Part shown: one piece after another, positions 1 through 64,000 of the stretch
Numbering within the stretch: the first letter of the stretch is position 1
Layout: the number at the start of each line of letters is the position of its first letter
Origin: Methanococcoides methylutens MM1
Lineage (GTDB): Archaea > Halobacteriota > Methanosarcinia > Methanosarcinales > Methanosarcinaceae
Assembly: GCF_000970325.1 (NCBI RefSeq)
Contig: NZ_CP009518.1
Coordinates: 124,001 to 188,000 of the forward strand
Direction of reading: 5' to 3'
DNA: 64,000 nucleotides
Notes under the pieces: generated by a model
Database searches by the model: none
Seen by the model: the letters and a program-made list of their open reading frames with translations, nothing else
What the model was told of the DNA's origin: nothing
Translations under genes and position numbers: made by a program

Positions 1-1
1 T

Positions 2-1201
2 GTACTTGCGAACATCGATCGTGCAATGACCCACGATATCACCGGACCACTTGCAATAGACGGTTTCTACGATATCATGCGTGACAAGGAAGAGAAAAAG
101 GTCTGGGACCCAAGCAAGATCGTGATCGTTTTTGATCATCAGGTCCCTGCAGATTCCCTCAATGCATCTGCAAACCACATCAAGCTCAGGCAATTCGCAA
201 AGGAGCAGGACATACTGAACTATGACGTTTATGAAGGTGTCTGCCACCAGGTCATGCCTGAGATGGGACACGTTCGTCCAGGTGACCTTATTGTGGGCTC
301 AGACTCCCACACATGTGCATATGGTTCCCTTGGTGCTTTCTCCACAGGTGTCGGATCAACTGACATGGCAGCGGTCTTCGCATCAGGAAAGCTATGGTTC
401 AAGGTGCCTGAGACCATCAGGTTCGAGGCCAATGGCAAGCTTCCAAAGAATGTCTATTCAAAGGATCTTATCCTTCACATGATCGGTGATGTCGGGGCAG
501 AGGGTGCCAGGTACATGGCAGCTGAGTATGCAGGTTCCACCATCGAGGGACTTCCGATCTCAGAACGTATGACAATTTCCAACATGGCTATCGAGATGGG
601 TGGAAAGGCAGGTATCATTGAGCCTGACAAGACCACAGAGGCATACCTCCAGGAGCGTATTCCTGACTACAAGCTTGACACATACTGGAAATCCGATGAG
701 GATGCAGAGTATGCAGAGTTCCATGACTATGATGTATCTGATCTTGAGCCACAGGTCGCATGTCCTCACAATGTCGACAACGTGAAGCCTGTAACCGAAG
801 TTGAGGGAACAAAGGTAGATCAGGTCTTCGTCGGTTCCTGTACCAACGGACGTTTCGAGGATATCAAGATCGTTGCCGAGATGATGGGCGATGAACCGGT
901 TGCAAAGGGTGTCCGCCTGCTTATCATTCCTGCATCAAGGACAGAATACATGAAGGTTCTGCGTGCAGGATATGTGGAGCAGTTCATGGATGCAGGTGCA
1001 ATTGTGGAGTCACCATGCTGTGGTCCATGTATGGGTGGATCTTTCGGTCTGCTCGGTGATGGTGAGGTAGGTCTTGCTACATCCAACCGTAACTTTAAGG
1101 GACGTGAAGGCAGTCCGGAATCATTCGTATATCTCAGTTCACCTGCAACAGCTGCAGCATCTGCACTGACAGGTGAGATCACTGATCCAAGAAAGATCTG
1201 A
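2..1201 (+). CDS. leuC: Aconitase-family dehydratase large subunit (isopropylmalate isomerase or homoaconitase), 5'-truncated
   Basis: The open frame enters from the left edge of the window, so the first few dozen residues are missing and 399 are visible. It is the large [4Fe-4S] subunit of the LeuC/HacA branch of the aconitase superfamily. Visible landmarks are the GSDSHT substrate-site motif, GSCTNGR, and the [10 protein letters not shown] segment that supplies two of the cluster cysteines; the GSCTNG cysteine is the third. Family members isomerise 2-isopropylmalate (leucine) or homocitrate-type acids (coenzyme B synthesis in methanogens). The large subunit alone does not separate these two roles, and the small subunit is not in the window. 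The gene ends in a hairpin terminator that includes its stop codon. Confidence 0.9.
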
Positions 1202-1227
1202 GAGTGTCTCTCAGTTCTCTTTTTTTT
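1199..1227 (+). terminator. Hairpin plus T-tract terminator of the leuC-type gene
   Basis: A 6-bp stem TGAGAG/CTCTCA with a TGT loop begins with the TGA stop codon itself. It is followed by eight Ts at 1220-1227. Confidence 0.7.
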
Positions 1228-1274
1228 ATGCGGTGACCAAAACAGATATATTTGAATATTGATTACTAAATCAA

Positions 1275-1335
1275 GACGTTGGATTATAAACCAACAAAGA
1301 TTCCGTCATATTTTGTAGGATTACAAGCCAACGTC
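1275..1335. repeat. Paired direct and inverted repeats in a convergent intergenic region
   Basis: Two copies of GGATTAYAARCCAAC lie at 1281-1295 and 1318-1332 (13 of 15 positions identical, 37 nt apart). They sit inside a perfect 8-bp inverted repeat, GACGTTGG at 1275-1282 and CCAACGTC at 1328-1335. The function is unknown. The site lies between two convergent gene ends, so a promoter role for either neighbour is unlikely. Confidence 0.5.
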
Positions 1336-1390
1336 ACATTACTTCTAATTCCTAACGGCATTATTTTCTTCAAAAAAAGAAGCTGGTCCG

Positions 1391-1795
1391 TTATTTCTGG
1401 AACAGCTGTTTTATTATATCCCTTGCACTGAGTATTCCTATAGGTCTATAGGAAGCACCCACGGTCTCTTCCGACATAACGATAAGTCTGTGCACTTTTT
1501 TTGCCGCCATCAGTTCTGCAGCATCATGAACGGTAGCTGAGGGATTGATCGTTTCGACTGAATCGGACATAATGTCTTCAACGGAAGCTATTTCCCAGTT
1601 TTTGTCCTTCATCTTGCGCAGGATATCCACATCAGATATAACGCCAAAGGTCTCTCCGTTATCCTCTATGGCCACTATGGCAGAAACGCTGTTGTCAGCC
1701 ATTGCCTTTGCTATTTCAACAGCATTTGATTCCATTGGTACTGTTACTACTCCCCTTGTCATAACGTCTTTGACCTGCATGTTTTCTGCTATCAA
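1391..1795 (-). CDS. Stand-alone CBS-pair protein
   Basis: A small protein made almost entirely of two CBS motifs forming one Bateman module. The first begins at the VKDVMTRG segment and ends at GVISDVDIL; the second begins at VEDIMSD and ends at GILSARDII. Such modules bind adenosyl nucleotides such as AMP, ATP or SAM and act as regulatory sensors; there is no catalytic domain. Start choice: the GGGAGG ribosome site at about 1803-1808 sits 7 nt before a TTG at 1795 but only 1 nt before an ATG at 1801, so the TTG is preferred. A TTG at 1819 would add eight residues but has no ribosome site. The partner protein is unknown; it is divergent from hisE. Confidence 0.8.
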   Translation of the reverse strand: MIAENMQVKDVMTRGVVTVPMESNAVEIAKAMADNSVSAIVAIEDNGETFGVISDVDILRKMKDKNWEIASVEDIMSDSVETINPSATVHDAAELMAAKKVHRLIVMSEETVGASYRPIGILSARDIIKQLFQK

Positions 1796-1883
1796 TTCCA
1801 TTCCTCCCTTTATCTCCAAAGTATTCAGTATTTGACGCGCGATACCTGCAGAATTTACTGCTACAGTATTTATTTGAAGAATT

Positions 1884-1980
1884 TGCTATAAATAGGCATC
1901 GGGTAATTGAAATCCTTTTTAAAGGAGTAGTACAATAGCTAAGTAATCCTAATCTCATGGCTTGTGAAATATTTCATGAG
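1884..1980 (+). promoter_or_regulatory. Promoter region of hisE with palindrome
   Basis: A TATA-like GCTATAAATAGG lies at 1884-1895. Downstream is a perfect 12-bp palindrome TGAAATATTTCA at 1965-1976, inside a looser CTCATG...CATGAG inverted repeat (1954-1959 and 1975-1980). A second TATA-like element lies near 1995. Operator function is inferred only from symmetry and position. Confidence 0.35.
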
Positions 1981-2022
1981 CACACTCACAATTAAAGTAT
2001 ATTTCACAATGGAGTTATCCCA

Positions 2023-2322
2023 ATGACTGATGCAGATATGTCTGTCCTGAACGAAGTGTTCGATGTTATAATGGATCGCAAGAACAACCCTGTAGAGGGC
2101 TCATACGTTTGTTCTCTTCTTGACCACAGGAAAGGTATCAATAAGATACTTGAAAAGGTCGGAGAGGAAGCCACGGAGACCATTCTGGCTGTCAAGGACA
2201 ATGATAAAGAAGAAATCATCTACGAGACCTCTGATCTTCTGTTCCACCTTCTTGTGATGCTGGCGGCAACAGGGGTAAGCCTTGAGGATATCTCAGAAGA
2301 AATGAAAAAAAGAAGGCATTAA
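2023..2322 (+). CDS. hisE: Phosphoribosyl-ATP pyrophosphatase
   Basis: A 99-residue, single-domain HisE that hydrolyses phosphoribosyl-ATP to phosphoribosyl-AMP and pyrophosphate, the second step of histidine synthesis. The all-alpha MazG-like fold is recognisable from the KVGEEATE metal-binding motif near residue 46 and the [11 protein letters not shown] helix near residue 67, which carries a second acidic set. The length is typical of free-standing HisE; the HisI domain is not fused. It is isolated from other his genes. It is flanked by two CBS-domain genes and its end lies only 7 bp from the convergent CBS regulator. Confidence 0.93.
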
Positions 2323-2329
2323 GGTCATA

Positions 2330-3205
2330 TCAGTATATGACCAGTTCGTGCAATACATCTGTTTTTGATATCATTCCGGTTGGAACTCCTTCCAATGTGA
2401 CGATAAGCCTGCCGATGTTGTGATCATCGAACATTTTCACAGCATCGCTAAGGGATGCATTGCCGTCAATGGTGATGACGTTCTTTGTCATGATATCCTT
2501 TACTTTCAGGTTGATCTTGCCACTTGCAAGTGTTTCCCCGATATCCATGAAAGTTGCTATTCCCACGATCCTTCCATGCTCCTCTACGGGGGCACCATGG
2601 ACCTTATTTGTGATGAATACGCGTGCAGCTTCCTGAATCGTTGCGTTTGCATCTATAGAAACAGTGTCTTTCTTTATGTAATGCTTAATGGATTTCTTTG
2701 GCAGGGATACCATTTCGGTTATCTTGAAAAGTAACAGGTTCTCAGTGTCGTCACGTCCGACCACTTCTCCTCTTACTATCAGGCGGTTTACCGGTGTGGG
2801 TCCTACCTGTACAAGGTCTCCTCCGCTGAATTCCTTGATATTTCCAAGGACCTTCAGTCTGCCATTGCACATTTCGGGATGTCTGACCGTTGTAAAACTG
2901 ATCTCTGCAACAGTAGCTCCTTTGACAACGTCCTCATTTCTGTATAATGGAACTTCTGCTTCCTTTTCCATGCTCGTAACACTCAGTGCTTCATAAGCTG
3001 CACCTGTGGCTCTGTATCCGCCTTTCGGACCTGGCACACCTTCTACGAGCCCCAGCATTTTCAGGGATTGCATCTGGTTCCTTACGGTACCCGGGTTCCT
3101 GTCTATAAGCTCAGCGATCTCTTCGCCTTTTACTGCAGAATCCTTCTGACGCTGAAGGTTGATCAATTCGATAATTATCTCTTTTTGAATAGGTGTAAGT
3201 TCCAT
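2330..3205 (-). CDS. HTH-CBS transcriptional regulator
   Basis: The N-terminus (about residues 1-70) is a winged helix with the family-typical start ELTPIQKEIIIELI and a GGYRAT wing. A middle domain (about 75-165) of unknown fold follows, and then two CBS motifs (about 170-230 and 235-290, the second with VKDIMTKNVITI). The protein probably couples binding of an adenine nucleotide to DNA binding, as proposed for this archaeal family; the ligand and targets are unknown. The start is supported by GGTGATC just upstream of ATG 3205. A perfectly palindromic TATA region at 3244-3257 lies in its promoter and could be the site of autoregulation. Confidence 0.82.
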   Translation of the reverse strand: MELTPIQKEIIIELINLQRQKDSAVKGEEIAELIDRNPGTVRNQMQSLKMLGLVEGVPGPKGGYRATGAAYEALSVTSMEKEAEVPLYRNEDVVKGATVAEISFTTVRHPEMCNGRLKVLGNIKEFSGGDLVQVGPTPVNRLIVRGEVVGRDDTENLLLFKITEMVSLPKKSIKHYIKKDTVSIDANATIQEAARVFITNKVHGAPVEEHGRIVGIATFMDIGETLASGKINLKVKDIMTKNVITIDGNASLSDAVKMFDDHNIGRLIVTLEGVPTGMISKTDVLHELVIY

Positions 3206-3243
3206 GAGATCACCGTTTTCTTCTCATGAAATTAACTCAAAAG

Positions 3244-3257
3244 ATGTATATATACAT
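3244..3257 (-). promoter_or_regulatory. Palindromic TATA element
   Basis: ATGTATATATACAT is a perfect 14-bp palindrome about 45 bp before the start of the HTH-CBS regulator. It can serve as its TATA box and, by symmetry, as an operator. The operator role is inference. Confidence 0.4.
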
Positions 3258-3306
3258 GTTGTAGGATTTCAAATGGATGATAATGAAAAATCTCTCCCAA
3301 GGAACA

Positions 3307-3316
3307 AAAATATATA
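3307..3316 (+). promoter_or_regulatory. TATA box of the NOG1-like GTPase gene
   Basis: AAATATATAG lies about 45 nt before ATG 3356. The expected transcription start near 3336 lies downstream of the alternative GTG at 3323, which argues for the ATG as the true start. Confidence 0.45.
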
Positions 3317-3355
3317 GCTTATGTGAGTTTGAGCCTGATTATAAAGGTAAATATT

Positions 3356-4348
3356 ATGATATTTGAGAAGATCCACACTGTCCCGACTTCGGATGAACTT
3401 ATAGACAAAGCATTTCGGAGAGCTACGCGTGCAAAAGCAGGCAAGACTATAAGGGACAATGACAGTGCCATGAGGGCGCATGAATCAATGGTCATGACCT
3501 CGGGTAACATCCTGTCAGACAATCTTTCCAACATTGTCAGGCGTTTCCCGAACTTTGATGACCTTCCTGATTTCTATTATGAGCTTACTGACATAGTTGT
3601 TGGTGTTGATGATCTTCGTCAGGCCCTTGGCGGGGTCGACTGGGCAAGCCAAAAGCTCCATGAGATCTCCAGGGAATATGTTGGAAAGATCCGTAAGAGC
3701 AGGGACCCCGTCGCAACAAGAAAAGAGGCATTCGGACGTATGGCTTCTGTAATGTCAACTGTAAGCAAACATCTTGTTTTCCTCAACGATGCCCGCAATC
3801 TTTTAAGAAAACTTCCGGATGTACGTGATGAACCTACCATTGTAGTGGCAGGTTACCCCAATGTCGGGAAATCCAGTTTTGTTTCAATAGTAACCGGTGC
3901 AAGACCGGAAGTTGCATCCTATCCTTTCACCACCAAAGGTGTCCTTATCGGTCACTTTATGAGAGGATATGACCGCTATCAGGTGCTTGATACTCCGGGT
4001 CTTCTGGACAGGCCTATGTCCGAGCGCAACGATGTGGAAAGGCAGGCAATTACTGCGATCAAGTATCTGGATGCTGTTATGCTCTTCATTCTTGATGCAA
4101 GTGAGACCTGTGGTTATGAGATCGAAGAGCAGAAGCGTCTGCTCGATGAAGTTGTCCAGAACTTTGACCTTCCAGTCTATGTCGTGGCAAACAAGGCAGA
4201 CCATGAAAGGTTCGAGATGCCGGATTTCGTAGATGTTAGAATGTCCACGGCAACCGGCGAGAACATTGATTCTATTGTAGACAAGCTTGTCGAAATGATC
4301 GACGAGAACAGAAAAGAAAAAGATGAGGATCAGTCTATCTTTGACTGA
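3356..4348 (+). CDS. NOG1-like GTP-binding protein
   Basis: A 330-residue Obg/HflX-superfamily GTPase of the archaeal NOG1 type, implicated by homology in large ribosomal subunit assembly. An N-terminal helical domain (about 1-160) opens with MIFEKIHTVPT. The G domain has GYPNVGKSS (166-174, P-loop), DTPG (212-215) and NKAD (279-282). The start is ATG 3356, preceded by AAGGT, rather than the upstream GTG 3323. The C-terminal extensions of eukaryotic NOG1 are absent, as usual in archaea. Its stop codon directly abuts the end of the convergent aminotransferase gene with no spacer. Confidence 0.9.
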   Translation: MIFEKIHTVPTSDELIDKAFRRATRAKAGKTIRDNDSAMRAHESMVMTSGNILSDNLSNIVRRFPNFDDLPDFYYELTDIVVGVDDLRQALGGVDWASQKLHEISREYVGKIRKSRDPVATRKEAFGRMASVMSTVSKHLVFLNDARNLLRKLPDVRDEPTIVVAGYPNVGKSSFVSIVTGARPEVASYPFTTKGVLIGHFMRGYDRYQVLDTPGLLDRPMSERNDVERQAITAIKYLDAVMLFILDASETCGYEIEEQKRLLDEVVQNFDLPVYVVANKADHERFEMPDFVDVRMSTATGENIDSIVDKLVEMIDENRKEKDEDQSIFD

Positions 4349-5461
4349 TCAAAGTACTTTTTTCATGATTTCAAGTGCCCTGTTGATATCCTCCATGGAT
4401 GTGGCATAAGAGATCCTTATGTAGCCGTCACCGTTCTGTCCAAAGGCGGTTCCCGGAACAACAACTACTCCGTTGGATATCAGTTTTGTAGCAACTTCCA
4501 CGCTGTTCTCAACCTTCGGGAACATGTAGAATGCACCCTTTGGAGCTTCACATTCCATGCCAAGTTCATTGACACCTTTTACAAGCACGTCCCGACGCCT
4601 CTTGAACTCATCCCGCATCTCGAACACGGAATCCTGTGGTCCGGTGATGGCTGCAAGTGCTGCCTTTTGTGCAATTGAGTTGGCACATGCCTGCACGTAC
4701 TGGTGAACTTTAAGCATCTGCTCAGTGTATTCCTTGTTGGCTGCAGTATAGCCCACACGCCATCCGGTCATGGAGTAGGTCTTGGAAACTGCATTGATGG
4801 TGATTACATTGTCAGTGAACTGAGCAGGGCTGACGTGTTCTCCTTCATAGATGAAGTACTCATAGACCTCGTCAGAAATGAGAGTAACATTGTGGTCATC
4901 TGCAATGTCTGCATAGGCCTTCATGTCGGCCTTTGAAAGTACTCCGCCTGTAGGGTTGCATGGGGAGTTTACGATGATGGCCTTCGTTTTTGGTGTGATC
5001 CTCTCAAGAACGTACTCCGGTCTCATGGTCAGGTCTTCGCCCAGTGGGACTCCGACAACTTTTCCTCCCATGAATCCGGTCAGTGCATTGTAGGATACGA
5101 ATCCGGGGTCTGAGATCATAACTTCATCTCCCGGGTTGACAAGTGCTGCGAGTGCAATCTCGAGTGCTTCGGATGCTCCGGATGTGACAATGATGCCGTC
5201 CGGGCTGACCTCAAAATTATTGTCCTGCCTGAACTTGTTGCTTAATGCTTCCCTGAGCTCTGCGATACCTGAGCCATAGGTATATCCTGTAAAACCTTCA
5301 TTAATGGCATCGATGGCTGCCTGTCTTATGTGTGCAGGGGTGTCAAAATCAGGTTGTCCAAGACCCAGGTTGATGGCATCTGAACCTGCGGCTTCGAACA
5401 TCTTCCTGATGCCTGATATGTCCACATCGCGGACCCTTTGTGCAAACTCTTTGCCACTCAT
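4349..5461 (-). CDS. aspC: Class I/II PLP-dependent aminotransferase (aspartate aminotransferase-like)
   Basis: A 370-residue fold-type I aminotransferase. The Schiff-base lysine is Lys227 in AVSKTYSMTGWRVGY. NSPCNPTGG (165-173) and DEVYEYF (198-204) are the cofactor and substrate signatures of the aspartate/aromatic aminotransferase Igamma group. Likely reactions are transamination of aspartate, alanine or aromatic amino acids; substrate specificity cannot be read from sequence. It follows the hexuloisomerase gene by 12 nt on the same strand, suggesting co-transcription. Confidence 0.88.
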   Translation of the reverse strand: MSGKEFAQRVRDVDISGIRKMFEAAGSDAINLGLGQPDFDTPAHIRQAAIDAINEGFTGYTYGSGIAELREALSNKFRQDNNFEVSPDGIIVTSGASEALEIALAALVNPGDEVMISDPGFVSYNALTGFMGGKVVGVPLGEDLTMRPEYVLERITPKTKAIIVNSPCNPTGGVLSKADMKAYADIADDHNVTLISDEVYEYFIYEGEHVSPAQFTDNVITINAVSKTYSMTGWRVGYTAANKEYTEQMLKVHQYVQACANSIAQKAALAAITGPQDSVFEMRDEFKRRRDVLVKGVNELGMECEAPKGAFYMFPKVENSVEVATKLISNGVVVVPGTAFGQNGDGYIRISYATSMEDINRALEIMKKVL

Positions 5462-5473
5462 GGTAAGCCCTCT

Positions 5474-6085
5474 TTACTCAAGCTTGGCGTGGCGTGATTT
5501 CAGGTCGTCCTCGGAAGCTCCGGTAATTGAGATAAGTTCTGCAACCACAGCGTCCAGGAAAACAAGTGATGAGATCTCAAAGGATGTTCCCAGTGGCGTG
5601 AGGTGTGAGTATTCCCCGCGCATGTGTCTCTCAAGATAGCCGCCGATATCATTCTTTGTTCTTCCCTTGATCTCCATGATGGTATCGGAAAGATGACCGA
5701 GTGTTGAGTCCTTATCTGATGTTACTGTAACAAGTGTTGCACCGATCTCTTTTGTGATCCTGCCAAGGTCTGAGATTGATCTTGTCTCTCCTGATCCTGA
5801 TATTGCAACTACCAGATCTCCTTTGCGGACTGCAGGGGTGGTTGATTCTCCCACTACATAGGATCTCAGGCCAAGGTGCATCAGGCGCATTGCAAATGCT
5901 TTTCCCACAAGGCCGGAGCGACCAGCACCCATGACAAAGATACTGTCGGCTTCCATGATGTTCATTAGCATCTGTCTGATGTTCTCTTTGTCAAGACTCT
6001 TGGCAACACCGTCGAGATGATGTGCCATGAGTTCAATGGATGAGATCAAATGTTCGCACTCTGTTGAAGATATTATATCTTTCAT
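5474..6085 (-). CDS. hxlB: 6-phospho-3-hexuloisomerase
   Basis: A 203-residue SIS-domain sugar isomerase. The phosphosugar site is seen in VMGAGRSGLVGKAFAMRL (about 51-68) and AISGSGETRS (about 94-103). With hexulose-6-phosphate synthase it interconverts fructose-6-phosphate and ribulose-5-phosphate. In methanogens, which lack a full pentose phosphate pathway, this works in the pentose-making direction. The start is ATG 6085, though the spacing of the upstream AGGAGG to this ATG is longer than usual. It is first in a likely two-gene unit with the aminotransferase. Confidence 0.88.
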   Translation of the reverse strand: MKDIISSTECEHLISSIELMAHHLDGVAKSLDKENIRQMLMNIMEADSIFVMGAGRSGLVGKAFAMRLMHLGLRSYVVGESTTPAVRKGDLVVAISGSGETRSISDLGRITKEIGATLVTVTSDKDSTLGHLSDTIMEIKGRTKNDIGGYLERHMRGEYSHLTPLGTSFEISSLVFLDAVVAELISITGASEDDLKSRHAKLE

Positions 6086-6131
6086 AAATTGTATTCCTCC
6101 TGCATTTCAAGGGCAAGTACCAGCGCTTACC

Positions 6132-6617
6132 TTACTCTTTGTATATAACCTCTTTTATGTCCCACCCTTCTATCTTCCTGAATTCGTCTGATAGTTTGGA
6201 TATATCGGAATCATCTCCGTTCCAGTAGATATCAAGGATGACGTCATCTGTTTTTAGTTCCTTGATGATGTTCTCCGCCAGATGGAACAATGCTTTGTTG
6301 TTATGGAATGGGACATTGAACATGGCACGGTATCCGTTATCTGCCTTCGCGTATGATACCAGTACGTAGCCATTGCTCTCATAATTGGTGATCGAGTCAA
6401 AATCACAGACTAGCTCGATCTCGTAAACAGCTGATTTTTCAACTTTTGAAATTGCAATAAGGGTCTGACCTACTACCAGGTCAGGGGTCTGGCGTCCAAA
6501 CCAGACCGAGATCTTCCCATAAGTGCAGACAACGTCCACATTGTCACTTCCGATCTCACAGGATGAAAGTGAGTGTAATGTAGTGCCGGGTCTGGCCCTG
6601 TCTTCAAGATTTTCCAT
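6132..6617 (-). CDS. Conserved hypothetical protein of the GTPase operon
   Basis: A 161-residue protein that I do not recognise. It is soluble, with no signal peptide, membrane segment or metal-binding cysteine cluster. The predicted pattern is mostly beta strands in residues 20-115 (VDVVCTYGKISVWF, AVYEIELVCDF, GYVLVSYAKA) followed by an acidic helical C-terminus. It lies 15 nt downstream of the DUF2073 gene on the same strand and so probably belongs to the Era-like GTPase operon. The position is a link by context only. Confidence 0.7.
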   Translation of the reverse strand: MENLEDRARPGTTLHSLSSCEIGSDNVDVVCTYGKISVWFGRQTPDLVVGQTLIAISKVEKSAVYEIELVCDFDSITNYESNGYVLVSYAKADNGYRAMFNVPFHNNKALFHLAENIIKELKTDDVILDIYWNGDDSDISKLSDEFRKIEGWDIKEVIYKE

Positions 6618-6632
6618 TAATGTACCACACGC

Positions 6633-7001
6633 TTATTTATTTGAAACAAGTGCGCTGATCATGTCTCGATCCTTTTTAAGCGTCTTTAGCTTGTTTGCAG
6701 GACCAATTACAGTAAGACGGGTACGTACCGGACTTTTCTTGAACAGTTTCCCGAGGAATGAGCCGTCTGTCTGTGAAGGGTAACTTTCCATCTCAATGCC
6801 TGCAAAGTCATCAGGCTGGATCTGTGTCATGGTCATTTCGATAAGGGTTGCTTCTTCTTCAGGAGTTAGCCCTTTCTCAAGAACAAGGATCTTGCCACTT
6901 TTTACTTCATCAATAATGAATCTGATCTTCTCAACAGGAGGCATCTTTGCAAGCCTATCCTCTGAGACAAGGTCCATTTGAATACCCTGCATCGCAATCA
7001 C
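6633..7001 (-). CDS. DUF2073 family protein
   Basis: A 122-residue protein of the archaeal DUF2073 family, recognised by the opening IQMDLVSEDRL and the GKILVLEKGLTPEEEATLIE segment near residues 36-56. Function unknown; the family is characteristically encoded next to an Era-like GTPase, as here. The chosen start is GTG 7001, which overlaps the GTPase stop in a GTGA and has GAGGT 4 nt upstream; an ATG at 6992 is the alternative. The overlap indicates translational coupling with the GTPase. Confidence 0.82.
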   Translation of the reverse strand: MIAMQGIQMDLVSEDRLAKMPPVEKIRFIIDEVKSGKILVLEKGLTPEEEATLIEMTMTQIQPDDFAGIEMESYPSQTDGSFLGKLFKKSPVRTRLTVIGPANKLKTLKKDRDMISALVSNK

Positions 7002-7633
7002 CCAAACCTCTTGGCTATCTCATCATAGAAAGTGTCTATGTTCTTTCCTTCCAGGGCGGATATTGCTACCATTGGGTGCTGTGGGAATGCATCCCTTATT
7101 GTGGAAGGGGATGATTCGGGGAGGTCTACCTTGTTGGCGACGATCAGTAATGGCAGGCTTCTTGCTTCCATATTTCCTATGACGGTTACATTGACCTGTG
7201 TGTATGGGTCTTCTGTAGCGTCCATCACAAGGATAACGCCGTCCAGGTTCTCCAGCCATTTCACAGCTTCAATTACCCCTTCGGTAGCTTCCTTTGCTCT
7301 CCTCTTGGACTCAGCTTCGTCCATGCCCAGTTCCATGAATTCATGGAAGTCGATCTTTGTTGCAAGTCCCGGTGTGTCGATGATGTCCAGGCTGATGGAG
7401 CCGCCGTTGGACTTTATTGTCACTCCTTCCCTGCGCCTTGCGCGGCGTGTCTCGTGAGCAATGTGTGAAACAGAGCCCATTGCATCGCCTGTCCAGTCCC
7501 TTAATATCCTGTTCGCAAGTGTTGTCTTGCCGGCATTAGGAGGACCGTAGATTCCTATCCTGGCATTCTTTTTGTTGAACAGCTTTTTGAAGAAGTCTGA
7601 AAAATTTTTCCTAAAAGATCGTATTACGCCCAT
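6998..7633 (-). CDS. Era-like small GTPase
   Basis: A 211-residue TRAFAC-class GTPase of the archaeal Era-like type. Motifs: GPPNAGKTT (30-38, P-loop), DTPG of switch II, and NKVD near residue 180. A basic N-terminal stretch (SFRKNFSDFFKKLFNKK) precedes the G domain, and no KH domain follows, so it is not a true bacterial Era. RNA or ribosome binding is a guess from the basic tail. ATG 7633 is preferred because GAGGG lies 5 nt upstream; an in-frame start 30 nt earlier lacks this. It heads an operon with DUF2073 and the gene at 6132-6617. Confidence 0.86.
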   Translation of the reverse strand: MGVIRSFRKNFSDFFKKLFNKKNARIGIYGPPNAGKTTLANRILRDWTGDAMGSVSHIAHETRRARRREGVTIKSNGGSISLDIIDTPGLATKIDFHEFMELGMDEAESKRRAKEATEGVIEAVKWLENLDGVILVMDATEDPYTQVNVTVIGNMEARSLPLLIVANKVDLPESSPSTIRDAFPQHPMVAISALEGKNIDTFYDEIAKRFG

Positions 7634-7756
7634 TAAATCCCTCTGAATAAGAATGTGACTCAAATCAAATATATGATGTTTTGATATTACTTATACCTTA
7701 TAAACAATCGCCTGGATTACAGTCGGTTAGGTTATTTTTGCCTATTCTCTATATTA

Positions 7757-8782
7757 TTATTTGTTCTGGGCCATTGCCATTGAAAGGTTGATCGCAAATT
7801 CTGCAATATTCGCTCCGTATTCTCCTATCCTGTCGATACTGTCTGCCACGGTGCCCAGGGCCACAATGGCTTCCGGGGAGTTGAGGTCAAGAAGTGATGC
7901 GTTCAGCTCATTGATCCTTGTTTTCGTACCATCTACCTTTTCGATCACCTGATTGGCAAGATCGGTGTTCTGGTTGTACAATGCATCGATGGCATCTTCT
8001 ACCATGGCACTTGAGGTTGTACAGGAACTTTCGATAAGTTCCATGGTATCTTCCGGAATTGGTGTGTCAAGGGTGGCTGCGGTCTTTGCTATCTTGAGCG
8101 CGTGGTCTGCGATACGTTCCAGTGAACTTGCAGAAAGCCGCAGGTCATGGTACTCGTCTATTGTGGTCTCGGATGTGTCCGGAAGGCGGCTTCCCCGCAG
8201 TACAGTCCTGAACTGTTTTGAAATGAGCAGGTAAAGCCTGTCCACTTCATCATCACGTTCGATGACGTCAAGTGCAAGGTCAAGGTCATGGTCTTTCAGT
8301 GCCTGCATTGCATCATTTAACATTGAGTTTGCGATAAGGAACATCCTTCTGACACTTTTCTTGATCGAAACTTCACTGGGGTTCAACAGGTCCTGAATCA
8401 GCACGGAGTTTGCGGTCTCTTCGATTATTTCCGGACCGATGAGCTTGTGGCAGAGACTCCTTATTATCTTCTTCTGGTCAACCTGTATTCGGCTGGCACG
8501 CAGCTCGATCATATCGGATCCTGATATGTAGGCTGCGATCAGGAGTCTTACAAGGTCATCTCCAACACACCCGTTCACATCAATTATGTTCTTCTTTTTT
8601 TGGGTCCGTGAAGTCCCTTCGGCTGCAATGTTGAGGGTCCCGTCCTGCTGTGGTTGGAGCGTTACCTGTGAACCGGTTGTGATTCCGGCACGTTCCGCCC
8701 ACCTTTTTGGCAGGGATACGATGTACGTGGAACCGCCGGTCTGCTGTATTTTTCTAGTTTCGATAAAAACCACCTGTCTCAA
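7757..8782 (-). CDS. phoU: PhoU-like regulator with N-terminal AbrB-type DNA-binding domain
   Basis: A 341-residue archaeal phosphate-uptake-regulator protein. Residues 10-52 form a SpoVT/AbrB swapped-hairpin domain (RKIQQTGGSTYIVSLPKRWA). Two PhoU three-helix repeats follow (about 125-220 and 225-335), with acidic EhhRhxDEVDR and SLERIADHALKIA metal-binding segments. It probably regulates phosphate transport genes, but no pst genes are nearby. There is no ATG near the start: TTG 8782 or GTG 8773 are the candidates and neither has a strong ribosome site. Confidence 0.86.
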   Translation of the reverse strand: MRQVVFIETRKIQQTGGSTYIVSLPKRWAERAGITTGSQVTLQPQQDGTLNIAAEGTSRTQKKKNIIDVNGCVGDDLVRLLIAAYISGSDMIELRASRIQVDQKKIIRSLCHKLIGPEIIEETANSVLIQDLLNPSEVSIKKSVRRMFLIANSMLNDAMQALKDHDLDLALDVIERDDEVDRLYLLISKQFRTVLRGSRLPDTSETTIDEYHDLRLSASSLERIADHALKIAKTAATLDTPIPEDTMELIESSCTTSSAMVEDAIDALYNQNTDLANQVIEKVDGTKTRINELNASLLDLNSPEAIVALGTVADSIDRIGEYGANIAEFAINLSMAMAQNK

Positions 8783-8894
8783 AGCCAGATATATATCTGT
8801 ATATAGTAACTGACAAGTGTATATATAATTAAGGTTTAAAAATAGTTAATTTTGGTGAGGTAGTTTTCAAAAGGATATTATCCGGACAATATGC

Positions 8895-9533
8895 TTAATA
8901 TCCGTACTTTCCAATGAGGGGTACAAAAATAACTCCTCCCCATGCCTCGTAGCTGACATTGCCTTTGCTGTCCTTTCTCACAACTACAAGTTGTTGTTCA
9001 CCATTGCCCACAGGAATTGCCATAATTCCTTCTGTTGAGAGCTGGTCGATAAGTGGGCGTGGCACCTCCGGGGCTGCAGAGGTCACACTAATGCGTTCGT
9101 AAGGCTCATGTTCCTCCAGTCCGCAGGAACCGTCATCCTGAACGACAGTGACATTCCTGTATCCTGCCTTTTTGAGATTCTTTTCTGCAAAATGAGCCAG
9201 TTCGGGTATGCGCTCAACAGTATATATGTGGCCTTTCTCCCCCACAAGCTCTGCCATGACCGCGGCATTATACCCGGATCCGCTTCCAACCTCGAGTATC
9301 TTCATCCCTTCAGAGATTTCCAGCAGGTCACACATGATCGCAACCATGTGTGGTGCGGATATGGTCTGGTTATGTCCGATGGGAAGTGGCATGTCCATGT
9401 ATGCCGTTTCCTGATAATCATCAGGCACAAAAAGATGTCTTGGGACACGCATCATCGCATCAAGGACTTTGTCGCATATCCCGTTGTACTTAAGTGAGTT
9501 TATCAGTATCTTCCGTTTCTCTTCGCACTCCAT
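8895..9533 (-). CDS. pcm: Protein-L-isoaspartate O-methyltransferase
   Basis: A 212-residue repair enzyme that methylates isoaspartyl residues in damaged proteins using S-adenosylmethionine. The SAM-binding motif is [16 protein letters not shown] (about 79-94). The substrate-binding signature [16 protein letters not shown] lies at about 49-64, and AAPEVPRPL near residue 154. Full length for the family. Its start overlaps the end of the zinc-finger gene by 31 nt, so the two are probably translated from one message. Confidence 0.95.
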
Positions 9534-10153
9534 GAAGTCTTAGCCTCTCCCCATCCTTTTTTACGCACTTCGGTAGCGAATATGCGTTTGATATATTTGG
9601 CTGGGACCCTGTCTCCTTTACGGGACTGGAATCCTCCTCCCCTTATCTTGATCTTTGTGATCTGGAAATCCTTCCTTTCAGCATTGTATTTCTCGCCTAC
9701 AATGAACTCGAATTCCCCGGAAACCCTTTTTTCAACAGATGTGGATCCATTACGGATCTTTATTGATATCTTTGCGGTTACTTCGTCGGTGGCACGCCCC
9801 CAGATCACATCAACGTTCTCTATCTCTTCCCTTTCAACACGCCGACCGCCTGCTTCCAGTGAGGTTACAATGATCGGGTATACTTCATCTGCTTCCTCAT
9901 CATCCACGATGAGCTCATCGTCGACATATATCATCTCGCCGGCGTCAATGTTTGTATGAAGTGTGAATGAAACGTCATCCTTGCTGACGATAACCTTGGT
10001 CTTAACGGGCTTTTTTTCTTCAATGGTTGTGGGGTGTACTGCTCCACATTCGTGGCACTGGACAACAGGATTCTGGCCTGGTCTTAGAATATCATGTCCC
10101 ACTGGTTCCTTTGGTGAACACATTGGGCAAACTACTATTATTTCCTCTGTCAT
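9503..10153 (-). CDS. HVO_0476-family zinc finger protein
   Basis: A 216-residue archaeal protein with an N-terminal zinc ribbon: CPMC (9-12) and CHEC (33-36). A beta-rich central region (about 48-150) and a basic C-terminus follow, with [20 protein letters not shown] and [15 protein letters not shown]. The basic C-terminus suggests nucleic acid binding; the function is uncharacterised. It is co-encoded with pcm, with overlapping coding sequence, as often in euryarchaea. Confidence 0.82.
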
Positions 10154-10208
10154 GGTCTCTGAGGATATGATTGTTGGAGGTGTGTATAAACTTAACCATG
10201 AGGAAAGA

Positions 10209-11078
10209 TCATTTCATTGAAGCTGCGTGTGCAGCAATGAACTCGCGGATGAACTTTGCACCAAGGATAGCAGTCTGGCCGCCATCGTATTCCGGTGTAA
10301 TCTCCATCACATCAAAACCTGCTGACATTGGGGCAAGCCCCCTGATAATATCCCGCACCTCTAAAGAGCTGAGGCCGAATGGTTCCGGTGTCCCCAGTGC
10401 AGGTGCATATGCCGGATCAAGAGCATCCATGTCAAGTGAGAGGTAAATGCTGTCACAGTCAAGGTATTCCTTAATTTCCTCGACAAGTGTATCAGCCCCC
10501 TTACTGGTGACCTCTTCCGGTGTGTAATAACAGATGTCGTTGTCCTTTGCGAAATCCCACTCCTCCTTCGGACCGCTTCGTACTCCGATGGTCACATAGT
10601 TATCGGTGACCTCTTCAAGTATGTGTCTTGAAACGCAGGCATGGTTATACTTCACACCTTCAAACTCGTCACGAAGGTCAAAATGGGCATCCAGTACCAC
10701 TACTCCAAACTTACCTTCCGCCCTTTTTGCACAGGCTTTGACACATGGAAGGGTCAGTGAGTGCTCCCCTCCCATCATAATGGGGATCTTTCCGTCCTCA
10801 GTGATCCCGGCTACATCCAAGGATAGTTCACTGAGCACATCGTCAACAAGGACACCTGCTTCGAAGTTCCCTGCATCGTGTATGGGAAGTTCGGCAAGGT
10901 CAATATCAAAAAAAGAGTTATAACTTTCAAAGTTTGCAGAGGCACTCCGCATAGCATCCGGAGCCCATCTGCTCCCGGCACGGAATGAGGATGTACGGTC
11001 AAAGGGTACTCCAAATAGGACGTATCCGGCAGATTCGTAATCTGCCAGTGCATCCACCATGCCAGGGCGGTAGAACAT
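10209..11078 (-). CDS. speB: Agmatinase-family ureohydrolase
   Basis: A 289-residue arginase/agmatinase-fold enzyme with the full binuclear manganese set: His106 (GGEHS), Asp130, His132 and Asp134 (DAHFD), and Asp216 and Asp218 (SLDMDALDP). It is predicted to hydrolyse agmatine to putrescine and urea. It lies 14 nt downstream of the aIF5A gene. aIF5A needs deoxyhypusine, made from a polyamine, so the pairing is metabolically coherent. Arginase or another guanidino substrate cannot be excluded from sequence. Confidence 0.9.
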   Translation of the reverse strand: MFYRPGMVDALADYESAGYVLFGVPFDRTSSFRAGSRWAPDAMRSASANFESYNSFFDIDLAELPIHDAGNFEAGVLVDDVLSELSLDVAGITEDGKIPIMMGGEHSLTLPCVKACAKRAEGKFGVVVLDAHFDLRDEFEGVKYNHACVSRHILEEVTDNYVTIGVRSGPKEEWDFAKDNDICYYTPEEVTSKGADTLVEEIKEYLDCDSIYLSLDMDALDPAYAPALGTPEPFGLSSLEVRDIIRGLAPMSAGFDVMEITPEYDGGQTAILGAKFIREFIAAHAASMK

Positions 11079-11092
11079 AATATCGTGTGAGC

Positions 11093-11476
11093 TTATCTGA
11101 GGTCGATCTTCATCTTGCCCATTGCTGTGATGTATGTGATGTCTGCACCCTCAACGACCCTGTCCTTGAACTGTTCAGGGATGGTAAGTTCAAGTGTGGA
11201 GTAATCTTCCATGTCCATGAGCTGTGCGATCTCGCCTGAGACGGATAATACCTGTGCGGATTTGCGCTCTACAATAGGTACGTATGTCTTAGCAGAAACT
11301 GAGCTGATGATGGAACGCTTCTGGCCATCGAAGATACCGATTGCTTCGATCCTTGCTTTTGCGGAACCGTGCTTACCTGGCTTTGATTTTGCAATGCTCT
11401 TGATTACACATGGCTCATCATCTACAACTACGTACTTACCTTCTTTAAGTTCTTTAACCTCTACTTGCTGTTTCAT
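11093..11476 (-). CDS. eif5A: Translation factor aIF5A
   Basis: A 127-residue homologue of eIF5A/EF-P that relieves ribosome stalling during peptide bond formation. The N-terminal SH3-like domain carries the hypusination loop SKPGKHGSAK, with Lys35 as the lysine expected to be modified. The C-terminal OB domain spans about residues 72-127. The family length is typical for archaea. It is transcribed ahead of the agmatinase gene; a TATA-like TATATAG lies near 11556. Confidence 0.96.
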   Translation of the reverse strand: MKQQVEVKELKEGKYVVVDDEPCVIKSIAKSKPGKHGSAKARIEAIGIFDGQKRSIISSVSAKTYVPIVERKSAQVLSVSGEIAQLMDMEDYSTLELTIPEQFKDRVVEGADITYITAMGKMKIDLR

Positions 11477-11740
11477 TTATGATCCTCCCTGTCACTCGTA
11501 AAAAAGCGTCAAGTTTTTTATTAACGGATAAATCTGTGGTTATAATTCTGCGTTCTATATATGAACTTAACGAACAAAGTCGTCCAAAACGCATGGATGT
11601 TCCAAAAGTATTTAAAATAATGTCCTTAGAAAGGTCTTTCGTTCATCTTTTACCCAAAGGCTCCAGCCCTTAAGTTCCGTCTTTTAATCCTCTGTTATCG
11701 AGGTCTCTGCATATCGAGTTTGTCCTTCAGGACGGATCTT

Positions 11741-12436
11741 TCATTTCTTCAGCAGTTTGTCCTCAAGTTTCTGCCTTCTCTTGTGGTAGCGTAACCATCC
11801 TACTCCAAGGTATCCTGATATCCCAATGGCGATCAATACAGCTATGATGATAAGCGGATATGTTGTTTCTACAAGAAGGGGGTTGATGTTCTCCCGCTGT
11901 TCATATGTGGGGTACATTATATCCCGTGGATCATTGCTATGCCCAAGTCCCAGAGCATGTCCAAGTTCATGGGTGACAAGCTGTTCCATATTGGCATCAC
12001 CATATTGCTGCCAGGAAAAGCCTCTGTAATCCCCGACTTCAAGTACGATATCTGCATGAACATATCGTCCGTTTGCTATCATGGGTCTGCAAAAACCGGC
12101 AACACCTTCCTCCGCACCGGTAACTTCTTCCATGTTCTCCACCCACATTATGTAGATGTCCGCATCCGAGGTGTTAACAAGTTCAAAAACAGGAGTGTAG
12201 CTCAGTTTTCCGTTCCCACCATTCTCCCAGTACTCCATAGCACTGACTACAGTGGCTGGGTATGTAGGGCTGTAATGTGGCGGGATGTTCTGCTCATCAA
12301 TATATACTGTGATGGGTGAGTGGTCCCATGGTTCTTCCAGGAATTTCGGATATTCCTTTTCACCTAACAGTGCCGATCCCGGAGTAACGATTGTGATTAT
12401 GAGTAGCGCGGTGATAACTGCTGTCCTGGTGTTCAT
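11741..12436 (-). CDS. Membrane-anchored matrixin-like zinc metalloprotease
   Basis: A 231-residue exported metalloprotease. The layout is an N-terminal signal sequence (about 1-22), a catalytic domain with the metzincin zinc site HELGHALGLGH (156-166) and the Met-turn IMYP (173-176), a transmembrane helix at about 194-216, and a basic cytoplasmic tail. The protease therefore faces outside the cell, tethered at its C-terminus. The matrixin-type zinc site is clear; the substrate is unknown. Its ATG overlaps the stop of the upstream sensor kinase gene in an ATGA, so expression is probably coupled to that regulator. Confidence 0.82.
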   Translation of the reverse strand: MNTRTAVITALLIITIVTPGSALLGEKEYPKFLEEPWDHSPITVYIDEQNIPPHYSPTYPATVVSAMEYWENGGNGKLSYTPVFELVNTSDADIYIMWVENMEEVTGAEEGVAGFCRPMIANGRYVHADIVLEVGDYRGFSWQQYGDANMEQLVTHELGHALGLGHSNDPRDIMYPTYEQRENINPLLVETTYPLIIIAVLIAIGISGYLGVGWLRYHKRRQKLEDKLLKK

Positions 12437-13893
12437 AATAGTTCATTCACTGCAGTATTGGTTTTACATTGGGTTTTATTTTCAAATGATATATCTTTTT
12501 TGGAATGAGTTTGGTCCTGGTAAGTAATTGTATATTTTGTACCTGAAGTTCCATCGATCCGGATAATGCCGTTGATCTGTTCCACAAGTTCGGCGACCAG
12601 CTCCAGTCCGAGTGTGTCTGTCCGTGATATCTCTTTTACAGGGATGCCGATGCCATCGTCTTCTACGCAAAGTGTGAACTCCCTATCTGATCGGTGGAAT
12701 CCAATTTGGATATTTCCTTTCCCGTCCGGGAAAGCATATTTGAAACTGTTCATGATGAGTTCATTCAGTATAAGCCCAAGGTGGGTTGCATCATCAAAGC
12801 TCATGAGGATATCCTCTGATTCGATATTTATGTTTATGAACTCAGTCTGGTGCTCGTTCATATGGTACAGGTAATCTACAACATCATGGACATAATTGCG
12901 GAAATTGACCTTTCCCATCTCTTTTGAACGGTATATCTCTTCATTTGCCATTGCTATGGAATGCACTCTGTCCCTGCTTTTTTCGAACGCCCGTACAACT
13001 CCGGGGTCAGTGAATTTGGAAGACTCGAGGTCAAGGAGACTTGAAATGATCTGTAGATTGTTCTTTATACGATGGTGAATCTCCTTTTCGTGCATTTCTT
13101 CTGCTTTGAGGAGTGCCTCTTCTGCTCTTTTTCTTTCAGTGATGTCCTCACCTGAGCAAAGGATGCCTGTGATCTCATCTTTTCTTCCACGCAGGGGAGT
13201 GTTGTGCCACAGGATCTCTCTTTCTTCTCCATCAAGCGTTAATATTGGTGCTTCGAAACTTTCCAGCCCTTCTGTATTTCCACTGATGAACTGTTGATGC
13301 TGGATGATTCCCATCTCCCTGTACCTTTCCGGTACTAGTGTTTCATAGAAATTCTCCCCGATCAAAGAGCCATCGGTGCAACCAATGATCTCGCATCCTT
13401 TCTTGTTCATGAGCTGGATTTTCCCTTCTGTGTCAAACACCGTTAGCATGACTCCGGCTATGTCCAGGTAATTGCGTGCAAGGTTACGCTCAGATTCGTT
13501 CTTCTCGTTAAGTTCCTTGATCTTCAGGAGTGACCTTATTCTTGTCTTGAGCTCAAGCTGGTCAACAGGCTTTGTAAGGAAGTCGTCGGCACCGGCCTCA
13601 AAACCTTTTATACGGTCTTTCCTGTTCGACAGGGCTGTTACTATTATTACAGGTATGAACCGGGTCCGCGGGTCATTCTTCAGGATATTGCATACTTCAT
13701 ACCCTTCGATGTCGGGCATCATCACATCTGCCAGGACAAGGTCTATGTTTTCTTTCTCAATGATGTCCAGGCCCTCATATCCGTTGTAGGCGGTCATTAC
13801 CTCGTATTCAGGATAAAGGTAGGCCTCCATCAGCTCCAGTATCTTCTGATTATCATCAATGACCAGTATTTTTGGTAAAGCGCTTTTTTCCAA
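12433..13893 (-). CDS. Hybrid response regulator-PAS-histidine kinase (HisKA_2 type)
   Basis: A 486-residue soluble signalling protein. A receiver domain (about 7-120) has phospho-acceptor Asp56 in LADVMMPD and Lys108 in TKPVD. A PAS domain (about 140-252) follows, ending in GEDITERKRAEEAL. The kinase core has the HisKA_2 phospho-box EIHHRIKNNLQ (His273/274), the N box NELIMNSFKYAF and the DDGIGIP ATP lid. No membrane segment is present, so it senses an internal signal or is phosphorylated by another kinase. The start is TTG 13893, with GGAAGGT 8 nt upstream. It is coupled to the metalloprotease gene downstream. Confidence 0.88.
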   Translation of the reverse strand: MEKSALPKILVIDDNQKILELMEAYLYPEYEVMTAYNGYEGLDIIEKENIDLVLADVMMPDIEGYEVCNILKNDPRTRFIPVIIVTALSNRKDRIKGFEAGADDFLTKPVDQLELKTRIRSLLKIKELNEKNESERNLARNYLDIAGVMLTVFDTEGKIQLMNKKGCEIIGCTDGSLIGENFYETLVPERYREMGIIQHQQFISGNTEGLESFEAPILTLDGEEREILWHNTPLRGRKDEITGILCSGEDITERKRAEEALLKAEEMHEKEIHHRIKNNLQIISSLLDLESSKFTDPGVVRAFEKSRDRVHSIAMANEEIYRSKEMGKVNFRNYVHDVVDYLYHMNEHQTEFININIESEDILMSFDDATHLGLILNELIMNSFKYAFPDGKGNIQIGFHRSDREFTLCVEDDGIGIPVKEISRTDTLGLELVAELVEQINGIIRIDGTSGTKYTITYQDQTHSKKDISFENKTQCKTNTAVNELL

Positions 13894-14108
13894 TTACGGA
13901 TACCTTCCTGTGTTTCGAGTAATTTCCCGATCGGAAATCACTAGAGTATTATAATGTGGTATTGTATTTTCCTTTGGTTAATGTGTAATATTCCCCTACT
14001 TCTTCACTTCATATAAATATTCTTAAATGTTATGGTCGTTGTTTTTCTATTACCCTTGTCGTATCTTTTGCAGGATACCTTGAAATATCTTGGTGGGAAC
14101 TTCAACCT

Positions 14109-14894
14109 ATGCGTAAGGTTATTTTCATCCTTTTATTCTTATGTTGTATACTTTCCCTTTCTGGCTGTATCGGAGACAACGGAGCAGTTCCGGAACGTAC
14201 TGTTACTTTTGCCAACGTTACGGAAGTGATAGATGGGGACACCTTCGTCATATCTTCCGGTGAAAAGGTACGTCTTATTGGTGTGGACACTCCTGAAAGA
14301 GGGGAGCCTTATTATGAGGAGGCCAGGCAGTACATGGTAGATAATGTTCTTGGCATGACGGTAGGTCTTGAATCTGATGTAAGTGATACTGACCGTTATG
14401 GCCGTCTTCTGAGGTATGTATGGCTTAACGATACCATGGTTAACAATGAGCTGGTGCTTTTGGGACTGGCATATTCAAAGGCCTATGAACCGGACACCTA
14501 TTACCAGGAACAACTGGACAGTTCCGAAACCCTCGCAAGGGGGATGGGTGTAGGTCTCTGGTCCGCCTCCTCTTTCGGGGAGGGCGGGCTGGTCACAATT
14601 TCCTATCTTGATGCCGGCAGACATATTGGCCAGGAAGTGAGGGTCGAGGGTACTGTGGTCACCACTTCAAGGAATGATGGTAATGGGATCATTTTCCTTA
14701 ATTTCCATGATCCCTATGAAGGTTATTTTACCGTGGTAATATGGTCGGATGACTGGGACAGGTTCCCGCAGAGCCCTGAGGTCTATTACTATGGGGAACA
14801 CGTAATGGTTACCGGAAAGGTAGTCGAATACAAAGGCAGCCCTGAGATAGTTGTACAGGCCCCGTCGGAGATCAAGATATTAAGTGATGGATAA
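14109..14894 (+). CDS. Staphylococcal nuclease-like lipoprotein with C-terminal OB-like domain
   Basis: A 261-residue exported protein with a lipobox-like signal, LSLSGC (Cys20), suggesting membrane attachment. The SNase domain (about 31-155) keeps VIDGDTF, the VRLIGVDTPE stretch (Arg55, Asp60, Thr61 and Glu63 matching the catalytic Arg, calcium ligands and Glu) and DRYGRLLRYV for the second arginine, so it looks active as a calcium-dependent nuclease. The C-terminal 100 residues (from about 160) resemble an OB-fold nucleic-acid-binding domain. Likely role: degradation of extracellular nucleic acid. TATA-like CATATAAATATTC lies near 14010. Confidence 0.84.
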   Translation: MRKVIFILLFLCCILSLSGCIGDNGAVPERTVTFANVTEVIDGDTFVISSGEKVRLIGVDTPERGEPYYEEARQYMVDNVLGMTVGLESDVSDTDRYGRLLRYVWLNDTMVNNELVLLGLAYSKAYEPDTYYQEQLDSSETLARGMGVGLWSASSFGEGGLVTISYLDAGRHIGQEVRVEGTVVTTSRNDGNGIIFLNFHDPYEGYFTVVIWSDDWDRFPQSPEVYYYGEHVMVTGKVVEYKGSPEIVVQAPSEIKILSDG

Positions 14895-14956
14895 TGTCAC
14901 TTTTTTGAAGGAAAAGAACATAAGATTAATAATTGGTTATGTTGAATCATAAGAAC

Positions 14957-15757
14957 ATGCAAAAGAGCATTGCTGTAGTCTTTGATAGTGCAGGTACCCT
15001 CTTGCATATGTATCGCGTGGCAAAGGATATGGCCAGCGGGGAACTTATCACAGGCGTAGAAAGTACTGACCTTGTGGCACAGCGCAAGGGCCGTGCATTG
15101 ATCGTGCTTCATACCGAGCCAGCCGTGATACTCGGTGTTGACCGCAATATGCGTGTCATTGATTTTATTGACGGACATGACATAGATATTGACATCAGCT
15201 GTGCAAGCGTCCCTTTTTCTGTTGAAGAGGCCTATGGCATAATCAAGGACAGTGATATCAGGATAGCTGATATTCTCCAGGTCGTCGATGTTGTCAGGGA
15301 GCATTGCCCTAAGATCTTCTATGTGGCCGCAGGAATCATTGTTGATAGCAATGACCATTCCGTTCCCTATGTTCTGAGTACCGGGGGCCGCATGTTCCAT
15401 GATACTAAGGAAACCGTCGATAGGCTTAAAGAGCATGGGGTGACCGTGTTTATCGCATCCGGAGACAGCAGGCGAAATCTTAAGCAGCTTGCGGAGTGCA
15501 TCGATATCCCTATGGAAAGGGTCTATGATATTGCCACCACCCGGGAAAAGGCACGCATCATCCTTGACCTAAAAGAAATGTATGATAAGGTCCTGATGGT
15601 GGGTGATGGCCTGAACGATATCCTTGCTCTAAGGGCGGCAGACATTGGTATTGTTACTCTTCAGCAGGGCGATGAACGTCCCGAAAAACTCGAAAGGTCT
15701 GCGGACTTTGTGATAAGGGATATCAGGGAAGTTCTGGATATTGTTGATTCACTCTAA
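14957..15757 (+). CDS. HAD-superfamily hydrolase related to soluble P-type ATPase domains
   Basis: A roughly 266-residue HAD phosphatase-like protein. Motif I is VVFDSAGTLLHM, in which Asp is the nucleophile but the second Asp is replaced by Ala-Gly. Motif II is FIASGDS, the motif III region is TTREKARI, and motif IV is MVGDGLNDILAL, the last closely matching P-type ATPase hinge motifs. A region of about 130 residues is inserted between motifs I and II and is unusual. Function unknown. ATG 14957 puts motif I close to the N-terminus as in relatives; TTG 14933 and ATG 14939 are possible earlier starts with no ribosome site. Confidence 0.75.
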   Translation: MQKSIAVVFDSAGTLLHMYRVAKDMASGELITGVESTDLVAQRKGRALIVLHTEPAVILGVDRNMRVIDFIDGHDIDIDISCASVPFSVEEAYGIIKDSDIRIADILQVVDVVREHCPKIFYVAAGIIVDSNDHSVPYVLSTGGRMFHDTKETVDRLKEHGVTVFIASGDSRRNLKQLAECIDIPMERVYDIATTREKARIILDLKEMYDKVLMVGDGLNDILALRAADIGIVTLQQGDERPEKLERSADFVIRDIREVLDIVDSL

Positions 15758-15896
15758 TTCTATTTTTGCTGTCTCTGAACGTGTTATTTTCTCGTTTGAT
15801 ATTGTTTTTGAATGTTAACGCCGATGCGCCAATGCGTTATGTTTATGTACTGCATTATGTAATGCTGATATATCTAATGGGGACAAATTCTTACTA

Positions 15897-15971
15897 ATGT
15901 CTCAGGTACAAAAAGAAAAAATAATTACTGCTACAATGGTTTTGTGTGGATTGTACAAACCTGTTAAGTAG
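15897..15971 (+). CDS. Possible leaderless small ORF upstream of atwA
   Basis: A 24-codon frame starts at ATG 15897, 26 nt after the centre of a TATA-like GATATATCT (15867-15875), the spacing expected for a leaderless message. It ends in TAG at 15969, followed one codon later by TAA. It carries no known motif. It may be chance, or a leader peptide or uncharacterised microprotein. Confidence 0.2.
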   Translation: MSQVQKEKIITATMVLCGLYKPVK

Positions 15972-15980
15972 CATTAAACA

Positions 15981-15992
15981 CCATATAATAAC
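15981..15992 (+). promoter_or_regulatory. TATA box of the atwA-mmp operon
   Basis: CCATATAATAAC is centred about 43 nt before the atwA ATG, which places the transcript start near 16012. The ribosome site GGAGG is at 16017-16021. Confidence 0.5.
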
Positions 15993-16028
15993 AGATACTT
16001 ATGCGCAGTCAATATCGGAGGAAATCAA

Positions 16029-17645
16029 ATGTCATTGTTCATTGAGGTCAAAGACCTGACTATAGCTTATGATGGTGTTAAGGTTCTGAAAAACATCAAT
16101 CTTAACATCAATGAAGGTGAAGTCCTTGGAATTCTGGGTCGAAGTGGTGCGGGAAAAACCATCCTTATGCATGCTTTGAGGGGAGCCGAAGAATATGAGA
16201 ATATCTCCGGTTCTATCATTTACCATCTGGCAAGATGTGAAAAATGTGGCCATATCGATCCTCCAAGCAAGGTAGGCGAAACATGTCGCCACTGTAAGGA
16301 AGACTCTATGAAAGCTTTTGATGCGGACTTTGTTGCACTATCCCTTCATGACCATGAACGCAGAAGCGTTTCTAAAAGGATCGCTATCATGCTCCAGCGT
16401 ACATTTGCACTGTACGGTGATGACCAGGTAGTTGTAAATGTAATGAATTCTCTTACTGAGATCGGTTACAGCGGCAATGATGCTATGTCAAGGGCAATGG
16501 AGCTTCTTGAGGATGTCAGGTTATCCCACCGTATGATGCACGTTGCACGTGATCTTAGTGGTGGAGAAAAACAGAGGGTAGTACTTGCAAGGCAGCTTGT
16601 AAGGAACCCAATGCTACTTCTTGCTGATGAGCCTACAGGTACACTTGACCCAAGGACTGCAGATGTTGTCCACGATGTTATCGAAAGGGCTGTTAAGGCC
16701 TACAACATGACAATGGTCATTACTTCTCACTGGTCAGAGGTTATCGAAGAGCTTGCAGACAAAGCTATCATCCTCGAAGATGGTGCTGTTGTCAAGGAAG
16801 GTGATCCTCAAGAGGTCGCAGCTGAGTTCATGAAGATGGTATCTCACATTGAGAAGAACGAGAACGTTGCTCTTGGTGAGCCTATTATCGATGTCAAGAA
16901 CCTTGTTAAAAAGTATATCTCCGTTACCAGGGGAGTCGTCCATGCTGTCAATGACATATCCTTTGATGTCAAGGAAGGGGAGATATTTGGTATTGCGGGC
17001 ACCAGTGGTGCAGGAAAGACCACTACCTCAGAGATCCTCATGGGTATTGTTCAGCCTACAAAGGGTGACATCCATGTGCGTGTTGGTGACGAATGGGTCG
17101 ATATGACTACGCCGGGTCCTGATAACAGGGGTCGTGCTACCAAATATATGGGAATCCTGCATCAGGAATACGGGCTTTATACTCACAGGAGCATCATCGA
17201 CAATCTGACGGAGTCAATAGGCATAGACCTCCCTTACGAACTTGCAGTTCGCAAAGCAGTGAAGACCCTTGTTGCTACCGGATTCAGTGAAGAGAAGGCA
17301 AAGGGAATCCTTCCAAAGATGGCTGATGATATCAGTGAGGGTGAGAGGCACAGGGTTGCTCTTGCACAGATCCTCATGAAAGAGCCTACTATCATCGTGA
17401 TGGACGAACCTACGGGTACAATGGATCCGATCACCAAGATCGAGGTTACAAGGTCCATCCTTAAGGCACGTGATGAGATGGGTGACACATTCGTTATCGT
17501 CTCACACGATATGGATTTCCTGCAGGAAGCATGTGATCGCGTTGCATTGATGAGGGATGCCAAGATAGTGGCCGTTGGTGAACCCAATGATGTTCTTTCC
17601 CAGTTAACTGAGGAAGAACGCTTACTTGTTGCTCAGGAAGCATAA
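16029..17645 (+). CDS. atwA: Methyl-coenzyme M reductase activation component A2 (tandem ABC ATPase)
   Basis: A 538-residue soluble protein with two ABC ATPase domains. Domain 1: Walker A GRSGAGKT (37-44), signature LSGGEKQR and LLADEPTG Walker B. Domain 2: [10 protein letters not shown] Walker A, ISEGERHR signature and VMDEPTG. An insertion in domain 1 carries two CxxC pairs (Cys70/73 and Cys86/89), a probable metal knuckle typical of component A2. A2 supplies the ATP-dependent step that reduces nickel in cofactor F430 of methyl-coenzyme M reductase. It heads the methanogenesis-marker cluster, ending 30 nt before mmp3, with a GGAGG ribosome site. Confidence 0.95.
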
Positions 17646-17674
17646 CTTTTAAAATCAGCTCCCTCTATTATGTA

Positions 17675-19240
17675 GTGGAGGCGATAGTCCTGAGCAGTAA
17701 TATTAATGTTGAGGTCAATGGACATCAGATAGCTTTGCCCCCGGGTTCCACTCTGGGGGATTCTATAAATGCATCGCAAGCTCCCTACAGGGAGGGTACC
17801 GCCATAGGTATCCTTAAGAAGGACGAGGGCGGCAAAAGCGGTGCAATTATAGATTATGTTGTGAAGACCTCGAAAGGAGATTTCAGGATAGAACTGGAAG
17901 ATAACTCATCCTCTGCTGCGATATGGGCAGAGCACTTTAATGAATTCGAGGGCATAAAGGTACGATGGGATTCCAGAGATGCAGTTGCATTCGGCCCTTT
18001 TGCAGCGGATATTGTTCCTACTCATTCTTCACTTTCACTGAACAAATATGACGTTGTTCTCGGAGCAGGCGGTCTTGATCCGAACAACACTCACATGATA
18101 ATTGCCCTTGAGGACCATTCATCGGAATATGGTACTCCGGAAGACGGTGTTTTCGGGAAGGTCGTAAGTGGTGTCAGCATCCTGTCCGATCTGGGTAGTG
18201 GTGACAGCATAATCAGCATTGAACCGGTCATGGAATGGGAAGAGACCGGGGAGCACATATGTACCACTGATCTGGATACTGTGGTCGAGGACGGTTTCAG
18301 GATATTCACATATATTGAGGTTGAGATTGATCCCAGAGCACCGGCCGGCGCAGAACATTTCTTTGCTCTGACACGTCATGGGACCTTTGATGTTGAGTTC
18401 GCTTCAAGCTCATTTATTTCTGATCATTCATTGCACGGTGAGATGTGCACATTTGAGAATTTTGATCCCAGGACAAGAGGTTCCGTATGGGTCAGGACCG
18501 TGGGTTATGGTACCGGAAAAATGTTCATTGCCCGCGATGACAGGCCAGCCAGCATAATGCATTCAGTGGTGGGACATGTTTCCCACGGAATTGAGCTCGT
18601 GCAGATGGCAGAGGCTGAGCAGAAACTGATGGTAAAGACATATCCGGAACCACTCTGGCTTTTGGGTCTGTCCTTAAAGGAAGCGGAAGAGAAGCTTTCA
18701 GCTCTTGGTATTGAGCTTGTAAAGAAGGGCTACACCGAAGATGATGCGGTAATTGTTGAGCAGAATCCCGGAAACACTATCGATGTTCTGAGAGAAGGAA
18801 AGGTGGAAGTTACCGGAGTATCGGATTCAAAGCTTGTGAGAATTAAGCTTTATGATGATCTTGCTCCCAAGACGCTTGATTTCTTCAGGCATGCTATCGA
18901 CCTCCAGTTCAAGCCGGTGGGCGCATTGCCGATAATGATGACGTATGAGGATACCTACATCTTCAAGGCAGAGAAAGCTGCTGAAAAATACAAGGAGATC
19001 TTCCCTGAGAACGTTCCTCAGGGCAAGGTTGATGGTGGGGAAATTGGTGTTACCAACCAGGCAGCAAAGAGGCACGGAATGGTGGGTGTGAAACTTAACG
19101 ATGACGACATGTTCGGTCCTACAGGCGAGAAGTTCACAAGTACGAACATCATAGGCAGGATCCTTGAACCTGAAAAGCTCAAAGGCATGAAGGACGGCGA
19201 TGTTATGTATGTTATTGAAGATACGGGAAGTGATCAATGA
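17675..19240 (+). CDS. mmp3: Methanogenesis marker protein 3
   Basis: A 521-residue (from GTG) methanogen-specific protein. It has an N-terminal ubiquitin-like segment (VEVNGHQIALPPGSTLGD), a cyclophilin-like domain in the middle, and a PASTA-like EKLSALGIELVKKG segment near residues 345-360. Mmp3 has been reported as part of the complex that activates methyl-coenzyme M reductase together with McrC, Mmp7, Mmp17 and A2. There is no ATG start: GTG 17675 precedes a GGAGG at 17677-17681 that would better serve a CTG at 17690. The stop overlaps mmp6 in an ATGA. Confidence 0.9.
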   Translation: MEAIVLSSNINVEVNGHQIALPPGSTLGDSINASQAPYREGTAIGILKKDEGGKSGAIIDYVVKTSKGDFRIELEDNSSSAAIWAEHFNEFEGIKVRWDSRDAVAFGPFAADIVPTHSSLSLNKYDVVLGAGGLDPNNTHMIIALEDHSSEYGTPEDGVFGKVVSGVSILSDLGSGDSIISIEPVMEWEETGEHICTTDLDTVVEDGFRIFTYIEVEIDPRAPAGAEHFFALTRHGTFDVEFASSSFISDHSLHGEMCTFENFDPRTRGSVWVRTVGYGTGKMFIARDDRPASIMHSVVGHVSHGIELVQMAEAEQKLMVKTYPEPLWLLGLSLKEAEEKLSALGIELVKKGYTEDDAVIVEQNPGNTIDVLREGKVEVTGVSDSKLVRIKLYDDLAPKTLDFFRHAIDLQFKPVGALPIMMTYEDTYIFKAEKAAEKYKEIFPENVPQGKVDGGEIGVTNQAAKRHGMVGVKLNDDDMFGPTGEKFTSTNIIGRILEPEKLKGMKDGDVMYVIEDTGSDQ

Positions 19241-19671
19241 TGGCAGAAACTGAGGATAACATCACAAAGATAGTTGTAATAAGTTCTGACAGCGTCCTTC
19301 CAATGGATGCAGCCATGAAGGTCTACGAGTCTGAAGATGCCATAACCATCAAGGAGACATGTTTCGGGACAATGGTAAATGGCCCCCGGGATGCCGTGGA
19401 GAGGGTTGTGGAAACCCTGCGATCCATGGACCGCAATCATATCTTTGTTAAGGACAGGGGTTTCAAGCCAGGTGCGGAAGTAAGATGCCGTGCAGGAAGA
19501 GGTGGCGGTCCCAGACCGGGTTTCCATTTCCTCAGGGAAGAAGTGAGCATGCTCCCTATGATCGGCAAAGCGCTGGATGATTATGATGCAGGAGTTCCTC
19601 TTGAAGAGAAGGAAGCTCCCGGAAAACTGGATGTATCGAAGTTGAAGAAGATCATTAATTCTGAATTATGA
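19237..19671 (+). CDS. mmp6: Methanogenesis marker protein 6
   Basis: A 144-residue protein found almost only in methanogens. No enzyme motif is visible. It has a ferredoxin-like alternation of strands and helices and a conspicuous CRAGRGGGPRPGFHFLRE segment near residues 86-103. Its ATG overlaps the mmp3 stop (ATGA), consistent with translational coupling. By context it belongs to methyl-coenzyme M reductase maturation or activation; its own biochemical role is not known. Confidence 0.88.
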   Translation: MMAETEDNITKIVVISSDSVLPMDAAMKVYESEDAITIKETCFGTMVNGPRDAVERVVETLRSMDRNHIFVKDRGFKPGAEVRCRAGRGGGPRPGFHFLREEVSMLPMIGKALDDYDAGVPLEEKEAPGKLDVSKLKKIINSEL

Positions 19672-19680
19672 GGTGTTATT

Positions 19681-20136
19681 TTGGCAAAAGTTATCATTTA
19701 TCCTACAAACAGCCTTATCCTTTCCGACATGGTCGAGAGATTCGGGCATGAGCCTCTTGCTATGATGGAGAAGATACGTGAGAAGATTACTACAGTGGGT
19801 GTGGACTCTCCTCCATTGAACATCACTCCGGAGGGACCAAAACACGGTCTTAAATATGCGGCCGTAGAGGTTCCGGCAGGTGTCAGGGGAAGGATGTCGA
19901 TCATTGGGCCGCTTATCGATCTGGCGGAAGCTGCTATCATTGTCGGCGACGCTTCCATAAGTTTTGGCTGTATGGGATGTGCCCGTACAAATGAGCTTAC
20001 AAAGTTCCTCATAAGGGAGAAGGATATTCCTGTACTTGAGATACAGTACCCTCATACTGAAGAAGAAGGCAAGTCCTTTGTCTACAACATTGCAGAGTTC
20101 CTAAAAGCCCTTCCAGAAGGCGGTGATGAAGAATGA
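19681..20136 (+). CDS. mmp5: Methanogenesis marker protein 5
   Basis: A 151-residue protein of the marker-5 family, opening [22 protein letters not shown] and containing a conserved FGCMGCART segment near residues 98-106, whose cysteines could bind metal or form a disulfide. Function is unknown outside the genetic link to methanogenesis. The start is TTG 19681, supported by GAGGTG 7 nt upstream. The stop overlaps mmp15 in an ATGA. Confidence 0.88.
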
Positions 20137-21377
20137 GCGATAAAAAGGACAAGGTGCAGATAGCACTTGTTTCCTGTGGAAGTGAGTATGCCGGTGTCCA
20201 GAAAGAGCTGGAAAATGCTGCAAGCTCCCTTAACGCAGAGCTGGTCTATCCCGAGATGGAAGTCTCTTCACTTGATACAATTGGAATGGAGTTCGGACTG
20301 GAAGTTGCAAGTCCTGACCTTAAGCTCATGATGGCAAGGGCAAAGGCAGTAGTAGAAGGCGTTGCAAAGGTCGATGGTGTGTTCGTAACATCATGCTTCC
20401 GCTGTGCAGAGGCAGCTATTGTCAGGAACGAGGTTCGAAGGTATATCTTCGAGAACTCAGGTCTCCCTGTTATCAGTTATTCATTTACCGAGCGTACAAC
20501 AGCAGCTACACTGCTGACACGTCTTGAAGCTCTTACCACCATTGCAAGAAGCAAACACCTCCTTGCAAGGGAACATCAGGTGGGCATCACTGCCGGTATT
20601 GATTCCGGTTCTACAACTACAAAAGCAGTTGTCATGAAGGACGACGAGATCATCGGTGAGGGCTGGGTCCCAACCATCAAGGTTCTCGAAAGTGCAGATG
20701 AGGCCCTGAACCAGGCACTGGAACAGGCAGGTATGAAGAGGGAGGACCTCCAGGCCATAGGTACCACAGGATACGGACGTTTCCTGATAGGTGAGCACTT
20801 CAATGCTGACCTTATGCAGGAAGAGATAACTGTGAACTCAAAAGGTGCGGTCTATCTTGCAGACAGGCAGCAGGGCAGTGCAACAGTCATCGATATCGGT
20901 GGAATGGACAATAAGGCAATCTCAGTACAGGACGGTATTCCCGGAATGTTCACAATGGGTGGTATCTGTGCCGGTGCTTCGGGTCGTTTCCTTGAGATGA
21001 CCTCCAAGCGTCTTGGCGTTGATATCACGGAACTCGGTGACCTTGCTGTAAAAGGTATGGGAAAGAATGTGGAAATGAACAGCTACTGTATCGTTTTCGG
21101 TATTCAGTCCCTTGTAAACTCCCTTGCCAAAGGTTCGATCCCTGAGGATGTGGCAGCTGCGGCCTGTCACAGTGTTGTGGAGCAGATCTTCGAGCAGCAG
21201 CTTCAGGAAGTAGAGGTAAAGGAGCCTCTGATACTTGTGGGTGGTTCATCACTCATTGCCGGTGTTCCAAAGGCACTTGGTGAGCTTTTGAAGATCGATG
21301 TTCTTGTGCCTCCACATTCACAGCTCATTGGTGCTGTGGGTGCAGCACTTCTGGCATCCGGTTACGTTAAGGGGTGA
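20133..21377 (+). CDS. mmp15: Methanogenesis marker protein 15 (BadF/HgdC-type ATPase)
   Basis: A 414-residue protein. Residues 1-145 are a marker-specific N-terminal domain with conserved cysteines (VTSCFRC near 86-91). The rest is an ASKHA-fold ATPase like the activators of 2-hydroxyacyl-CoA dehydratase and benzoyl-CoA reductase: [11 protein letters not shown] (154-164) is the phosphate loop, and [13 protein letters not shown] carries the cysteine that binds the interface [4Fe-4S] cluster in relatives. By analogy it could drive ATP-dependent electron transfer. Together with A2 this gives the operon two kinds of ATPase. Confidence 0.9.
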
Positions 21378-21382
21378 TCTAC

Positions 21383-21976
21383 ATGGAACCCCTTGAGACA
21401 TTTATTGTAGAGACCACAGAACCTTCCGAGGCAAAGGCATACGAAAGCATACTGAAGGATATTATCTCTGAGCTTGCTTTTGTAAGGACCATCGGAAGGA
21501 TAAAAGTGAGGATAAGGCCGGAGGAGTCATTGTTCATGATGGCCATGGTCCTTCGTAGCGGCCTGCCCCCTATAAAGGCAAAGGAGATCTCTGAAACCGA
21601 GCTTGACAGGCCGGGATCGAAGGTCCTGATAACCGTCACTGATGAGAAGACCATCCCACAGTTCCTGGAAAAACTATGGGAACAGTTTGGCAGGCATAAT
21701 GTCATACAGCCCCAGAGGAACCTCATCGAGGTGATCTCTGATGACCTGGAGGCAGCCGAAGATTCCATTGGCGATATTGTTGTTGATGATCCGGAAAAAT
21801 CCCTTCGTGAAAGGCTTGCAGATATGGCAATACGCTCCACTCCTGAGGGTTTTAGGATACGTTATCACTCTCTTGATAATGGCAGGTTCATATTTGTGGC
21901 ATCCGAGGATACAATGCAACAGGAATGGATAGATGAGGCCGGCGTAATGCTTGAAGACCTGACAGGAGATGAGTAA
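21383..21976 (+). CDS. mmp17: Methanogenesis marker protein 17
   Basis: A 197-residue methanogen-specific protein without recognisable catalytic motifs. Mmp17 has been reported in the methyl-coenzyme M reductase activation complex. The start is ATG 21383, preceded by GGGGTGATC with good spacing; a GTG at 21374 overlaps the mmp15 stop and is less likely. Mixed alpha/beta character. Its stop codon is followed directly by the mmp7 ATG. Confidence 0.88.
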   Translation: MEPLETFIVETTEPSEAKAYESILKDIISELAFVRTIGRIKVRIRPEESLFMMAMVLRSGLPPIKAKEISETELDRPGSKVLITVTDEKTIPQFLEKLWEQFGRHNVIQPQRNLIEVISDDLEAAEDSIGDIVVDDPEKSLRERLADMAIRSTPEGFRIRYHSLDNGRFIFVASEDTMQQEWIDEAGVMLEDLTGDE

Positions 21977-22912
21977 ATGGCAGCAGTACTTGAACCATAT
22001 ATCTATGAAGGCGGTATTCACAAACACAGCCTTATCCTTGAACTGCTGGAAGACCTTGGTGGTTATCTTGTCCAGAAGACACCTGCTTCCACAGAAGTTA
22101 CTCTTGTCATGCTTATTCCAAAGAAGGATGTTCAGCTTGTGGAGGACCTCTGCAAGAAACTGCTTGGAAAACTGACTCCTGCACCCCTGACCGGCACGGA
22201 GATCGCAGTGGTATCCCCGACACTTGCTTCGCATCACCTTCCGCATTCAGCATGCGATGTTGCGGAGTACCTGCGTCGCGGAGGTGCCAATACCAACATG
22301 ATCGGTCTCGCAAGAGGAATGGGTAGAAGAGTAGCCCTTTCAGCTGATTACGAAAGAAAGCTCATCAACGAGCATGATGTTGCTGTTTTCTCTTTCGGCA
22401 CCTTCAAGGACTGTATTATCAACAAGAAACCCAAGCTCTTTGAGGGAATCGAGATTCCTATAATCGTTAGTGGTGGGCCGGATCTTAAGACAGAGGACGT
22501 TCCCGGTGCTGACATGTATGTGGGCGGAATCGGTAGGGTTGCCCACAGGATGAGAAAAGGGCCTGAGCTTGATGCAATGGACGTTCTCAATGAGAAGGTC
22601 GGTGAGATCATAAATTTGAAAAGGGAGAGTATATCAAAGGACCCGCTGGTCGTGCTTCCTGCAAGGCTGATGAAAGAGGTACAGGAACAGGTTCCTGACA
22701 TTCACAATGTCCTGACCCCTGCCCCTATAACACTTCAGCTTGATGGAATGAGGGTAAAGCTTCCTTTTGATGAATATCATGAAGCGATAGGTAACATTGA
22801 GTTTGACGAAGGCTTCAGGCTTTCGGATGTTGCGAACATCATGCCTTCAAAGATGAAGGACTATGTTCTGATCAAGATCAAACGCAGATCAGAGGTAGGT
22901 TCTGCAATTTAA
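21977..22912 (+). CDS. mmp7: Methanogenesis marker protein 7
   Basis: A 311-residue protein of the marker-7 family, last of the cluster and directly abutting mmp17. The ribosome site GGAGATGA lies at the mmp17 end. The central region (about 70-190) alternates strands and helices (TEIAVVSPTLASHHLPHSACDVAEYL; PIIVSGGPDLK), suggesting a Rossmann-like domain. Cys93 is the most evident cysteine. Mmp7 has been reported as a member of the methyl-coenzyme M reductase activation complex with McrC, Mmp3 and Mmp17; mcrC itself is not in this window. Confidence 0.88.
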   Translation: MAAVLEPYIYEGGIHKHSLILELLEDLGGYLVQKTPASTEVTLVMLIPKKDVQLVEDLCKKLLGKLTPAPLTGTEIAVVSPTLASHHLPHSACDVAEYLRRGGANTNMIGLARGMGRRVALSADYERKLINEHDVAVFSFGTFKDCIINKKPKLFEGIEIPIIVSGGPDLKTEDVPGADMYVGGIGRVAHRMRKGPELDAMDVLNEKVGEIINLKRESISKDPLVVLPARLMKEVQEQVPDIHNVLTPAPITLQLDGMRVKLPFDEYHEAIGNIEFDEGFRLSDVANIMPSKMKDYVLIKIKRRSEVGSAI

Positions 22913-22939
22913 TTATTTAGTATATTTGTGAGGGTCATT

Positions 22940-23416
22940 ATGGATTTTGAAAAGATCAGGGAGATCGTGGAAAAGGAGCCGGATGAGGCGGTTGAGGATG
23001 TACTGGAAGGTGTAAAGGAAAGGTATGGTGAGATTCCATATATCCTGAACTTCATGAAGGACATGCCAGACCTTTTGATCCCAAAGGTGATGTATGACAA
23101 TTCCATCATGAGGGAATTCGAAAGGCTGGACCCGAAGACCATCGAACTGATATGTATTGGCGTCTCCTCGGCAATTCGCTGCGACCACTGCATGAAGATG
23201 CACATCCGGGTTGCACACAGGCTGGGCCTTACAAAGGAAGAGATCTTCGATGCCGTCCTGATCGGCGGTGCAATGTCCAATGCGTCTGTCCTTGCAGAAG
23301 GCACCAGGGCCCTTGACCTTGAGTTCAATGGCACGAAACCTGACTGTGATGAGGATTGTGATGTCTGTAATATTACTAATAATGGCAATGGATGTAAGGT
23401 CAAAAATGAAGACTGA
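22940..23416 (+). CDS. Carboxymuconolactone decarboxylase/AhpD-like protein
   Basis: A 158-residue all-alpha protein of the AhpD/CMD superfamily. The redox motif CDHCMKMH (about 76-83) has the CxxC and following His arrangement of AhpD-type peroxidase partners, so a thiol-redox or peroxide-defence role is more likely than decarboxylation. The C-terminus adds a cysteine-rich tail (CDEDCDVCN...CK) that may bind metal. ATG 22940 is chosen because GAGGGT precedes it; GTG 22928 is the alternative. It follows mmp7 on the same strand, which makes cotranscription possible. Confidence 0.84.
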   Translation: MDFEKIREIVEKEPDEAVEDVLEGVKERYGEIPYILNFMKDMPDLLIPKVMYDNSIMREFERLDPKTIELICIGVSSAIRCDHCMKMHIRVAHRLGLTKEEIFDAVLIGGAMSNASVLAEGTRALDLEFNGTKPDCDEDCDVCNITNNGNGCKVKNED

Positions 23417-23536
23417 TCGCCACTGACGCTTCAAAAACAAAAAAAGAAGTATCAATAATGAGTGATACCCGGTTCTGGTATTGGGATCACTTTTCGTTAT
23501 TTTTCTGATCCATTTCTGGTTTTTATTGTTTCCTTT

Positions 23537-24436
23537 TTATCCAAGGATAGGTGTTCCTGAAAGGAGAGCTCCAGCAATGTATCCGAGGATAACTCCTCCA
23601 TTGAGGAATGGGAGTCCTGCCTGTGGCTTTCCTTTCATGACGAAGATGGTCAGTGCAAAGAATCCAACAAGGGTTCCTATCATTGCACCAAGTGCAGGAT
23701 ATGAGATGAAACCGCTGTGTTCTATGAACACGTTTGCAGATACGACAAGTACGGTGGGCATGACTGCATCCCCGAGTCCCATGAAGAACGCATCCCTTTC
23801 TCCTTCTGCTTTGAGAGTATCCTTAATGAAAGAATAGTTCAGCTTCTTGGGGATGACGAACAGTATGGGGAGTTTCAGGTCCATGACACCTTCTGCAAGA
23901 TCGATCATGTGTTTTGTCTTGTAGACGGAGATAGCATCGTATATTGCCAGCAGGGACAGAAGCACTATGGCAGGGATTATTCCGAAGGATATTCCGAAGA
24001 TCGAGCTTGCTGCTGCTGCGACTATAATTCCGGTAATGTCGATGACATACCACTCAGGGTACTTATAAAGCAGTGCCGTCAGACCTATGGAAAGTGGAAT
24101 TGCTATTATGTTGCTCATCATTTCATTGAAACCAAGGATGAAGAACAGTGGATAGAATCCATAATAGACCGTTGCTGCCACCGCAAGGAGTATGGTAAGT
24201 TGTATCACCCATTTCATGTTCCTTTTAATGGCCATAAGCAGCAGGAACGTGAATACGAGGATGAATCCGATATAATAGAGGGAGTTTGCCGTGGATTCCG
24301 GGTTCTCCACAGCACGCATTCCAAGGTCTTCCATAGGAGATGCCATAAGAAGTGCTATGGACTGTATCACCAGTATCAATCCGGCCATTACGAACATTGG
24401 TACGTAATCCCTGAATGTGTCTTTTTCAGAACTCAC
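23537..24436 (-). CDS. Presenilin-like intramembrane aspartyl protease (PSH family)
   Basis: A 299-residue protein with about nine predicted membrane helices. The catalytic pair is visible as YD (Tyr166-Asp167) and GLGD (220-223). A GLP motif near 274-276 stands in for the PAL motif before the last helix. This is the archaeal presenilin/signal-peptide-peptidase homologue, which cuts peptides within the membrane. Length and topology fit characterised archaeal PSH enzymes. The physiological substrate is unknown. It is a single gene, divergent from a small membrane protein. Confidence 0.88.
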   Translation of the reverse strand: MSSEKDTFRDYVPMFVMAGLILVIQSIALLMASPMEDLGMRAVENPESTANSLYYIGFILVFTFLLLMAIKRNMKWVIQLTILLAVAATVYYGFYPLFFILGFNEMMSNIIAIPLSIGLTALLYKYPEWYVIDITGIIVAAAASSIFGISFGIIPAIVLLSLLAIYDAISVYKTKHMIDLAEGVMDLKLPILFVIPKKLNYSFIKDTLKAEGERDAFFMGLGDAVMPTVLVVSANVFIEHSGFISYPALGAMIGTLVGFFALTIFVMKGKPQAGLPFLNGGVILGYIAGALLSGTPILG

Positions 24437-24526
24437 AATAAGTGCTCCCTTTGTATCAAAACTTCTCCGGAAATCTAAATATCTGCACAGTATTTAATAG
24501 TATGTAAGAGTTATAATAAGTATCAT

Positions 24527-24542
24527 CAGCAATATATTGCTG
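24527..24542. promoter_or_regulatory. 16-bp perfect palindrome in a divergent promoter region
   Basis: CAGCAATATATTGCTG is its own reverse complement. With the TATA-like TTATAATAAG near 24511-24520 as promoter of the rightward gene, the palindrome covers the expected transcript start, a usual repressor position. Confidence 0.45.
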
Positions 24543-24568
24543 TAAGTATTAGTAAATGAGGTAAAATG

Positions 24569-24892
24569 ATGGATACCCGGGACATTGTATTTTCACTCGT
24601 TATGATCGTATCGTCCTTTGTTCTTACCTATGAGTGGTTGGGTAGGTTCAAGTATAGTCCGGCAAACTCCCTGATCATATTGTCTGCTATTGTACTGGTG
24701 GGTGCACTGGCTGCTATGATCCTTTCTGTGGACATCAGGCTCCGCAAGATCGAAAAGGCACTGGATGAGAAAGAACGTTCTCTTCGCATAAACGTGCAGA
24801 GCATTGAAAGTTCAATGGACAAGAAGATGAACGAAGTAATTTCAGTAGTAGATGAGGCAATGGATACCGTGAACAGGAGAACATATCGGTAA
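24569..24892 (+). CDS. Small membrane protein with C-terminal coiled coil
   Basis: A 107-residue protein that I do not recognise. Two hydrophobic helices (about 6-24 and 34-54) are followed by a charged, heptad-like helical region (about 57-100: IEKALDEKERSLRINVQSIE). The arrangement suggests a membrane-tethered coiled coil. GAGGT lies 3 nt before ATG 24566 and 6 nt before ATG 24569, so the second is preferred. A perfect palindrome in its promoter suggests specific regulation. Confidence 0.65.
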   Translation: MDTRDIVFSLVMIVSSFVLTYEWLGRFKYSPANSLIILSAIVLVGALAAMILSVDIRLRKIEKALDEKERSLRINVQSIESSMDKKMNEVISVVDEAMDTVNRRTYR

Positions 24893-25125
24893 TCCCCTGC
24901 TTTTCTATTATTCTCTTTCCTGCCTTCCTTTTTCTATCTATGTTCCTGTTCTCTCCTTTAGGTATTCTCATCCGAATTTCAGCCTGACCAGAAATCGTAT
25001 CAACCGGGTTTAAAATCGACAGATGCCGTAAAGCATATTAATGTGGTCGTATTATGTTGTCTTTATCAGGTTGAAAGACTTTCATATTATATTCATGAAC
25101 TGTTACTTTACAGGGGATTGCGTAC

Positions 25126-25440
25126 ATGCGCATTAATTTAGAACCGATTGGTATAATCAAGAAAGCTGGGAAATATTCAGAGGTCTTAATATACTCTGAA
25201 TTTGAGCAGGTTGTCAAGAATCTTGTATCTAAGGTTGGTAAAGGTCCTGTTTGTGGTCAGGAGCTACTCATTGTACATAAGAACGGTAATGGTGACGATG
25301 TGCATCAGGTGGAAATTACCAAAACAACAGTTCTCGACCGTGTCGGGAATATCCTTAAGGTTGGCAAGATCAACGCACATGATGATTCTGTAATAGACGT
25401 GCGGATCAATGTCAACGAAGATTTTTCAGGAAACAACTGA
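25126..25440 (+). CDS. Short TrmO (tsaA)-like domain protein
   Basis: A 104-residue protein. The N-terminus (LEPIGIIKKAGKYSEVLIYSEF) and C-terminus (VGNILKVGKINAHDDSVIDVRI) resemble the first and last strands of the TrmO/UPF0066 beta-barrel, which methylates threonylcarbamoyladenosine 37 of tRNA. The central portion that carries the SAM site and tRNA contacts in full-length TrmO (usually about 140 residues or more) appears shortened and replaced. It may be a degenerate or repurposed TrmO. This relationship was read by eye from motif order and is uncertain. Confidence 0.6.
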   Translation: MRINLEPIGIIKKAGKYSEVLIYSEFEQVVKNLVSKVGKGPVCGQELLIVHKNGNGDDVHQVEITKTTVLDRVGNILKVGKINAHDDSVIDVRINVNEDFSGNN

Positions 25441-25463
25441 TCTCTTTTTAATTCCAGGTTAAC

Positions 25464-26480
25464 ATGGGCACAGATATTGGTGATCTTCTTCAGAAACATA
25501 CTGTTGAGATAGCTGAGCTTTCAAACAAGGTCGTTGCTATCGATGCCTACAATACTCTTTACCAGTTCCTGAGCATAATCAGGCAACGTGACGGCACTCC
25601 TTTGAAGGACTCGAGCGGGCAGGTAACGTCCCACCTTTCAGGAATCCTCTATCGTTTCACAAATCTCATCGAAAGCGGTGTCAAACCGGTTTTCGTTTTT
25701 GATGGTAAACCTCCCGAGTTCAAATCGGGAACACTTGAGAAGCGGCATGAGGTCCGTGAGAATGCCAGTGCAAAATGGGAAGATGCAAAGGTACAGGGCC
25801 TTGAGGAAGAGGCATACAAGTATGCACAGGCCTCGTCAAAGGTGACGAAAGAGATCATCGAGGACTCGATCAGGCTCATTGAACTGATGGGTATCCCTTA
25901 TGTGAGAGCTCCTTCTGAAGGAGAGGCACAGGCTGCTTATATGGTGCGTAAAGGGGATGCGGATTTCATCGGCTCCCAGGACTACGATTCACTGCTATTC
26001 GGTGCACCTTCTGTTATAAGGAACCTTACGATAACCGGCAAGAGAAAACTTCCTCGCAAGAACATCTATGTGGACGTTAAGCCGGAGATGATCTCCCTTG
26101 AGGAGAGCCTTGAAGAGCTTGGTGTTACACGTTCACAGCTTATTGATATTGCAATGTGCATCGGCACCGATTACAACCCCGGCCTTGAGAACATCGGCCC
26201 GAAAAGGGCTCTCAAGCTTGTGAAGGAACATGGCAACATCGAGACCGTCCTGTCTGAGACCGACAAGGAGATCGAAGAGCTTGATGCTAAAAAGGAGTTC
26301 TTCCTGAACCCGCCGGTGACCGACGATTATGACTTAAAATGGATAAAACCGGACCGTGCCGGAGTTGTTGCTTTCCTTTGCAAAGGCCACGATTTCTCAG
26401 AGGACAGGGTCAATAAGGCACTCGACCGCCTTGAAGCTAACATGGGCGGCGGACAAAGTACGCTTGACCAGTGGTTCTGA
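25464..26480 (+). CDS. fen: Flap endonuclease 1
   Basis: A 338-residue structure-specific nuclease for Okazaki fragment and repair flaps. It shows the N block ([14 protein letters not shown], about 23-36), [11 protein letters not shown], the acidic EGEAQAAY stretch and QDYDSLLFG for metal binding, and the helix-hairpin-helix at [18 protein letters not shown]. The C-terminus QSTLDQWF is a PIP box that binds the PCNA clamp. Full length with no missing catalytic residue. It lies 23 nt downstream of the TrmO-like gene, probably in one transcript. Confidence 0.96.
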
Positions 26481-26516
26481 TATAAGAATGGCAGTTTCCT
26501 GCCGGGTTTAAGATCT

Positions 26517-28064
26517 TTATTTTTCAATCAGTGAGTGTCCTGTCATCTCTTCCGGCTGCTCTATTCCCAGGACATTCAGGATTGTTGGTGATACATCCGG
26601 GAGGCTGCCTTTTGAAAGTGAGATCCCCTTCTCCTTTGTTACGTACACAAAACGCACAGGATTGCTTGTATGTGCAGTGTGGACACACCCTTCAGGAGTG
26701 CAGTAATCGATCATCTTTTCCGCATTTCCATGGTCTGCCATGATCATGGCCTCTCCGCCTTTTTCCAGCAGGTGCTCGATTATCTTTCCGACACAATCGT
26801 CAACGGTTTCCACTGCCTTGATTGCAGCTTCCATTATTCCTGTGTGACCTACCATGTCCATGTTGGCCAGGTTCAATACGATCACGTCATAAGCATCGGA
26901 ATCGATCCTTCTGATCAGCTCCTCGGTGACCTCGTATGCGCTCATCTCAGGTTTGAGATCATAGGTGGCGACCTTCGGGGAAGGTATCATGCATCTTTCC
27001 TCGCCTTCGTTCTGCTTTTCCACTCCTCCGTTGAAGAAGAAGGTTACATGAGCATACTTTTCGGTTTCCGCAATGCGCAACTGGTTGACACCTGTCTTGC
27101 TGAGAACTTCTCCCAGTGTATTCTTAAGTTCCTCAGGAGGGAATGCAATGGGCACAGTGAGCTTTTCATCATACTCTGTCATACATACGTAATGGACATC
27201 AGGGCGTACCTTGCGTTCGAATCCATCGAAATCATCGTTGACAAATGCATATGTCAGCTGTCTTGCACGGTCAGGCCTGAAGTTGAAGAAGATAACAGAA
27301 TCATTGTCCTTTACAGTGGCAACAGGTTCTCCGTTCTCATCGACAATTACCGTAGGTTTGATGAACTCATCATCTTCGCCTCTTTCATAACCGTCTGAAA
27401 CAGCGGATACGGGATCATCGGCTTTGAACCCGACTCCCTGGGTGAGGGCATCATACGCCAACTGTGTGCGGTCCCAGCGTTTGTCCCTGTCCATGGCATA
27501 ATACCTGCCGGAAACGGTCGCTGTCTTTGCACATCCTGTGGACTCGCAGAATTTGACATGCTCTTTCATGTCCTCAAGGGCTGCCCTTGGCGGAACATCA
27601 CGACCGTCGAGGAATGTGTGTATGTATATCCTGTCAAGTCCTTCGTTCTTCGCAAACTCGATCAAGGCACGCATGTGGTTCATGTGGCTGTGCACGCCGC
27701 CGTAAGAGAAAAGTCCCATCAAATGCAGGTCTGAATGCTTTTCCTTTGCATTGTTTATGGCTTCCAGCAATACAGGATTCTTAAAGAGATCGCCGTTGGC
27801 AATATCTCTGTTGATGCGGGTGAGGTCCTGGTAGACAACGCGTCCTGCTCCTATGTTCAGGTGGCCTACTTCGGAATTGCCCATTTGCCCTTCAGGCAGT
27901 CCCACAGCCTCTCCGGAAGCAGTGAGGAGTGTGTCAGGATACTCTTCTACCAGCCTGTCAAGGTTGGCGGTATTCGCCAGAGCGATGGCATTTCCTTTGT
28001 CTTCAGGGGAGTATCCCCATCCGTCCAGTATCATCAGAAGAAGTGGTCTCTTTGTGAATTTCAT
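26517..28064 (-). CDS. gpmI: 2,3-bisphosphoglycerate-independent phosphoglycerate mutase
   Basis: A 515-residue alkaline-phosphatase-superfamily enzyme interconverting 3- and 2-phosphoglycerate. Metal-site residues are visible at LDGWG (Asp14) and [11 protein letters not shown] (Ser64, the phosphoryl acceptor). [20 protein letters not shown] and MADHGNAE follow in the expected order. This is the long bacterial-type GpmI, not the archaeal ApgM form. A monocistronic gene converging with fen. Confidence 0.95.
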
Positions 28065-28183
28065 GTGGTGTAAAATGTCCTGATGATAATTAAATGCACG
28101 GATTTCGTGAGGACCAATTCAATTTTTGCTAAGAAACAAATCCTCGGAAAAAAGAAAAGGAAAGGAAGTAAAAAATGAGAATT

Positions 28184-28207
28184 GGGATGCACTTTAGAGT
28201 GCATCCC
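28184..28207 (-). terminator. Hairpin terminator of glnK containing the stop codon in its loop
   Basis: A perfect 10-bp stem GGGATGCACT/AGTGCATCCC closes a 4-nt loop that holds most of the glnK TAA stop. On the minus strand it is followed by a T-rich CATTTTTTAC stretch. Confidence 0.7.
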
Positions 28208-28532
28208 CGTCTGTTTCACCAGTGCGTATCCGGATAGCCTTCTCGATTGGGTAGATGAATATCTTCCCGTCACCAACTTCACCTGTTGAAGCATTCTCCA
28301 TAATGATGTCGACAACTTCATCCACCTTTGCTTCCGGGACCACGATCTCTACCTTGATCTTTGGGAGCAGGTCTACACAATACTCCCGTCCTCTCCACTG
28401 ATGGACCATTCCTCTCTGTTTCCCACGTCCGGTTACATCCGTTATGGTCATACTCTCGAATTTTGCATTCTCCAGTGCAGCCTTAACATCATGTATTTTC
28501 GTGGGCCTTATGATGGCTTCTATCTTCTGCAT
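28194..28532 (-). CDS. glnK: Nitrogen regulatory protein P-II
   Basis: A 112-residue P-II trimer subunit that binds ATP, ADP and 2-oxoglutarate and blocks the ammonium channel through its T-loop. The T-loop RGMVHQWRGREYCVD contains Tyr51, the residue uridylylated in bacteria. The B-loop is TGEVGDGKIFI and the C-loop RIRTGETD. It lies 4 nt after amtB on the same strand, the usual archaeal partner order. Confidence 0.96.
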   Translation of the reverse strand: MQKIEAIIRPTKIHDVKAALENAKFESMTITDVTGRGKQRGMVHQWRGREYCVDLLPKIKVEIVVPEAKVDEVVDIIMENASTGEVGDGKIFIYPIEKAIRIRTGETDGDAL

Positions 28533-28536
28533 ATTA

Positions 28537-29961
28537 TCAGGCCTCCTCTCTGTTTAGTACATACTCGGGGTATGCCCTGATTCCGTGTTCAGCCCTATCA
28601 AGGCCTGCGATCTCATCTTCTTCAGATACACGAATTCCAATTGCCAGGTCAATTATCTTGAACACGATATAGGACATTCCAAAGGCCCATATGATGCTTA
28701 GAATCATTCCAATGAACTGGATGACAAACTGGCCGTATCCTCCGTAGATCAGACCGACTCCTTCCGCTGCATATACTGCATCGGAAAGGATTCCGTTGCC
28801 CATTCCTATTGAGAATATGCCTACTGCCAGCACTCCCCAGCTACCTGCGTAACCGTGTACTGCAATTGCACCTACAGGGTCGTCTACCTTCAGGAAGCTT
28901 TCATTGAACATTACTCCTTTGTAAACTATAATTCCTCCTACCAGTCCGATTATCAGTGCTGCCCAGTTGTTAACTGAACCACATGGGGCAGTGATTGCCA
29001 CAAGACCTGCAAGAAGACCGTTTGCAGTAAGTGAGGGGTCCGGTTTTCCTGTCTTGATCCAGGTGATCAGCATTACAGCTACTGCACCGGCAGCTGCCGA
29101 TATGAATGTGTTTGCGATGACGAGGTTCATGTATGCATCATTGCCGTCAAGTGTACTTCCTCCATTGAAACCTATCCATCCAAATGCAAGGATAAGGGTT
29201 CCGAGGAATGCGAATGTCAGGTTGTGACCGGGAATAGCTACTGGCTTTCCGTTTCTGAACTTTCCGATCCTTGAACCTACAAGCAATACTCCTGCAAGGG
29301 CTGAATATCCCCCGATCGAGTGTACAACTCCGGACCCTGCAAAGTCATGGAATCCCACGCCTATGAAGTTCACAATAGGGCTTTCACTACCTGTTAGAAG
29401 CGCTTTGTCAGCACCGCTCCAGACCCAGTGTCCGTATACGGGGTATATAAATGCTACAAGTGCAATTGTGTATATAAGGTAAGCTTTCAGGTCAGTTCTT
29501 TCTGCCATTGCTCCTGATACAATGGTTGCTCCGGTTGCTGCGAAGACCATCTGGAACCACCAGCTGTTCCAGAGGGCATTGTCAGCTCCTTTGAGGAAGA
29601 ACTGGTCGATGCCTATCAGGCCTGCTGCATCAGCACCATACATGATACCCCATCCCACTGCCCAGTATACCAGAATACCAAGACAGATGGTCATGAAGTT
29701 CTTCATGAGAATGTTGGCAGTGTTCTTGGACCGTGTAAGCCCGACCTCTACCAGTGAGAATCCTGCATGCATCAGGAAGACTATTGCTCCTGCAACAAGC
29801 AGCCAGACAAATGTCAATGCTGTTTCCAGATCAGCAATTGCCTGTGTGTTTTCATCCACTGTTGCAGCGGATGCTGTTGATGTACCTAGTGTAAATAATA
29901 CGAAAAGTGCCATTAGCATCAAGCAGGCACGGTTCGTATGTTTTCCTGTTAATTCTATCAT
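28537..29961 (-). CDS. amtB: Ammonium transporter
   Basis: A 474-residue Amt/Rh channel. An N-terminal signal-like segment ends near TASAAT, followed by about eleven membrane helices. Conserved elements include GFSLVEVGLTRSKNTANI (about 67-84), the pore His in FHDFAGSGVVHSIGG, and the second His in AIAVHGYAGSWG. It imports ammonium and is gated by the adjacent GlnK. ATG 29961 is chosen because GGAG lies 8 nt upstream; an in-frame GTG 36 nt earlier lacks a site. A TATA box at about 30048-30060 on the minus strand fits. Confidence 0.95.
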   Translation of the reverse strand: MIELTGKHTNRACLMLMALFVLFTLGTSTASAATVDENTQAIADLETALTFVWLLVAGAIVFLMHAGFSLVEVGLTRSKNTANILMKNFMTICLGILVYWAVGWGIMYGADAAGLIGIDQFFLKGADNALWNSWWFQMVFAATGATIVSGAMAERTDLKAYLIYTIALVAFIYPVYGHWVWSGADKALLTGSESPIVNFIGVGFHDFAGSGVVHSIGGYSALAGVLLVGSRIGKFRNGKPVAIPGHNLTFAFLGTLILAFGWIGFNGGSTLDGNDAYMNLVIANTFISAAAGAVAVMLITWIKTGKPDPSLTANGLLAGLVAITAPCGSVNNWAALIIGLVGGIIVYKGVMFNESFLKVDDPVGAIAVHGYAGSWGVLAVGIFSIGMGNGILSDAVYAAEGVGLIYGGYGQFVIQFIGMILSIIWAFGMSYIVFKIIDLAIGIRVSEEDEIAGLDRAEHGIRAYPEYVLNREEA

Positions 29962-30334
29962 TTGTTTAAACTCCTGTACCTTCGATCCAATAGGCACACG
30001 GAATCTTAGTGTAGATTTTATACTACTTAAAAATATCTAATCTTTAGAAGATATATAAAAATTTTAACCTTGGATTATTAATTCATATTTCAGACAAAAG
30101 TTGATGTGTTCGGAATCAATAGGCACATTTAACAAACGATGATGAATTGGCAGTTTGACACGAGGATAGGCTATTTCTATATGTATGATCTATACAATGC
30201 CAGATTCGGAAGTGAATTGCCGGCAAATGCGGAATATTCTGTTATTCCTCAAGGCAAATATCACATAACACTAAATCATGCTAATCAAAAACCAGGGTCA
30301 TCATGGACTCCCAGCAATCAACGGATGATGTAAA
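29962..30334. promoter_or_regulatory. Divergent promoter region between amtB and asd
   Basis: A 373-nt gap without a convincing gene. On the minus strand, TTTTTATATATC (30048-30060) serves amtB. The 11-mer CAATAGGCACA occurs at 29988-29998 and 30117-30127 and the 7-mer CGGAATC at 29999-30005 and 30111-30117, so each 11-mer has the 7-mer beside it but in opposite order. I did not find the GGAA-N6-TTCC or GGTA-N6-TACC operators described for NrpR. A 64-codon frame at 30139-30333 has no ribosome site and was not accepted. Confidence 0.4.
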
Positions 30335-31327
30335 ATGAGTTACAAGGTAGGAATTATGGGCGCCACTGGTGCAGTAGGCAGGGAAATCATCGAAGTACTT
30401 CATGACAGGAACTTCCCAATGGAAAGTCTCAGGCTATTTGCATCAGAGAGAAGCGCAGGCAAGACGATCGAGACTCCTTCTGGTGCGATAACTATTGAAA
30501 ATGCAGACTCTGCAGATTATTCAGAGCTCGACATCGCATTCTTTGCAATCAGTGGTGGCTGGAGCAAGGCGAACGCCAAAAAGGCAACAGATGCAGGCTG
30601 CTATGTGGTGGACAACAGCAGTGCATTCAGGTATGATGATGAAGTACCTCTGGTGGTTCCTGAGATCAACACCGATGCCATCGGAGACTCAAAGCTCATC
30701 GCAAATCCTAACTGTACAACTGCAATTGCAGCGATTCCCCTGTACAACCTGCACAGGGAGTATGGTCTGAAAAAGGTCATCATCAGCACCTACCAGGCCA
30801 CCAGCGGAGCTGGAGCTGCAGGAATGAGCGAACTGACAGAGGAGACAATGAATTACCTGGATGGCAAGGAAGTAAAGAACAAGGTATTTGCTCACCCTAT
30901 TGCCTTTAACACCATCCCTCACATCGACAGTTTCCAGGACAACGATTACACCCGTGAAGAAATGAAGGTCGTCTGGGAGACCAGGAAGATCTTCAGTGAA
31001 CCTGATATGGCCATCAGCTGTACCTGTGTAAGGATCCCCACAATGAGGGTCCACGGGGAAAGCATCGTGATAGAAACCGAAAAGGCGATCTCTCCGGAAG
31101 ATGCAAAGAAGCTCCTGGGCGAGACCGAGGGCATTGACCTGAAGGATGACATTGAGAACAATGTCTATCCCATGCCACTGACCGCCACCAAGAAGTATGA
31201 CGTTGAGGTCGGCAGGATCAGGCAGAATCTCGTGTTCGGTGATCATGGTCTTGAGTTCTTCGTTTGCGGTGACCAGATCCTCAAGGGCGCTGCCCTGAAC
31301 GCTGTCCAGATCGCTGAAAAGCTCTGA
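30335..31327 (+). CDS. asd: Aspartate-semialdehyde dehydrogenase (bacterial type)
   Basis: A 330-residue NADPH-dependent enzyme converting aspartyl phosphate to the semialdehyde for lysine, threonine and methionine synthesis. N-terminal GATGAVGREI (9-18) binds the nucleotide. NPNCTT holds catalytic Cys127, and RIPTMRVHGE is the substrate-site region with the general-base His. DNSSAFR and the TYQATSGAGAAGM insertion identify the bacterial branch rather than the archaeal/fungal one common in other methanogens. A hairpin terminator follows. Confidence 0.94.
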   Translation: MSYKVGIMGATGAVGREIIEVLHDRNFPMESLRLFASERSAGKTIETPSGAITIENADSADYSELDIAFFAISGGWSKANAKKATDAGCYVVDNSSAFRYDDEVPLVVPEINTDAIGDSKLIANPNCTTAIAAIPLYNLHREYGLKKVIISTYQATSGAGAAGMSELTEETMNYLDGKEVKNKVFAHPIAFNTIPHIDSFQDNDYTREEMKVVWETRKIFSEPDMAISCTCVRIPTMRVHGESIVIETEKAISPEDAKKLLGETEGIDLKDDIENNVYPMPLTATKKYDVEVGRIRQNLVFGDHGLEFFVCGDQILKGAALNAVQIAEKL

Positions 31328-31361
31328 TCAGAGGACAAATAAATCAGTTTTTACAAAGTAA

Positions 31362-31388
31362 AGGAAGTTCATTGAACTTTCTTTTTTC
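31362..31388 (+). terminator. Terminator of asd
   Basis: GGAAGTT/AACTTTC forms a 7-bp stem (one G-T pair) and is followed by a run of Ts. Confidence 0.55.
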
Positions 31389-31479
31389 TTTTCTTCTTTA
31401 ATATTGCCAATTTTCTGATTGTGACCACCTCATTTTTTGAGGCATAATCTTTTTTAGAAGTTCCTTCGTATTCCTGTTC

Positions 31480-32325
31480 ATGAATATCAGGGATATCGAC
31501 TGGGACGAGGTTTGGAAAGAGCAGATGAGGCTTTACAACGAGGTGGGAGGCTCCTCAGAAAAGGTTGACATCTGGGAGAGCAAAGAAAGTGCCAGGAGGT
31601 ACTGGGAGATGTCCCGCAACAAAGGTGCTGCACGGGTGGAGCAGACCCTGAAGGAGATCGAGCTCACGCCGGATTCAAGGGTTCTTGATATTGGCGCAGG
31701 TCCCGGGGCACTTGCGATCCCTATATCCGAGCGTGTCAGGGAAGTAGTTGCAGTAGAGCCTTCTGACGGAATGTTCTCAGTTCTGGAGGAGAACATCGAT
31801 TCGATGAACATCGACAACATAAGGTGCATACACAAGGGATGGGAAGAGCTCGATCCTGAAGAGGTCGGCGACGACTTCGATGTTGTAATTGCTTCCTATT
31901 CACTGAGTGTTCCTGATATCAGGCAGGCATTTGAGAAGATCCAGGCAGTTTCCAGTGGTCATGTTTATGTTTACTGGTTTGCAGGAGAGACTTCCTGGGA
32001 TGATCAGTATAGTGCCATATGGCCTGCTCTTCACAATCAGGAATATCACAGCTCACCCAAGTGCAACATCATGTACAATGTTCTCTATGACATGGGTATC
32101 TATCCCAACATGAACGTGTTCCCGTTAGAGAGAAGTATGACCTTTTCTTCACTTGAGGAAGCTGTGAAACATTACATTCCTCATTACAGGGCCTATACTC
32201 CTGAGAAGCTGGAGATCCTGAGGGAATATCTGGGTACGGTCCTGCCTCAAAACGAGGATGGTTCCATCGTGCATATTGGTGATACAACGAGGGTCAGAAT
32301 GTGGTGGGACAATAGTAAGATATGA
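31480..32325 (+). CDS. Class I SAM-dependent methyltransferase, substrate unknown
   Basis: A 281-residue protein with a Rossmann methyltransferase domain: motif I VLDIGAGPGALAIP (about 70-83), acidic motif II VAVEPSD, and motif IV FDVVIASYSLS. The C-terminal third (from about 165) is less conserved and rich in Trp and Tyr (WFAGETSWDDQYSAIWP), probably the substrate pocket. Such stand-alone methyltransferases occur widely in Methanosarcinaceae; I cannot assign a substrate. A monocistronic gene converging with the MATE gene. Confidence 0.78.
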   Translation: MNIRDIDWDEVWKEQMRLYNEVGGSSEKVDIWESKESARRYWEMSRNKGAARVEQTLKEIELTPDSRVLDIGAGPGALAIPISERVREVVAVEPSDGMFSVLEENIDSMNIDNIRCIHKGWEELDPEEVGDDFDVVIASYSLSVPDIRQAFEKIQAVSSGHVYVYWFAGETSWDDQYSAIWPALHNQEYHSSPKCNIMYNVLYDMGIYPNMNVFPLERSMTFSSLEEAVKHYIPHYRAYTPEKLEILREYLGTVLPQNEDGSIVHIGDTTRVRMWWDNSKI

Positions 32326-32348
32326 TCTTCTTAATTCCACTTTTTAGC

Positions 32349-33704
32349 TCATGTATTGATCGCTTTGAAAGCGCTGTACTCCTTTGCAAGCATTACAAAG
32401 GTCACCAGGAATGAGAGTCCATCGGATATCGGGAATGCTATCCATACTCCGTATAGTTGGAAGAACTGTGGCAGTATCAGGACCAGGGGTATCAGGAAAA
32501 GGACCTGCCTGCTTATGGAAAGGAAAAATGCGGGCCTGGCCTTTCCCAGTGTCTGGTAAATGGATGCACCAACTATCTGGAATCCCACGAAAGGCAATGC
32601 TAGCACCATGATACGTGTGGCAGATCTGCCTGCATCTATCAATTGCTGGTCCGTGGTAAAGATGCTGAACAACTGGGATGGGAAGAGGAACAGCAGCATG
32701 AAACCCGCAATTGATATTACGGTGGTGGCCTTGATGGCAAGGGCAGTTGAGCTGACGACCCTTTCGAAGTTCTTTGCACCGTAATTGAAACCTACGATTG
32801 GCTGAAGTCCCTGTACGATGCCTATCATAGGCATGAATGTGAACATGAACAGGCGGTTCACAACACCAAAGACTGCTATGTGTATGTCTCCGCCATAGAT
32901 TGCCAGTGCATTGTTTATCACAATGACCATCAGGCTTCCGGATGCGCTTCTTGCAAATGAGGAGGCTCCAATGGTAATTGTTTCCACGAAAACATCCGGA
33001 TGAGGCATGAGGTCGCTGACATGGAAGTTCAGGCTGCTCATTCCGCTGTTAAAATAATGTACCAGGTAGATAGCGCTGACAGCTTGTGATATCACGGTGG
33101 CAATGGCAGCGCCTTTTATTCCCATGTCGAGTCCGAAAATAAATATGGGGTCAAGTATGATGTTCAGCCCTGCAGAAATGACCATTGTCAGCATGGCAAC
33201 CTTTGCGTTCCCTTCTGCACGGACGATGTTGTTGACAGTCATTGAGAATGCAAAAACAAGGGTGCCATAAAGGATTATTCTCGTATAGTCATATGCAAAG
33301 GGAAGGATGGTCTCAGTAGCACCGAAGAGTTTCAGCAATGGCACGATGTAAATGCTTCCAAATATTGTTACAAGTGTGCTTAGTATCAATATTGTGGAGA
33401 TCGCATTTCCCAGGGCAATATCGGCACGCCTGTAGTCCTTTGCACCAATACTTCTCGATATTATGGAAGCACTTCCGATACCAATGGTAAGGGCTACTCC
33501 CATTATTATCATCTGGATCGGGAATGCTATCGTAATTCCTGCTATTCCCTGAACACTTTCCGGTCCCAGTGCCCTTCCGACAAATATGGTGTCCACAAGG
33601 TTGTATAGTGCCTGTACTACCATTCCTATGGTCGCAGGCACTGAAAGTTTGAATAGGACCTTTGAGATGCTCTCTTCTCCAAGCATCCGGGCTCTGGTGT
33701 TCAT
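32349..33704 (-). CDS. MATE-family multidrug/cation exporter
   Basis: A 451-residue protein with twelve predicted membrane helices and two homologous halves. The first helix region SVPATIGMVVQALYNLVDTIFVGRALG is typical of the DinF/NorM-like MATE branch, and GIVQGLQPIVGFNYGAK begins the second half's loop. It is expected to export organic cations by sodium or proton antiport. GAGG lies 8 nt before ATG 33704. It starts 63 nt after the end of the TAG-containing gene on the same strand, so the two may be co-transcribed. Confidence 0.88.
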   Translation of the reverse strand: MNTRARMLGEESISKVLFKLSVPATIGMVVQALYNLVDTIFVGRALGPESVQGIAGITIAFPIQMIIMGVALTIGIGSASIISRSIGAKDYRRADIALGNAISTILILSTLVTIFGSIYIVPLLKLFGATETILPFAYDYTRIILYGTLVFAFSMTVNNIVRAEGNAKVAMLTMVISAGLNIILDPIFIFGLDMGIKGAAIATVISQAVSAIYLVHYFNSGMSSLNFHVSDLMPHPDVFVETITIGASSFARSASGSLMVIVINNALAIYGGDIHIAVFGVVNRLFMFTFMPMIGIVQGLQPIVGFNYGAKNFERVVSSTALAIKATTVISIAGFMLLFLFPSQLFSIFTTDQQLIDAGRSATRIMVLALPFVGFQIVGASIYQTLGKARPAFFLSISRQVLFLIPLVLILPQFFQLYGVWIAFPISDGLSFLVTFVMLAKEYSAFKAINT

Positions 33705-33767
33705 TGGTGTTTTCCTCGAAGAATTTTGGTGGTGAGAAAGAAAACACCTTATAAAACAGTTCCGTAT

Positions 33768-34301
33768 TTATCTCTTTTTACTGATGTTGTAGTATCGTTC
33801 ATCTATCGATATTGGTATTGCTTCGTCAGGCCTTGTTTCTTTGTAGAGGAAAACAAGTGCCATGGAGGACCATTCGATCTTTATTCTTCTGCTGTTGCCT
33901 TTTCCAATAGCCATCTTGCCTGATATCATTATCTCATCTGCAAGGTCTAGTCCAAAAGCCCTTGCATTTGCAGGCTCCATGTCCGGGAACTCCTGCAGGA
34001 ATATGGTGGTAATAAATCTGCTTATGCTTTCTCTTGAACACCTTGCTGTGTTTGTATCACATGAACTGATGTATATGTTCAGGCCGTTGGTATCAGTCCA
34101 GTAATGGGCATTTGTCCGTAGTGATAAGCTCTCAGAGGTCTCTAAAAGACCTTCAGATCTCTATTGTGCATCCATTATCTTTAGTTTCCACATATTTCCA
34201 AGGTTTGAATACCCGTTGAAAGAGCTCAAAAAGTCTATCTGCTGATCTCTGTCATCATATCTTGTTACAGGCATGGAGCTTGGAGTGTATATATCATTCA
34301 T
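33768..34301 (-). CDS. Unrecognised protein with in-frame TAG: candidate pyrrolysine-containing gene (or nonsense pseudogene)
   Basis: The frame starts at ATG 34301, with GAGG 7 nt upstream, and runs 46 codons to TAG at 34163-34161. It then stays open in the same frame for 130 more codons to TAA at 33768, giving 177 residues if TAG is read. Between the TAG and the first later ATG (33980) there are 60 codons with no ATG, GTG or TTG, so the downstream part could not easily be a separate gene. In Methanosarcinaceae TAG can be read as pyrrolysine. A 6-bp hairpin (34136-34152) begins 8 nt after the TAG. The protein is soluble and matches no family I know; the C-terminal half has NSRRIKIEW strands and WTDTNGLNIYIS. 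A recent nonsense mutation is the main alternative. Confidence 0.6.
34136..34152 (-). other. Hairpin just downstream of the in-frame TAG
   Basis: On the minus strand AGGTCT-TTTAG-AGACCT forms a perfect 6-bp stem with a 5-nt loop, starting 8 nt after the TAG. It resembles in position the PYLIS stem-loop reported after the UAG of mtmB. Its role is unproven, and PYLIS itself is not strictly required in vivo. Confidence 0.4.
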
Positions 34302-34463
34302 TTTTCAGCCTCTTGAGTTCCGGGATGTTCTTCAATCGCTTGTGATATCTTGCGAACTCGCCGTTTTTCCGTTTTTAATAACTTCCAAACATTTTTATTT
34401 GGACATTATTATCTAATTAATAGCTATTTTTCCAAGGGTATATATTAGTGATTTAGTTATTTT

Positions 34464-34493
34464 TTAGTCCAATGGGCAAAGTTAGTCCAATGG
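34464..34493 (+). repeat. Tandem 12-bp direct repeats in a promoter region
   Basis: TTAGTCCAATGG occurs twice without mismatch, at 34464-34475 and 34482-34493 (18-bp period). The second copy abuts the TATA-like TGGTATAATCC upstream of the UbiA-like gene. This is a likely binding site for a regulator; the adjacent DUF1724-family protein is one candidate. Confidence 0.5.
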
Positions 34494-34545
34494 TATAATC
34501 CTATTTCACTTTAATAATATCATCAAGTGTGCTACTTTTATACTC

Positions 34546-35490
34546 ATGGCTGAAAAAACAGTTATTTCCACAAATCAGTTGAGCTATCCGAAAAACAACA
34601 ACAACAACAACAACAACAAGAGCAGTTTCCTGGAATTGCCGGATATTTCAGGGCTGTGGCCGACACTGCATCTTTTGAACAGTTCCACTCTGGTCTCAGT
34701 ATCCGGGGCCTTGAGAATATATCTTGCTTTCCTTCTGCTTCAGATGCAATTCAATATTCTCTCCTGTATAGCAGGTGGTCTTGTTGTGTATGCTGTGTAC
34801 ACCCTGGACCGTGCGCTTGATTCTGAGGAAGATGCTGTTAACAGGTCCGAGCTTAAGGGTGCAAGAACTAAAATAGTACTCTTTGTTTGCTTACTTGCAT
34901 TTCTGGTAGGTGCATATCTTCTATTCCTTGACGGACTTCTTCTCCTGGCATTTCTTCCTCTCATTACCGGTTACCTTTACAGTAAAGGGCTGAAGGTCGG
35001 TAAATTCCATTTGAAACTAAAAGGCGGCCTTGGCGTCAAGAATCTTGTTGTTGGCACAACCTGGGGTGCATTCATTGCCGGTATTGCAGGCTGGTATGCT
35101 GAGAGCATTTTCCCGGTGATTGCAGTTTTCCTTTTCTTTGGCATCAAACTTTTCGTAAATTCATCTGTCTATGATTTCAAGGATATCAAAGGTGATGCCC
35201 TTGCAGGAATCAAAACTCTGCCCGTAAGCCTTGGTCCGCAGAGAACTCGTGACCTGCTTTTGAGTATGCATCTTTTCTCTCATTCCCTTCTGGGACTTTT
35301 GATACTTTCCGGGACGATCGCCCACGAACCTATGATTTTGGTCTATAGTTTCATTGCAGGGATGGTATGCATCTACAGGTTCACGGTTCCTACGGAAAAT
35401 GAGTCAAAGAGCAGGATGCACAAACGTCTCTTCGTAGTGGATGGTGAATCCAGTATGATAGTTGGCCTGAGGGCATTTACAGGGATGTAA
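34546..35490 (+). CDS. UbiA-family prenyltransferase-like membrane protein
   Basis: A 314-residue integral membrane protein with about eight helices. Two aspartate-rich segments match the UbiA pattern: YTLDRALDSEED (Asp88, Asp92, Asp96) and VYDFKDIKGD (Asp210, Asp213, Asp217), which bind magnesium and prenyl diphosphate. It probably attaches an isoprenoid chain to an unknown acceptor. Its N-terminus holds eight consecutive Asn (17-24) encoded by pure AAC repeats. Its 3' end overlaps the convergent regulator gene by 14 nt. The promoter carries two 12-bp direct repeats. Confidence 0.8.
   Translation: MAEKTVISTNQLSYPKNNNNNNNNKSSFLELPDISGLWPTLHLLNSSTLVSVSGALRIYLAFLLLQMQFNILSCIAGGLVVYAVYTLDRALDSEEDAVNRSELKGARTKIVLFVCLLAFLVGAYLLFLDGLLLLAFLPLITGYLYSKGLKVGKFHLKLKGGLGVKNLVVGTTWGAFIAGIAGWYAESIFPVIAVFLFFGIKLFVNSSVYDFKDIKGDALAGIKTLPVSLGPQRTRDLLLSMHLFSHSLLGLLILSGTIAHEPMILVYSFIAGMVCIYRFTVPTENESKSRMHKRLFVVDGESSMIVGLRAFTGM
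34594..34617 (+). repeat. (AAC)8 trinucleotide microsatellite
   Basis: Eight perfect AAC units encode Asn17-24 of the UbiA-like protein. Length changes in whole units would keep the frame. Confidence 0.9.
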
Positions 35491-36268
35491 TTTCCCTGGC
35501 CTCTCTTTTATAATACTCAAAGAGTTCTTTGCCCCAGTTTGAGATGGTATTTCCGGTTCCCATGAGATCTCTTTGTGGGTCGTATGTGCCGTTCTTGAAA
35601 AAGAGTGAGAGGGAAAAGAAGTCGTCAGTTGTGACGAATGCAACCTTTGCGGATTCGATAAGATATAGTCTTGTATTGTCCGAATCCAGATATGCCTGCA
35701 TCGTTTCGGTATATTCATTCTTTACTTTTTCAAACACATTCCTGGTCAGTATTAGGGATGTGGGTACATTGTTCTTTGCCAGGTTTGCAAAGAACTCGGG
35801 GTATATTGGTATGAAAATTGAGGATACGCCACAGACTTCCTTTGATCTGGCTATGTTGTCAAGAAATTTCTTATGCGAGTCATATATGTTCTCAAGGCTT
35901 TCTTCGTGTACGATACATTCGCCAAGTTCACTTATCCTGTCCAGGAGGTGCTGTGGAATACCTTCAAGAATGTGATCTTTCCAGAAATCCTCGTTCTTTT
36001 CTATTGATTCAAGTGTATTGACGAGGGGGTTCAGGTATTTTGCTGCAACTTTTCCAATGGGTGTTATATGATACTCTTTTTCATCCTTAATGATAAGGTT
36101 TGCAGCCTCCATTTCTTTCAATCTGGGTGAAATTTCCGGAGAGCTTACGTCGAAATATTCCCTTATCTGGGATAAGGACCGGGGTCCTTCCTCTAAAAGG
36201 AACAATAGGTCCTTTCGTTTTTCGGAAAATGTTAGAACACTCAATAGTCCTGTTGATTTCAGTTGCAT
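35477..36268 (-). CDS. Winged-helix transcriptional regulator, DUF1724/FilR1 family
   Basis: A 263-residue regulator of a family expanded in Methanosarcinaceae. The N-terminal winged helix (about 1-80) includes SLSQIREYFDVSSPEISPRLKEME as its recognition region. The DUF1724 C-terminal domain (about 100-255), with SSIFIPIYPEFFANLA and FFSLSLFFKNGTYDPQRDLMG, probably senses a small molecule. Members studied in Methanosarcina (Msr proteins) regulate methyltransferase genes. ATG 36268 fits the TATA box ACTATATATAC near 36296-36306, which implies a very short leader; an in-frame TTG at 36277 is less likely. Confidence 0.85.
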   Translation of the reverse strand: MQLKSTGLLSVLTFSEKRKDLLFLLEEGPRSLSQIREYFDVSSPEISPRLKEMEAANLIIKDEKEYHITPIGKVAAKYLNPLVNTLESIEKNEDFWKDHILEGIPQHLLDRISELGECIVHEESLENIYDSHKKFLDNIARSKEVCGVSSIFIPIYPEFFANLAKNNVPTSLILTRNVFEKVKNEYTETMQAYLDSDNTRLYLIESAKVAFVTTDDFFSLSLFFKNGTYDPQRDLMGTGNTISNWGKELFEYYKREAREITSL

Positions 36269-36520
36269 CAACTCCAAGGTGGAAATGGTATCACTTGTAT
36301 ATATAGTTTAGGCGATTGTATTTAAACGATTGTGCTGATTGGTAACTATCTTACAATGTTAACGCTGTTACCACATTTGCTTGTTACTTCCATTGATGCC
36401 GAATATTGTCTTTTCTTCCATAGGCTTGTTATATTTCAACTGAAATACAACTAACATATATTGAATGCTTTTAAACTCTACATTATTAAAATGAGATGGG
36501 TTATATAAAAATAGTGTGGA

Positions 36521-36544
36521 GAATGCATACTTGAGCATGCATTC
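36521..36544 (-). terminator. Hairpin downstream of purH
   Basis: GAATGCAT/ATGCATTC is a perfect 8-bp stem with an 8-nt loop. T-tracts occur on both sides (TTCTTTTTTT on the plus strand, CTATTTTTATA on the minus), so it could act in both directions. The rest of the 36307-36552 gap is AT-rich and I see no gene in it. Confidence 0.5.
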
Positions 36545-36552
36545 TTCTTTTT

Positions 36553-38169
36553 TTAATGCAGGAAGTGTCTCATTCCTGTGAAGACCATGGAAATGTCCAG
36601 GCGATTAGCGGTTGCTATGACCTCTTCATCCCTGATGGATCCGCCTGGTGATATGATGTATTTGATGTTGCTTTCATCTGCATGAACAATGCTGTCGTCG
36701 AATGGGAAGAAAGCATCTGATGCCATGACACACTCGGAAAGCACTGATTCCCAGTACTCATCAAAGGACATGTCAGGTTTTTCCCTCTCGTAGATCAGTT
36801 CAAGGTTCTCTCTTGCTTTGGTGGTTGCAAGCTTGCGGATTGAATCAACACGGTTTGGCTGTCCTGCACCCATTGAAAGCATCACGTAGCATCCGTCCTT
36901 GTATTCATAAGCAAGGGTCACGGAGTTTGACTTCGTACTCTTGCATGCTGCGATACAGAACTCGGAGAGTCCGCGCTTCTCTTCGGGGTATGGTGCATCT
37001 GTGACACATTCCCATTTCTCATAGAGGCCGACATTTCTCTGCTGTTTCAGCATTCCACCGACAACATACTTGTAGGTGTATTCTGTGTCAAAGTTCTCAT
37101 TGAACTGCGGAAGCTCGAGCAGGCGAAGGTTTGCGCTCTTCTCTTTCAGGTATTCAAGAGCATCGTGCTCGAATCCCGGTGCGAGTATGATCTCGACGAA
37201 CTTGCCTTTGAGGTACTGTGCGGATTCCATGTCGAACACAGTGTTCGTACAGATTATACTGCCAAAGGCTGATATGGGGTCACCGTCCCATGCATGCTGC
37301 AATGCCTCACAAAGTGTGTTGCCTGTTGCAAGTCCGCAGGGGTTGTTGTGTTTGACAATAGCTACGGCAGGGTTCTTGTTCCCCACCTCTTTGATGGTCT
37401 GGAGCGCATTATCGGCATCAACGTAGTTGTTGTATGAGAGTTCCTTTCCATGAAGCTGCTTTGCATTTGAGAGTGAAGGTCCTTCGATTCCTTTCTCTTT
37501 GTAGTATGTTGCTTCCTGATGCCAGTTCTCACCATAGCGGAGTTTGACACCATCGGTGAAGTTCATGCGAAGGACATCTTCTCCGAGAAGTGTTTTGCTA
37601 AGGTATGTGTCAATAGTGCTGTCGTAGTTTGCAGTGTGGCGGAATGCCTTGACTGCAAGCTTTTCCTTTGTCTGGTCAGAAACGACACCTGTTGATCTCA
37701 ATTCCTTGAGTATGTGTCCGTAATCTTCAGGGTCACATACTACTGTGACAGCAGCATAGTTCTTCGCTGCAGATCTCAGTAAAGTAGGTCCACCAATGTC
37801 GATGTTCTCGATAGCTTCTTCGAGGTTAACTCCATCTTTCGAGACCGTGATCTCGAATGGGTAGAGGTTGACCGCTACCATGTCGATAAGTTCGATGGAT
37901 TCTTTTTCTGCTTCTCCCATGTGTGAAGCATCTTCTCTCAGGCACAAAAGCCCGCCGTGTATCCTTGGATGCAGGGTCTTTACACGACCTCCCATCATTT
38001 CAGGGAAACCTGTTACTTCTGAGACATCAATGGTCTCAATACCTGCATCACGAAGCATCCTTGCAGTTCCGCCGGTAGATATGATCTCTATGTTCAGTTG
38101 CTCGAGTCCTCTTGCAAACTCTACGATCCCAGTTTTGTCAGAGACGCTCAGCAGTGCTCTTTTTACCAA
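36553..38169 (-). CDS. purH: Bifunctional AICAR transformylase/IMP cyclohydrolase
   Basis: A 538-residue bacterial-type PurH that performs the last two steps of IMP synthesis. The N-terminal MGS-fold cyclohydrolase (about 1-200) shows LLSVSDKTGIVEFA, STGGTARML and GGRVKTLHPRIHGG. The transformylase (about 205-538) shows LRYGENWHQEA and the catalytic Lys-His in VKHNNPCGLA. Many methanogens use PurP and PurO instead, so a complete fused PurH suggests acquisition from bacteria in the lineage. Both active sites look intact. A monocistronic gene. Confidence 0.95.
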   Translation of the reverse strand: MVKRALLSVSDKTGIVEFARGLEQLNIEIISTGGTARMLRDAGIETIDVSEVTGFPEMMGGRVKTLHPRIHGGLLCLREDASHMGEAEKESIELIDMVAVNLYPFEITVSKDGVNLEEAIENIDIGGPTLLRSAAKNYAAVTVVCDPEDYGHILKELRSTGVVSDQTKEKLAVKAFRHTANYDSTIDTYLSKTLLGEDVLRMNFTDGVKLRYGENWHQEATYYKEKGIEGPSLSNAKQLHGKELSYNNYVDADNALQTIKEVGNKNPAVAIVKHNNPCGLATGNTLCEALQHAWDGDPISAFGSIICTNTVFDMESAQYLKGKFVEIILAPGFEHDALEYLKEKSANLRLLELPQFNENFDTEYTYKYVVGGMLKQQRNVGLYEKWECVTDAPYPEEKRGLSEFCIAACKSTKSNSVTLAYEYKDGCYVMLSMGAGQPNRVDSIRKLATTKARENLELIYEREKPDMSFDEYWESVLSECVMASDAFFPFDDSIVHADESNIKYIISPGGSIRDEEVIATANRLDISMVFTGMRHFLH

Positions 38170-38245
38170 AAAATCACCAAGTTAGGTAGTTATATATTAT
38201 GTATAAATGTTCTGGTTGGCCAGTTCAGGCCATCTGTTCTTTTCA

Positions 38246-40147
38246 TCATCCAAATTTCACAACCGGACAGATATCGATACAAGCGCCACAATGGATGCAT
38301 GTCTTTCCAATAATCGCCTTATCGTTGCTGATAGTGATGCAGTTATTGGGACATTGTCCCACACAGACGCCGCAGCCCATGCATTTCAGGGCACGCCTGA
38401 TGGACCTTTCCACGTTGGTCATGAACTTGCGTGCACTTTTTTCGTCATTGCCTCTTGCAGTAATTGTTCCCGAGGCAAATATCTGTGCACGGTCATCTTC
38501 CTTCTGTACTGAGGCCACTCCTTCTATATAGGCAGGCTTCCCGGCAGCACGTAGCTGTCCGGTGGTTTCGATAAGCTCCAGGTCCAGTGCGATCCCGAAA
38601 CTGCCTTCTGCAGACATTCCGCCTTCTCGGCATGGCCTGTATCCGGAGGTTACGGCAAAGTTCAGGTCACCCTTTACTTTGCTCTTTGGTATGATATTGA
38701 TCCCTTTCTGTTTTGCCACTTCTGCAATAGCCGGCGGCAGGTTCTGCCATCTCCAAAGTCCGTGGTCCACCCATTCCTTTGAGAGTCCCATGCGCTCGGC
38801 GTATGCCAGAAGGTAGTCATTAAGCCGTTTTTCCATCTGTGGGTGGGTTTCCTTTAGACGGAACAGGTCCGCCAGTGATGAGGATGGGCACAGCCAGCAT
38901 CCTATCCTGTCAAAACCTCGCTCATACATCACATTGTATGGGACTCCGGTCTTGAATATGTAGAGCCAGATGTGCATCGCTGTCCAGTCCTGGATAGGTG
39001 ATGCTCCCACCTGGTTCCCCACCCAGGGGTTCTTCCAGACGCGTTCGCTCTTTGCCCTGGCATCGGACTCGTACTTTCTCTGGCCGATAAAAGTGAGACA
39101 TCCGTTCTCGTAGTTCTCTTCTATTATCTGCGTGATCGGCCCGAGCTTGCAGACCTTGCAGCACCAGCGTGCTTCAACGGAAGGTGGTCCGAAACTGTCC
39201 ACTGATTCCCAGAAAGCTTCCTTTGCAGCTTTCGTCTTGATTGGTTTGTTGTATAATTTGACTATCTCTTCGACGTTCTCGACGGTTTCCGGGAACTCCA
39301 GTCCGGTATCAACGAACATGAGGTCGAAATCTTCCAGGCATTCGCTTGCAAGCTGCAGTACTGCGAGGCTGTCCTTGCCACCTGAATATGAGATAGTGAC
39401 CGGTTTTTTGACGGTCTCTTTTACGTTCTTGATAAATGAATGAGCCTTTTCTTCAAAACGCTCGAGTATCTTTGAGTTTGCCTCTACGGCGTCGTCCCAG
39501 GTCTGGCCGCCTTCCGGAACATTCAGTTTTTCAGGCTTGCCTTTCCAGCGGGTCTTGACACCAACGCCACGCTTATGCTCCAGCATATCGCTGCCTTGCA
39601 TCCTTGCGCGTCCGGCTGCTATGATGTCTCCTTCAGGTGTGAGTACCACGGTCTCATCGGAAACCTGTATTTCCGGGTCAGCATCAACGATGCCCGGTGC
39701 CAGAACGCTTGCTCCCTTTAATATGAAGCTCACGGCACCGCTGTCCAGTACCACCCATCCTTTCATCTCCTTCAGGTCTTTTCCTTCAAAAAGTCGTCTT
39801 GCGCCGGGTAGTCTTGGCAGGAGTACCCACTCAAGTTTGTCTATCTCAAAACGGATGCTTCCAAGGACTTCCCCGTCCACGATGATCTCTTCCATCCTGT
39901 CATCGTATGGTGCCTTGTTCAGCACGACAAGGTGGCCTTCAGGTATAAGGGGTGCGTTGAACTGTTTCATTGAAACAGCATTGATGTGGTCGATATCATA
40001 CTGGAATGCAGGGCGTATGTCGCCAGGGGGAGTTACCTCTACCTTTTTTGTGGTTTCGCCACAGTTGCATTTCTTCCCGAGCACAGGCACATTGCAATGG
40101 CTGCACCAGTGGAGAAGCAGTTTTCCGAGATAAACAGGTTTTGACAT
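38246..40147 (-). CDS. Zn-ribbon/PUA/PAPS-reductase-like (PP-loop)/2[4Fe-4S] ferredoxin fusion
   Basis: About 633 residues in four parts: a zinc ribbon (Cys15, Cys18, Cys27, Cys29), a PUA-like region (about 80-180), a PAPS-reductase-type PP-loop domain with SYSGGKDS and paired cysteines (WCCKVCK, GCWLCP), and a C-terminal two-cluster ferredoxin (CMGCGVCVGQCP, CIHCGACIDICP). Annotated relatives are called PAPS reductases, but the PUA module argues for an RNA substrate, perhaps sulfur transfer. ATG 40147 fits a TATA box at 40171-40180, 28 nt away (leaderless). A TTG at 40204 overlapping the cas4-like stop is the alternative. Confidence 0.83.
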   Translation of the reverse strand: MSKPVYLGKLLLHWCSHCNVPVLGKKCNCGETTKKVEVTPPGDIRPAFQYDIDHINAVSMKQFNAPLIPEGHLVVLNKAPYDDRMEEIIVDGEVLGSIRFEIDKLEWVLLPRLPGARRLFEGKDLKEMKGWVVLDSGAVSFILKGASVLAPGIVDADPEIQVSDETVVLTPEGDIIAAGRARMQGSDMLEHKRGVGVKTRWKGKPEKLNVPEGGQTWDDAVEANSKILERFEEKAHSFIKNVKETVKKPVTISYSGGKDSLAVLQLASECLEDFDLMFVDTGLEFPETVENVEEIVKLYNKPIKTKAAKEAFWESVDSFGPPSVEARWCCKVCKLGPITQIIEENYENGCLTFIGQRKYESDARAKSERVWKNPWVGNQVGASPIQDWTAMHIWLYIFKTGVPYNVMYERGFDRIGCWLCPSSSLADLFRLKETHPQMEKRLNDYLLAYAERMGLSKEWVDHGLWRWQNLPPAIAEVAKQKGINIIPKSKVKGDLNFAVTSGYRPCREGGMSAEGSFGIALDLELIETTGQLRAAGKPAYIEGVASVQKEDDRAQIFASGTITARGNDEKSARKFMTNVERSIRRALKCMGCGVCVGQCPNNCITISNDKAIIGKTCIHCGACIDICPVVKFG

Positions 40148-40170
40148 CGTAGGAGGACACTGGAAGAATG

Positions 40171-40180
40171 CATAAATAGG
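40171..40180 (-). promoter_or_regulatory. TATA box implying leaderless transcription of the PP-loop fusion gene
   Basis: The minus strand reads CCTATTTATG, centred 28 nt before ATG 40147. Confidence 0.4.
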
Positions 40181-40200
40181 TTTTGGGTGCAGGTCGCATT

Positions 40201-41022
40201 TCAAAAGAGCCTGGATGCAAGCGATGACCTTGTGGATGTGCAGAACTGTGTGAAATTACAATAGCTGCAGGCGGGATTCTCTTTCCTTTCAGGCAGGGTC
40301 CCATCCTTTATATTATCTATGCGGGTCCTGATCTTCAGGACTTGTCTGCGGTCTTCAGGTCTGATCTTCACCTGGCGAATGTTCCCATGTCTTGCATACT
40401 GAACAAACCCATGGCCCACGCTGTTTCCATAGTTTTCCTCCAGGAGCATTGCAATGGCTGCAATGTGTATCCTGTCATTTCTCCAGACGCCGGAATCAGG
40501 GCATTTGCCTGTCCTGATGCTGAGAGGAACAATCTTCTCCCCGTACTGTATGACTGCGGAAGGTATCCCTGTGAGCTTCAGTTTATCGGAGTGGAGTACC
40601 GGTTCTGTTCGGTATGGTCTTATCCTTCGTATGACCTCTTCCTTTCCATATTCGCTGATGGCTTCTGAAAGGTTCGTTGCGATCTTTTCGATCTGTTCGG
40701 CTACTACGCTTTCAGCAGTTTCAAGCACTTTGTGGGGAAGGTCCCTCAACTCCGTAGAATAGATAAGTTCAAGCTCGCCTTTCACACGTTCCATTTCGAT
40801 GTTAAGTTCATCACGGATGGCCTGCTTGTCCTCTGTAGCTCTTTCAATGGCATCCGGGTAGCCAATGGCCAGTTCCTTCAACATCATGTGCTCGAGGTAT
40901 TCGGGAGTTATCTCTGTTACAAGCTCATGCTTTCGGTGGGTGTAGTATACCTGTCTGGGACATTTCAGGTAAAGGATAAGTTCCGATACATTTGCATGCA
41001 GTTTGAGATTTATCAAGGGCAT
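40201..41022 (-). CDS. Cas4-like (RecB-type) exonuclease, outside any CRISPR locus
   Basis: A 273-residue PD-(D/E)XK nuclease of the Cas4/Dna2 type. Cluster cysteines are split between the N-terminus (LKCPRQVYY, Cys20) and the C-terminus (CSYCNFTQFC), as in iron-sulfur Cas4 proteins. The catalytic core is expected around LKLTGIPSAVIQYGEKIVPLSIRTGK, where the usual second-motif Asp is not obvious (GIPSAV in place of GxxD), so activity is uncertain. No cas genes or repeats are nearby. A TATA box at 41045-41055 lies 28 nt before ATG 41022, implying a leaderless message. Confidence 0.78.
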   Translation of the reverse strand: MPLINLKLHANVSELILYLKCPRQVYYTHRKHELVTEITPEYLEHMMLKELAIGYPDAIERATEDKQAIRDELNIEMERVKGELELIYSTELRDLPHKVLETAESVVAEQIEKIATNLSEAISEYGKEEVIRRIRPYRTEPVLHSDKLKLTGIPSAVIQYGEKIVPLSIRTGKCPDSGVWRNDRIHIAAIAMLLEENYGNSVGHGFVQYARHGNIRQVKIRPEDRRQVLKIRTRIDNIKDGTLPERKENPACSYCNFTQFCTSTRSSLASRLF

Positions 41023-41044
41023 GATTTATAGAACATTATCGGCA

Positions 41045-41055
41045 TTTTATAAATA
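41045..41055 (-). promoter_or_regulatory. TATA box of the Cas4-like gene
   Basis: The minus strand reads TATTTATAAAA, centred about 28 nt before ATG 41022, with no ribosome binding site between. Confidence 0.45.
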
Positions 41056-41144
41056 CTTGAACAACATAAGGATTTTTATTCGGCAATTGTCGAAAGCCCA
41101 TTCGCTAAATATATATGCAGATTCCCCCTCTTGTTTAACGAAGC

Positions 41145-41885
41145 ATGACCGAAGATATGGCCCATGAGAACATCCGTCAGCGTCTGGCTGAAAAGATGGC
41201 AGGTGAGATTACATTATCTGAGAAGCCAGGTGAGGCTTTGAAGAAATGGCGATTGAACTTCGATATTGCACAGACCGATCTTTCAGGCTATCTTGGTGTA
41301 TCTCCCTCCGTGATCAGTGATTATGAAAGCGGCAGGAGGAAATCCCCGGGTACTCTTATTGTCAGTAAGATCGTCGACGCACTTCTGGAGATAGATACCT
41401 CCAAAGGTGGGCAGAAAATCCATAGCTATGAAGGTATGCTTTATACAGATCCGGGTGCAAAGGCTGTGTATGCCACATATGAGTATACATATCCTATACA
41501 GCTTGCAAAGCTTGCTACCCTGATCGAAGCAGATGTTGTGAACAAAGGAGTAGAAAAACCGCTTTACGGTTTCACTGTTGTGGACAGTAAAAAGGCTATT
41601 CTTGAGCTTTCATCACATGAGTTCCAGAAATTGTATGGTTGGAGTACCGAGCGTGCACTGGTATTTACAAAAGTTTCTACCGGAAAGTCTCCTATGGTAG
41701 CGATCCGCGTGACGAACCTGAAACCTGGTGCAGTGGTCATTCATGGTATCAGAGGCAATCAGGTCGATCCAATGGCTAAGAAGATGGCAGAGATAGACAG
41801 GATACCACTTCTTGCAACAACAATGGATATTGATGAGCTGGTGGATGTCCTGAAGAAGTACAGCCAGTATCATGTGATCGAGTGA
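41145..41885 (+). CDS. HTH (XRE-type) regulator upstream of the mevalonate-entry genes
   Basis: A 246-residue archaeal regulator. The helix-turn-helix (about 28-72) reads ALKKWRLNFDIAQTDLSGYLGVSPSVISDYESGRRKSPG. The remaining 170 residues form an archaea-specific domain with no catalytic motif. This type of gene sits next to HMG-CoA synthase in many euryarchaea, pointing to control of isoprenoid synthesis. A TATA box CTAAATATATATG at 41105-41117 places the transcript start within a few nucleotides of ATG 41145; no ribosome site is visible. Confidence 0.83.
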   Translation: MTEDMAHENIRQRLAEKMAGEITLSEKPGEALKKWRLNFDIAQTDLSGYLGVSPSVISDYESGRRKSPGTLIVSKIVDALLEIDTSKGGQKIHSYEGMLYTDPGAKAVYATYEYTYPIQLAKLATLIEADVVNKGVEKPLYGFTVVDSKKAILELSSHEFQKLYGWSTERALVFTKVSTGKSPMVAIRVTNLKPGAVVIHGIRGNQVDPMAKKMAEIDRIPLLATTMDIDELVDVLKKYSQYHVIE

Positions 41886-41945
41886 AAAACTCTTTTTACA
41901 GACAGATTTTGAGAATTATAATACATCAAACAGGTGAATAAAAGA

Positions 41946-42995
41946 ATGAGTGTAGGGATTGTCTCGTATGGTGCTTATATCCCAAAATACAGGATAAAAG
42001 TAGAAGATATCGCCCGTGTATGGGGAGATGATGCAGATATTCTCAGTGCAGGACTGATGGTAAATGAAAAATCAGTACCTGATCTGGATGAGGATACTGC
42101 CACGATTGCAGTTGAGGCTGCAAGGTCCGCAGTAGCACGAAACAACATAGATCCCAAACGTATCGGAGCGGTATATACCGGTTCTGAAAGCCATCCTTAT
42201 GCTGTAAAGCCAACCAGTACCATTGTGGCTGAGGCCATTGAGGCAACTCCGGCAATGACTGCAGCTGATTTTGAATTTGCATGTAAGGCAGGTACAGCTG
42301 CGATCCAGGCATGTATGGGTCTGGTCTCCAGTGGAATGGTCGATCTTGGAATGGCCATCGGCGCAGATGTTTCCCAGGGAGCACCTGGCGATGCACTGGA
42401 ATACACTGCTGCAGCAGGTGGTGTCTCCTACATTATAGGTAACAAGGAATCCGAGATGGTGGCAGTTATTGAGGATACTTACTCATTTACCACTGATACT
42501 CCTGATTTCTGGAGGCGTGAAGGTATGCCTTATCCTGAGCACGGTGGAAGGTTTACCGGTGAGCCGGGATATTTCAAGCACGTAAGCGGTGCTGCAAAAG
42601 GCCTGATGGAAAAGATGGGCACATCACCTTCTGATTATGATAATGCTGTCTTCCACCAGCCCAATGGCAAGTTCCCTTCAAGGGTTGCCAAGATGCTGGG
42701 ATTCAGCAAAGAGCAGATCAAACCGGGTCTGGTAGTACCAAGGCTTGGTAACACTTACTCAGGTTCATGCATGATGGGTATTGCCGCAACACTTGACCAG
42801 GCAAAACCAGGTGACAGGATATTCGCAACAGCGTTCGGTTCAGGTGCCGGCGGAGATGCGTTCAGTCTGAGGGTGACCGACAAGATCGATGAGATCCGCG
42901 ATGCAGCACCAACAGTTGAAGGACTGCTGGCAGATCCGATCTACATGGACTATGCAATGTATGCCAAACACAAAGGAAAGATCAGGCTCGCATGA
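41946..42995 (+). CDS. Hydroxymethylglutaryl-CoA synthase (archaeal type)
   Basis: A 349-residue thiolase-superfamily enzyme condensing acetoacetyl-CoA with acetyl-CoA on the way to mevalonate and archaeal lipids. The catalytic Cys lies in [11 protein letters not shown] (near residue 110), the His in [10 protein letters not shown], and the N-terminus [16 protein letters not shown] is characteristic. GGTGA before ATG 41946 decides the start over GTG 41934. It overlaps the region upstream of the thiolase gene. In methanogens the synthase, thiolase and DUF35 protein form one complex that channels acetoacetyl-CoA. Confidence 0.95.
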
Positions 42996-43006
42996 GGGGT
43001 GTTGAT

Positions 43007-44179
43007 ATGAGAGACGTAGCAATTATTGGTGTAAAGAACTCAAAGTTCGGAGAAATGTGGGACCGCTCCTTCAGGGACATCGTTGTGGAAGCAGGTGTCG
43101 GAGCTATTGAAGATTCAGGAGTTAGCGGCGACAGGCTTGATGGCATGTATGTCGGTAACATGAGTGGCGGACAGTTCGTTGAACAGGAGCACATTGGTGC
43201 ATTGATCGCAGATTATTCAGGTCTTTCACTGGACCTTCATGTTCCTTCAACACGTGTTGAAGCAGCATGTGCCTCAGGTGGTCTTGCATTCAGGCAGGCT
43301 GTGATGGCAGTTGCCTCAGGCCATGAGGACATTGTGATGGCAGCAGGTGTCGAGAAGATGACCGATGTCTCATCCACAGCAGCTTCCGCAGCTCTTGCAG
43401 CAGCAGCAGACCGTGAGTGGGAAGGCATAATGGGCGCAACGTTCCCTGGCCTTTATGCAATGGTCGCAAGGATGCATATGCACGAGTATGGCACCACCAG
43501 CGAACAGATGGCTGAAGTTGCTGTCAAGAACCACAAGAACGGTTCCAAGAACCCTATCGCACAGTACAAGAGCCCAATCACAGTGGACAGCGTACTGAAC
43601 TCCATCATGGTGGCAGACCCATTACATATATTCGACTGCTCTCCTATCACAGATGGTGCTTCAGCAGTTGTACTGGCACCTGCGGAGATCGCACACGAGT
43701 ACACGGATACTCCTATTTACATAAAGGCAACAGCGCAGGCAAGCGACACCATCGCACTGCATGACCGCCGTGATATCACAACACTGGATGCATCCGTTGC
43801 AGCAGGCAAGCGTGCATTCGAGATGGCAAAGATGACTACCAAAGACATCGACCTTGTTGAGGTCCATGACTGTTTCACCATTGCCGAGATATGTGCTATC
43901 GAGGACCTTGGTTTTGCAAAGAAAGGTGAGGGCGGAAAGATGACCGAAGAGGGTGAAACCGCAATCGGTGGCAAGGTCGCTGTGAACACTTCCGGTGGTC
44001 TGAAGGCATGTGGTCACCCTGTAGGTGCTACCGGTATCAAGCAGGTGGTAGAGGTTACCCAGCAGTTGCGTGGTGAGGCCGGCGGACGTCAGGTAGATGG
44101 CGCAGAGGTTGGAATGACCCACAATGTCGGAGGTTCCGGCGCGACAGCAGTTGTACACATTCTAGCGAGGGAGAGGTGA
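43007..44179 (+). CDS. Acetyl-CoA C-acetyltransferase (archaeal thiolase)
   Basis: A 390-residue thiolase supplying acetoacetyl-CoA to HMG-CoA synthase. The nucleophilic Cys is in [12 protein letters not shown] (about residue 84), the His in [10 protein letters not shown], and the C-terminal activating [14 protein letters not shown] is present. ATG 43007 has GGGGTG just upstream; an ATG at 42992 overlapping the previous stop is less well placed. Its stop overlaps the GTG that begins the in-frame extension of the DUF35 gene, so the unit is translationally compact. Confidence 0.93.
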
Positions 44180-44184
44180 TATCG

Positions 44185-44574
44185 ATGTCTGTAGCAAGAT
44201 TCTGGAGAAAACAGATCCACAGGTATAACCTTGTTGGAACACACTGCAAGACCTGTGATACATACTATTATCCTCCGCGTAACGTATGCCCCAAGTGCAG
44301 GCGTGACGGGGAGATCGAGTCACACAAGTTCTCCGGTCCCGGAGAGATCGTGACATACACTGTCATCCACACAGCAGCAGAAGGTTTTGAGCATCAGGCT
44401 CCATATGTGCTTGGAATCGTCCAGCTGGACGAGGGCCCAAGGTTCACAAGCCAGATCGTTTGCAACCCTGAGGATGCACATATTGGTATGAGGGTCAAAC
44501 CTGTGTTCAGGAAGCTCGGCGAGAGCGGTGACAAGGGTATGATCTACTACGGAACCAAATACGTCCCTGCATAA
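44185..44574 (+). CDS. DUF35 OB-fold zinc-ribbon scaffold protein
   Basis: A 129-residue protein with an N-terminal zinc ribbon (CKTC and CPKC, about 21-41) followed by an OB fold (about 45-115). In the methanogen thiolase/HMG-CoA synthase complex this protein bridges the two enzymes and holds the CoA pantetheine during transfer. GAGGTGAT 4 nt before ATG 44185 decides the start. Third structural gene of the mevalonate-entry operon. Confidence 0.92.
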   Translation: MSVARFWRKQIHRYNLVGTHCKTCDTYYYPPRNVCPKCRRDGEIESHKFSGPGEIVTYTVIHTAAEGFEHQAPYVLGIVQLDEGPRFTSQIVCNPEDAHIGMRVKPVFRKLGESGDKGMIYYGTKYVPA

Positions 44575-44575
44575 G

Positions 44576-45094
44576 ATGATAGAGATCGAGATCAAAGTGC
44601 GTGCCGACCATGCCCCTGTCCTGGACAGGATACTGGAAATGGGCGCACTCAAGGTCCGCACTGAAGATCACCTTGATGTGTATTACAATGCACCTCATCG
44701 TGATTTTGCTAAGACCGATGAAGCATTGAGATTGCGCAGTGTCAACGGTGGCACGCGCATGACCTACAAGGGCAGGAAGCTCGACAGCGTTTCCAAGACA
44801 AGGGAGGAATTTGAAACTCCCGTGGACGGAACGGCTGCGAAGGGCATTCTTGTCTCCCTTGGTTTTTTTGAATCTGGGATTGTGAAAAAGACACGTGATA
44901 TCTACAGCTACGGAGACCTTACCATCTGCTTCGATTCGGTGGATGGTCTTGGAGAGTTCGTTGAAGTGGAAACCGTGGCAGATTCGGACGTCGATCTTCA
45001 CAGGGAAAGGTTGTTCGATTTCCTTGAAAGCATCGGAATAAAAAAAGAGGATTCCATCAGGACATCCTATCTTGAGATGCTGATGGAGAAGTAA
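44576..45094 (+). CDS. cyaB: CYTH-domain protein (class IV adenylate cyclase/thiamine-triphosphatase type)
   Basis: A 172-residue CYTH tunnel-fold protein. The defining ExExK is EIEIKVR at the N-terminus (residues 3-9); further basic and acidic strands include RLRSVNGG, MTYKGRK and the GLGEFVEVE metal-binding strand. Family members act on triphosphates: cAMP synthesis or triphosphate hydrolysis. The archaeal role is not settled. Its ATG starts two bases after the DUF35 stop, so it is likely the last gene of the mevalonate-entry operon; a functional link is not evident. Confidence 0.86.
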   Translation: MIEIEIKVRADHAPVLDRILEMGALKVRTEDHLDVYYNAPHRDFAKTDEALRLRSVNGGTRMTYKGRKLDSVSKTREEFETPVDGTAAKGILVSLGFFESGIVKKTRDIYSYGDLTICFDSVDGLGEFVEVETVADSDVDLHRERLFDFLESIGIKKEDSIRTSYLEMLMEK

Positions 45095-45095
45095 T

Positions 45096-45117
45096 GGAGA
45101 TAATTTCTCCTTTTTTG
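45096..45117 (+). terminator. Terminator of the mevalonate-entry operon
   Basis: GGAGA/TCTCC stem directly after the cyaB stop, followed by six Ts. Confidence 0.6.
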
Positions 45118-45152
45118 ATTTTTACAGTTTTTGAATATCAGTTATCTTAACA

Positions 45153-45174
45153 AATGTGATCGGATGATCACATT
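45153..45174 (-). terminator. Hairpin overlapping the metG stop codon
   Basis: A perfect 9-bp stem AATGTGATC/GATCACATT with a 4-nt loop. The TGA stop of metG (45168-45170) lies inside the stem. Confidence 0.55.
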
Positions 45175-47213
45175 ATGCTGTTTCCGGCACCGGTACCTTT
45201 CTCAGGCTGCAACAGGATAGCTTTTCCGTCCTCGTCGGTTCCTGCAAGTACCATTCCGTTGGACTCCACTCCGCAGAGCTTTGCAGGTGCGAGGTTTGCA
45301 AGTACAAGGACCTGCCTGCCAGGGAGTTCCTCTGGTGAGTGTGATTCCTTGATACCGGCAACGATCTGGCGTGTTTCTTCTTCGCCAAGGTCGACCTGCA
45401 GCTTGAGTAGTTTCTTGGATTTCTTGATCTCCTCAGCGGAAACAATGGTTCCTATTCTCATGTCAAGCTTTGAAAAGTCGTCGAATGTGATCAGTTCTTT
45501 CATCTCCTTAGGTTCTTCTTTTTCTTCCTTGCCACTCTGTTTTGCAATGGCTTCCTTAACTCTTGCAGATGCGATTGCCTCCATCTGCTCGGTCTTTTCA
45601 TCCTCTATCTTCTCGAAGAGGATGGATGGTTTTTCAAGTGGTGTTCCGGCATTTACGAGCTCTGTAGCTTCGGCATATCCTGCTTCGTGTACATCGGTTG
45701 ACATTCCGATCTGCTTCCATGCATCTTCCATTTTTTCCGGAAGGATCGGCTCAAAGAGCAGGCACAGTGCCTTTGCGAGCTGGATGCAGTTCGCAACAAC
45801 CTCTCCGCATGCATCCTTATCTTCTTTTATGAGCTTCCATGGTTCGTTGGACTGGAAATAGCTGTTTCCGTATGATGCAAGTGCCATAGCAGCGTCAGCA
45901 TATTTCTTGAACTCATAGTTCTCCATTGCCTCATTTGCAGCTTCAATGGTGGAGTTGATCTCGTCCAGGGTCTCCTGCTTGATCTCGCCTGCAGGTATCT
46001 CCTTGAAGTTCTTGTGTGTGAACAGGAGCGTCCTGTAGAGGAAGTTTCCGAAAACACCTACAAGTTCGGTGTTGATCTTGTCCTGGAATACTTCCCATGA
46101 GAAGTTCAGCTCCTTGGTGTGGGATGTGTAGCTTGCCAGGTAGTAACGGAGCAGGTCCGGGTGGAATCCGTGGTCAAGGTAGTCTTCTCCTACCCATACG
46201 ACATATCCGCGGCTCTTTGAGAACGTCTTGTCCTCGATCTTCACCATTCCTGATGCAACCACTGACCAGGGCTGGCTGTATCCGGCACCCTTGAGCATAG
46301 CAGGCCAGAAGATGCAGTGGTGGTAGATGATATCTCCGCCGATGAAGTGGACGATTCTGGAATCTTCTTTCCAGAACTTTTCCCAGCTCTCGTTGTTTGC
46401 CTCTGCCCATTCCTCGGTGAATGCGATGTATCCGATAGGCGCATCTACCCACACATATACCACAAGGTCATCGTGGCCTGGGAAGCGCACTCCCCAGTCG
46501 AGGTTCCTTGTGATGCACCAGTCGGTAAGCTCCTGCTTTACCCATCCAAGGGCGTAGTTCCTTGCATTGAGGGTCCCGCCGAGGTTCTCAAGGTGTTCTA
46601 TCAGGAAATCCTTGAACTCGGACAGCTTGAAGAAGAAGTGTTCCTGCTTCCTGTATTCTGCAGGTCCGTTGCATGTTGTGCAGGTCGGGCTCTCAAGTTC
46701 TCCCGGCTCAAGATGTTTTCCACACCCTTGGTCACACTCATCTCCCCTTGCTTCTTCCTTGCAGTGGGGGCATGTTCCTTTCACATACCTGTCCGGGAGG
46801 AAACGGTCACATGAAGGGCAGTATGCGATCTCGATGGTCTTCGGGAAAACGTAGTCATTTTCTATGAGCTTGTTGACAATATCGGTTGTACGGTCGTGAT
46901 TTGTCTGGTCATCGGTTGTACCGAATGCATCGAACATCACGCCCATCTGCTTGAAGGTCTCATCGAAATGCTTGTGATATATCTTGATAAGTTCCTTGGG
47001 GGTGGTGTTCAGCTCTTCCGCGTTGAATACGATAGGTGTTCCGTGAGTGTCGGAACCACATACGAAAGTGACCTCCTGTCCTGTTTTTCGGAGGGATCTT
47101 GTGAATATATCCGCCGGGATATATGTACGCAAATGGCCGACGTGTGCCTTTCCATTTGCATATGGCAGTCCGCATGTTACGAGGACCGGTTTATCTGATG
47201 GGAATTTGGACAT
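45168..47213 (-). CDS. metG: Methionyl-tRNA synthetase
   Basis: A 681-residue class I synthetase. HIGH-type motif AHVGHLR (about 18-24) and KMSKS-type KTFSKSRG are present. A zinc-knuckle insertion with CPSC, CPHC, CDQGC and CTTC (about 128-180) marks the two-zinc MetRS. An anticodon helical bundle follows, and the C-terminal EMAP/Csaa-type tRNA-binding domain (about 575-681, [14 protein letters not shown]) is fused. It charges elongator and initiator tRNA with methionine. Divergent from sppA; all domains intact. Confidence 0.97.
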
Positions 47214-47343
47214 CTTTTATCTCCATTATCATTAGTTTTCTTTTGCATGGTGTGCAATAATAAAATATATTTCGCTTATAGTATCAGTAAGAGAAGCTTT
47301 TTGAATGTTCAGGTCAATTTACAATATATCTCAGAGGTATTTA

Positions 47344-48621
47344 ATGACCGATAGTGAAGAACCCGTTAACAGAAAAGATGATACAGAGGAACTTCGGGAA
47401 GAGGTTCTGGTAGAATCCACCGAGGAGGTGCCGGATCTGGGGGCATTTGAGATGACCCCTGAACCCGAGTATACGGAGATACTGGACAACGTTCATGAGG
47501 ATGGTGACATGACTGAAAACGTCGTTGTGCCTTCGGATGAGTCTCCTGAAGAAGATATCGAAGCATATAATCCTCCTGTGGAGGTCAGTGAAGCGCCAGC
47601 CGGGGCACCAGATCTAAAGGTCTCCGAAAGGGTTCAAGGTACGGGGGAAAGTACACCATCTCCTGCAGTAGCAAAAGAGCCTCCTGTTACTCCACCAGCT
47701 CCAAAAAAGAGCCACAAGTTGCAGTATGCTGCATTGTTCGTTGCTCTGATGCTGATAATCGGTGGAAGTTTTGCGGTCATTTACCTGTCCTTTGGTGGCG
47801 AGATCTACACTCCAGATGACCGGGTTGCAGTGATCTATGTCCAGGGAACCATGCTTACAGGCAATCTCCCTTCAGGTTTTGGATATGCAACATCTGAAGA
47901 TGTGTGTAACAGTCTGCGTGAAGCGGCAGCCGATGAAAGTGTCAAGGCCATTGTCCTCAGGGTGAACAGCGGAGGCGGATCTCCGGCAGCTGCCGAGGAG
48001 ATCATAACTGAGATCGAGAATGTGCAGGCTCAGGGTATCCCTGTTGTAGTTTCCATGGGTGATGTGGCTGCAAGTGCCGCATATCATATTTCCGCACCTG
48101 CCGACCTGATCCTGGCAAACCCTTCTTCCATCACCGGAAGCATAGGTGTGATCGGGGTCTACACGAACCGTTCTGAGTATTATGATAAGGAAGGCATTGA
48201 GTTCTACATCTCGAAGTCCGGCGAGTTCAAGGATATGGGAGGCGACTGGAGAGGTCTGTCATCCGAGGAGAAAGAGTATGCCGATACGGTGGTTCTCAAG
48301 GTGTATGATCTGTTTATCACCAGTGTTGCAGAGCACCGTAATATGACGAAGAGCGAGGTGAAGGATATTGCCGATGGCCGTATCTATATTGCTACGGAAG
48401 CAAAAGAGATCGGCTTGATCGATGACTTTGGCAATCTCTATGATGCCATCGATGCAGCTGCTGAACTTGGTGGCATCGAAGGTGAACCTGCAGTATATTA
48501 TATCAACAGGCCATCCCTCTCGAGCATACTTTTCGGCACAGAGGAAACATTCTCAAAAGACACTGTAAAGCAACTGGCAAGTTATTATGAGGAAAGTCCG
48601 GTTGGAATGATCGTCGAGTGA
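47344..48621 (+). CDS. sppA: Signal peptide peptidase SppA (S49 family) with acidic N-terminal extension
   Basis: A 425-residue membrane protease. The first 130 residues are a highly acidic, Pro/Glu-rich low-complexity cytoplasmic region. A transmembrane helix (about 131-155) and an external S49 domain follow. The catalytic Ser is in PSSITGSIGVIG and the Lys in ISKSGEFKDMG, with LRVNSGGGSPAA forming the oxyanion region. It degrades remnant signal peptides in the membrane. ATG 47344 is preceded by GAGGT; an ATG at 47305 is in frame but has no such site. The acidic extension is longer than in bacterial short SppA. Confidence 0.9.
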   Translation: MTDSEEPVNRKDDTEELREEVLVESTEEVPDLGAFEMTPEPEYTEILDNVHEDGDMTENVVVPSDESPEEDIEAYNPPVEVSEAPAGAPDLKVSERVQGTGESTPSPAVAKEPPVTPPAPKKSHKLQYAALFVALMLIIGGSFAVIYLSFGGEIYTPDDRVAVIYVQGTMLTGNLPSGFGYATSEDVCNSLREAAADESVKAIVLRVNSGGGSPAAAEEIITEIENVQAQGIPVVVSMGDVAASAAYHISAPADLILANPSSITGSIGVIGVYTNRSEYYDKEGIEFYISKSGEFKDMGGDWRGLSSEEKEYADTVVLKVYDLFITSVAEHRNMTKSEVKDIADGRIYIATEAKEIGLIDDFGNLYDAIDAAAELGGIEGEPAVYYINRPSLSSILFGTEETFSKDTVKQLASYYEESPVGMIVE

Positions 48622-48650
48622 TCGACGGTCAAATTTTTAGTTTTTTCTGA
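48612..48650 (+). terminator. Terminator region of sppA
   Basis: A 5-bp GTCGA/TCGAC hairpin spans the TGA stop and is followed by T5 and T6 runs. Confidence 0.45.
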
Positions 48651-48660
48651 ATTTACGTAA

Positions 48661-48692
48661 AAAAAGTGAAGTGATCTTTATATCGATCACTT
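48661..48692 (-). terminator. Terminator of the ribose-1,5-bisphosphate isomerase gene
   Basis: On the minus strand, directly after the TAA stop, AAGTGATC/GATCACTT forms an 8-bp stem with an 8-nt loop, followed by seven Ts. Confidence 0.65.
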
Positions 48693-49619
48693 TTATCCCA
48701 TGTGTGAGAGCTCCCATCCGAGATGTTCCTTGATGATGGTGTATGCCATTTGTGGTGGGAATGCTCCTACTTCTGTAATGATCATATCGATGTATTCAGC
48801 AGGCGTTATGTCGAATGCAGGGTTCTTTACCTTAACATTTGGAAGCTCTGCAAGGATCTCCTGATCGATGACCTCATCTGCAGCCCTTTCCTCGATGTCT
48901 ATCATGTCACCAAGGATGGTATTTGGACTGAACTTGAAGGTCTCAGCAACACTTAACACATTCTTCCTTGCTTCATGCGCAGCATGTGCCAGCTGTGAGG
49001 TTCCTACCTTGTTCACAAGGGCACCATTTACCGTAATGGCATCCGCACCGACTATTACGGTGTCGACCTCCTTCATGCAGTACCTGACCGCAGAATCCAC
49101 GATCAATGTGGTAGGGATTCCGTAGTCGTTCAGCTCCCTTATAGTAATGAATCCCTGTCTCCTTGGGCGTGATTCAGTCGCAATGACCGAGATGTCCTTG
49201 CCCTGTTTGAAGGCTGTGGATATAACAGAAAGTGCTGCGTGGGAGTTGCAGTGGGTCATTATGACGTCGCCGTCATGTATCCTTTTGGCACCGATCTTGC
49301 CCATCCTTTCAAGAGCTTCTCCTGCCTGCTTCAGGAACACGTCTGCATTGTGCAGGATATCTTCCCTTGCTCCTGCAACATCTTCTGAAGTGTGGCGTTT
49401 AGTGATCTGAACTGCATTTGGGAGTGATACGGCTGTAGGTCTTGTCTGGATGAGGATATTGGCAGCCTCGTCGACCTTCTTGTTGAAATCCTTTATGTTG
49501 GTGACCTTCAGGTCCAGCACATAATCGCGAAGTGCAGCAGAAGCGGCTTCAGCTATTCTTCCTGCTCCACGTATCTCCATCGTCCTGATCTTCTCTGCTG
49601 TGTCAAGTAATTGCTGCAT
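48693..49619 (-). CDS. Ribose-1,5-bisphosphate isomerase (eIF2B-like)
   Basis: A 308-residue eIF2B/MtnA-fold isomerase. The archaeal R15P isomerase signature is seen in MTHCNSHAALSVI (near 119-131, catalytic Cys) and VGADAITVNGALVNKVGT (catalytic Asp). It converts ribose-1,5-bisphosphate to ribulose-1,5-bisphosphate, the substrate of archaeal type III RuBisCO in AMP salvage. Its length and the missing translation-factor extensions favour the enzyme over an eIF2B subunit. AMP phosphorylase and RuBisCO are not in the window. Confidence 0.88.
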   Translation of the reverse strand: MQQLLDTAEKIRTMEIRGAGRIAEAASAALRDYVLDLKVTNIKDFNKKVDEAANILIQTRPTAVSLPNAVQITKRHTSEDVAGAREDILHNADVFLKQAGEALERMGKIGAKRIHDGDVIMTHCNSHAALSVISTAFKQGKDISVIATESRPRRQGFITIRELNDYGIPTTLIVDSAVRYCMKEVDTVIVGADAITVNGALVNKVGTSQLAHAAHEARKNVLSVAETFKFSPNTILGDMIDIEERAADEVIDQEILAELPNVKVKNPAFDITPAEYIDMIITEVGAFPPQMAYTIIKEHLGWELSHMG

Positions 49620-49774
49620 GACGATATATTTGGAGTTTATGCATTTATATGTATGCGGTTGACTCCTTCCAGCCTTAAATGTATGTAGATTTCTCTTTAT
49701 GGGGTCATTAAGTTCTGATCTGGTGTGAAGTGGGATGGTATGATCTTGCGATTGTCAGGTTCAAATCCGCCTCA

Positions 49775-49783
49775 CTTATATCG
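49775..49783 (+). promoter_or_regulatory. TATA box implying a leaderless aldehyde dehydrogenase message
   Basis: CTTATATCG is centred about 27 nt before ATG 49805, with no ribosome site between. Confidence 0.4.
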
Positions 49784-49804
49784 AATCAGTAACAATTCCC
49801 AACC

Positions 49805-51169
49805 ATGAATGCGATGATATCGGTCAATCCCGCTACAGGGAAGGTCAATGGTGAGTTTGGGATGCACTCTCCTGAGGAGGTCGATGCTATCCTCAAAAAA
49901 GCAGGTGAAGCATTCCTTGAATGGAGCTCACTTGCTGCTGCGGAGCGGGCTGTCTATCTTGAGGAAGTGGCTGCTGTGCTTCGAAAGGAAAAGCAGGAAC
50001 TTGCAGAGACCATTACAAGGGAAATGGGCAAACCCATAAAACAGGCCCTTCCTGAGGTTGAGAAATGTGCGACCATGTTCGACTATTTTGCAGAGAACAT
50101 TGAATCCCTTATGGAGCCGGAGGTAGTGGATGATGATCCCTCTGCCCTGATATCATTTGAGCCCATGGGTGCCATTCTTGCCATCAAGCCCTGGAACTTC
50201 CCGATCTGGCAGGTCCTGAGTGCTGCTTCCCATGTACTCGCAGGCGGGAATACGATGTTGCTGAAGCATTCCAGTTATGTTCCCATGTGTGCCCTCAAGA
50301 TCCAGGAGGTCTTTGAGAAAGCAGGAGTTCCGGAAGGTGTGTTCCAGACTCTTCTCGTGGACGGTGCAACGGCATCCTCACTTATCGCAAGGCCGCAGGT
50401 TGCAGCGGTCTCATTCACCGGCAGCCTGCCCTCGGGCCAGAAGGTGGCTGAAGCGGCTGGCAGGAACATGAAGAAATGTGTCCTTGAGCTCGGTGGCAGT
50501 GACCCTTTCATCGTACTGGATGATGCAGATCTCGAAGAGGCGGCAAAGGTCGCGGTTGCAGGCCGGTTTATCAACACGGGACAGACCTGTATCTCTTCCA
50601 AGCGCTTCATTGTGGCCGAATCAGTTATGGATGAGTTCACTTCTCTCTTTGTGGAGAAGACCCGTGCGCTTAAGCGGGGCGATCCTATGGATCCTGAAAC
50701 AGACCTTGGGCCACTGGTAAGCGAGGATCAGGTCTTACTGCTTGAAGAACAGGTGAATGAAGCAGTTTCAATGGGTGCAAAAGTGGAACTTGAGGGTGGC
50801 ATTGTGGGCGGTGAAGGTTACTATTTCTCACCGGTGGTATTGTCAAATGTGACCACGGAAATGGAGGTCATGAAGGAAGAAACATTCGGCCCTATAGCTC
50901 CTATTATTTCAGTTAAGGATGAAGTCGAGGCTTTGAAGATCGCGAATGCAACTGAGTTTGGGCTGGGCGCAAGTGTCTGGAGCTCCGATGAGGTGAGAGC
51001 ATCCTCCATTGCCTGTCAGATCCAGGCCGGTGTTGTTGGTGTGAACGGTTTTTTCAGGCCCCAGGCGAACATGCCGTTTGGCGGCGTGAAGAAAAGCGGA
51101 ATCGGGAGAGAACTCTCAAAGTTCGGTTTCTATGAATTTATGAACATCAAGTCTACAAGAGTGTACTGA
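49805..51169 (+). CDS. NAD(P)-dependent aldehyde dehydrogenase (succinate-semialdehyde type)
   Basis: A 454-residue ALDH-superfamily enzyme. PWNFPIWQV (about 128-136) is the cofactor-binding segment, FTGSLPSG the nucleotide loop, LELGGSDPFIV carries the general-base Glu and NTGQTCISSKRF the nucleophilic Cys (about residue 262). EETFGPIAP closes the active site. Closest in appearance to succinate-semialdehyde dehydrogenases, but substrate is not certain. The predicted message is leaderless. It is followed 45 nt later by the Trm5-like gene. Confidence 0.9.
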   Translation: MNAMISVNPATGKVNGEFGMHSPEEVDAILKKAGEAFLEWSSLAAAERAVYLEEVAAVLRKEKQELAETITREMGKPIKQALPEVEKCATMFDYFAENIESLMEPEVVDDDPSALISFEPMGAILAIKPWNFPIWQVLSAASHVLAGGNTMLLKHSSYVPMCALKIQEVFEKAGVPEGVFQTLLVDGATASSLIARPQVAAVSFTGSLPSGQKVAEAAGRNMKKCVLELGGSDPFIVLDDADLEEAAKVAVAGRFINTGQTCISSKRFIVAESVMDEFTSLFVEKTRALKRGDPMDPETDLGPLVSEDQVLLLEEQVNEAVSMGAKVELEGGIVGGEGYYFSPVVLSNVTTEMEVMKEETFGPIAPIISVKDEVEALKIANATEFGLGASVWSSDEVRASSIACQIQAGVVGVNGFFRPQANMPFGGVKKSGIGRELSKFGFYEFMNIKSTRVY

Positions 51170-51214
51170 TATTCCCTGACAGGCTGTGTTTCATGCATAT
51201 ACGGAAGCTTTCCA

Positions 51215-52009
51215 ATGAAGTTCTTTAAATGTCCAGAAGGTATTCCCGAAGATCTTTGCCATCTGGTTCCAAAACGTTTTGATGCCATAGGGGATGTTGC
51301 AGTTGTATCGATCCCCTCTGAGCTGGAAGGCTATAAGATCCCTGTTGCAGAGTACATCTCCTCAAAAAGAGGTAACATCAGGGCAGTGCTCAACAAGGTG
51401 ACAAAACTGGAAGGCGATCACAGGGTTGCGGGTTTTGAGCTTCTGCTTGGTGACAGTTCGATAACGACTCATGTGGAATTCGGATTCAGGTACAGGATGG
51501 ACCTGAAGGATGTCTTTTTCAACGGGAGGCTTGCCTTTGAGAGGGAAAGGGTGGCTTCCATGGTCCGTGAAGGCGAGGATGTACTGGTCCCCTTCTGCGG
51601 GGTTGGGCCGTTTGCAATTCCCGCTGCATCAAAGGGTGCAAAGGTAATTGCACTTGAGAAGAACCCCGCAGCATGTAAGTGGCTGGCTGAGAACATCAGG
51701 CTGAATCATGTGGAGGACAACATTGATCCAATCCTTGCAGATGCATCATTTATCGGAAACCTCCTGAATTCGAAGTTTGACAGGGTGATCATTCCCACGC
51801 CTTACGGGATGGATAATTTCCTTGAGTGTGTGCTTCCTTTTGTGAAACATGGTGGGAATTTGCATTTTTATACGTTCAAGACCCGGGAAGATTTCGAAGG
51901 AGTTATCGACCATTGTTCGGAAATGGGGCTTGAAGTTACCGGTTATCGCAGGTGTGGGAATGTTGCTCCCGGTATCAGCAGGTGGGTATTGGACATGTTG
52001 AAGTTATGA
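51215..52009 (+). CDS. Trm5/Tyw2-like class I methyltransferase with altered catalytic motif
   Basis: A 264-residue protein of the Met-10/COG2520 family. The pre-domain TTHVEFGFRYRMDLKDVFFNGRL and the SAM motif LVPFCGVGPFAIPAA (about 128-142) match Trm5, which forms 1-methylguanosine at tRNA position 37, and Tyw2 of wybutosine synthesis. The usual NLP/NPP-type motif after the fourth strand is replaced by IIPTPYGMDNFLE, and the N-terminal D1 domain is missing. So it is a paralogue whose reaction cannot be assigned. GGAAG lies 7 nt before ATG 51215. Confidence 0.8.
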   Translation: MKFFKCPEGIPEDLCHLVPKRFDAIGDVAVVSIPSELEGYKIPVAEYISSKRGNIRAVLNKVTKLEGDHRVAGFELLLGDSSITTHVEFGFRYRMDLKDVFFNGRLAFERERVASMVREGEDVLVPFCGVGPFAIPAASKGAKVIALEKNPAACKWLAENIRLNHVEDNIDPILADASFIGNLLNSKFDRVIIPTPYGMDNFLECVLPFVKHGGNLHFYTFKTREDFEGVIDHCSEMGLEVTGYRRCGNVAPGISRWVLDMLKL

Positions 52010-52147
52010 CCTTTAGATACTGGATCTGCAGGCGGTAAAGGTTATTAGTTGTGCTATTCTAATTGTTGTGAAAAGTTTGTGAGTTATATATTAATTAAAA
52101 ATAAGACGTGAAACTAGAAAACAACTCACTATTGGAGCTCTTTGATC

Positions 52148-53584
52148 ATGCAAACTACTATCGATAAGGAAAGTCCTGCCAACATAGTCATAATCTGTTC
52201 TACTGTTGATATGGCAGGCCAGAACATAAAAGGTCATTTGCTTAAGCTAAGGGATTGGGGTCAATTGGACGTTCCTTCGTCTCTGGTTGAAGATGTGTCT
52301 GAGGTCTATGAAAGTGGAAATTTCCGGATCGTAGAGGTCAAAGAACATCATATTTACCAGGATGGGATCGATAGGAAGTTAAAGGAAGCAGGGTTGCCAT
52401 GTGACTTCATTATCTTTGCTTCCAAGCACAGGAGTGCAGATGGAAGGCGTTTGCTTACATCTCATTTTACCGGAAATCCGGGATCTGCTGATTTCGGTGG
52501 AAATCCGGGAGAGCTGGCAATGACCGCTCCATTTGCTTTGCGTTCTATTTTGTTTTCAATGTCTGAAAAGGCAGATGAAATCGGGTTTGACGTATCCATG
52601 GAATCAACACATCATGGTCCTTCGGACCTGAGCGTTCCTTCGGTGTATGCGGAGATCGGAAGTTCGGAATCAGAATGGGTGAACACTGATGCAGGTGCTA
52701 TCGTTGCACGTGCCATTCTTGGGGTAAGGCAGGATGTATGTCCTGTGGTACTTGGTTTTGGTGGCGGGCATTATGCTGCAAGACAGACGAACCTAATTTT
52801 CGGTTCGGATGTTACCTTTGGTCACAACTTTCCGGATTACCAGATACAGCATGTGGACGAGGAACTTTTCAGGCAGGCAGTTGAAAAATCCGGTGCTGAT
52901 CTTGTGTATTGTGACAGGAAGTCCATGTCATCTAAGGACAGGAAGAAGATCAGTGACCTGGCGGATGCATCAGGTCTTGAGCTGTTGAGGGAGAGTGACA
53001 TCATGGAGATGAAGGGTCTCAACCTGAACGATTTCAGGATCTTCCTGGACAAGGTAAGGGAGCAAGATCCTTCAGGTCGTGTGAAGTTCTCCGAAGGTAT
53101 CAGGAAAAGGCTCAATGAGGAGCGATCTGATGAATTGGGTCGGGATGATGTGTCCGTCACAACGGTTAATCTGGACCCTCAGCTGATAAAGCTTACAAAA
53201 TCTGTTGACCTTGCAGCTTTGAAGGAAGTACTCCAGAGTTCGGATATGGTGTACTTTGAATTGGGGGATGCAACTGTTTCAAATGTGTTCTTTACTTTCT
53301 GGAAGCAAGATGCGGAGAGTTTCCTTACTTTTATGCTAAACGAATGCATTAAAATACTAAAAGAACGTTATGATACTGAATACATTTTCGATGAAAATGT
53401 ATTGTGCATTACGGATGATAGGTTCAACCCCGATCTCGCACGTAAGATGGGAGTTCTTCCCGGGCCCATGTTCGGGAAACTGGCTGGAGGCGAGCCAGTT
53501 ACAGTAGATGGAAGGACCATTGAGCCAGGGATGGTACGTGAGAGGGTCAAAAAAAGTTTTGTGCTGAATAACGCAATCTTTTGA
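52148..53584 (+). CDS. dtdA: D-aminoacyl-tRNA deacylase with C-terminal extension
   Basis: A 478-residue protein. The first 280 residues are archaeal/plant DTD2 (GEK1-like), which frees tRNA from wrongly attached D-amino acids: FASKHRSADGRRLLTSHFTGNP, STHHGPSDLSVPSVYAEIGSS and GFGGGHYAARQT are the family motifs. The remaining 200 residues end with PGPMFGKLAGGEPVTVDGR, similar to the segment near the C-terminus of ribonuclease Z. Short archaeal relatives lack this extension. Start: ATG 52148 (GGAG 10 nt upstream) or TTG 52142 (4 nt). Confidence 0.88.
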   Translation: MQTTIDKESPANIVIICSTVDMAGQNIKGHLLKLRDWGQLDVPSSLVEDVSEVYESGNFRIVEVKEHHIYQDGIDRKLKEAGLPCDFIIFASKHRSADGRRLLTSHFTGNPGSADFGGNPGELAMTAPFALRSILFSMSEKADEIGFDVSMESTHHGPSDLSVPSVYAEIGSSESEWVNTDAGAIVARAILGVRQDVCPVVLGFGGGHYAARQTNLIFGSDVTFGHNFPDYQIQHVDEELFRQAVEKSGADLVYCDRKSMSSKDRKKISDLADASGLELLRESDIMEMKGLNLNDFRIFLDKVREQDPSGRVKFSEGIRKRLNEERSDELGRDDVSVTTVNLDPQLIKLTKSVDLAALKEVLQSSDMVYFELGDATVSNVFFTFWKQDAESFLTFMLNECIKILKERYDTEYIFDENVLCITDDRFNPDLARKMGVLPGPMFGKLAGGEPVTVDGRTIEPGMVRERVKKSFVLNNAIF

Positions 53585-53634
53585 TTTAATGGTGGTAAAT
53601 TCTATAGAAATCTAACATGTGTATTGCAGTAGTA

Positions 53635-53644
53635 CTGTATAATA
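53635..53644 (+). promoter_or_regulatory. TATA box of ftsZ
   Basis: TGTATAATAC lies about 48 nt before ATG 53688. The ribosome site GGAGG is just upstream of the start. Confidence 0.45.
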
Positions 53645-53687
53645 CTAATAATACATTTGATCATTTCGCTATAGTGGAGGATAAGTT

Positions 53688-54791
53688 ATGAAATCCATAG
53701 TAGAAGAGGCATTGGCACGATCTGCAGAAGAGGGGGATATACGTTCCGTTGCCCCACAACAGAATGACATCAATGCGGAACTCGAAGCAATGTTACGAGA
53801 TCTGCAGACAAACATCAAGGTCATTGGTTGCGGTGGCGGTGGCTCGAACAGTGCTCAGCGCATGGCTCAGGAAGGTATAAAGGGCGCAGAGCTTGTTGCA
53901 ATTAACACGGATGCACAACATCTTTTGAACGTCTCTACGGAGAGCAAGATCCTTATCGGTAAGAAAAAGACAAGAGGTCTTGGTGCAGGCAGTCTGCCAC
54001 AGATCGGCGAAGATGCTGCACTTGAAAGCATTGACGAGGTGCGTGGGATTGTAGATGGCACTGACATGGTGTTCATTACAGCAGGTCTCGGTGGAGGTAC
54101 CGGTACAGGTTCCGCTCCGGTTGTTGCAGAGGCTGCACGTGATACAGGTGCATTGACGATTGCTGTGGTCACTCTTCCATTCGCTGTTGAAGGTCAGGTA
54201 AGGCGCACTAACGCCGAAGCAGGACTTGAAAGGCTCAGGGACGTTGCAGATACTGTTATCGTAGTTCCTAATGACAAACTCCTCGAGGTTGTTCCAAGGC
54301 TGCCATTACAGGCTGCTTTCAAGGTCTCCGATGAAGTTCTTATGAGAGCTGTGAAAGGTATTACCGAGCTTATCACAAAGCCTGGTCTTGTGAACCTTGA
54401 CTTTGCTGATGTAAGGACCGTCATGCAGAACGGTGGCGTGGCAATGATAGGTCTTGGTGAGGCAGACGGTGAGAACAAGGCTGTGGAATCTGTCCAGAAG
54501 GCTTTGAGAAGCCCGCTTCTTGATGTGGATATCTCCGGTGCTACTTCTGCTCTTGTGAACGTTGTTGGTGGTCCTGATATGACCATTGCAGAAGCAGAGA
54601 GCGTTGTACAGGAAGTCTACAGCAGGATCGACCCTAATGCAAGATTGATCTGGGGTGCCCAGGTTGATCCGGAGCTTGAACACTCCGTACGCACAATGCT
54701 TGTTGTGACCGGTGTAAAATCTCCGCAGATCTATGGAAGCGGAAGTTCCCAGAACGTTACCCGAAAATACGGTATCGATTTTGTAAAATGA
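53688..54791 (+). CDS. ftsZ: Cell division GTPase FtsZ
   Basis: A 367-residue archaeal FtsZ1-type tubulin homologue that forms the division ring. The nucleotide-binding loop [13 protein letters not shown] starts near residue 48. The tubulin signature [14 protein letters not shown] lies near residues 134-147, and NTDAQHL binds the base. The C-terminal domain continues to GAQVDPEL; a short linker and the tail RKYGIDFVK follow. It is terminated by a hairpin and so is transcribed separately from secE-spt5, although they are neighbours as in many euryarchaea. Confidence 0.97.
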
Positions 54792-54792
54792 A

Positions 54793-54817
54793 AAGGAGTG
54801 ATCTCCTTCTCTTTTTA
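54793..54817 (+). terminator. Terminator of ftsZ
   Basis: AAGGAG-TGAT-CTCCTT (6-bp stem, 4-nt loop) is followed by TCTCTTTTT. Confidence 0.7.
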
Positions 54818-54985
54818 ATTTGAGATGCCTCATTTGCAGGGATCGAATCGAAAGGTATTTTATATAGTACGTTATTTAAATGCCGCTACTAATTTATACT
54901 ATGATCGAGGTGTTGGTATTCCCGATTTGATCACCCCGATCAATCATATACAATATAACTGGTTGTGAGAAGTTTGGCAGATAAT

Positions 54986-55183
54986 ATGTTTGAAGCGCCT
55001 AAGATAAACCGCAATGTCGGTCAAGTCCTTAAGTCATACCTGAGGGTATTGAAATTGTCCAAAAAGCCTTCAGGGGAAGAATTTTCCATGATCTCCAAGG
55101 TCGCTGGCGCTGGTATCCTGTTGATAGGCTTTGTTGGCTTTATCATCTATGTACTGCTGACAGAAGTACCAAAGTGGGTGTAA
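54986..55183 (+). CDS. secE: Protein translocase subunit SecE/Sec61 gamma
   Basis: A 65-residue single-span membrane protein. A basic amphipathic helix (RVLKLSKKPSGEEF) precedes one membrane helix (about 35-58), the archaeal/eukaryotic SecE layout. It clamps the SecY channel. ATG 54986 is selected because the conserved part begins at FEAPKINRN and TATA-like ATATACAATATA near 54946 points to a transcript start close by. TTG 54974 and GTG 54965 are possible and no ribosome site is clear. Confidence 0.88.
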   Translation: MFEAPKINRNVGQVLKSYLRVLKLSKKPSGEEFSMISKVAGAGILLIGFVGFIIYVLLTEVPKWV

Positions 55184-55187
55184 CTTT

Positions 55188-55646
55188 ATGGGTGAAGATG
55201 CCGCTATATTCGTTGTTAAGACAACTGCTAATCAAGAGCGCTCAGTTGCCGGAATGCTGGCACAGGTTGCCAGGAAGGACAATCTTGATATCAGGGCAAT
55301 AATCGCTCCTGATGAACTTAAAGGATATGTACTTCTGGAATCATCTGATTCCGGTGCCGTGGAACAGGCTATTCAGACGGTCCCTCATGCAAGGGCTGTT
55401 GTTAAGGGCCAGTCCAGTATAGCGGAGATCGAACATTTCCTTACACCAAAACCAACCGTTACCGGTATTGTCGAAGGTGCAATTATCGAAGTAACCTCCG
55501 GTCCTTTCAAGGGCGAGAAGGCACGTGTCAAGCGTGTTGACGAAGGCCACGAGGAGATCACGGTCGAGTTGTTCGATGCTGTCGTACCAATACCTATAAC
55601 TATACGTGGTGATACTGTACGGATACTTAGTAAGGAAGAGGAATGA
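55188..55646 (+). CDS. spt5: Transcription elongation factor Spt5 (NusG homologue)
   Basis: A 152-residue archaeal Spt5 that clamps RNA polymerase with Spt4 for processive elongation. The NGN domain (about 1-88) has FVVKTTANQERSVAGML, and the KOW domain (about 95-150) has GAIIEVTSGPFKGEKARVKRV. Four bases separate it from the secE stop, so the two are co-translated. The order secE-spt5-rpl11-rpl1 is typical of euryarchaea. Confidence 0.96.
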   Translation: MGEDAAIFVVKTTANQERSVAGMLAQVARKDNLDIRAIIAPDELKGYVLLESSDSGAVEQAIQTVPHARAVVKGQSSIAEIEHFLTPKPTVTGIVEGAIIEVTSGPFKGEKARVKRVDEGHEEITVELFDAVVPIPITIRGDTVRILSKEEE

Positions 55647-55718
55647 TCCTGATCCGTAACGTATGCTTATATTTATAAACAAAACTTAAATTACAAAATT
55701 TAAAAAGGTGAATCTCTA

Positions 55719-56204
55719 ATGGCAAGTGTTGTAGAAGCCTTGGTTCCTGGAGGTAAAGCAAACCCAGGACCTCCACTTGGTCCGGCATTGGGACCTCTTG
55801 GTGTAAACATCAAAGATGTTATCGACCAGATCAACGAAAAAACTAAAGATTACAATGGAATGCAGGTTCCTGTTAAGGTAATTGTCGACGATGACAAGAA
55901 CATCGAGATCGAAGTGGGAACTCCACCAACATCCGCATTGATCCTTAAGGAACTTAACATTGAGAAGGGCTCCGGTGAATCCGGTACCGTCAATGTTGGC
56001 GATCTTAAGATTGCACAGGCTGCAAAGATCGCTCGTATGAAGAAGGACGATATCCTTTCCTATTCCCTCAAGGCTGCAGTGAAAGAGGTCATGGGTACTT
56101 GCGTACCAATGGGCGTAACTGTAGAAGGTCTTGATCCAAGGGAATGCCAGAAAGCTGTTGATGAGGGTCAGTTCGACGAAGCTCTTGCAGCAGAAGCATG
56201 GTAA
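55719..56204 (+). CDS. rpl11: Large subunit ribosomal protein uL11
   Basis: A 161-residue uL11 that binds the GTPase-associated region of 23S rRNA. The N-terminal domain shows [23 protein letters not shown], and the C-terminal RNA-binding domain ends with [29 protein letters not shown] lies upstream of ATG 55719. It is followed by a 237-nt structured gap before rpl1. Confidence 0.97.
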
Positions 56205-56441
56205 TTGGACTGATATCTGATATTTAATCCAAATGAGTTGGTCGGCCTCTCGGGCTGACCGATAAGTTTAAAATAATTGCTTCATTATTGAAGTGCTCGT
56301 AATTGAGATGAAAATCTCCTTACTTTAACCGTAGTAGGCCGCAGCGGCCGCATCGGTTGGTATGCAATGCTGTATGCCCGCCGGATGCCGGGGTAAAACC
56401 CTGTATCTGAACATTTGTTCATTAACTACGGGAGGAATAGA
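56205..56441 (+). promoter_or_regulatory. Structured leader between rpl11 and rpl1, candidate r-protein regulatory RNA
   Basis: An 8-bp hairpin (56240-56247 with 56253-56260, one G-U pair) follows rpl11. A TATA-like TTTAAAATAA comes next at about 56267-56276. A GC-rich segment (56335-56400) can fold into nested stems, for example GGCCGC/GCGGCC, GCATCGG pairing with CCGGATGC, and GGG/CCC closing TAAAA. It ends in GGGAGG before ATG 56442. L1 autoregulates its operon in other archaea; whether this is its target is inference. Confidence 0.45.
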
Positions 56442-57083
56442 ATGGTAGAAGAGACTACATTAAATATGGTAAAAGAGTTGATCGAAGGATCACCGGAGCG
56501 TAAGTTCTCCGAAAGTATCGATCTGGCAATCAACTTAAAGAACCTCGATATGAGTCAACCCAAGAATCGTGTGGATGAAGAGATCATTCTTCCCAACGGC
56601 CTTGGTAAATCCCTGAAGATCGCTGTTTTTGCAAAGGGTGAAGTTGGACTCAACGCTAAAGAAGCTGGTTCAGACTATGTTCTGACCGAAGAGGACATCA
56701 AGGAACTTGGCGAAGACAAGTCCAGAGCAAGAAGTCTTGCAAACGAGTGCGATTTCTTCATTTCAGAAGTGCAGTACATGCCTCTGATCGGTAAGACCCT
56801 CGGTGCAATTCTCGGTCCTCGTGGAAAGATGCCTGTACCTTTAACACCTGATAAGAACGTTACAGATCTTATCAACAGTACGAAGAACTCAATTCGTATA
56901 AGGTCAAAAGACAGACTTACCTTCCACGTATCAGTCGGTCGCAGGGACATGGATGTCGAGAAACTGGCAGAGAACATCGAGACAGTTCTGTACAGGATCG
57001 AACAATCACTCGAAAAAGGTAAACATAACCTTAAATCGGTCTATGTTACAACCACGATGGGTAAATCTGTGAGGTTGGTATAA
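56442..57083 (+). CDS. rpl1: Large subunit ribosomal protein uL1
   Basis: A 213-residue uL1 of the ribosome L1 stalk, which helps release deacylated tRNA. Conserved segments: SIDLAINLKNLDM, LPNGLGKSLKIAVFAKGE, the interdomain FFISEVQYMPLIGKTLGAILGPRGKMP and RSKDRLTFHVSVG. GGGAGG upstream decides ATG 56442 over an earlier in-frame TTG at 56415. Its TAA overlaps the ATG of rpl10 by one base. Confidence 0.97.
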   Translation: MVEETTLNMVKELIEGSPERKFSESIDLAINLKNLDMSQPKNRVDEEIILPNGLGKSLKIAVFAKGEVGLNAKEAGSDYVLTEEDIKELGEDKSRARSLANECDFFISEVQYMPLIGKTLGAILGPRGKMPVPLTPDKNVTDLINSTKNSIRIRSKDRLTFHVSVGRRDMDVEKLAENIETVLYRIEQSLEKGKHNLKSVYVTTTMGKSVRLV

Positions 57084-58105
57084 TGGCAGAAGTTCACCAC
57101 AGTGAGCATATTCCTAAATGGAAGAAAGACGAGATTGAGGACATAAAGAACCTCATCGAATCCTATCCATTAGTAGGTGTCGTGGGTATTGGTGGCATTC
57201 CTGCAAAGCAGCTTCAGTCAATGAGAAGGAGCCTTAAGGATGTTGCTGTCCTGAAGGTGTCCAGGAACACTCTCATTAAGAGAGCACTTGATGAGTCATC
57301 CGATGATATCAAGAAGATGGATGATTTTATCGAGGTTCAGACTGCACTGATATTCACAGAACAGAACCCTTTCAAACTCTTCAAGTTGCTTGAGAAGAGC
57401 AAGAGTCCTTCCCCTATCAAAGGCGGAATGATAACTCCAAATGATATTATTGTGGAAGCAGGCCCAACAAGCTTCCCACCAGGACCTATACTCGGTGACC
57501 TGCAGGCTGCAGGCATTCCTGCTGCTATCGATGGCGGCAAGGTTGTGGTCAGGGAGACATCAGCGGTCGCAAAGGCCGGAGAGGTCGTATCCCAGAAGCT
57601 CGCAGCCATGCTTACAAGGCTGGAGATCTATCCACTTGAAGTTGGTCTTGATCTAAGAGCAGTTATGGAAGAGGGTTCTATCTTCACTCCTGATGTCCTT
57701 GCAATTGACGAGGAACAGGTCTTCGCAGACTTCGTACAGGCTAGCCAGCAGGCATTCAACCTGTCTGTCAACGCAGTCTACCCAACATCCGAGAACATCA
57801 GCACATTGCTTGCAAAGGCAGCTGCAGAATCCAAGAACCTTGGTATCAATGCTGTAGTATTCGAGCCAGATGTCATGGGCTCATTGCTTGGCAAGGCACA
57901 GTGCGAGATGATGTCTGTTGCATCAGCAGCATCTGGTAAGGATGAAGGCGCAGTAGACGATGAGCTGAAAGAGGCACTTGGAGCAGCTGCATCAGCAGCA
58001 CCAGTTGAATCTGCAGCTGAAGAGGTCGTTGAAGAGAAGGAAGAAGAAAAAGAAGAGGAAGAAGAGGGCGGCATGGCTGCTGGTCTTGGAGCACTCTTTG
58101 GATAA
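57083..58105 (+). CDS. rpl10: Large subunit ribosomal protein uL10 (acidic P0)
   Basis: A 340-residue archaeal uL10, base of the L12 stalk. The rRNA-binding domain is at the N-terminus (residues 1-105: SYPLVGVVGIGGIPAKQLQ). An inserted archaeal domain (GPTSFPPGPILGDLQAAGIPA) follows, then helices that each bind an L12 dimer. The acidic tail ends in [11 protein letters not shown], as in L12, and binds elongation factors. It overlaps rpl1 by one base. Confidence 0.97.
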   Translation: MAEVHHSEHIPKWKKDEIEDIKNLIESYPLVGVVGIGGIPAKQLQSMRRSLKDVAVLKVSRNTLIKRALDESSDDIKKMDDFIEVQTALIFTEQNPFKLFKLLEKSKSPSPIKGGMITPNDIIVEAGPTSFPPGPILGDLQAAGIPAAIDGGKVVVRETSAVAKAGEVVSQKLAAMLTRLEIYPLEVGLDLRAVMEEGSIFTPDVLAIDEEQVFADFVQASQQAFNLSVNAVYPTSENISTLLAKAAAESKNLGINAVVFEPDVMGSLLGKAQCEMMSVASAASGKDEGAVDDELKEALGAAASAAPVESAAEEVVEEKEEEKEEEEEGGMAAGLGALFG

Positions 58106-58151
58106 ACTACTATCAAAAAACTAATACTAATAACATAAAAGGTGATTTACA

Positions 58152-58457
58152 ATGGAATATATATACGCAGCACTTTTACTACACAACGCTGAGAAAGACA
58201 TTACAGAAGAAGCAGTTACTGCAGTACTTACTGCAGCAGGAGTAGACGTTAACGAAGCACGTGCAAAGGCACTCGTTGCAGCACTCGAGGACGTTGACAT
58301 CGCAGACGCAATGGCAACCGCAGCAGTCGCAGCACCAGCAGCAGCAGCAGCACCTGCAGCAGCAGCTGAGGAAGCAGCTGAGGAAGCACCTGCAGAAGAA
58401 GAGAAAGCTGAAGAAGAAGAGAGCGGCATGGCTGGTCTCGGAGCACTCTTCGGATAA
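58152..58457 (+). CDS. rpl12: Ribosomal stalk protein P1/aL12
   Basis: A 101-residue archaeal L12. An N-terminal dimerisation and L10-binding helix set (1-58: [20 protein letters not shown]) is followed by an Ala/Pro-rich hinge and an acidic tail ending [10 protein letters not shown] that recruits elongation factors. GGTGAT lies before ATG 58152. Last gene of the operon, followed by a strong terminator. Confidence 0.97.
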
Positions 58458-58471
58458 TTCTTTTCAAAACC

Positions 58472-58509
58472 GATGCTCGCATTATGCGAGTATCACCAAT
58501 CTTTTTTTT
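58472..58509 (+). terminator. Terminator of the rpl11-rpl1-rpl10-rpl12 operon
   Basis: A 10-bp stem GATGCTCGCA/TGCGAGTATC (one G-U) with a TTA loop is followed by eight Ts at 58502-58509. Confidence 0.8.
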
Positions 58510-58679
58510 CTTTGCTTAATTTCAATAACTCTTATCTCAATAACTTGTGTTTTCAACAAGTTTATACTTTCAACAGGTAATTTTCAGTAACTTTTCGTTC
58601 AAGCTGCTAGCTATTCAAATGATATTATCTCTCTACCGCATCCTGTTGATCTTCTTACTAAAGACTAAAATGAGTGGTT

Positions 58680-58702
58680 ATGAGAACAGACTCAGTTCTC
58701 AT
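58680..58702 (-). terminator. Hairpin overlapping the stop of the 58692 membrane-protein gene
   Basis: A perfect 8-bp stem ATGAGAAC/GTTCTCAT with a 7-nt loop. The TGA stop (58692-58694 on the minus strand) lies in the loop. Confidence 0.5.
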
Positions 58703-59714
58703 CTGTGATCTCAAAGAACGGGATCGTTGTAAGTGGTCTCCACTTTTTAAGAAATACCAGCATATGATATTTCATAAAGATATGCAATGGCATAATTGCC
58801 ATAATTGAAAGCAGTATCAGCAACACTATCTCTATGATGGCAAACGGTGCAAGGACCAGCCAGATAATGCTCTGTTGCAGTATTTCAGAAAGGATAAAGT
58901 AGATTATCCCATCGATGAGCAGGAAGAGTAAACCTGGTATCAGTATTATGGCGAGTACAAGTATGCCGAAGGCAACTCCACCGCCTGCCCACAACAAAAA
59001 CCTTCCTGCCCAGTATCCTATCATTTGTTTCCAGTCCTGCCTGAAAGTTGCAACTACTTTTTCCAGTGCCTCTATTATTCCCACTTGATCGTACATTGCG
59101 ATGGGGATGCACAGATATATGAAAGAGTAAATTATGGAACTGAAAATAGATATCATCAATATGATTGCAACAAGACTTAATCCTCCGGCTATCAACATAG
59201 GCCATAAATTGCCGGATGGGTCATTTATTATCTGCAGGATCATTGGTAATGCTGCCATGGCAAATATGGCAAAGAATCCAATTGCCAGTACAAGACGTAT
59301 TACAAAGAGGTTCAAACCCACTCTCATATACTTTCTAGTGTACTCTCGTAACCTCACCTCATTTTTTGTAACGGATTCTACAAGAACGAAGTCCATTACT
59401 GATGAGATATACCAGAAAATGAGGATCAACAGTAAAATGGATCCTATGATCGCAATTATGATCGGAAGGTCCGACATGGTTGTGATCGGGTCAAGGAATC
59501 TATTTCCGTTTGCCGGATCAAAAAAAGGAAGGTGTGGTAATTCACTGGTTTGGTAATCGGATGTTGAGCCGTTATATCCGGAACTTCCTCCGCCACCTGC
59601 CAGGGCGACGATGATGGCAAGTTTGAACCATTTCATCAGGTTGAACGGTTCCAGCAGGCATTTCCTTGTTCTTTTGAAGGATTCGCCTACTGCGTCTACA
59701 ACAAACCAGGTCAT
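58692..59714 (-). CDS. Polytopic membrane protein of unknown function
   Basis: A 340-residue integral membrane protein. A short cytoplasmic start (DAVGESFKRTRKCLLEPFNLMKWFKLAIIVALAGG) leads to a Gly/Ser-rich external segment (about 38-75), followed by about five or six long hydrophobic helices. The overall pattern (positively charged helix, LEPF, glycine stretch) is shared with uncharacterised archaeal membrane proteins. No transport or enzyme motif is visible. A TATA box (59732-59743) lies about 25 nt before ATG 59714, so the message is probably leaderless and upstream in-frame starts are excluded. Confidence 0.78.
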   Translation of the reverse strand: MTWFVVDAVGESFKRTRKCLLEPFNLMKWFKLAIIVALAGGGGSSGYNGSTSDYQTSELPHLPFFDPANGNRFLDPITTMSDLPIIIAIIGSILLLILIFWYISSVMDFVLVESVTKNEVRLREYTRKYMRVGLNLFVIRLVLAIGFFAIFAMAALPMILQIINDPSGNLWPMLIAGGLSLVAIILMISIFSSIIYSFIYLCIPIAMYDQVGIIEALEKVVATFRQDWKQMIGYWAGRFLLWAGGGVAFGILVLAIILIPGLLFLLIDGIIYFILSEILQQSIIWLVLAPFAIIEIVLLILLSIMAIMPLHIFMKYHMLVFLKKWRPLTTIPFFEITDEN

Positions 59715-59731
59715 GTAAAAAACTAGATTAT

Positions 59732-59743
59732 ATTTATATAAAA
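59732..59743 (-). promoter_or_regulatory. TATA box of the 58692 membrane-protein gene
   Basis: The minus strand reads TTTTATATAAAT, about 25 nt before ATG 59714. It also lies just after the helicase stop, so the gene is not dependent on helicase transcription. Confidence 0.5.
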
Positions 59744-59758
59744 AGGTGACCGGTATGG

Positions 59759-61165
59759 TCACTCCTTTCTGACCTTTACTCCCGTACGCTTCTTAAATCC
59801 GGTCTTTCCTTTTGATTTCCTGGATTCGCCAGAACTTTTGAATCCTTTACGATCACTTGATCTTTCAGTTTTTCCGGACCTTTCGCGTCTGTCCCGTCTT
59901 TCCGTCCTTTTCTGGCCTTCGCCTTTTTCGGACTTCTTTGATTCTCCGCGACCTTCGCCTTTCTTGAACTTGCCACGGCCACCGGACTTCTTTCCACCTC
60001 TCTTGAAGCTGTTCTTGTCATGACGTTTGTTCTTTTCGTCCTTTATGATTACTCTCTCAACTTCAGGGAGATCTTCCTTTGTGATAGTAAATTTACGGTG
60101 GTGTCTCACTAACTTTCCGAAAGCATCTGCTTCCCTGTCTGTGACAACATTAATGACCTTTCCTTCTCTGCCGGCCCTTGCAGTCCTGCCTATCCTGTGA
60201 ACATATTCATTCACATCTTCAGGAATATCATAGTTGTAGACGTGTGATACGTAAGGAATATCCAGACCACGTGCAGCAACATCTGTACAGACAAGTGCAT
60301 GTGCTTCGTTGGAGTGGAATTTACTGAGTGTGCTCTTTCTCTTTGCCTGTGTATGCCCGCCATGTATAGCAATGGCATCAACACCGTTCTTGCGCAGGTT
60401 CTTCTGGACAAAGTCCACATTGCTTCTTGTGTTACAGAATACCATTACAAGTCCTGACTTCTCACTTTTCAGGAGGTGAACAAGCAGGGAGAACTTGATG
60501 GGTTTTGGGACATCATAGTAGGTCTGTTCAAGCTTGCTGGAGTCCACATGAGCCTTTGCAAAGACCTTCTGTGGATCGTTCATGTACTTGCGTGAAAGGT
60601 ATTTTATATCCTTTGATACGGTTGCTGAGAACAGAAGTGTCTGCCTGTCATCCGGGCATTCCATTACGATCTCTTCCACATCATCGATGAATCCCATATC
60701 AAGCATCCTGTCCGCTTCATCAAGAACAAGCATTTCCACGTTGTCCAGATCGATGGTTCCTCTTCCGATATGGTCCAGCAGTCTTCCGGGTGTTGCAACA
60801 ACAATATCTGCTTTTCCCAGCTTTTTGACCTGCGGGCCAATTGCAACTCCACCGTAAACGGATGCAATTTTAAGTTTCTTATGACGTGAAAATTCTTTCA
60901 GTGAGTTATGGACCTGCTCGGCAAGTTCCCTTGTAGGTGTTAGTACCAGAGCCCCGATGCCCTGTCCTCTTTCGATCTTCTGTATGATACCGCATCCAAA
61001 AGCAAGCGTTTTACCGGATCCGGTAGCAGCTCCTCCGATGATATCCTTTCCTTCCAGAATAAGCGGGATGGCCATTTCCTGGATCTCAGTGGGAGCTTCA
61101 AAACATTTTTCTTCTATTGATCTCAGGATCGCGTCTTCGATCCCCAAGTTTTTAAATGATTCCAT
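59759..61165 (-). CDS. deaD: DEAD-box RNA helicase with basic RG/KS-rich tail
   Basis: A 468-residue ATP-dependent RNA helicase. Motifs in order: Q motif PTEIQ, GGAATGSGKT (I), PTRELA (Ia), TPGR (Ib), DEAD (II), SAT (III), ARGLDIP (V) and HRIGRTARAG (VI). From about residue 375 the tail is low-complexity and very basic (KRGGKKSGGRGKFKKGEGRG, KGEGQKRTERRDRRERSGK), probably for non-specific RNA binding. Such helicases unwind structured RNA and are cold-induced in Methanococcoides. AGGTAAT lies before ATG 61165; a possible longer leader extends to TATA-like sequence near 61275. Confidence 0.94.
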   Translation of the reverse strand: MESFKNLGIEDAILRSIEEKCFEAPTEIQEMAIPLILEGKDIIGGAATGSGKTLAFGCGIIQKIERGQGIGALVLTPTRELAEQVHNSLKEFSRHKKLKIASVYGGVAIGPQVKKLGKADIVVATPGRLLDHIGRGTIDLDNVEMLVLDEADRMLDMGFIDDVEEIVMECPDDRQTLLFSATVSKDIKYLSRKYMNDPQKVFAKAHVDSSKLEQTYYDVPKPIKFSLLVHLLKSEKSGLVMVFCNTRSNVDFVQKNLRKNGVDAIAIHGGHTQAKRKSTLSKFHSNEAHALVCTDVAARGLDIPYVSHVYNYDIPEDVNEYVHRIGRTARAGREGKVINVVTDREADAFGKLVRHHRKFTITKEDLPEVERVIIKDEKNKRHDKNSFKRGGKKSGGRGKFKKGEGRGESKKSEKGEGQKRTERRDRRERSGKTERSSDRKGFKSSGESRKSKGKTGFKKRTGVKVRKE

Positions 61166-61521
61166 GGTGATTACCTGTTAATTATATCTAATTCTTAAAA
61201 GAAGAAGAGCGATATCTTTGCTCTCGTTCTTGCAAATCCCCACCGGAAATCTTGTCAGAAATCATTTTTTATGTTAAATTATGATGGGAATTTAGGCATT
61301 TTAGTTTCAGATGCCCTCTCATACATCTTTCTACTTATAAACATTGTCCTATGTGAGGTATCTAATAATTTTTATCCTTCTCTTCCTAAAAGATAGTGTG
61401 GAATGAACTGACTGTAAGGGGGGCGGGGTTGCAGGGCGAATGTCAGGAAAATGCCAAGTTTTATCAATAACAATAAAAGATATAGACCACCTTAAAAGAG
61501 CATTCTATCAAAGAGATTACC
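61166..61521. promoter_or_regulatory. Divergent promoter region between helicase and radical SAM genes
   Basis: A 356-nt gap with no convincing gene. On the minus strand it holds TATA-like AGATATAATTAA (61181-61193) and AATTTAACATAAAAAA (about 61266-61282); between them a GAGAGC/GCTCTT hairpin (about 61207-61236) could lie in a helicase leader. On the plus strand, AAAGATATAGAC near 61476 is the likely TATA of the radical SAM gene. Confidence 0.4.
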
Positions 61522-62496
61522 ATGTCAAAATTTTCTCCCGTCATCGCAGCACGTGCGGTCTGGCAGATGAGAGTACGAAAAAGACCTTTTGTTCTCTCAC
61601 ATGCGGTCAATTCCAGGTGTAACATGAGCTGTAGCTTTTGTGAATACTGGAAGGAGCAGGGCGGTGAGATGGCCCTTGATGACATTTTCAGGATGCTTGA
61701 CGATGCCAGCTCTTTTGGTATTGGCGTTTATAATGCCTGGACCGTTGAACCTCTTCTTCGTGAGGATCTGCCACAGATCCTTGCTTATGCAAAAAGTAAG
61801 GGCATGATAACTTCCCTGATAACCAATGGGAAATTGCTGAAAGAGAGAGCTAACGACTTTCATGATCTTGATTATCTTTCTGTTTCCGTGGACGGAACAA
61901 AAAGCTACAAAGAGATCCGTGGCATGGACTTTGAAGTCCTTCTTGATGCGATCATGGCCGTTAAGGACAAACTTAAGAATCCTCTGCTGATGAACTGTGT
62001 GATCAGCGGAAAGAACCTCGATGACATCGAAGAGCTCATTCAGCTTGCACGAGATATCGATGTGAAGATATCCTTTGAGCCGTTGTATGAGTTCAGCGGG
62101 ATCAAGGATAATGTATGGGACAGCATGGGTATTCGTGACGTGGGTAAATATCACAGTACCATCGATCGGATCATTGAGATGAAAAAGGAAGGTTACCCTA
62201 TCATAAATTCGTTCACATATCTTGAAATGATCCGGGAGCTGAAAAAAGGCTACAATTGCCATGTCAACAACCTGATACTGAATGTAACAGCAGATGGTTC
62301 AATTGAGCATTGCCGTGTTCACAGGGAGAAGATGGGCAATGTAAAGGATGGTATCGTTAATGTGTGGAATGCTTCAAAGGACAGGCAAAATACACTGGCG
62401 AAGAATTGTGAGGGTTGTTTCTTCTTCGGCTATGTTGAGAACAGCCTGATGTATGACCTGAATCTTGAGGTCATGCAGCATTATGAGTGGATGTGA
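61522..62496 (+). CDS. Radical SAM protein, function unassigned
   Basis: A 324-residue radical SAM enzyme. The cluster motif CNMSCSFC (CxxxCxxC, about residues 34-41) is near the N-terminus. A TIM-barrel-like sequence follows, with ITNGKLL and YLSVSVDG strands. Three further cysteines at the C-terminus (HCRVH, CEGC) may bind a second cluster in a shortened SPASM-like region. Relatives modify peptides, cofactors or lipids; no partner gene is adjacent, so the substrate is unknown. Only a weak ribosome site precedes ATG 61522. Confidence 0.85.
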   Translation: MSKFSPVIAARAVWQMRVRKRPFVLSHAVNSRCNMSCSFCEYWKEQGGEMALDDIFRMLDDASSFGIGVYNAWTVEPLLREDLPQILAYAKSKGMITSLITNGKLLKERANDFHDLDYLSVSVDGTKSYKEIRGMDFEVLLDAIMAVKDKLKNPLLMNCVISGKNLDDIEELIQLARDIDVKISFEPLYEFSGIKDNVWDSMGIRDVGKYHSTIDRIIEMKKEGYPIINSFTYLEMIRELKKGYNCHVNNLILNVTADGSIEHCRVHREKMGNVKDGIVNVWNASKDRQNTLAKNCEGCFFFGYVENSLMYDLNLEVMQHYEWM

Positions 62497-62599
62497 TCCC
62501 ACTTCATTTGATAATTATCCGGAACTGGCAGTTAATCCATTGGTTTCAACTTCGATTAGTTATGTGTAAGGATCTTTTTTCTGGATTTCTTTTGAAAGA

Positions 62600-62612
62600 G
62601 CTTATATATTAA
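62600..62612 (+). promoter_or_regulatory. TATA box of the symporter gene
   Basis: GCTTATATATTAA lies about 130 nt before ATG 62735 and predicts a leader of roughly 100 nt; the intervening sequence is AT-rich and I see no other gene. Confidence 0.4.
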
Positions 62613-62734
62613 AGCAAATATGTCCTTATTGCCTTTTAAGAGGTGAATCTTTAGTTTGTTAATTAGTTAGTTTGTATCAATGTTTCAGGAATAGCATTTG
62701 GGTAAATAAAAAATTATTATTTTGAGGTTTAGTT

Positions 62735-64000
62735 ATGGATGGTTATCAATTGTTTATGGCAATGCTTGCAGTCTACCTTTGTGGACTGATCGGCATTGGC
62801 TGGTACTTTACAAAAAGACAAAAGACAGTAACCGATTTCTGGCTTGCCGGTCGTAAGGTCGGTACAATAGGGGTCGGATTTTCCTCGGCAGCTTCATGGC
62901 TGACCGCTGGTGGAATATTAGCCGTGATAGGATTCTTCATGCTACTTGGAATGGGCTCCATATGGGGTTTTGTAGCACCGAACATTCTTGCACTGCTTAT
63001 AATCGCTATATTCGTGAAGAGGATCAAACATCTTCCTGCTATTACACAGGCAGAGCTGCTTGAACAGAGGTACAGTTCTGCTATCCGTGCTCCTGTGGGA
63101 ATTATCATCACGATCGTAATGATCCTTTTCGCAGTTGCCGATATCAAGGGATTTGCTCTTGTGTTGCAGATATTCTACGGTGTTGATCCGATCTATGCAG
63201 CATTGATAGTTGCCCTTGCAGTATCCGTATATGTTACTCTTGGTGGACTGCATGCCGTTGTCTGGACCGATGTGATCCAGTTCGCGTTCCTTTCCATATT
63301 TGCGATCATTATGGCATTCCTTGCAGTTGATTCAGTTACTTCTAATGTTGCTACTATATCAACAGCATCAGATCTATTCTCCGGCGTTCCCGGCGACTGG
63401 TGGAACCCGTTCATCATCGGTATCCCAATGGTGCTGATTTTCGTATTTGCTATTATCCCTGGATGGATCACTGAGCAGGACCCATGGCAGAAGGTCTGGG
63501 CAGCTAAGGATTCAACATCAGCAAGAAACGGTCTGGTGCTTGGTTCTCTTCTTGTAACAATTGTGTTCAGTGCATGTGCAGTTATTGCTATTGCTCTCAG
63601 TGCATTGTATCCGGAGATTCCTGCAGCAGGTTTCCCAATGGGAATGGCTCAGGCAGAACCTGCATTACTGACCTACATTGTAAGCACATTCTCACCTGCA
63701 ATTATCGGCCTCAGCGCTATTGGTCTTGCAGCAGCTTCAATGTCCTGTGCTGATACCTTTGCAACATCCGGTGCATCATGTGTCTCACGTGATATCTACC
63801 AGAGGTTCATAAGGCCGGACGCAACAATGAAGCAGATGCTTGCCATCAACAGGCTTAGTGTCCTTTTCATAGTCGCTGCAGCAACTGTGGCTTCATTCTT
63901 CATTGATGGTATCATCGAAGCGATCCACATTGCAACCTTCATTGCAAGTGCATCCTACTTCTTCCCTCTCATGGGCGGATTGTACTGGAAGCGTGCTACC
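62735..64000 (+). CDS. Sodium:solute symporter (SSS family), 3'-truncated by the window
   Basis: The frame opens at ATG 62735, with GAGGT upstream, and stays open to the last base (422 codons), so the 3' end is outside the window. At least ten hydrophobic helices are visible. SSS hallmarks: DFWLAGRKVG after helix 1, GFSSAASWLTAGG in the second helix region, LGGLHAVVWTDVIQF, and the later LAAASMSCADTFATSGASCVSRDIY. It probably imports an organic solute with sodium; proline/betaine, pantothenate and acetate-type substrates are all possible. Confidence 0.9.
   Translation, partial: MDGYQLFMAMLAVYLCGLIGIGWYFTKRQKTVTDFWLAGRKVGTIGVGFSSAASWLTAGGILAVIGFFMLLGMGSIWGFVAPNILALLIIAIFVKRIKHLPAITQAELLEQRYSSAIRAPVGIIITIVMILFAVADIKGFALVLQIFYGVDPIYAALIVALAVSVYVTLGGLHAVVWTDVIQFAFLSIFAIIMAFLAVDSVTSNVATISTASDLFSGVPGDWWNPFIIGIPMVLIFVFAIIPGWITEQDPWQKVWAAKDSTSARNGLVLGSLLVTIVFSACAVIAIALSALYPEIPAAGFPMGMAQAEPALLTYIVSTFSPAIIGLSAIGLAAASMSCADTFATSGASCVSRDIYQRFIRPDATMKQMLAINRLSVLFIVAAATVASFFIDGIIEAIHIATFIASASYFFPLMGGLYWKRAT

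Follow-up and report, generated by a model that had tools for sequence, protein, structure and literature searches.

In the methylamine methyltransferases MtmB, MtbB and MttB, the pyrrolysine encoded by UAG is believed to function in the transfer of methyl groups. The position of this amber codon is conserved within each of the three classes (PMC2933860). The gene described here lies in a stretch of 64,000 nucleotides of the Methanococcoides methylutens MM1 genome, hereafter called the window. Its UAG would be decoded by the same tRNA-Pyl/PylS pair, but the position of its amber codon is variable and falls in a predicted disordered loop. Beyond the methylamine methyltransferases, pyrrolysine is known or predicted in few proteins (transposases and Thg1; 2021 review, PMC8211752). 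Thg1 of Methanosarcina acetivorans has one in-frame amber codon that is absent from its relatives and inessential for activity (PMC2933860), and that is treated as a case of neutral evolution in the passage of PMC8211752 citing Heinemann et al. 2009.

The gene in the window resembles Thg1 in being a non-methyltransferase gene with a single in-frame amber codon, and resembles a neutral gain of this type in that its TAG site varies, with various sense codons in the orthologues. It differs in belonging to another, uncharacterised family, in having its amber codon in two species with a second amber codon elsewhere in a third, and in that its pyrrolysine is predicted from sequence. UAG-interrupted archaeal reading frames, including a cluster of histidine kinases, are predicted in PMC3639795; there too readthrough was predicted from conservation, and a histidine kinase gene with a TAG is also present in the window genome. 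Its candidates are named by cluster, and the present family is not mentioned in the part consulted. Neutral gain of UAG is of a known kind; what appears to be new is its occurrence in this family, and that the family gained a TAG twice independently.

An open reading frame with one in-frame TAG

The gene reads from its ATG through 46 sense codons to the TAG at codon 47 and then through 130 further sense codons to a TAA (Table 1). The preliminary description had this layout exact to the base, together with the GAGG upstream of the start, and it had also correctly given 60 start-less codons after the TAG, the next in-frame ATG, GTG or TTG being codon 108. The segment CTCAAGAGG(C/G)TGAA before the ATG is kept in 6/6 Methanococcoides carriers of the gene.

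Table 1. Features of the locus, with positions in the window
Feature	Position	Strand	Remarks
177-codon gene with one in-frame TAG	33768..34301	-	ATG at 34301, TAA ending at 33768; gap-free orthologues in 5 other Methanococcoides
In-frame TAG, codon 47, read as sense (putative pyrrolysine)	34161..34163	-	TAG also in G008; selection downstream
GAGG, Shine-Dalgarno-like motif	34309..34312	-	7 nt upstream of the start codon
Predicted folded core, residues 66-174	33780..34106	-	AlphaFold2; all downstream of the TAG
Codons 48-107 without ATG, GTG or TTG, under purifying selection	33981..34160	-	
MATE-family transporter gene	32349..33704	-	PF01554, E 4e-56; 63 nt downstream
UbiA-family prenyltransferase gene, divergent	34546..35490	+	PF01040, E 3.5e-17

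With stops at about 4.4% per codon, a 130-codon open run after a given TAG has a chance of about 0.3%. Because the genome holds thousands of TAG triplets, each with this chance, the length of the open frame by itself is weak evidence for readthrough. The codon usage of the gene (mean log-odds of 0.02 upstream of the TAG and 0.09 downstream of it) exceeds that of the other five frames, giving a weak coding-like signal. Since both of these lines are weak, the case for readthrough rests on the comparison of species. RNA structure after the TAG does not go beyond that of shuffled sequences (z of -0.18 and -1.26); no such structure is known to be needed for readthrough.

Orthologues and amber codons in Methanococcoides

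Eleven Methanococcoides genomes were compared, counting that of the window (G000). The gene is present in six of them, always with 177 codons that align without gaps. The proteins of the window genome and of G008 share 66% identity. Codon 47 is TAG in these two genomes, and TCT, TCT, TCC and TTC in the other four carriers. Codon 21 is TAG in G001, CAG in its sister G007 and in three others, and CAT in G005. Conserved residues flank the TAG, with W38 and K39 before it and Y67, W68, G73, L74 and W144 after it. Of the possible reading frames, only the one running through the TAG stays open in all six carriers, and none of these species has a frame-disrupting change beyond the TAG. The preliminary description had looked to homologues for conservation of the TAG or its replacement by sense codons, with conserved residues on both sides; the TAG is kept in the sister species G008 and sense codons occur elsewhere, encoding Ser or Phe and not the Lys, Gln or Trp that had been anticipated. 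The frame disruption in relatives that it named as counter-evidence does not occur in the six species. Sequencing error as the source of TAG47 was ruled out because an independent species shares it.

The window genome and G008 are sisters with a support of 1.000 in both gene trees (MATE and pylB). The pylB tree also pairs G001 with G007 (support of 0.992); G007 is absent from the MATE tree. The simplest history would comprise two independent gains of TAG, one at codon 47 and one at codon 21. The gene is missing in the five other Methanococcoides, in which both flanking genes are kept, and a long, fully supported branch separates these species from the six carriers. From its absence in five congeners, the gene is dispensable to the genus.

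Protein family and predicted structure

Profile searches of 393 genomes sampled from the phylum found distant relatives in three further genera, all Methanosarcinaceae, and none elsewhere. The protein has no match in Pfam or NCBIfam, including the methyltransferase families, and no sequence match among solved structures; PHROGs gave scattered weak matches only, and no relatives were found on viral contigs.

The AlphaFold2 model, built from 21 sequences, has a mean pLDDT of 68. Its predicted core consists, in order, of a beta hairpin, two helices, a strand, a short helix and a beta hairpin, with most elements at pLDDT values of about 85-94 and weaker stretches at residues 81-90 and 121-140. A further strand is predicted at residues 39-42, before the core. 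Fold searches with the model gave matches too weak for use (Foldseek best E of about 1; VIA-align best Z of 4.3). As the whole predicted core (residues 66-174) is encoded downstream of the TAG, the fold in this model depends on readthrough. Residue 47 itself lies within a low-confidence stretch (45-62), and the alignment of the relatives has gaps around it; it is thus predicted to sit in a disordered, length-variable loop, and its identity is probably immaterial.

Longer relatives in genus g7, along with one paralogue in genus g4, have an apparent signal peptide, judged by eye, and hydrophobic helices. The secreted-looking relatives L048, L049 and L083-L088, from other Methanosarcinaceae, combine an apparent signal peptide with two hydrophobic helices rich in small residues, placed between beta hairpins. 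In the g4 relatives L050, L051 and L058, a TAG stands exactly at the usual C-terminus of the family and is followed by open extensions; in this genus, UAG may still be a stop.

Pyrrolysine machinery and UAG use in the genome

The window genome (2,394,636 bases, a single contig) has a complete pylTSBCD cluster, with tRNA-Pyl (anticodon CTA) followed by pylS, pylB, pylC and pylD, as the preliminary description had proposed to confirm; pylT and pylB are present in 11/11 Methanococcoides genomes. PylC escapes the Pfam N-terminal model through a limitation of the model itself; the protein has a strong match to the NCBIfam PylC model.

Among non-overlapping reading frames of at least 150 amino acids in 324 kb of the genome, 4 of 232 have TAG as their stop, where the proportion of TAG in all stop triplets would predict 40.6 (P of about 1e-14). 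Two of these four are readthrough genes, for a dimethylamine methyltransferase (L028, PF09505) and a histidine kinase, and a third is pylB. These counts fit a genome in which UAG is mainly a sense codon. Scanning the same 324 kb for TAG-bridged genes by codon usage was not discriminating by itself: under a strict filter not even the known methyltransferase gene was recovered, and a looser one gave 3, 3 and 7 bridges for TAG, TGA and TAA.

The histidine kinase gene (L023:13792-16506, minus strand; G000:C1 near 1264058) encodes 905 residues with PAS/GAF domains and has one TAG, inside the HATPase domain; it is likely a second non-methyltransferase pyrrolysine protein of this genome. The pylB gene (L011:7490-8557; L090-L100) ends in TAG in 11/11 Methanococcoides, one base before the likely start of pylC, and reading through it would lengthen the gene by 42 codons that overlap pylC. 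A pylB gene ending in TAG has already been published for some Methanosarcinaceae (PMC2933860). The persistence of this TAG may be a sign that pyrrolysine synthesis is under feedback.

The rarity of UAG as a terminator bears on the possibility that the gene is a pyrrolysine- or methylamine-dependent switch, with inefficient readthrough giving mostly the 46-residue product and some full-length protein. Although TAG47 has been kept in two species since their split, as such a switch would have it, the 46-residue part is weakly conserved and has little predicted fold, and no switch is conserved across the carriers, the TAG being elsewhere in G001 and absent in three other species. We consider regulated readthrough improbable.

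Selection after the TAG

Between the window genome and G008, codons 48-177 differ at 81 nucleotides, distributed over the three codon positions as 21/15/45, with a dN/dS of 0.28. They contain 37 amino-acid changes against about 52 expected under neutrality, a simulated P of about 0.0003 that is the floor of 3000 neutral simulations. The start-less codons 48-107 alone are also under purifying selection (P of about 0.002). Since the TAG is most likely older than the split of the two species, selection most likely acted with the TAG present. Taken together, the shared 177-codon frame and the purifying selection after the TAG raise the readthrough signal, by comparison of the species, far beyond chance.

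These values weigh against a pseudogene whose protein is truncated by the TAG and whose remainder is decaying. Decay would agree with the loss of the whole gene in five related species and with its fast evolution, above all in the first 36 codons. However, despite the 81 differences neither carrier of TAG47 has acquired a second stop, an indel or a frameshift, changes are in excess at third positions, and the contexts of the stop and of the ribosome site are intact, which makes a pseudogene highly improbable. Hardly credible at all is a separate downstream gene translated by reinitiation or from a non-standard start, for which G001 (with TAG21) offers the ATG at codon 37 as a possible start, but which in the window would begin at codon 108, losing the hairpin and the first helix, and would leave the conserved W38-K39 strand, common to other genera, before the TAG.

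As the first 36 codons are under little constraint, the start of the gene itself could be the ATG at codon 37, still before TAG47. The case of TAG21 in G001 would then be weakened.

Genomic neighbourhood

The gap to the MATE gene, re-measured in the window, agrees with the preliminary description, and it is 62-63 nt where measured, making co-transcription of the two genes plausible. Conservation as a neighbour extends more widely for the divergent UbiA gene, which stands head-to-head with the gene in three genera, including most of the genomes inspected in g4 and g5; the window copy was identified by its Pfam match and those of the other genera by evident similarity. From the recurrence of this arrangement in g4 and g5, the locus is old and vertically kept. 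A role tied to prenyl-lipid or membrane physiology, hinted at by the UbiA neighbour, is speculation. Near its start (window 34600-34640), the UbiA gene contains 8 Asn codons in a row, a poly-Asn stretch that is shorter or interrupted in relatives and possibly a replication-slippage tract.

Discussion

With high probability, the locus is a real coding gene in which UAG47 is read by tRNA-Pyl as a functionally neutral pyrrolysine, a second UAG having been gained separately in G001. Readthrough of the UAG is well supported by the comparison of the carriers. The inserted residue would almost surely be pyrrolysine, as the only UAG-decoding tRNA found in the genome is tRNA-Pyl, and readthrough at codon 47 would be efficient. 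The Ser and Phe replacements, with the position of the site in a predicted disordered loop, make neutral use of UAG the most likely. The preliminary description, which saw a non-methyltransferase gene using UAG as sense, is thus borne out as to readthrough and probably as to the residue; a function dependent on pyrrolysine is unlikely.

We propose a single origin for UAG47: a serine-type codon in the disordered, length-variable loop, where pyrrolysine would be tolerated, mutated in the ancestor shared by the window species and G008. UAG47 would be decoded by tRNA-Pyl(CUA), and the organism has nearly ceased to use UAG as a terminator. At codon 21, G001 would have gained a second UAG in a separate event.

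A 2025 paper in Science reportedly described an archaeal genetic code that assigns every TAG codon to pyrrolysine; if that code covers Methanococcoides, the gene is an instance of it. Standard annotation may miss the gene or label it a pseudogene. A TAG and sense codons at one site, together with a second independent TAG, make a clean natural experiment on UAG as an ordinary sense codon. In the lineage of the window, UAG may well be a full sense codon genome-wide; the independent gains in this family would then record its drift into ordinary proteins in which the pyrrolysine side chain has no role.
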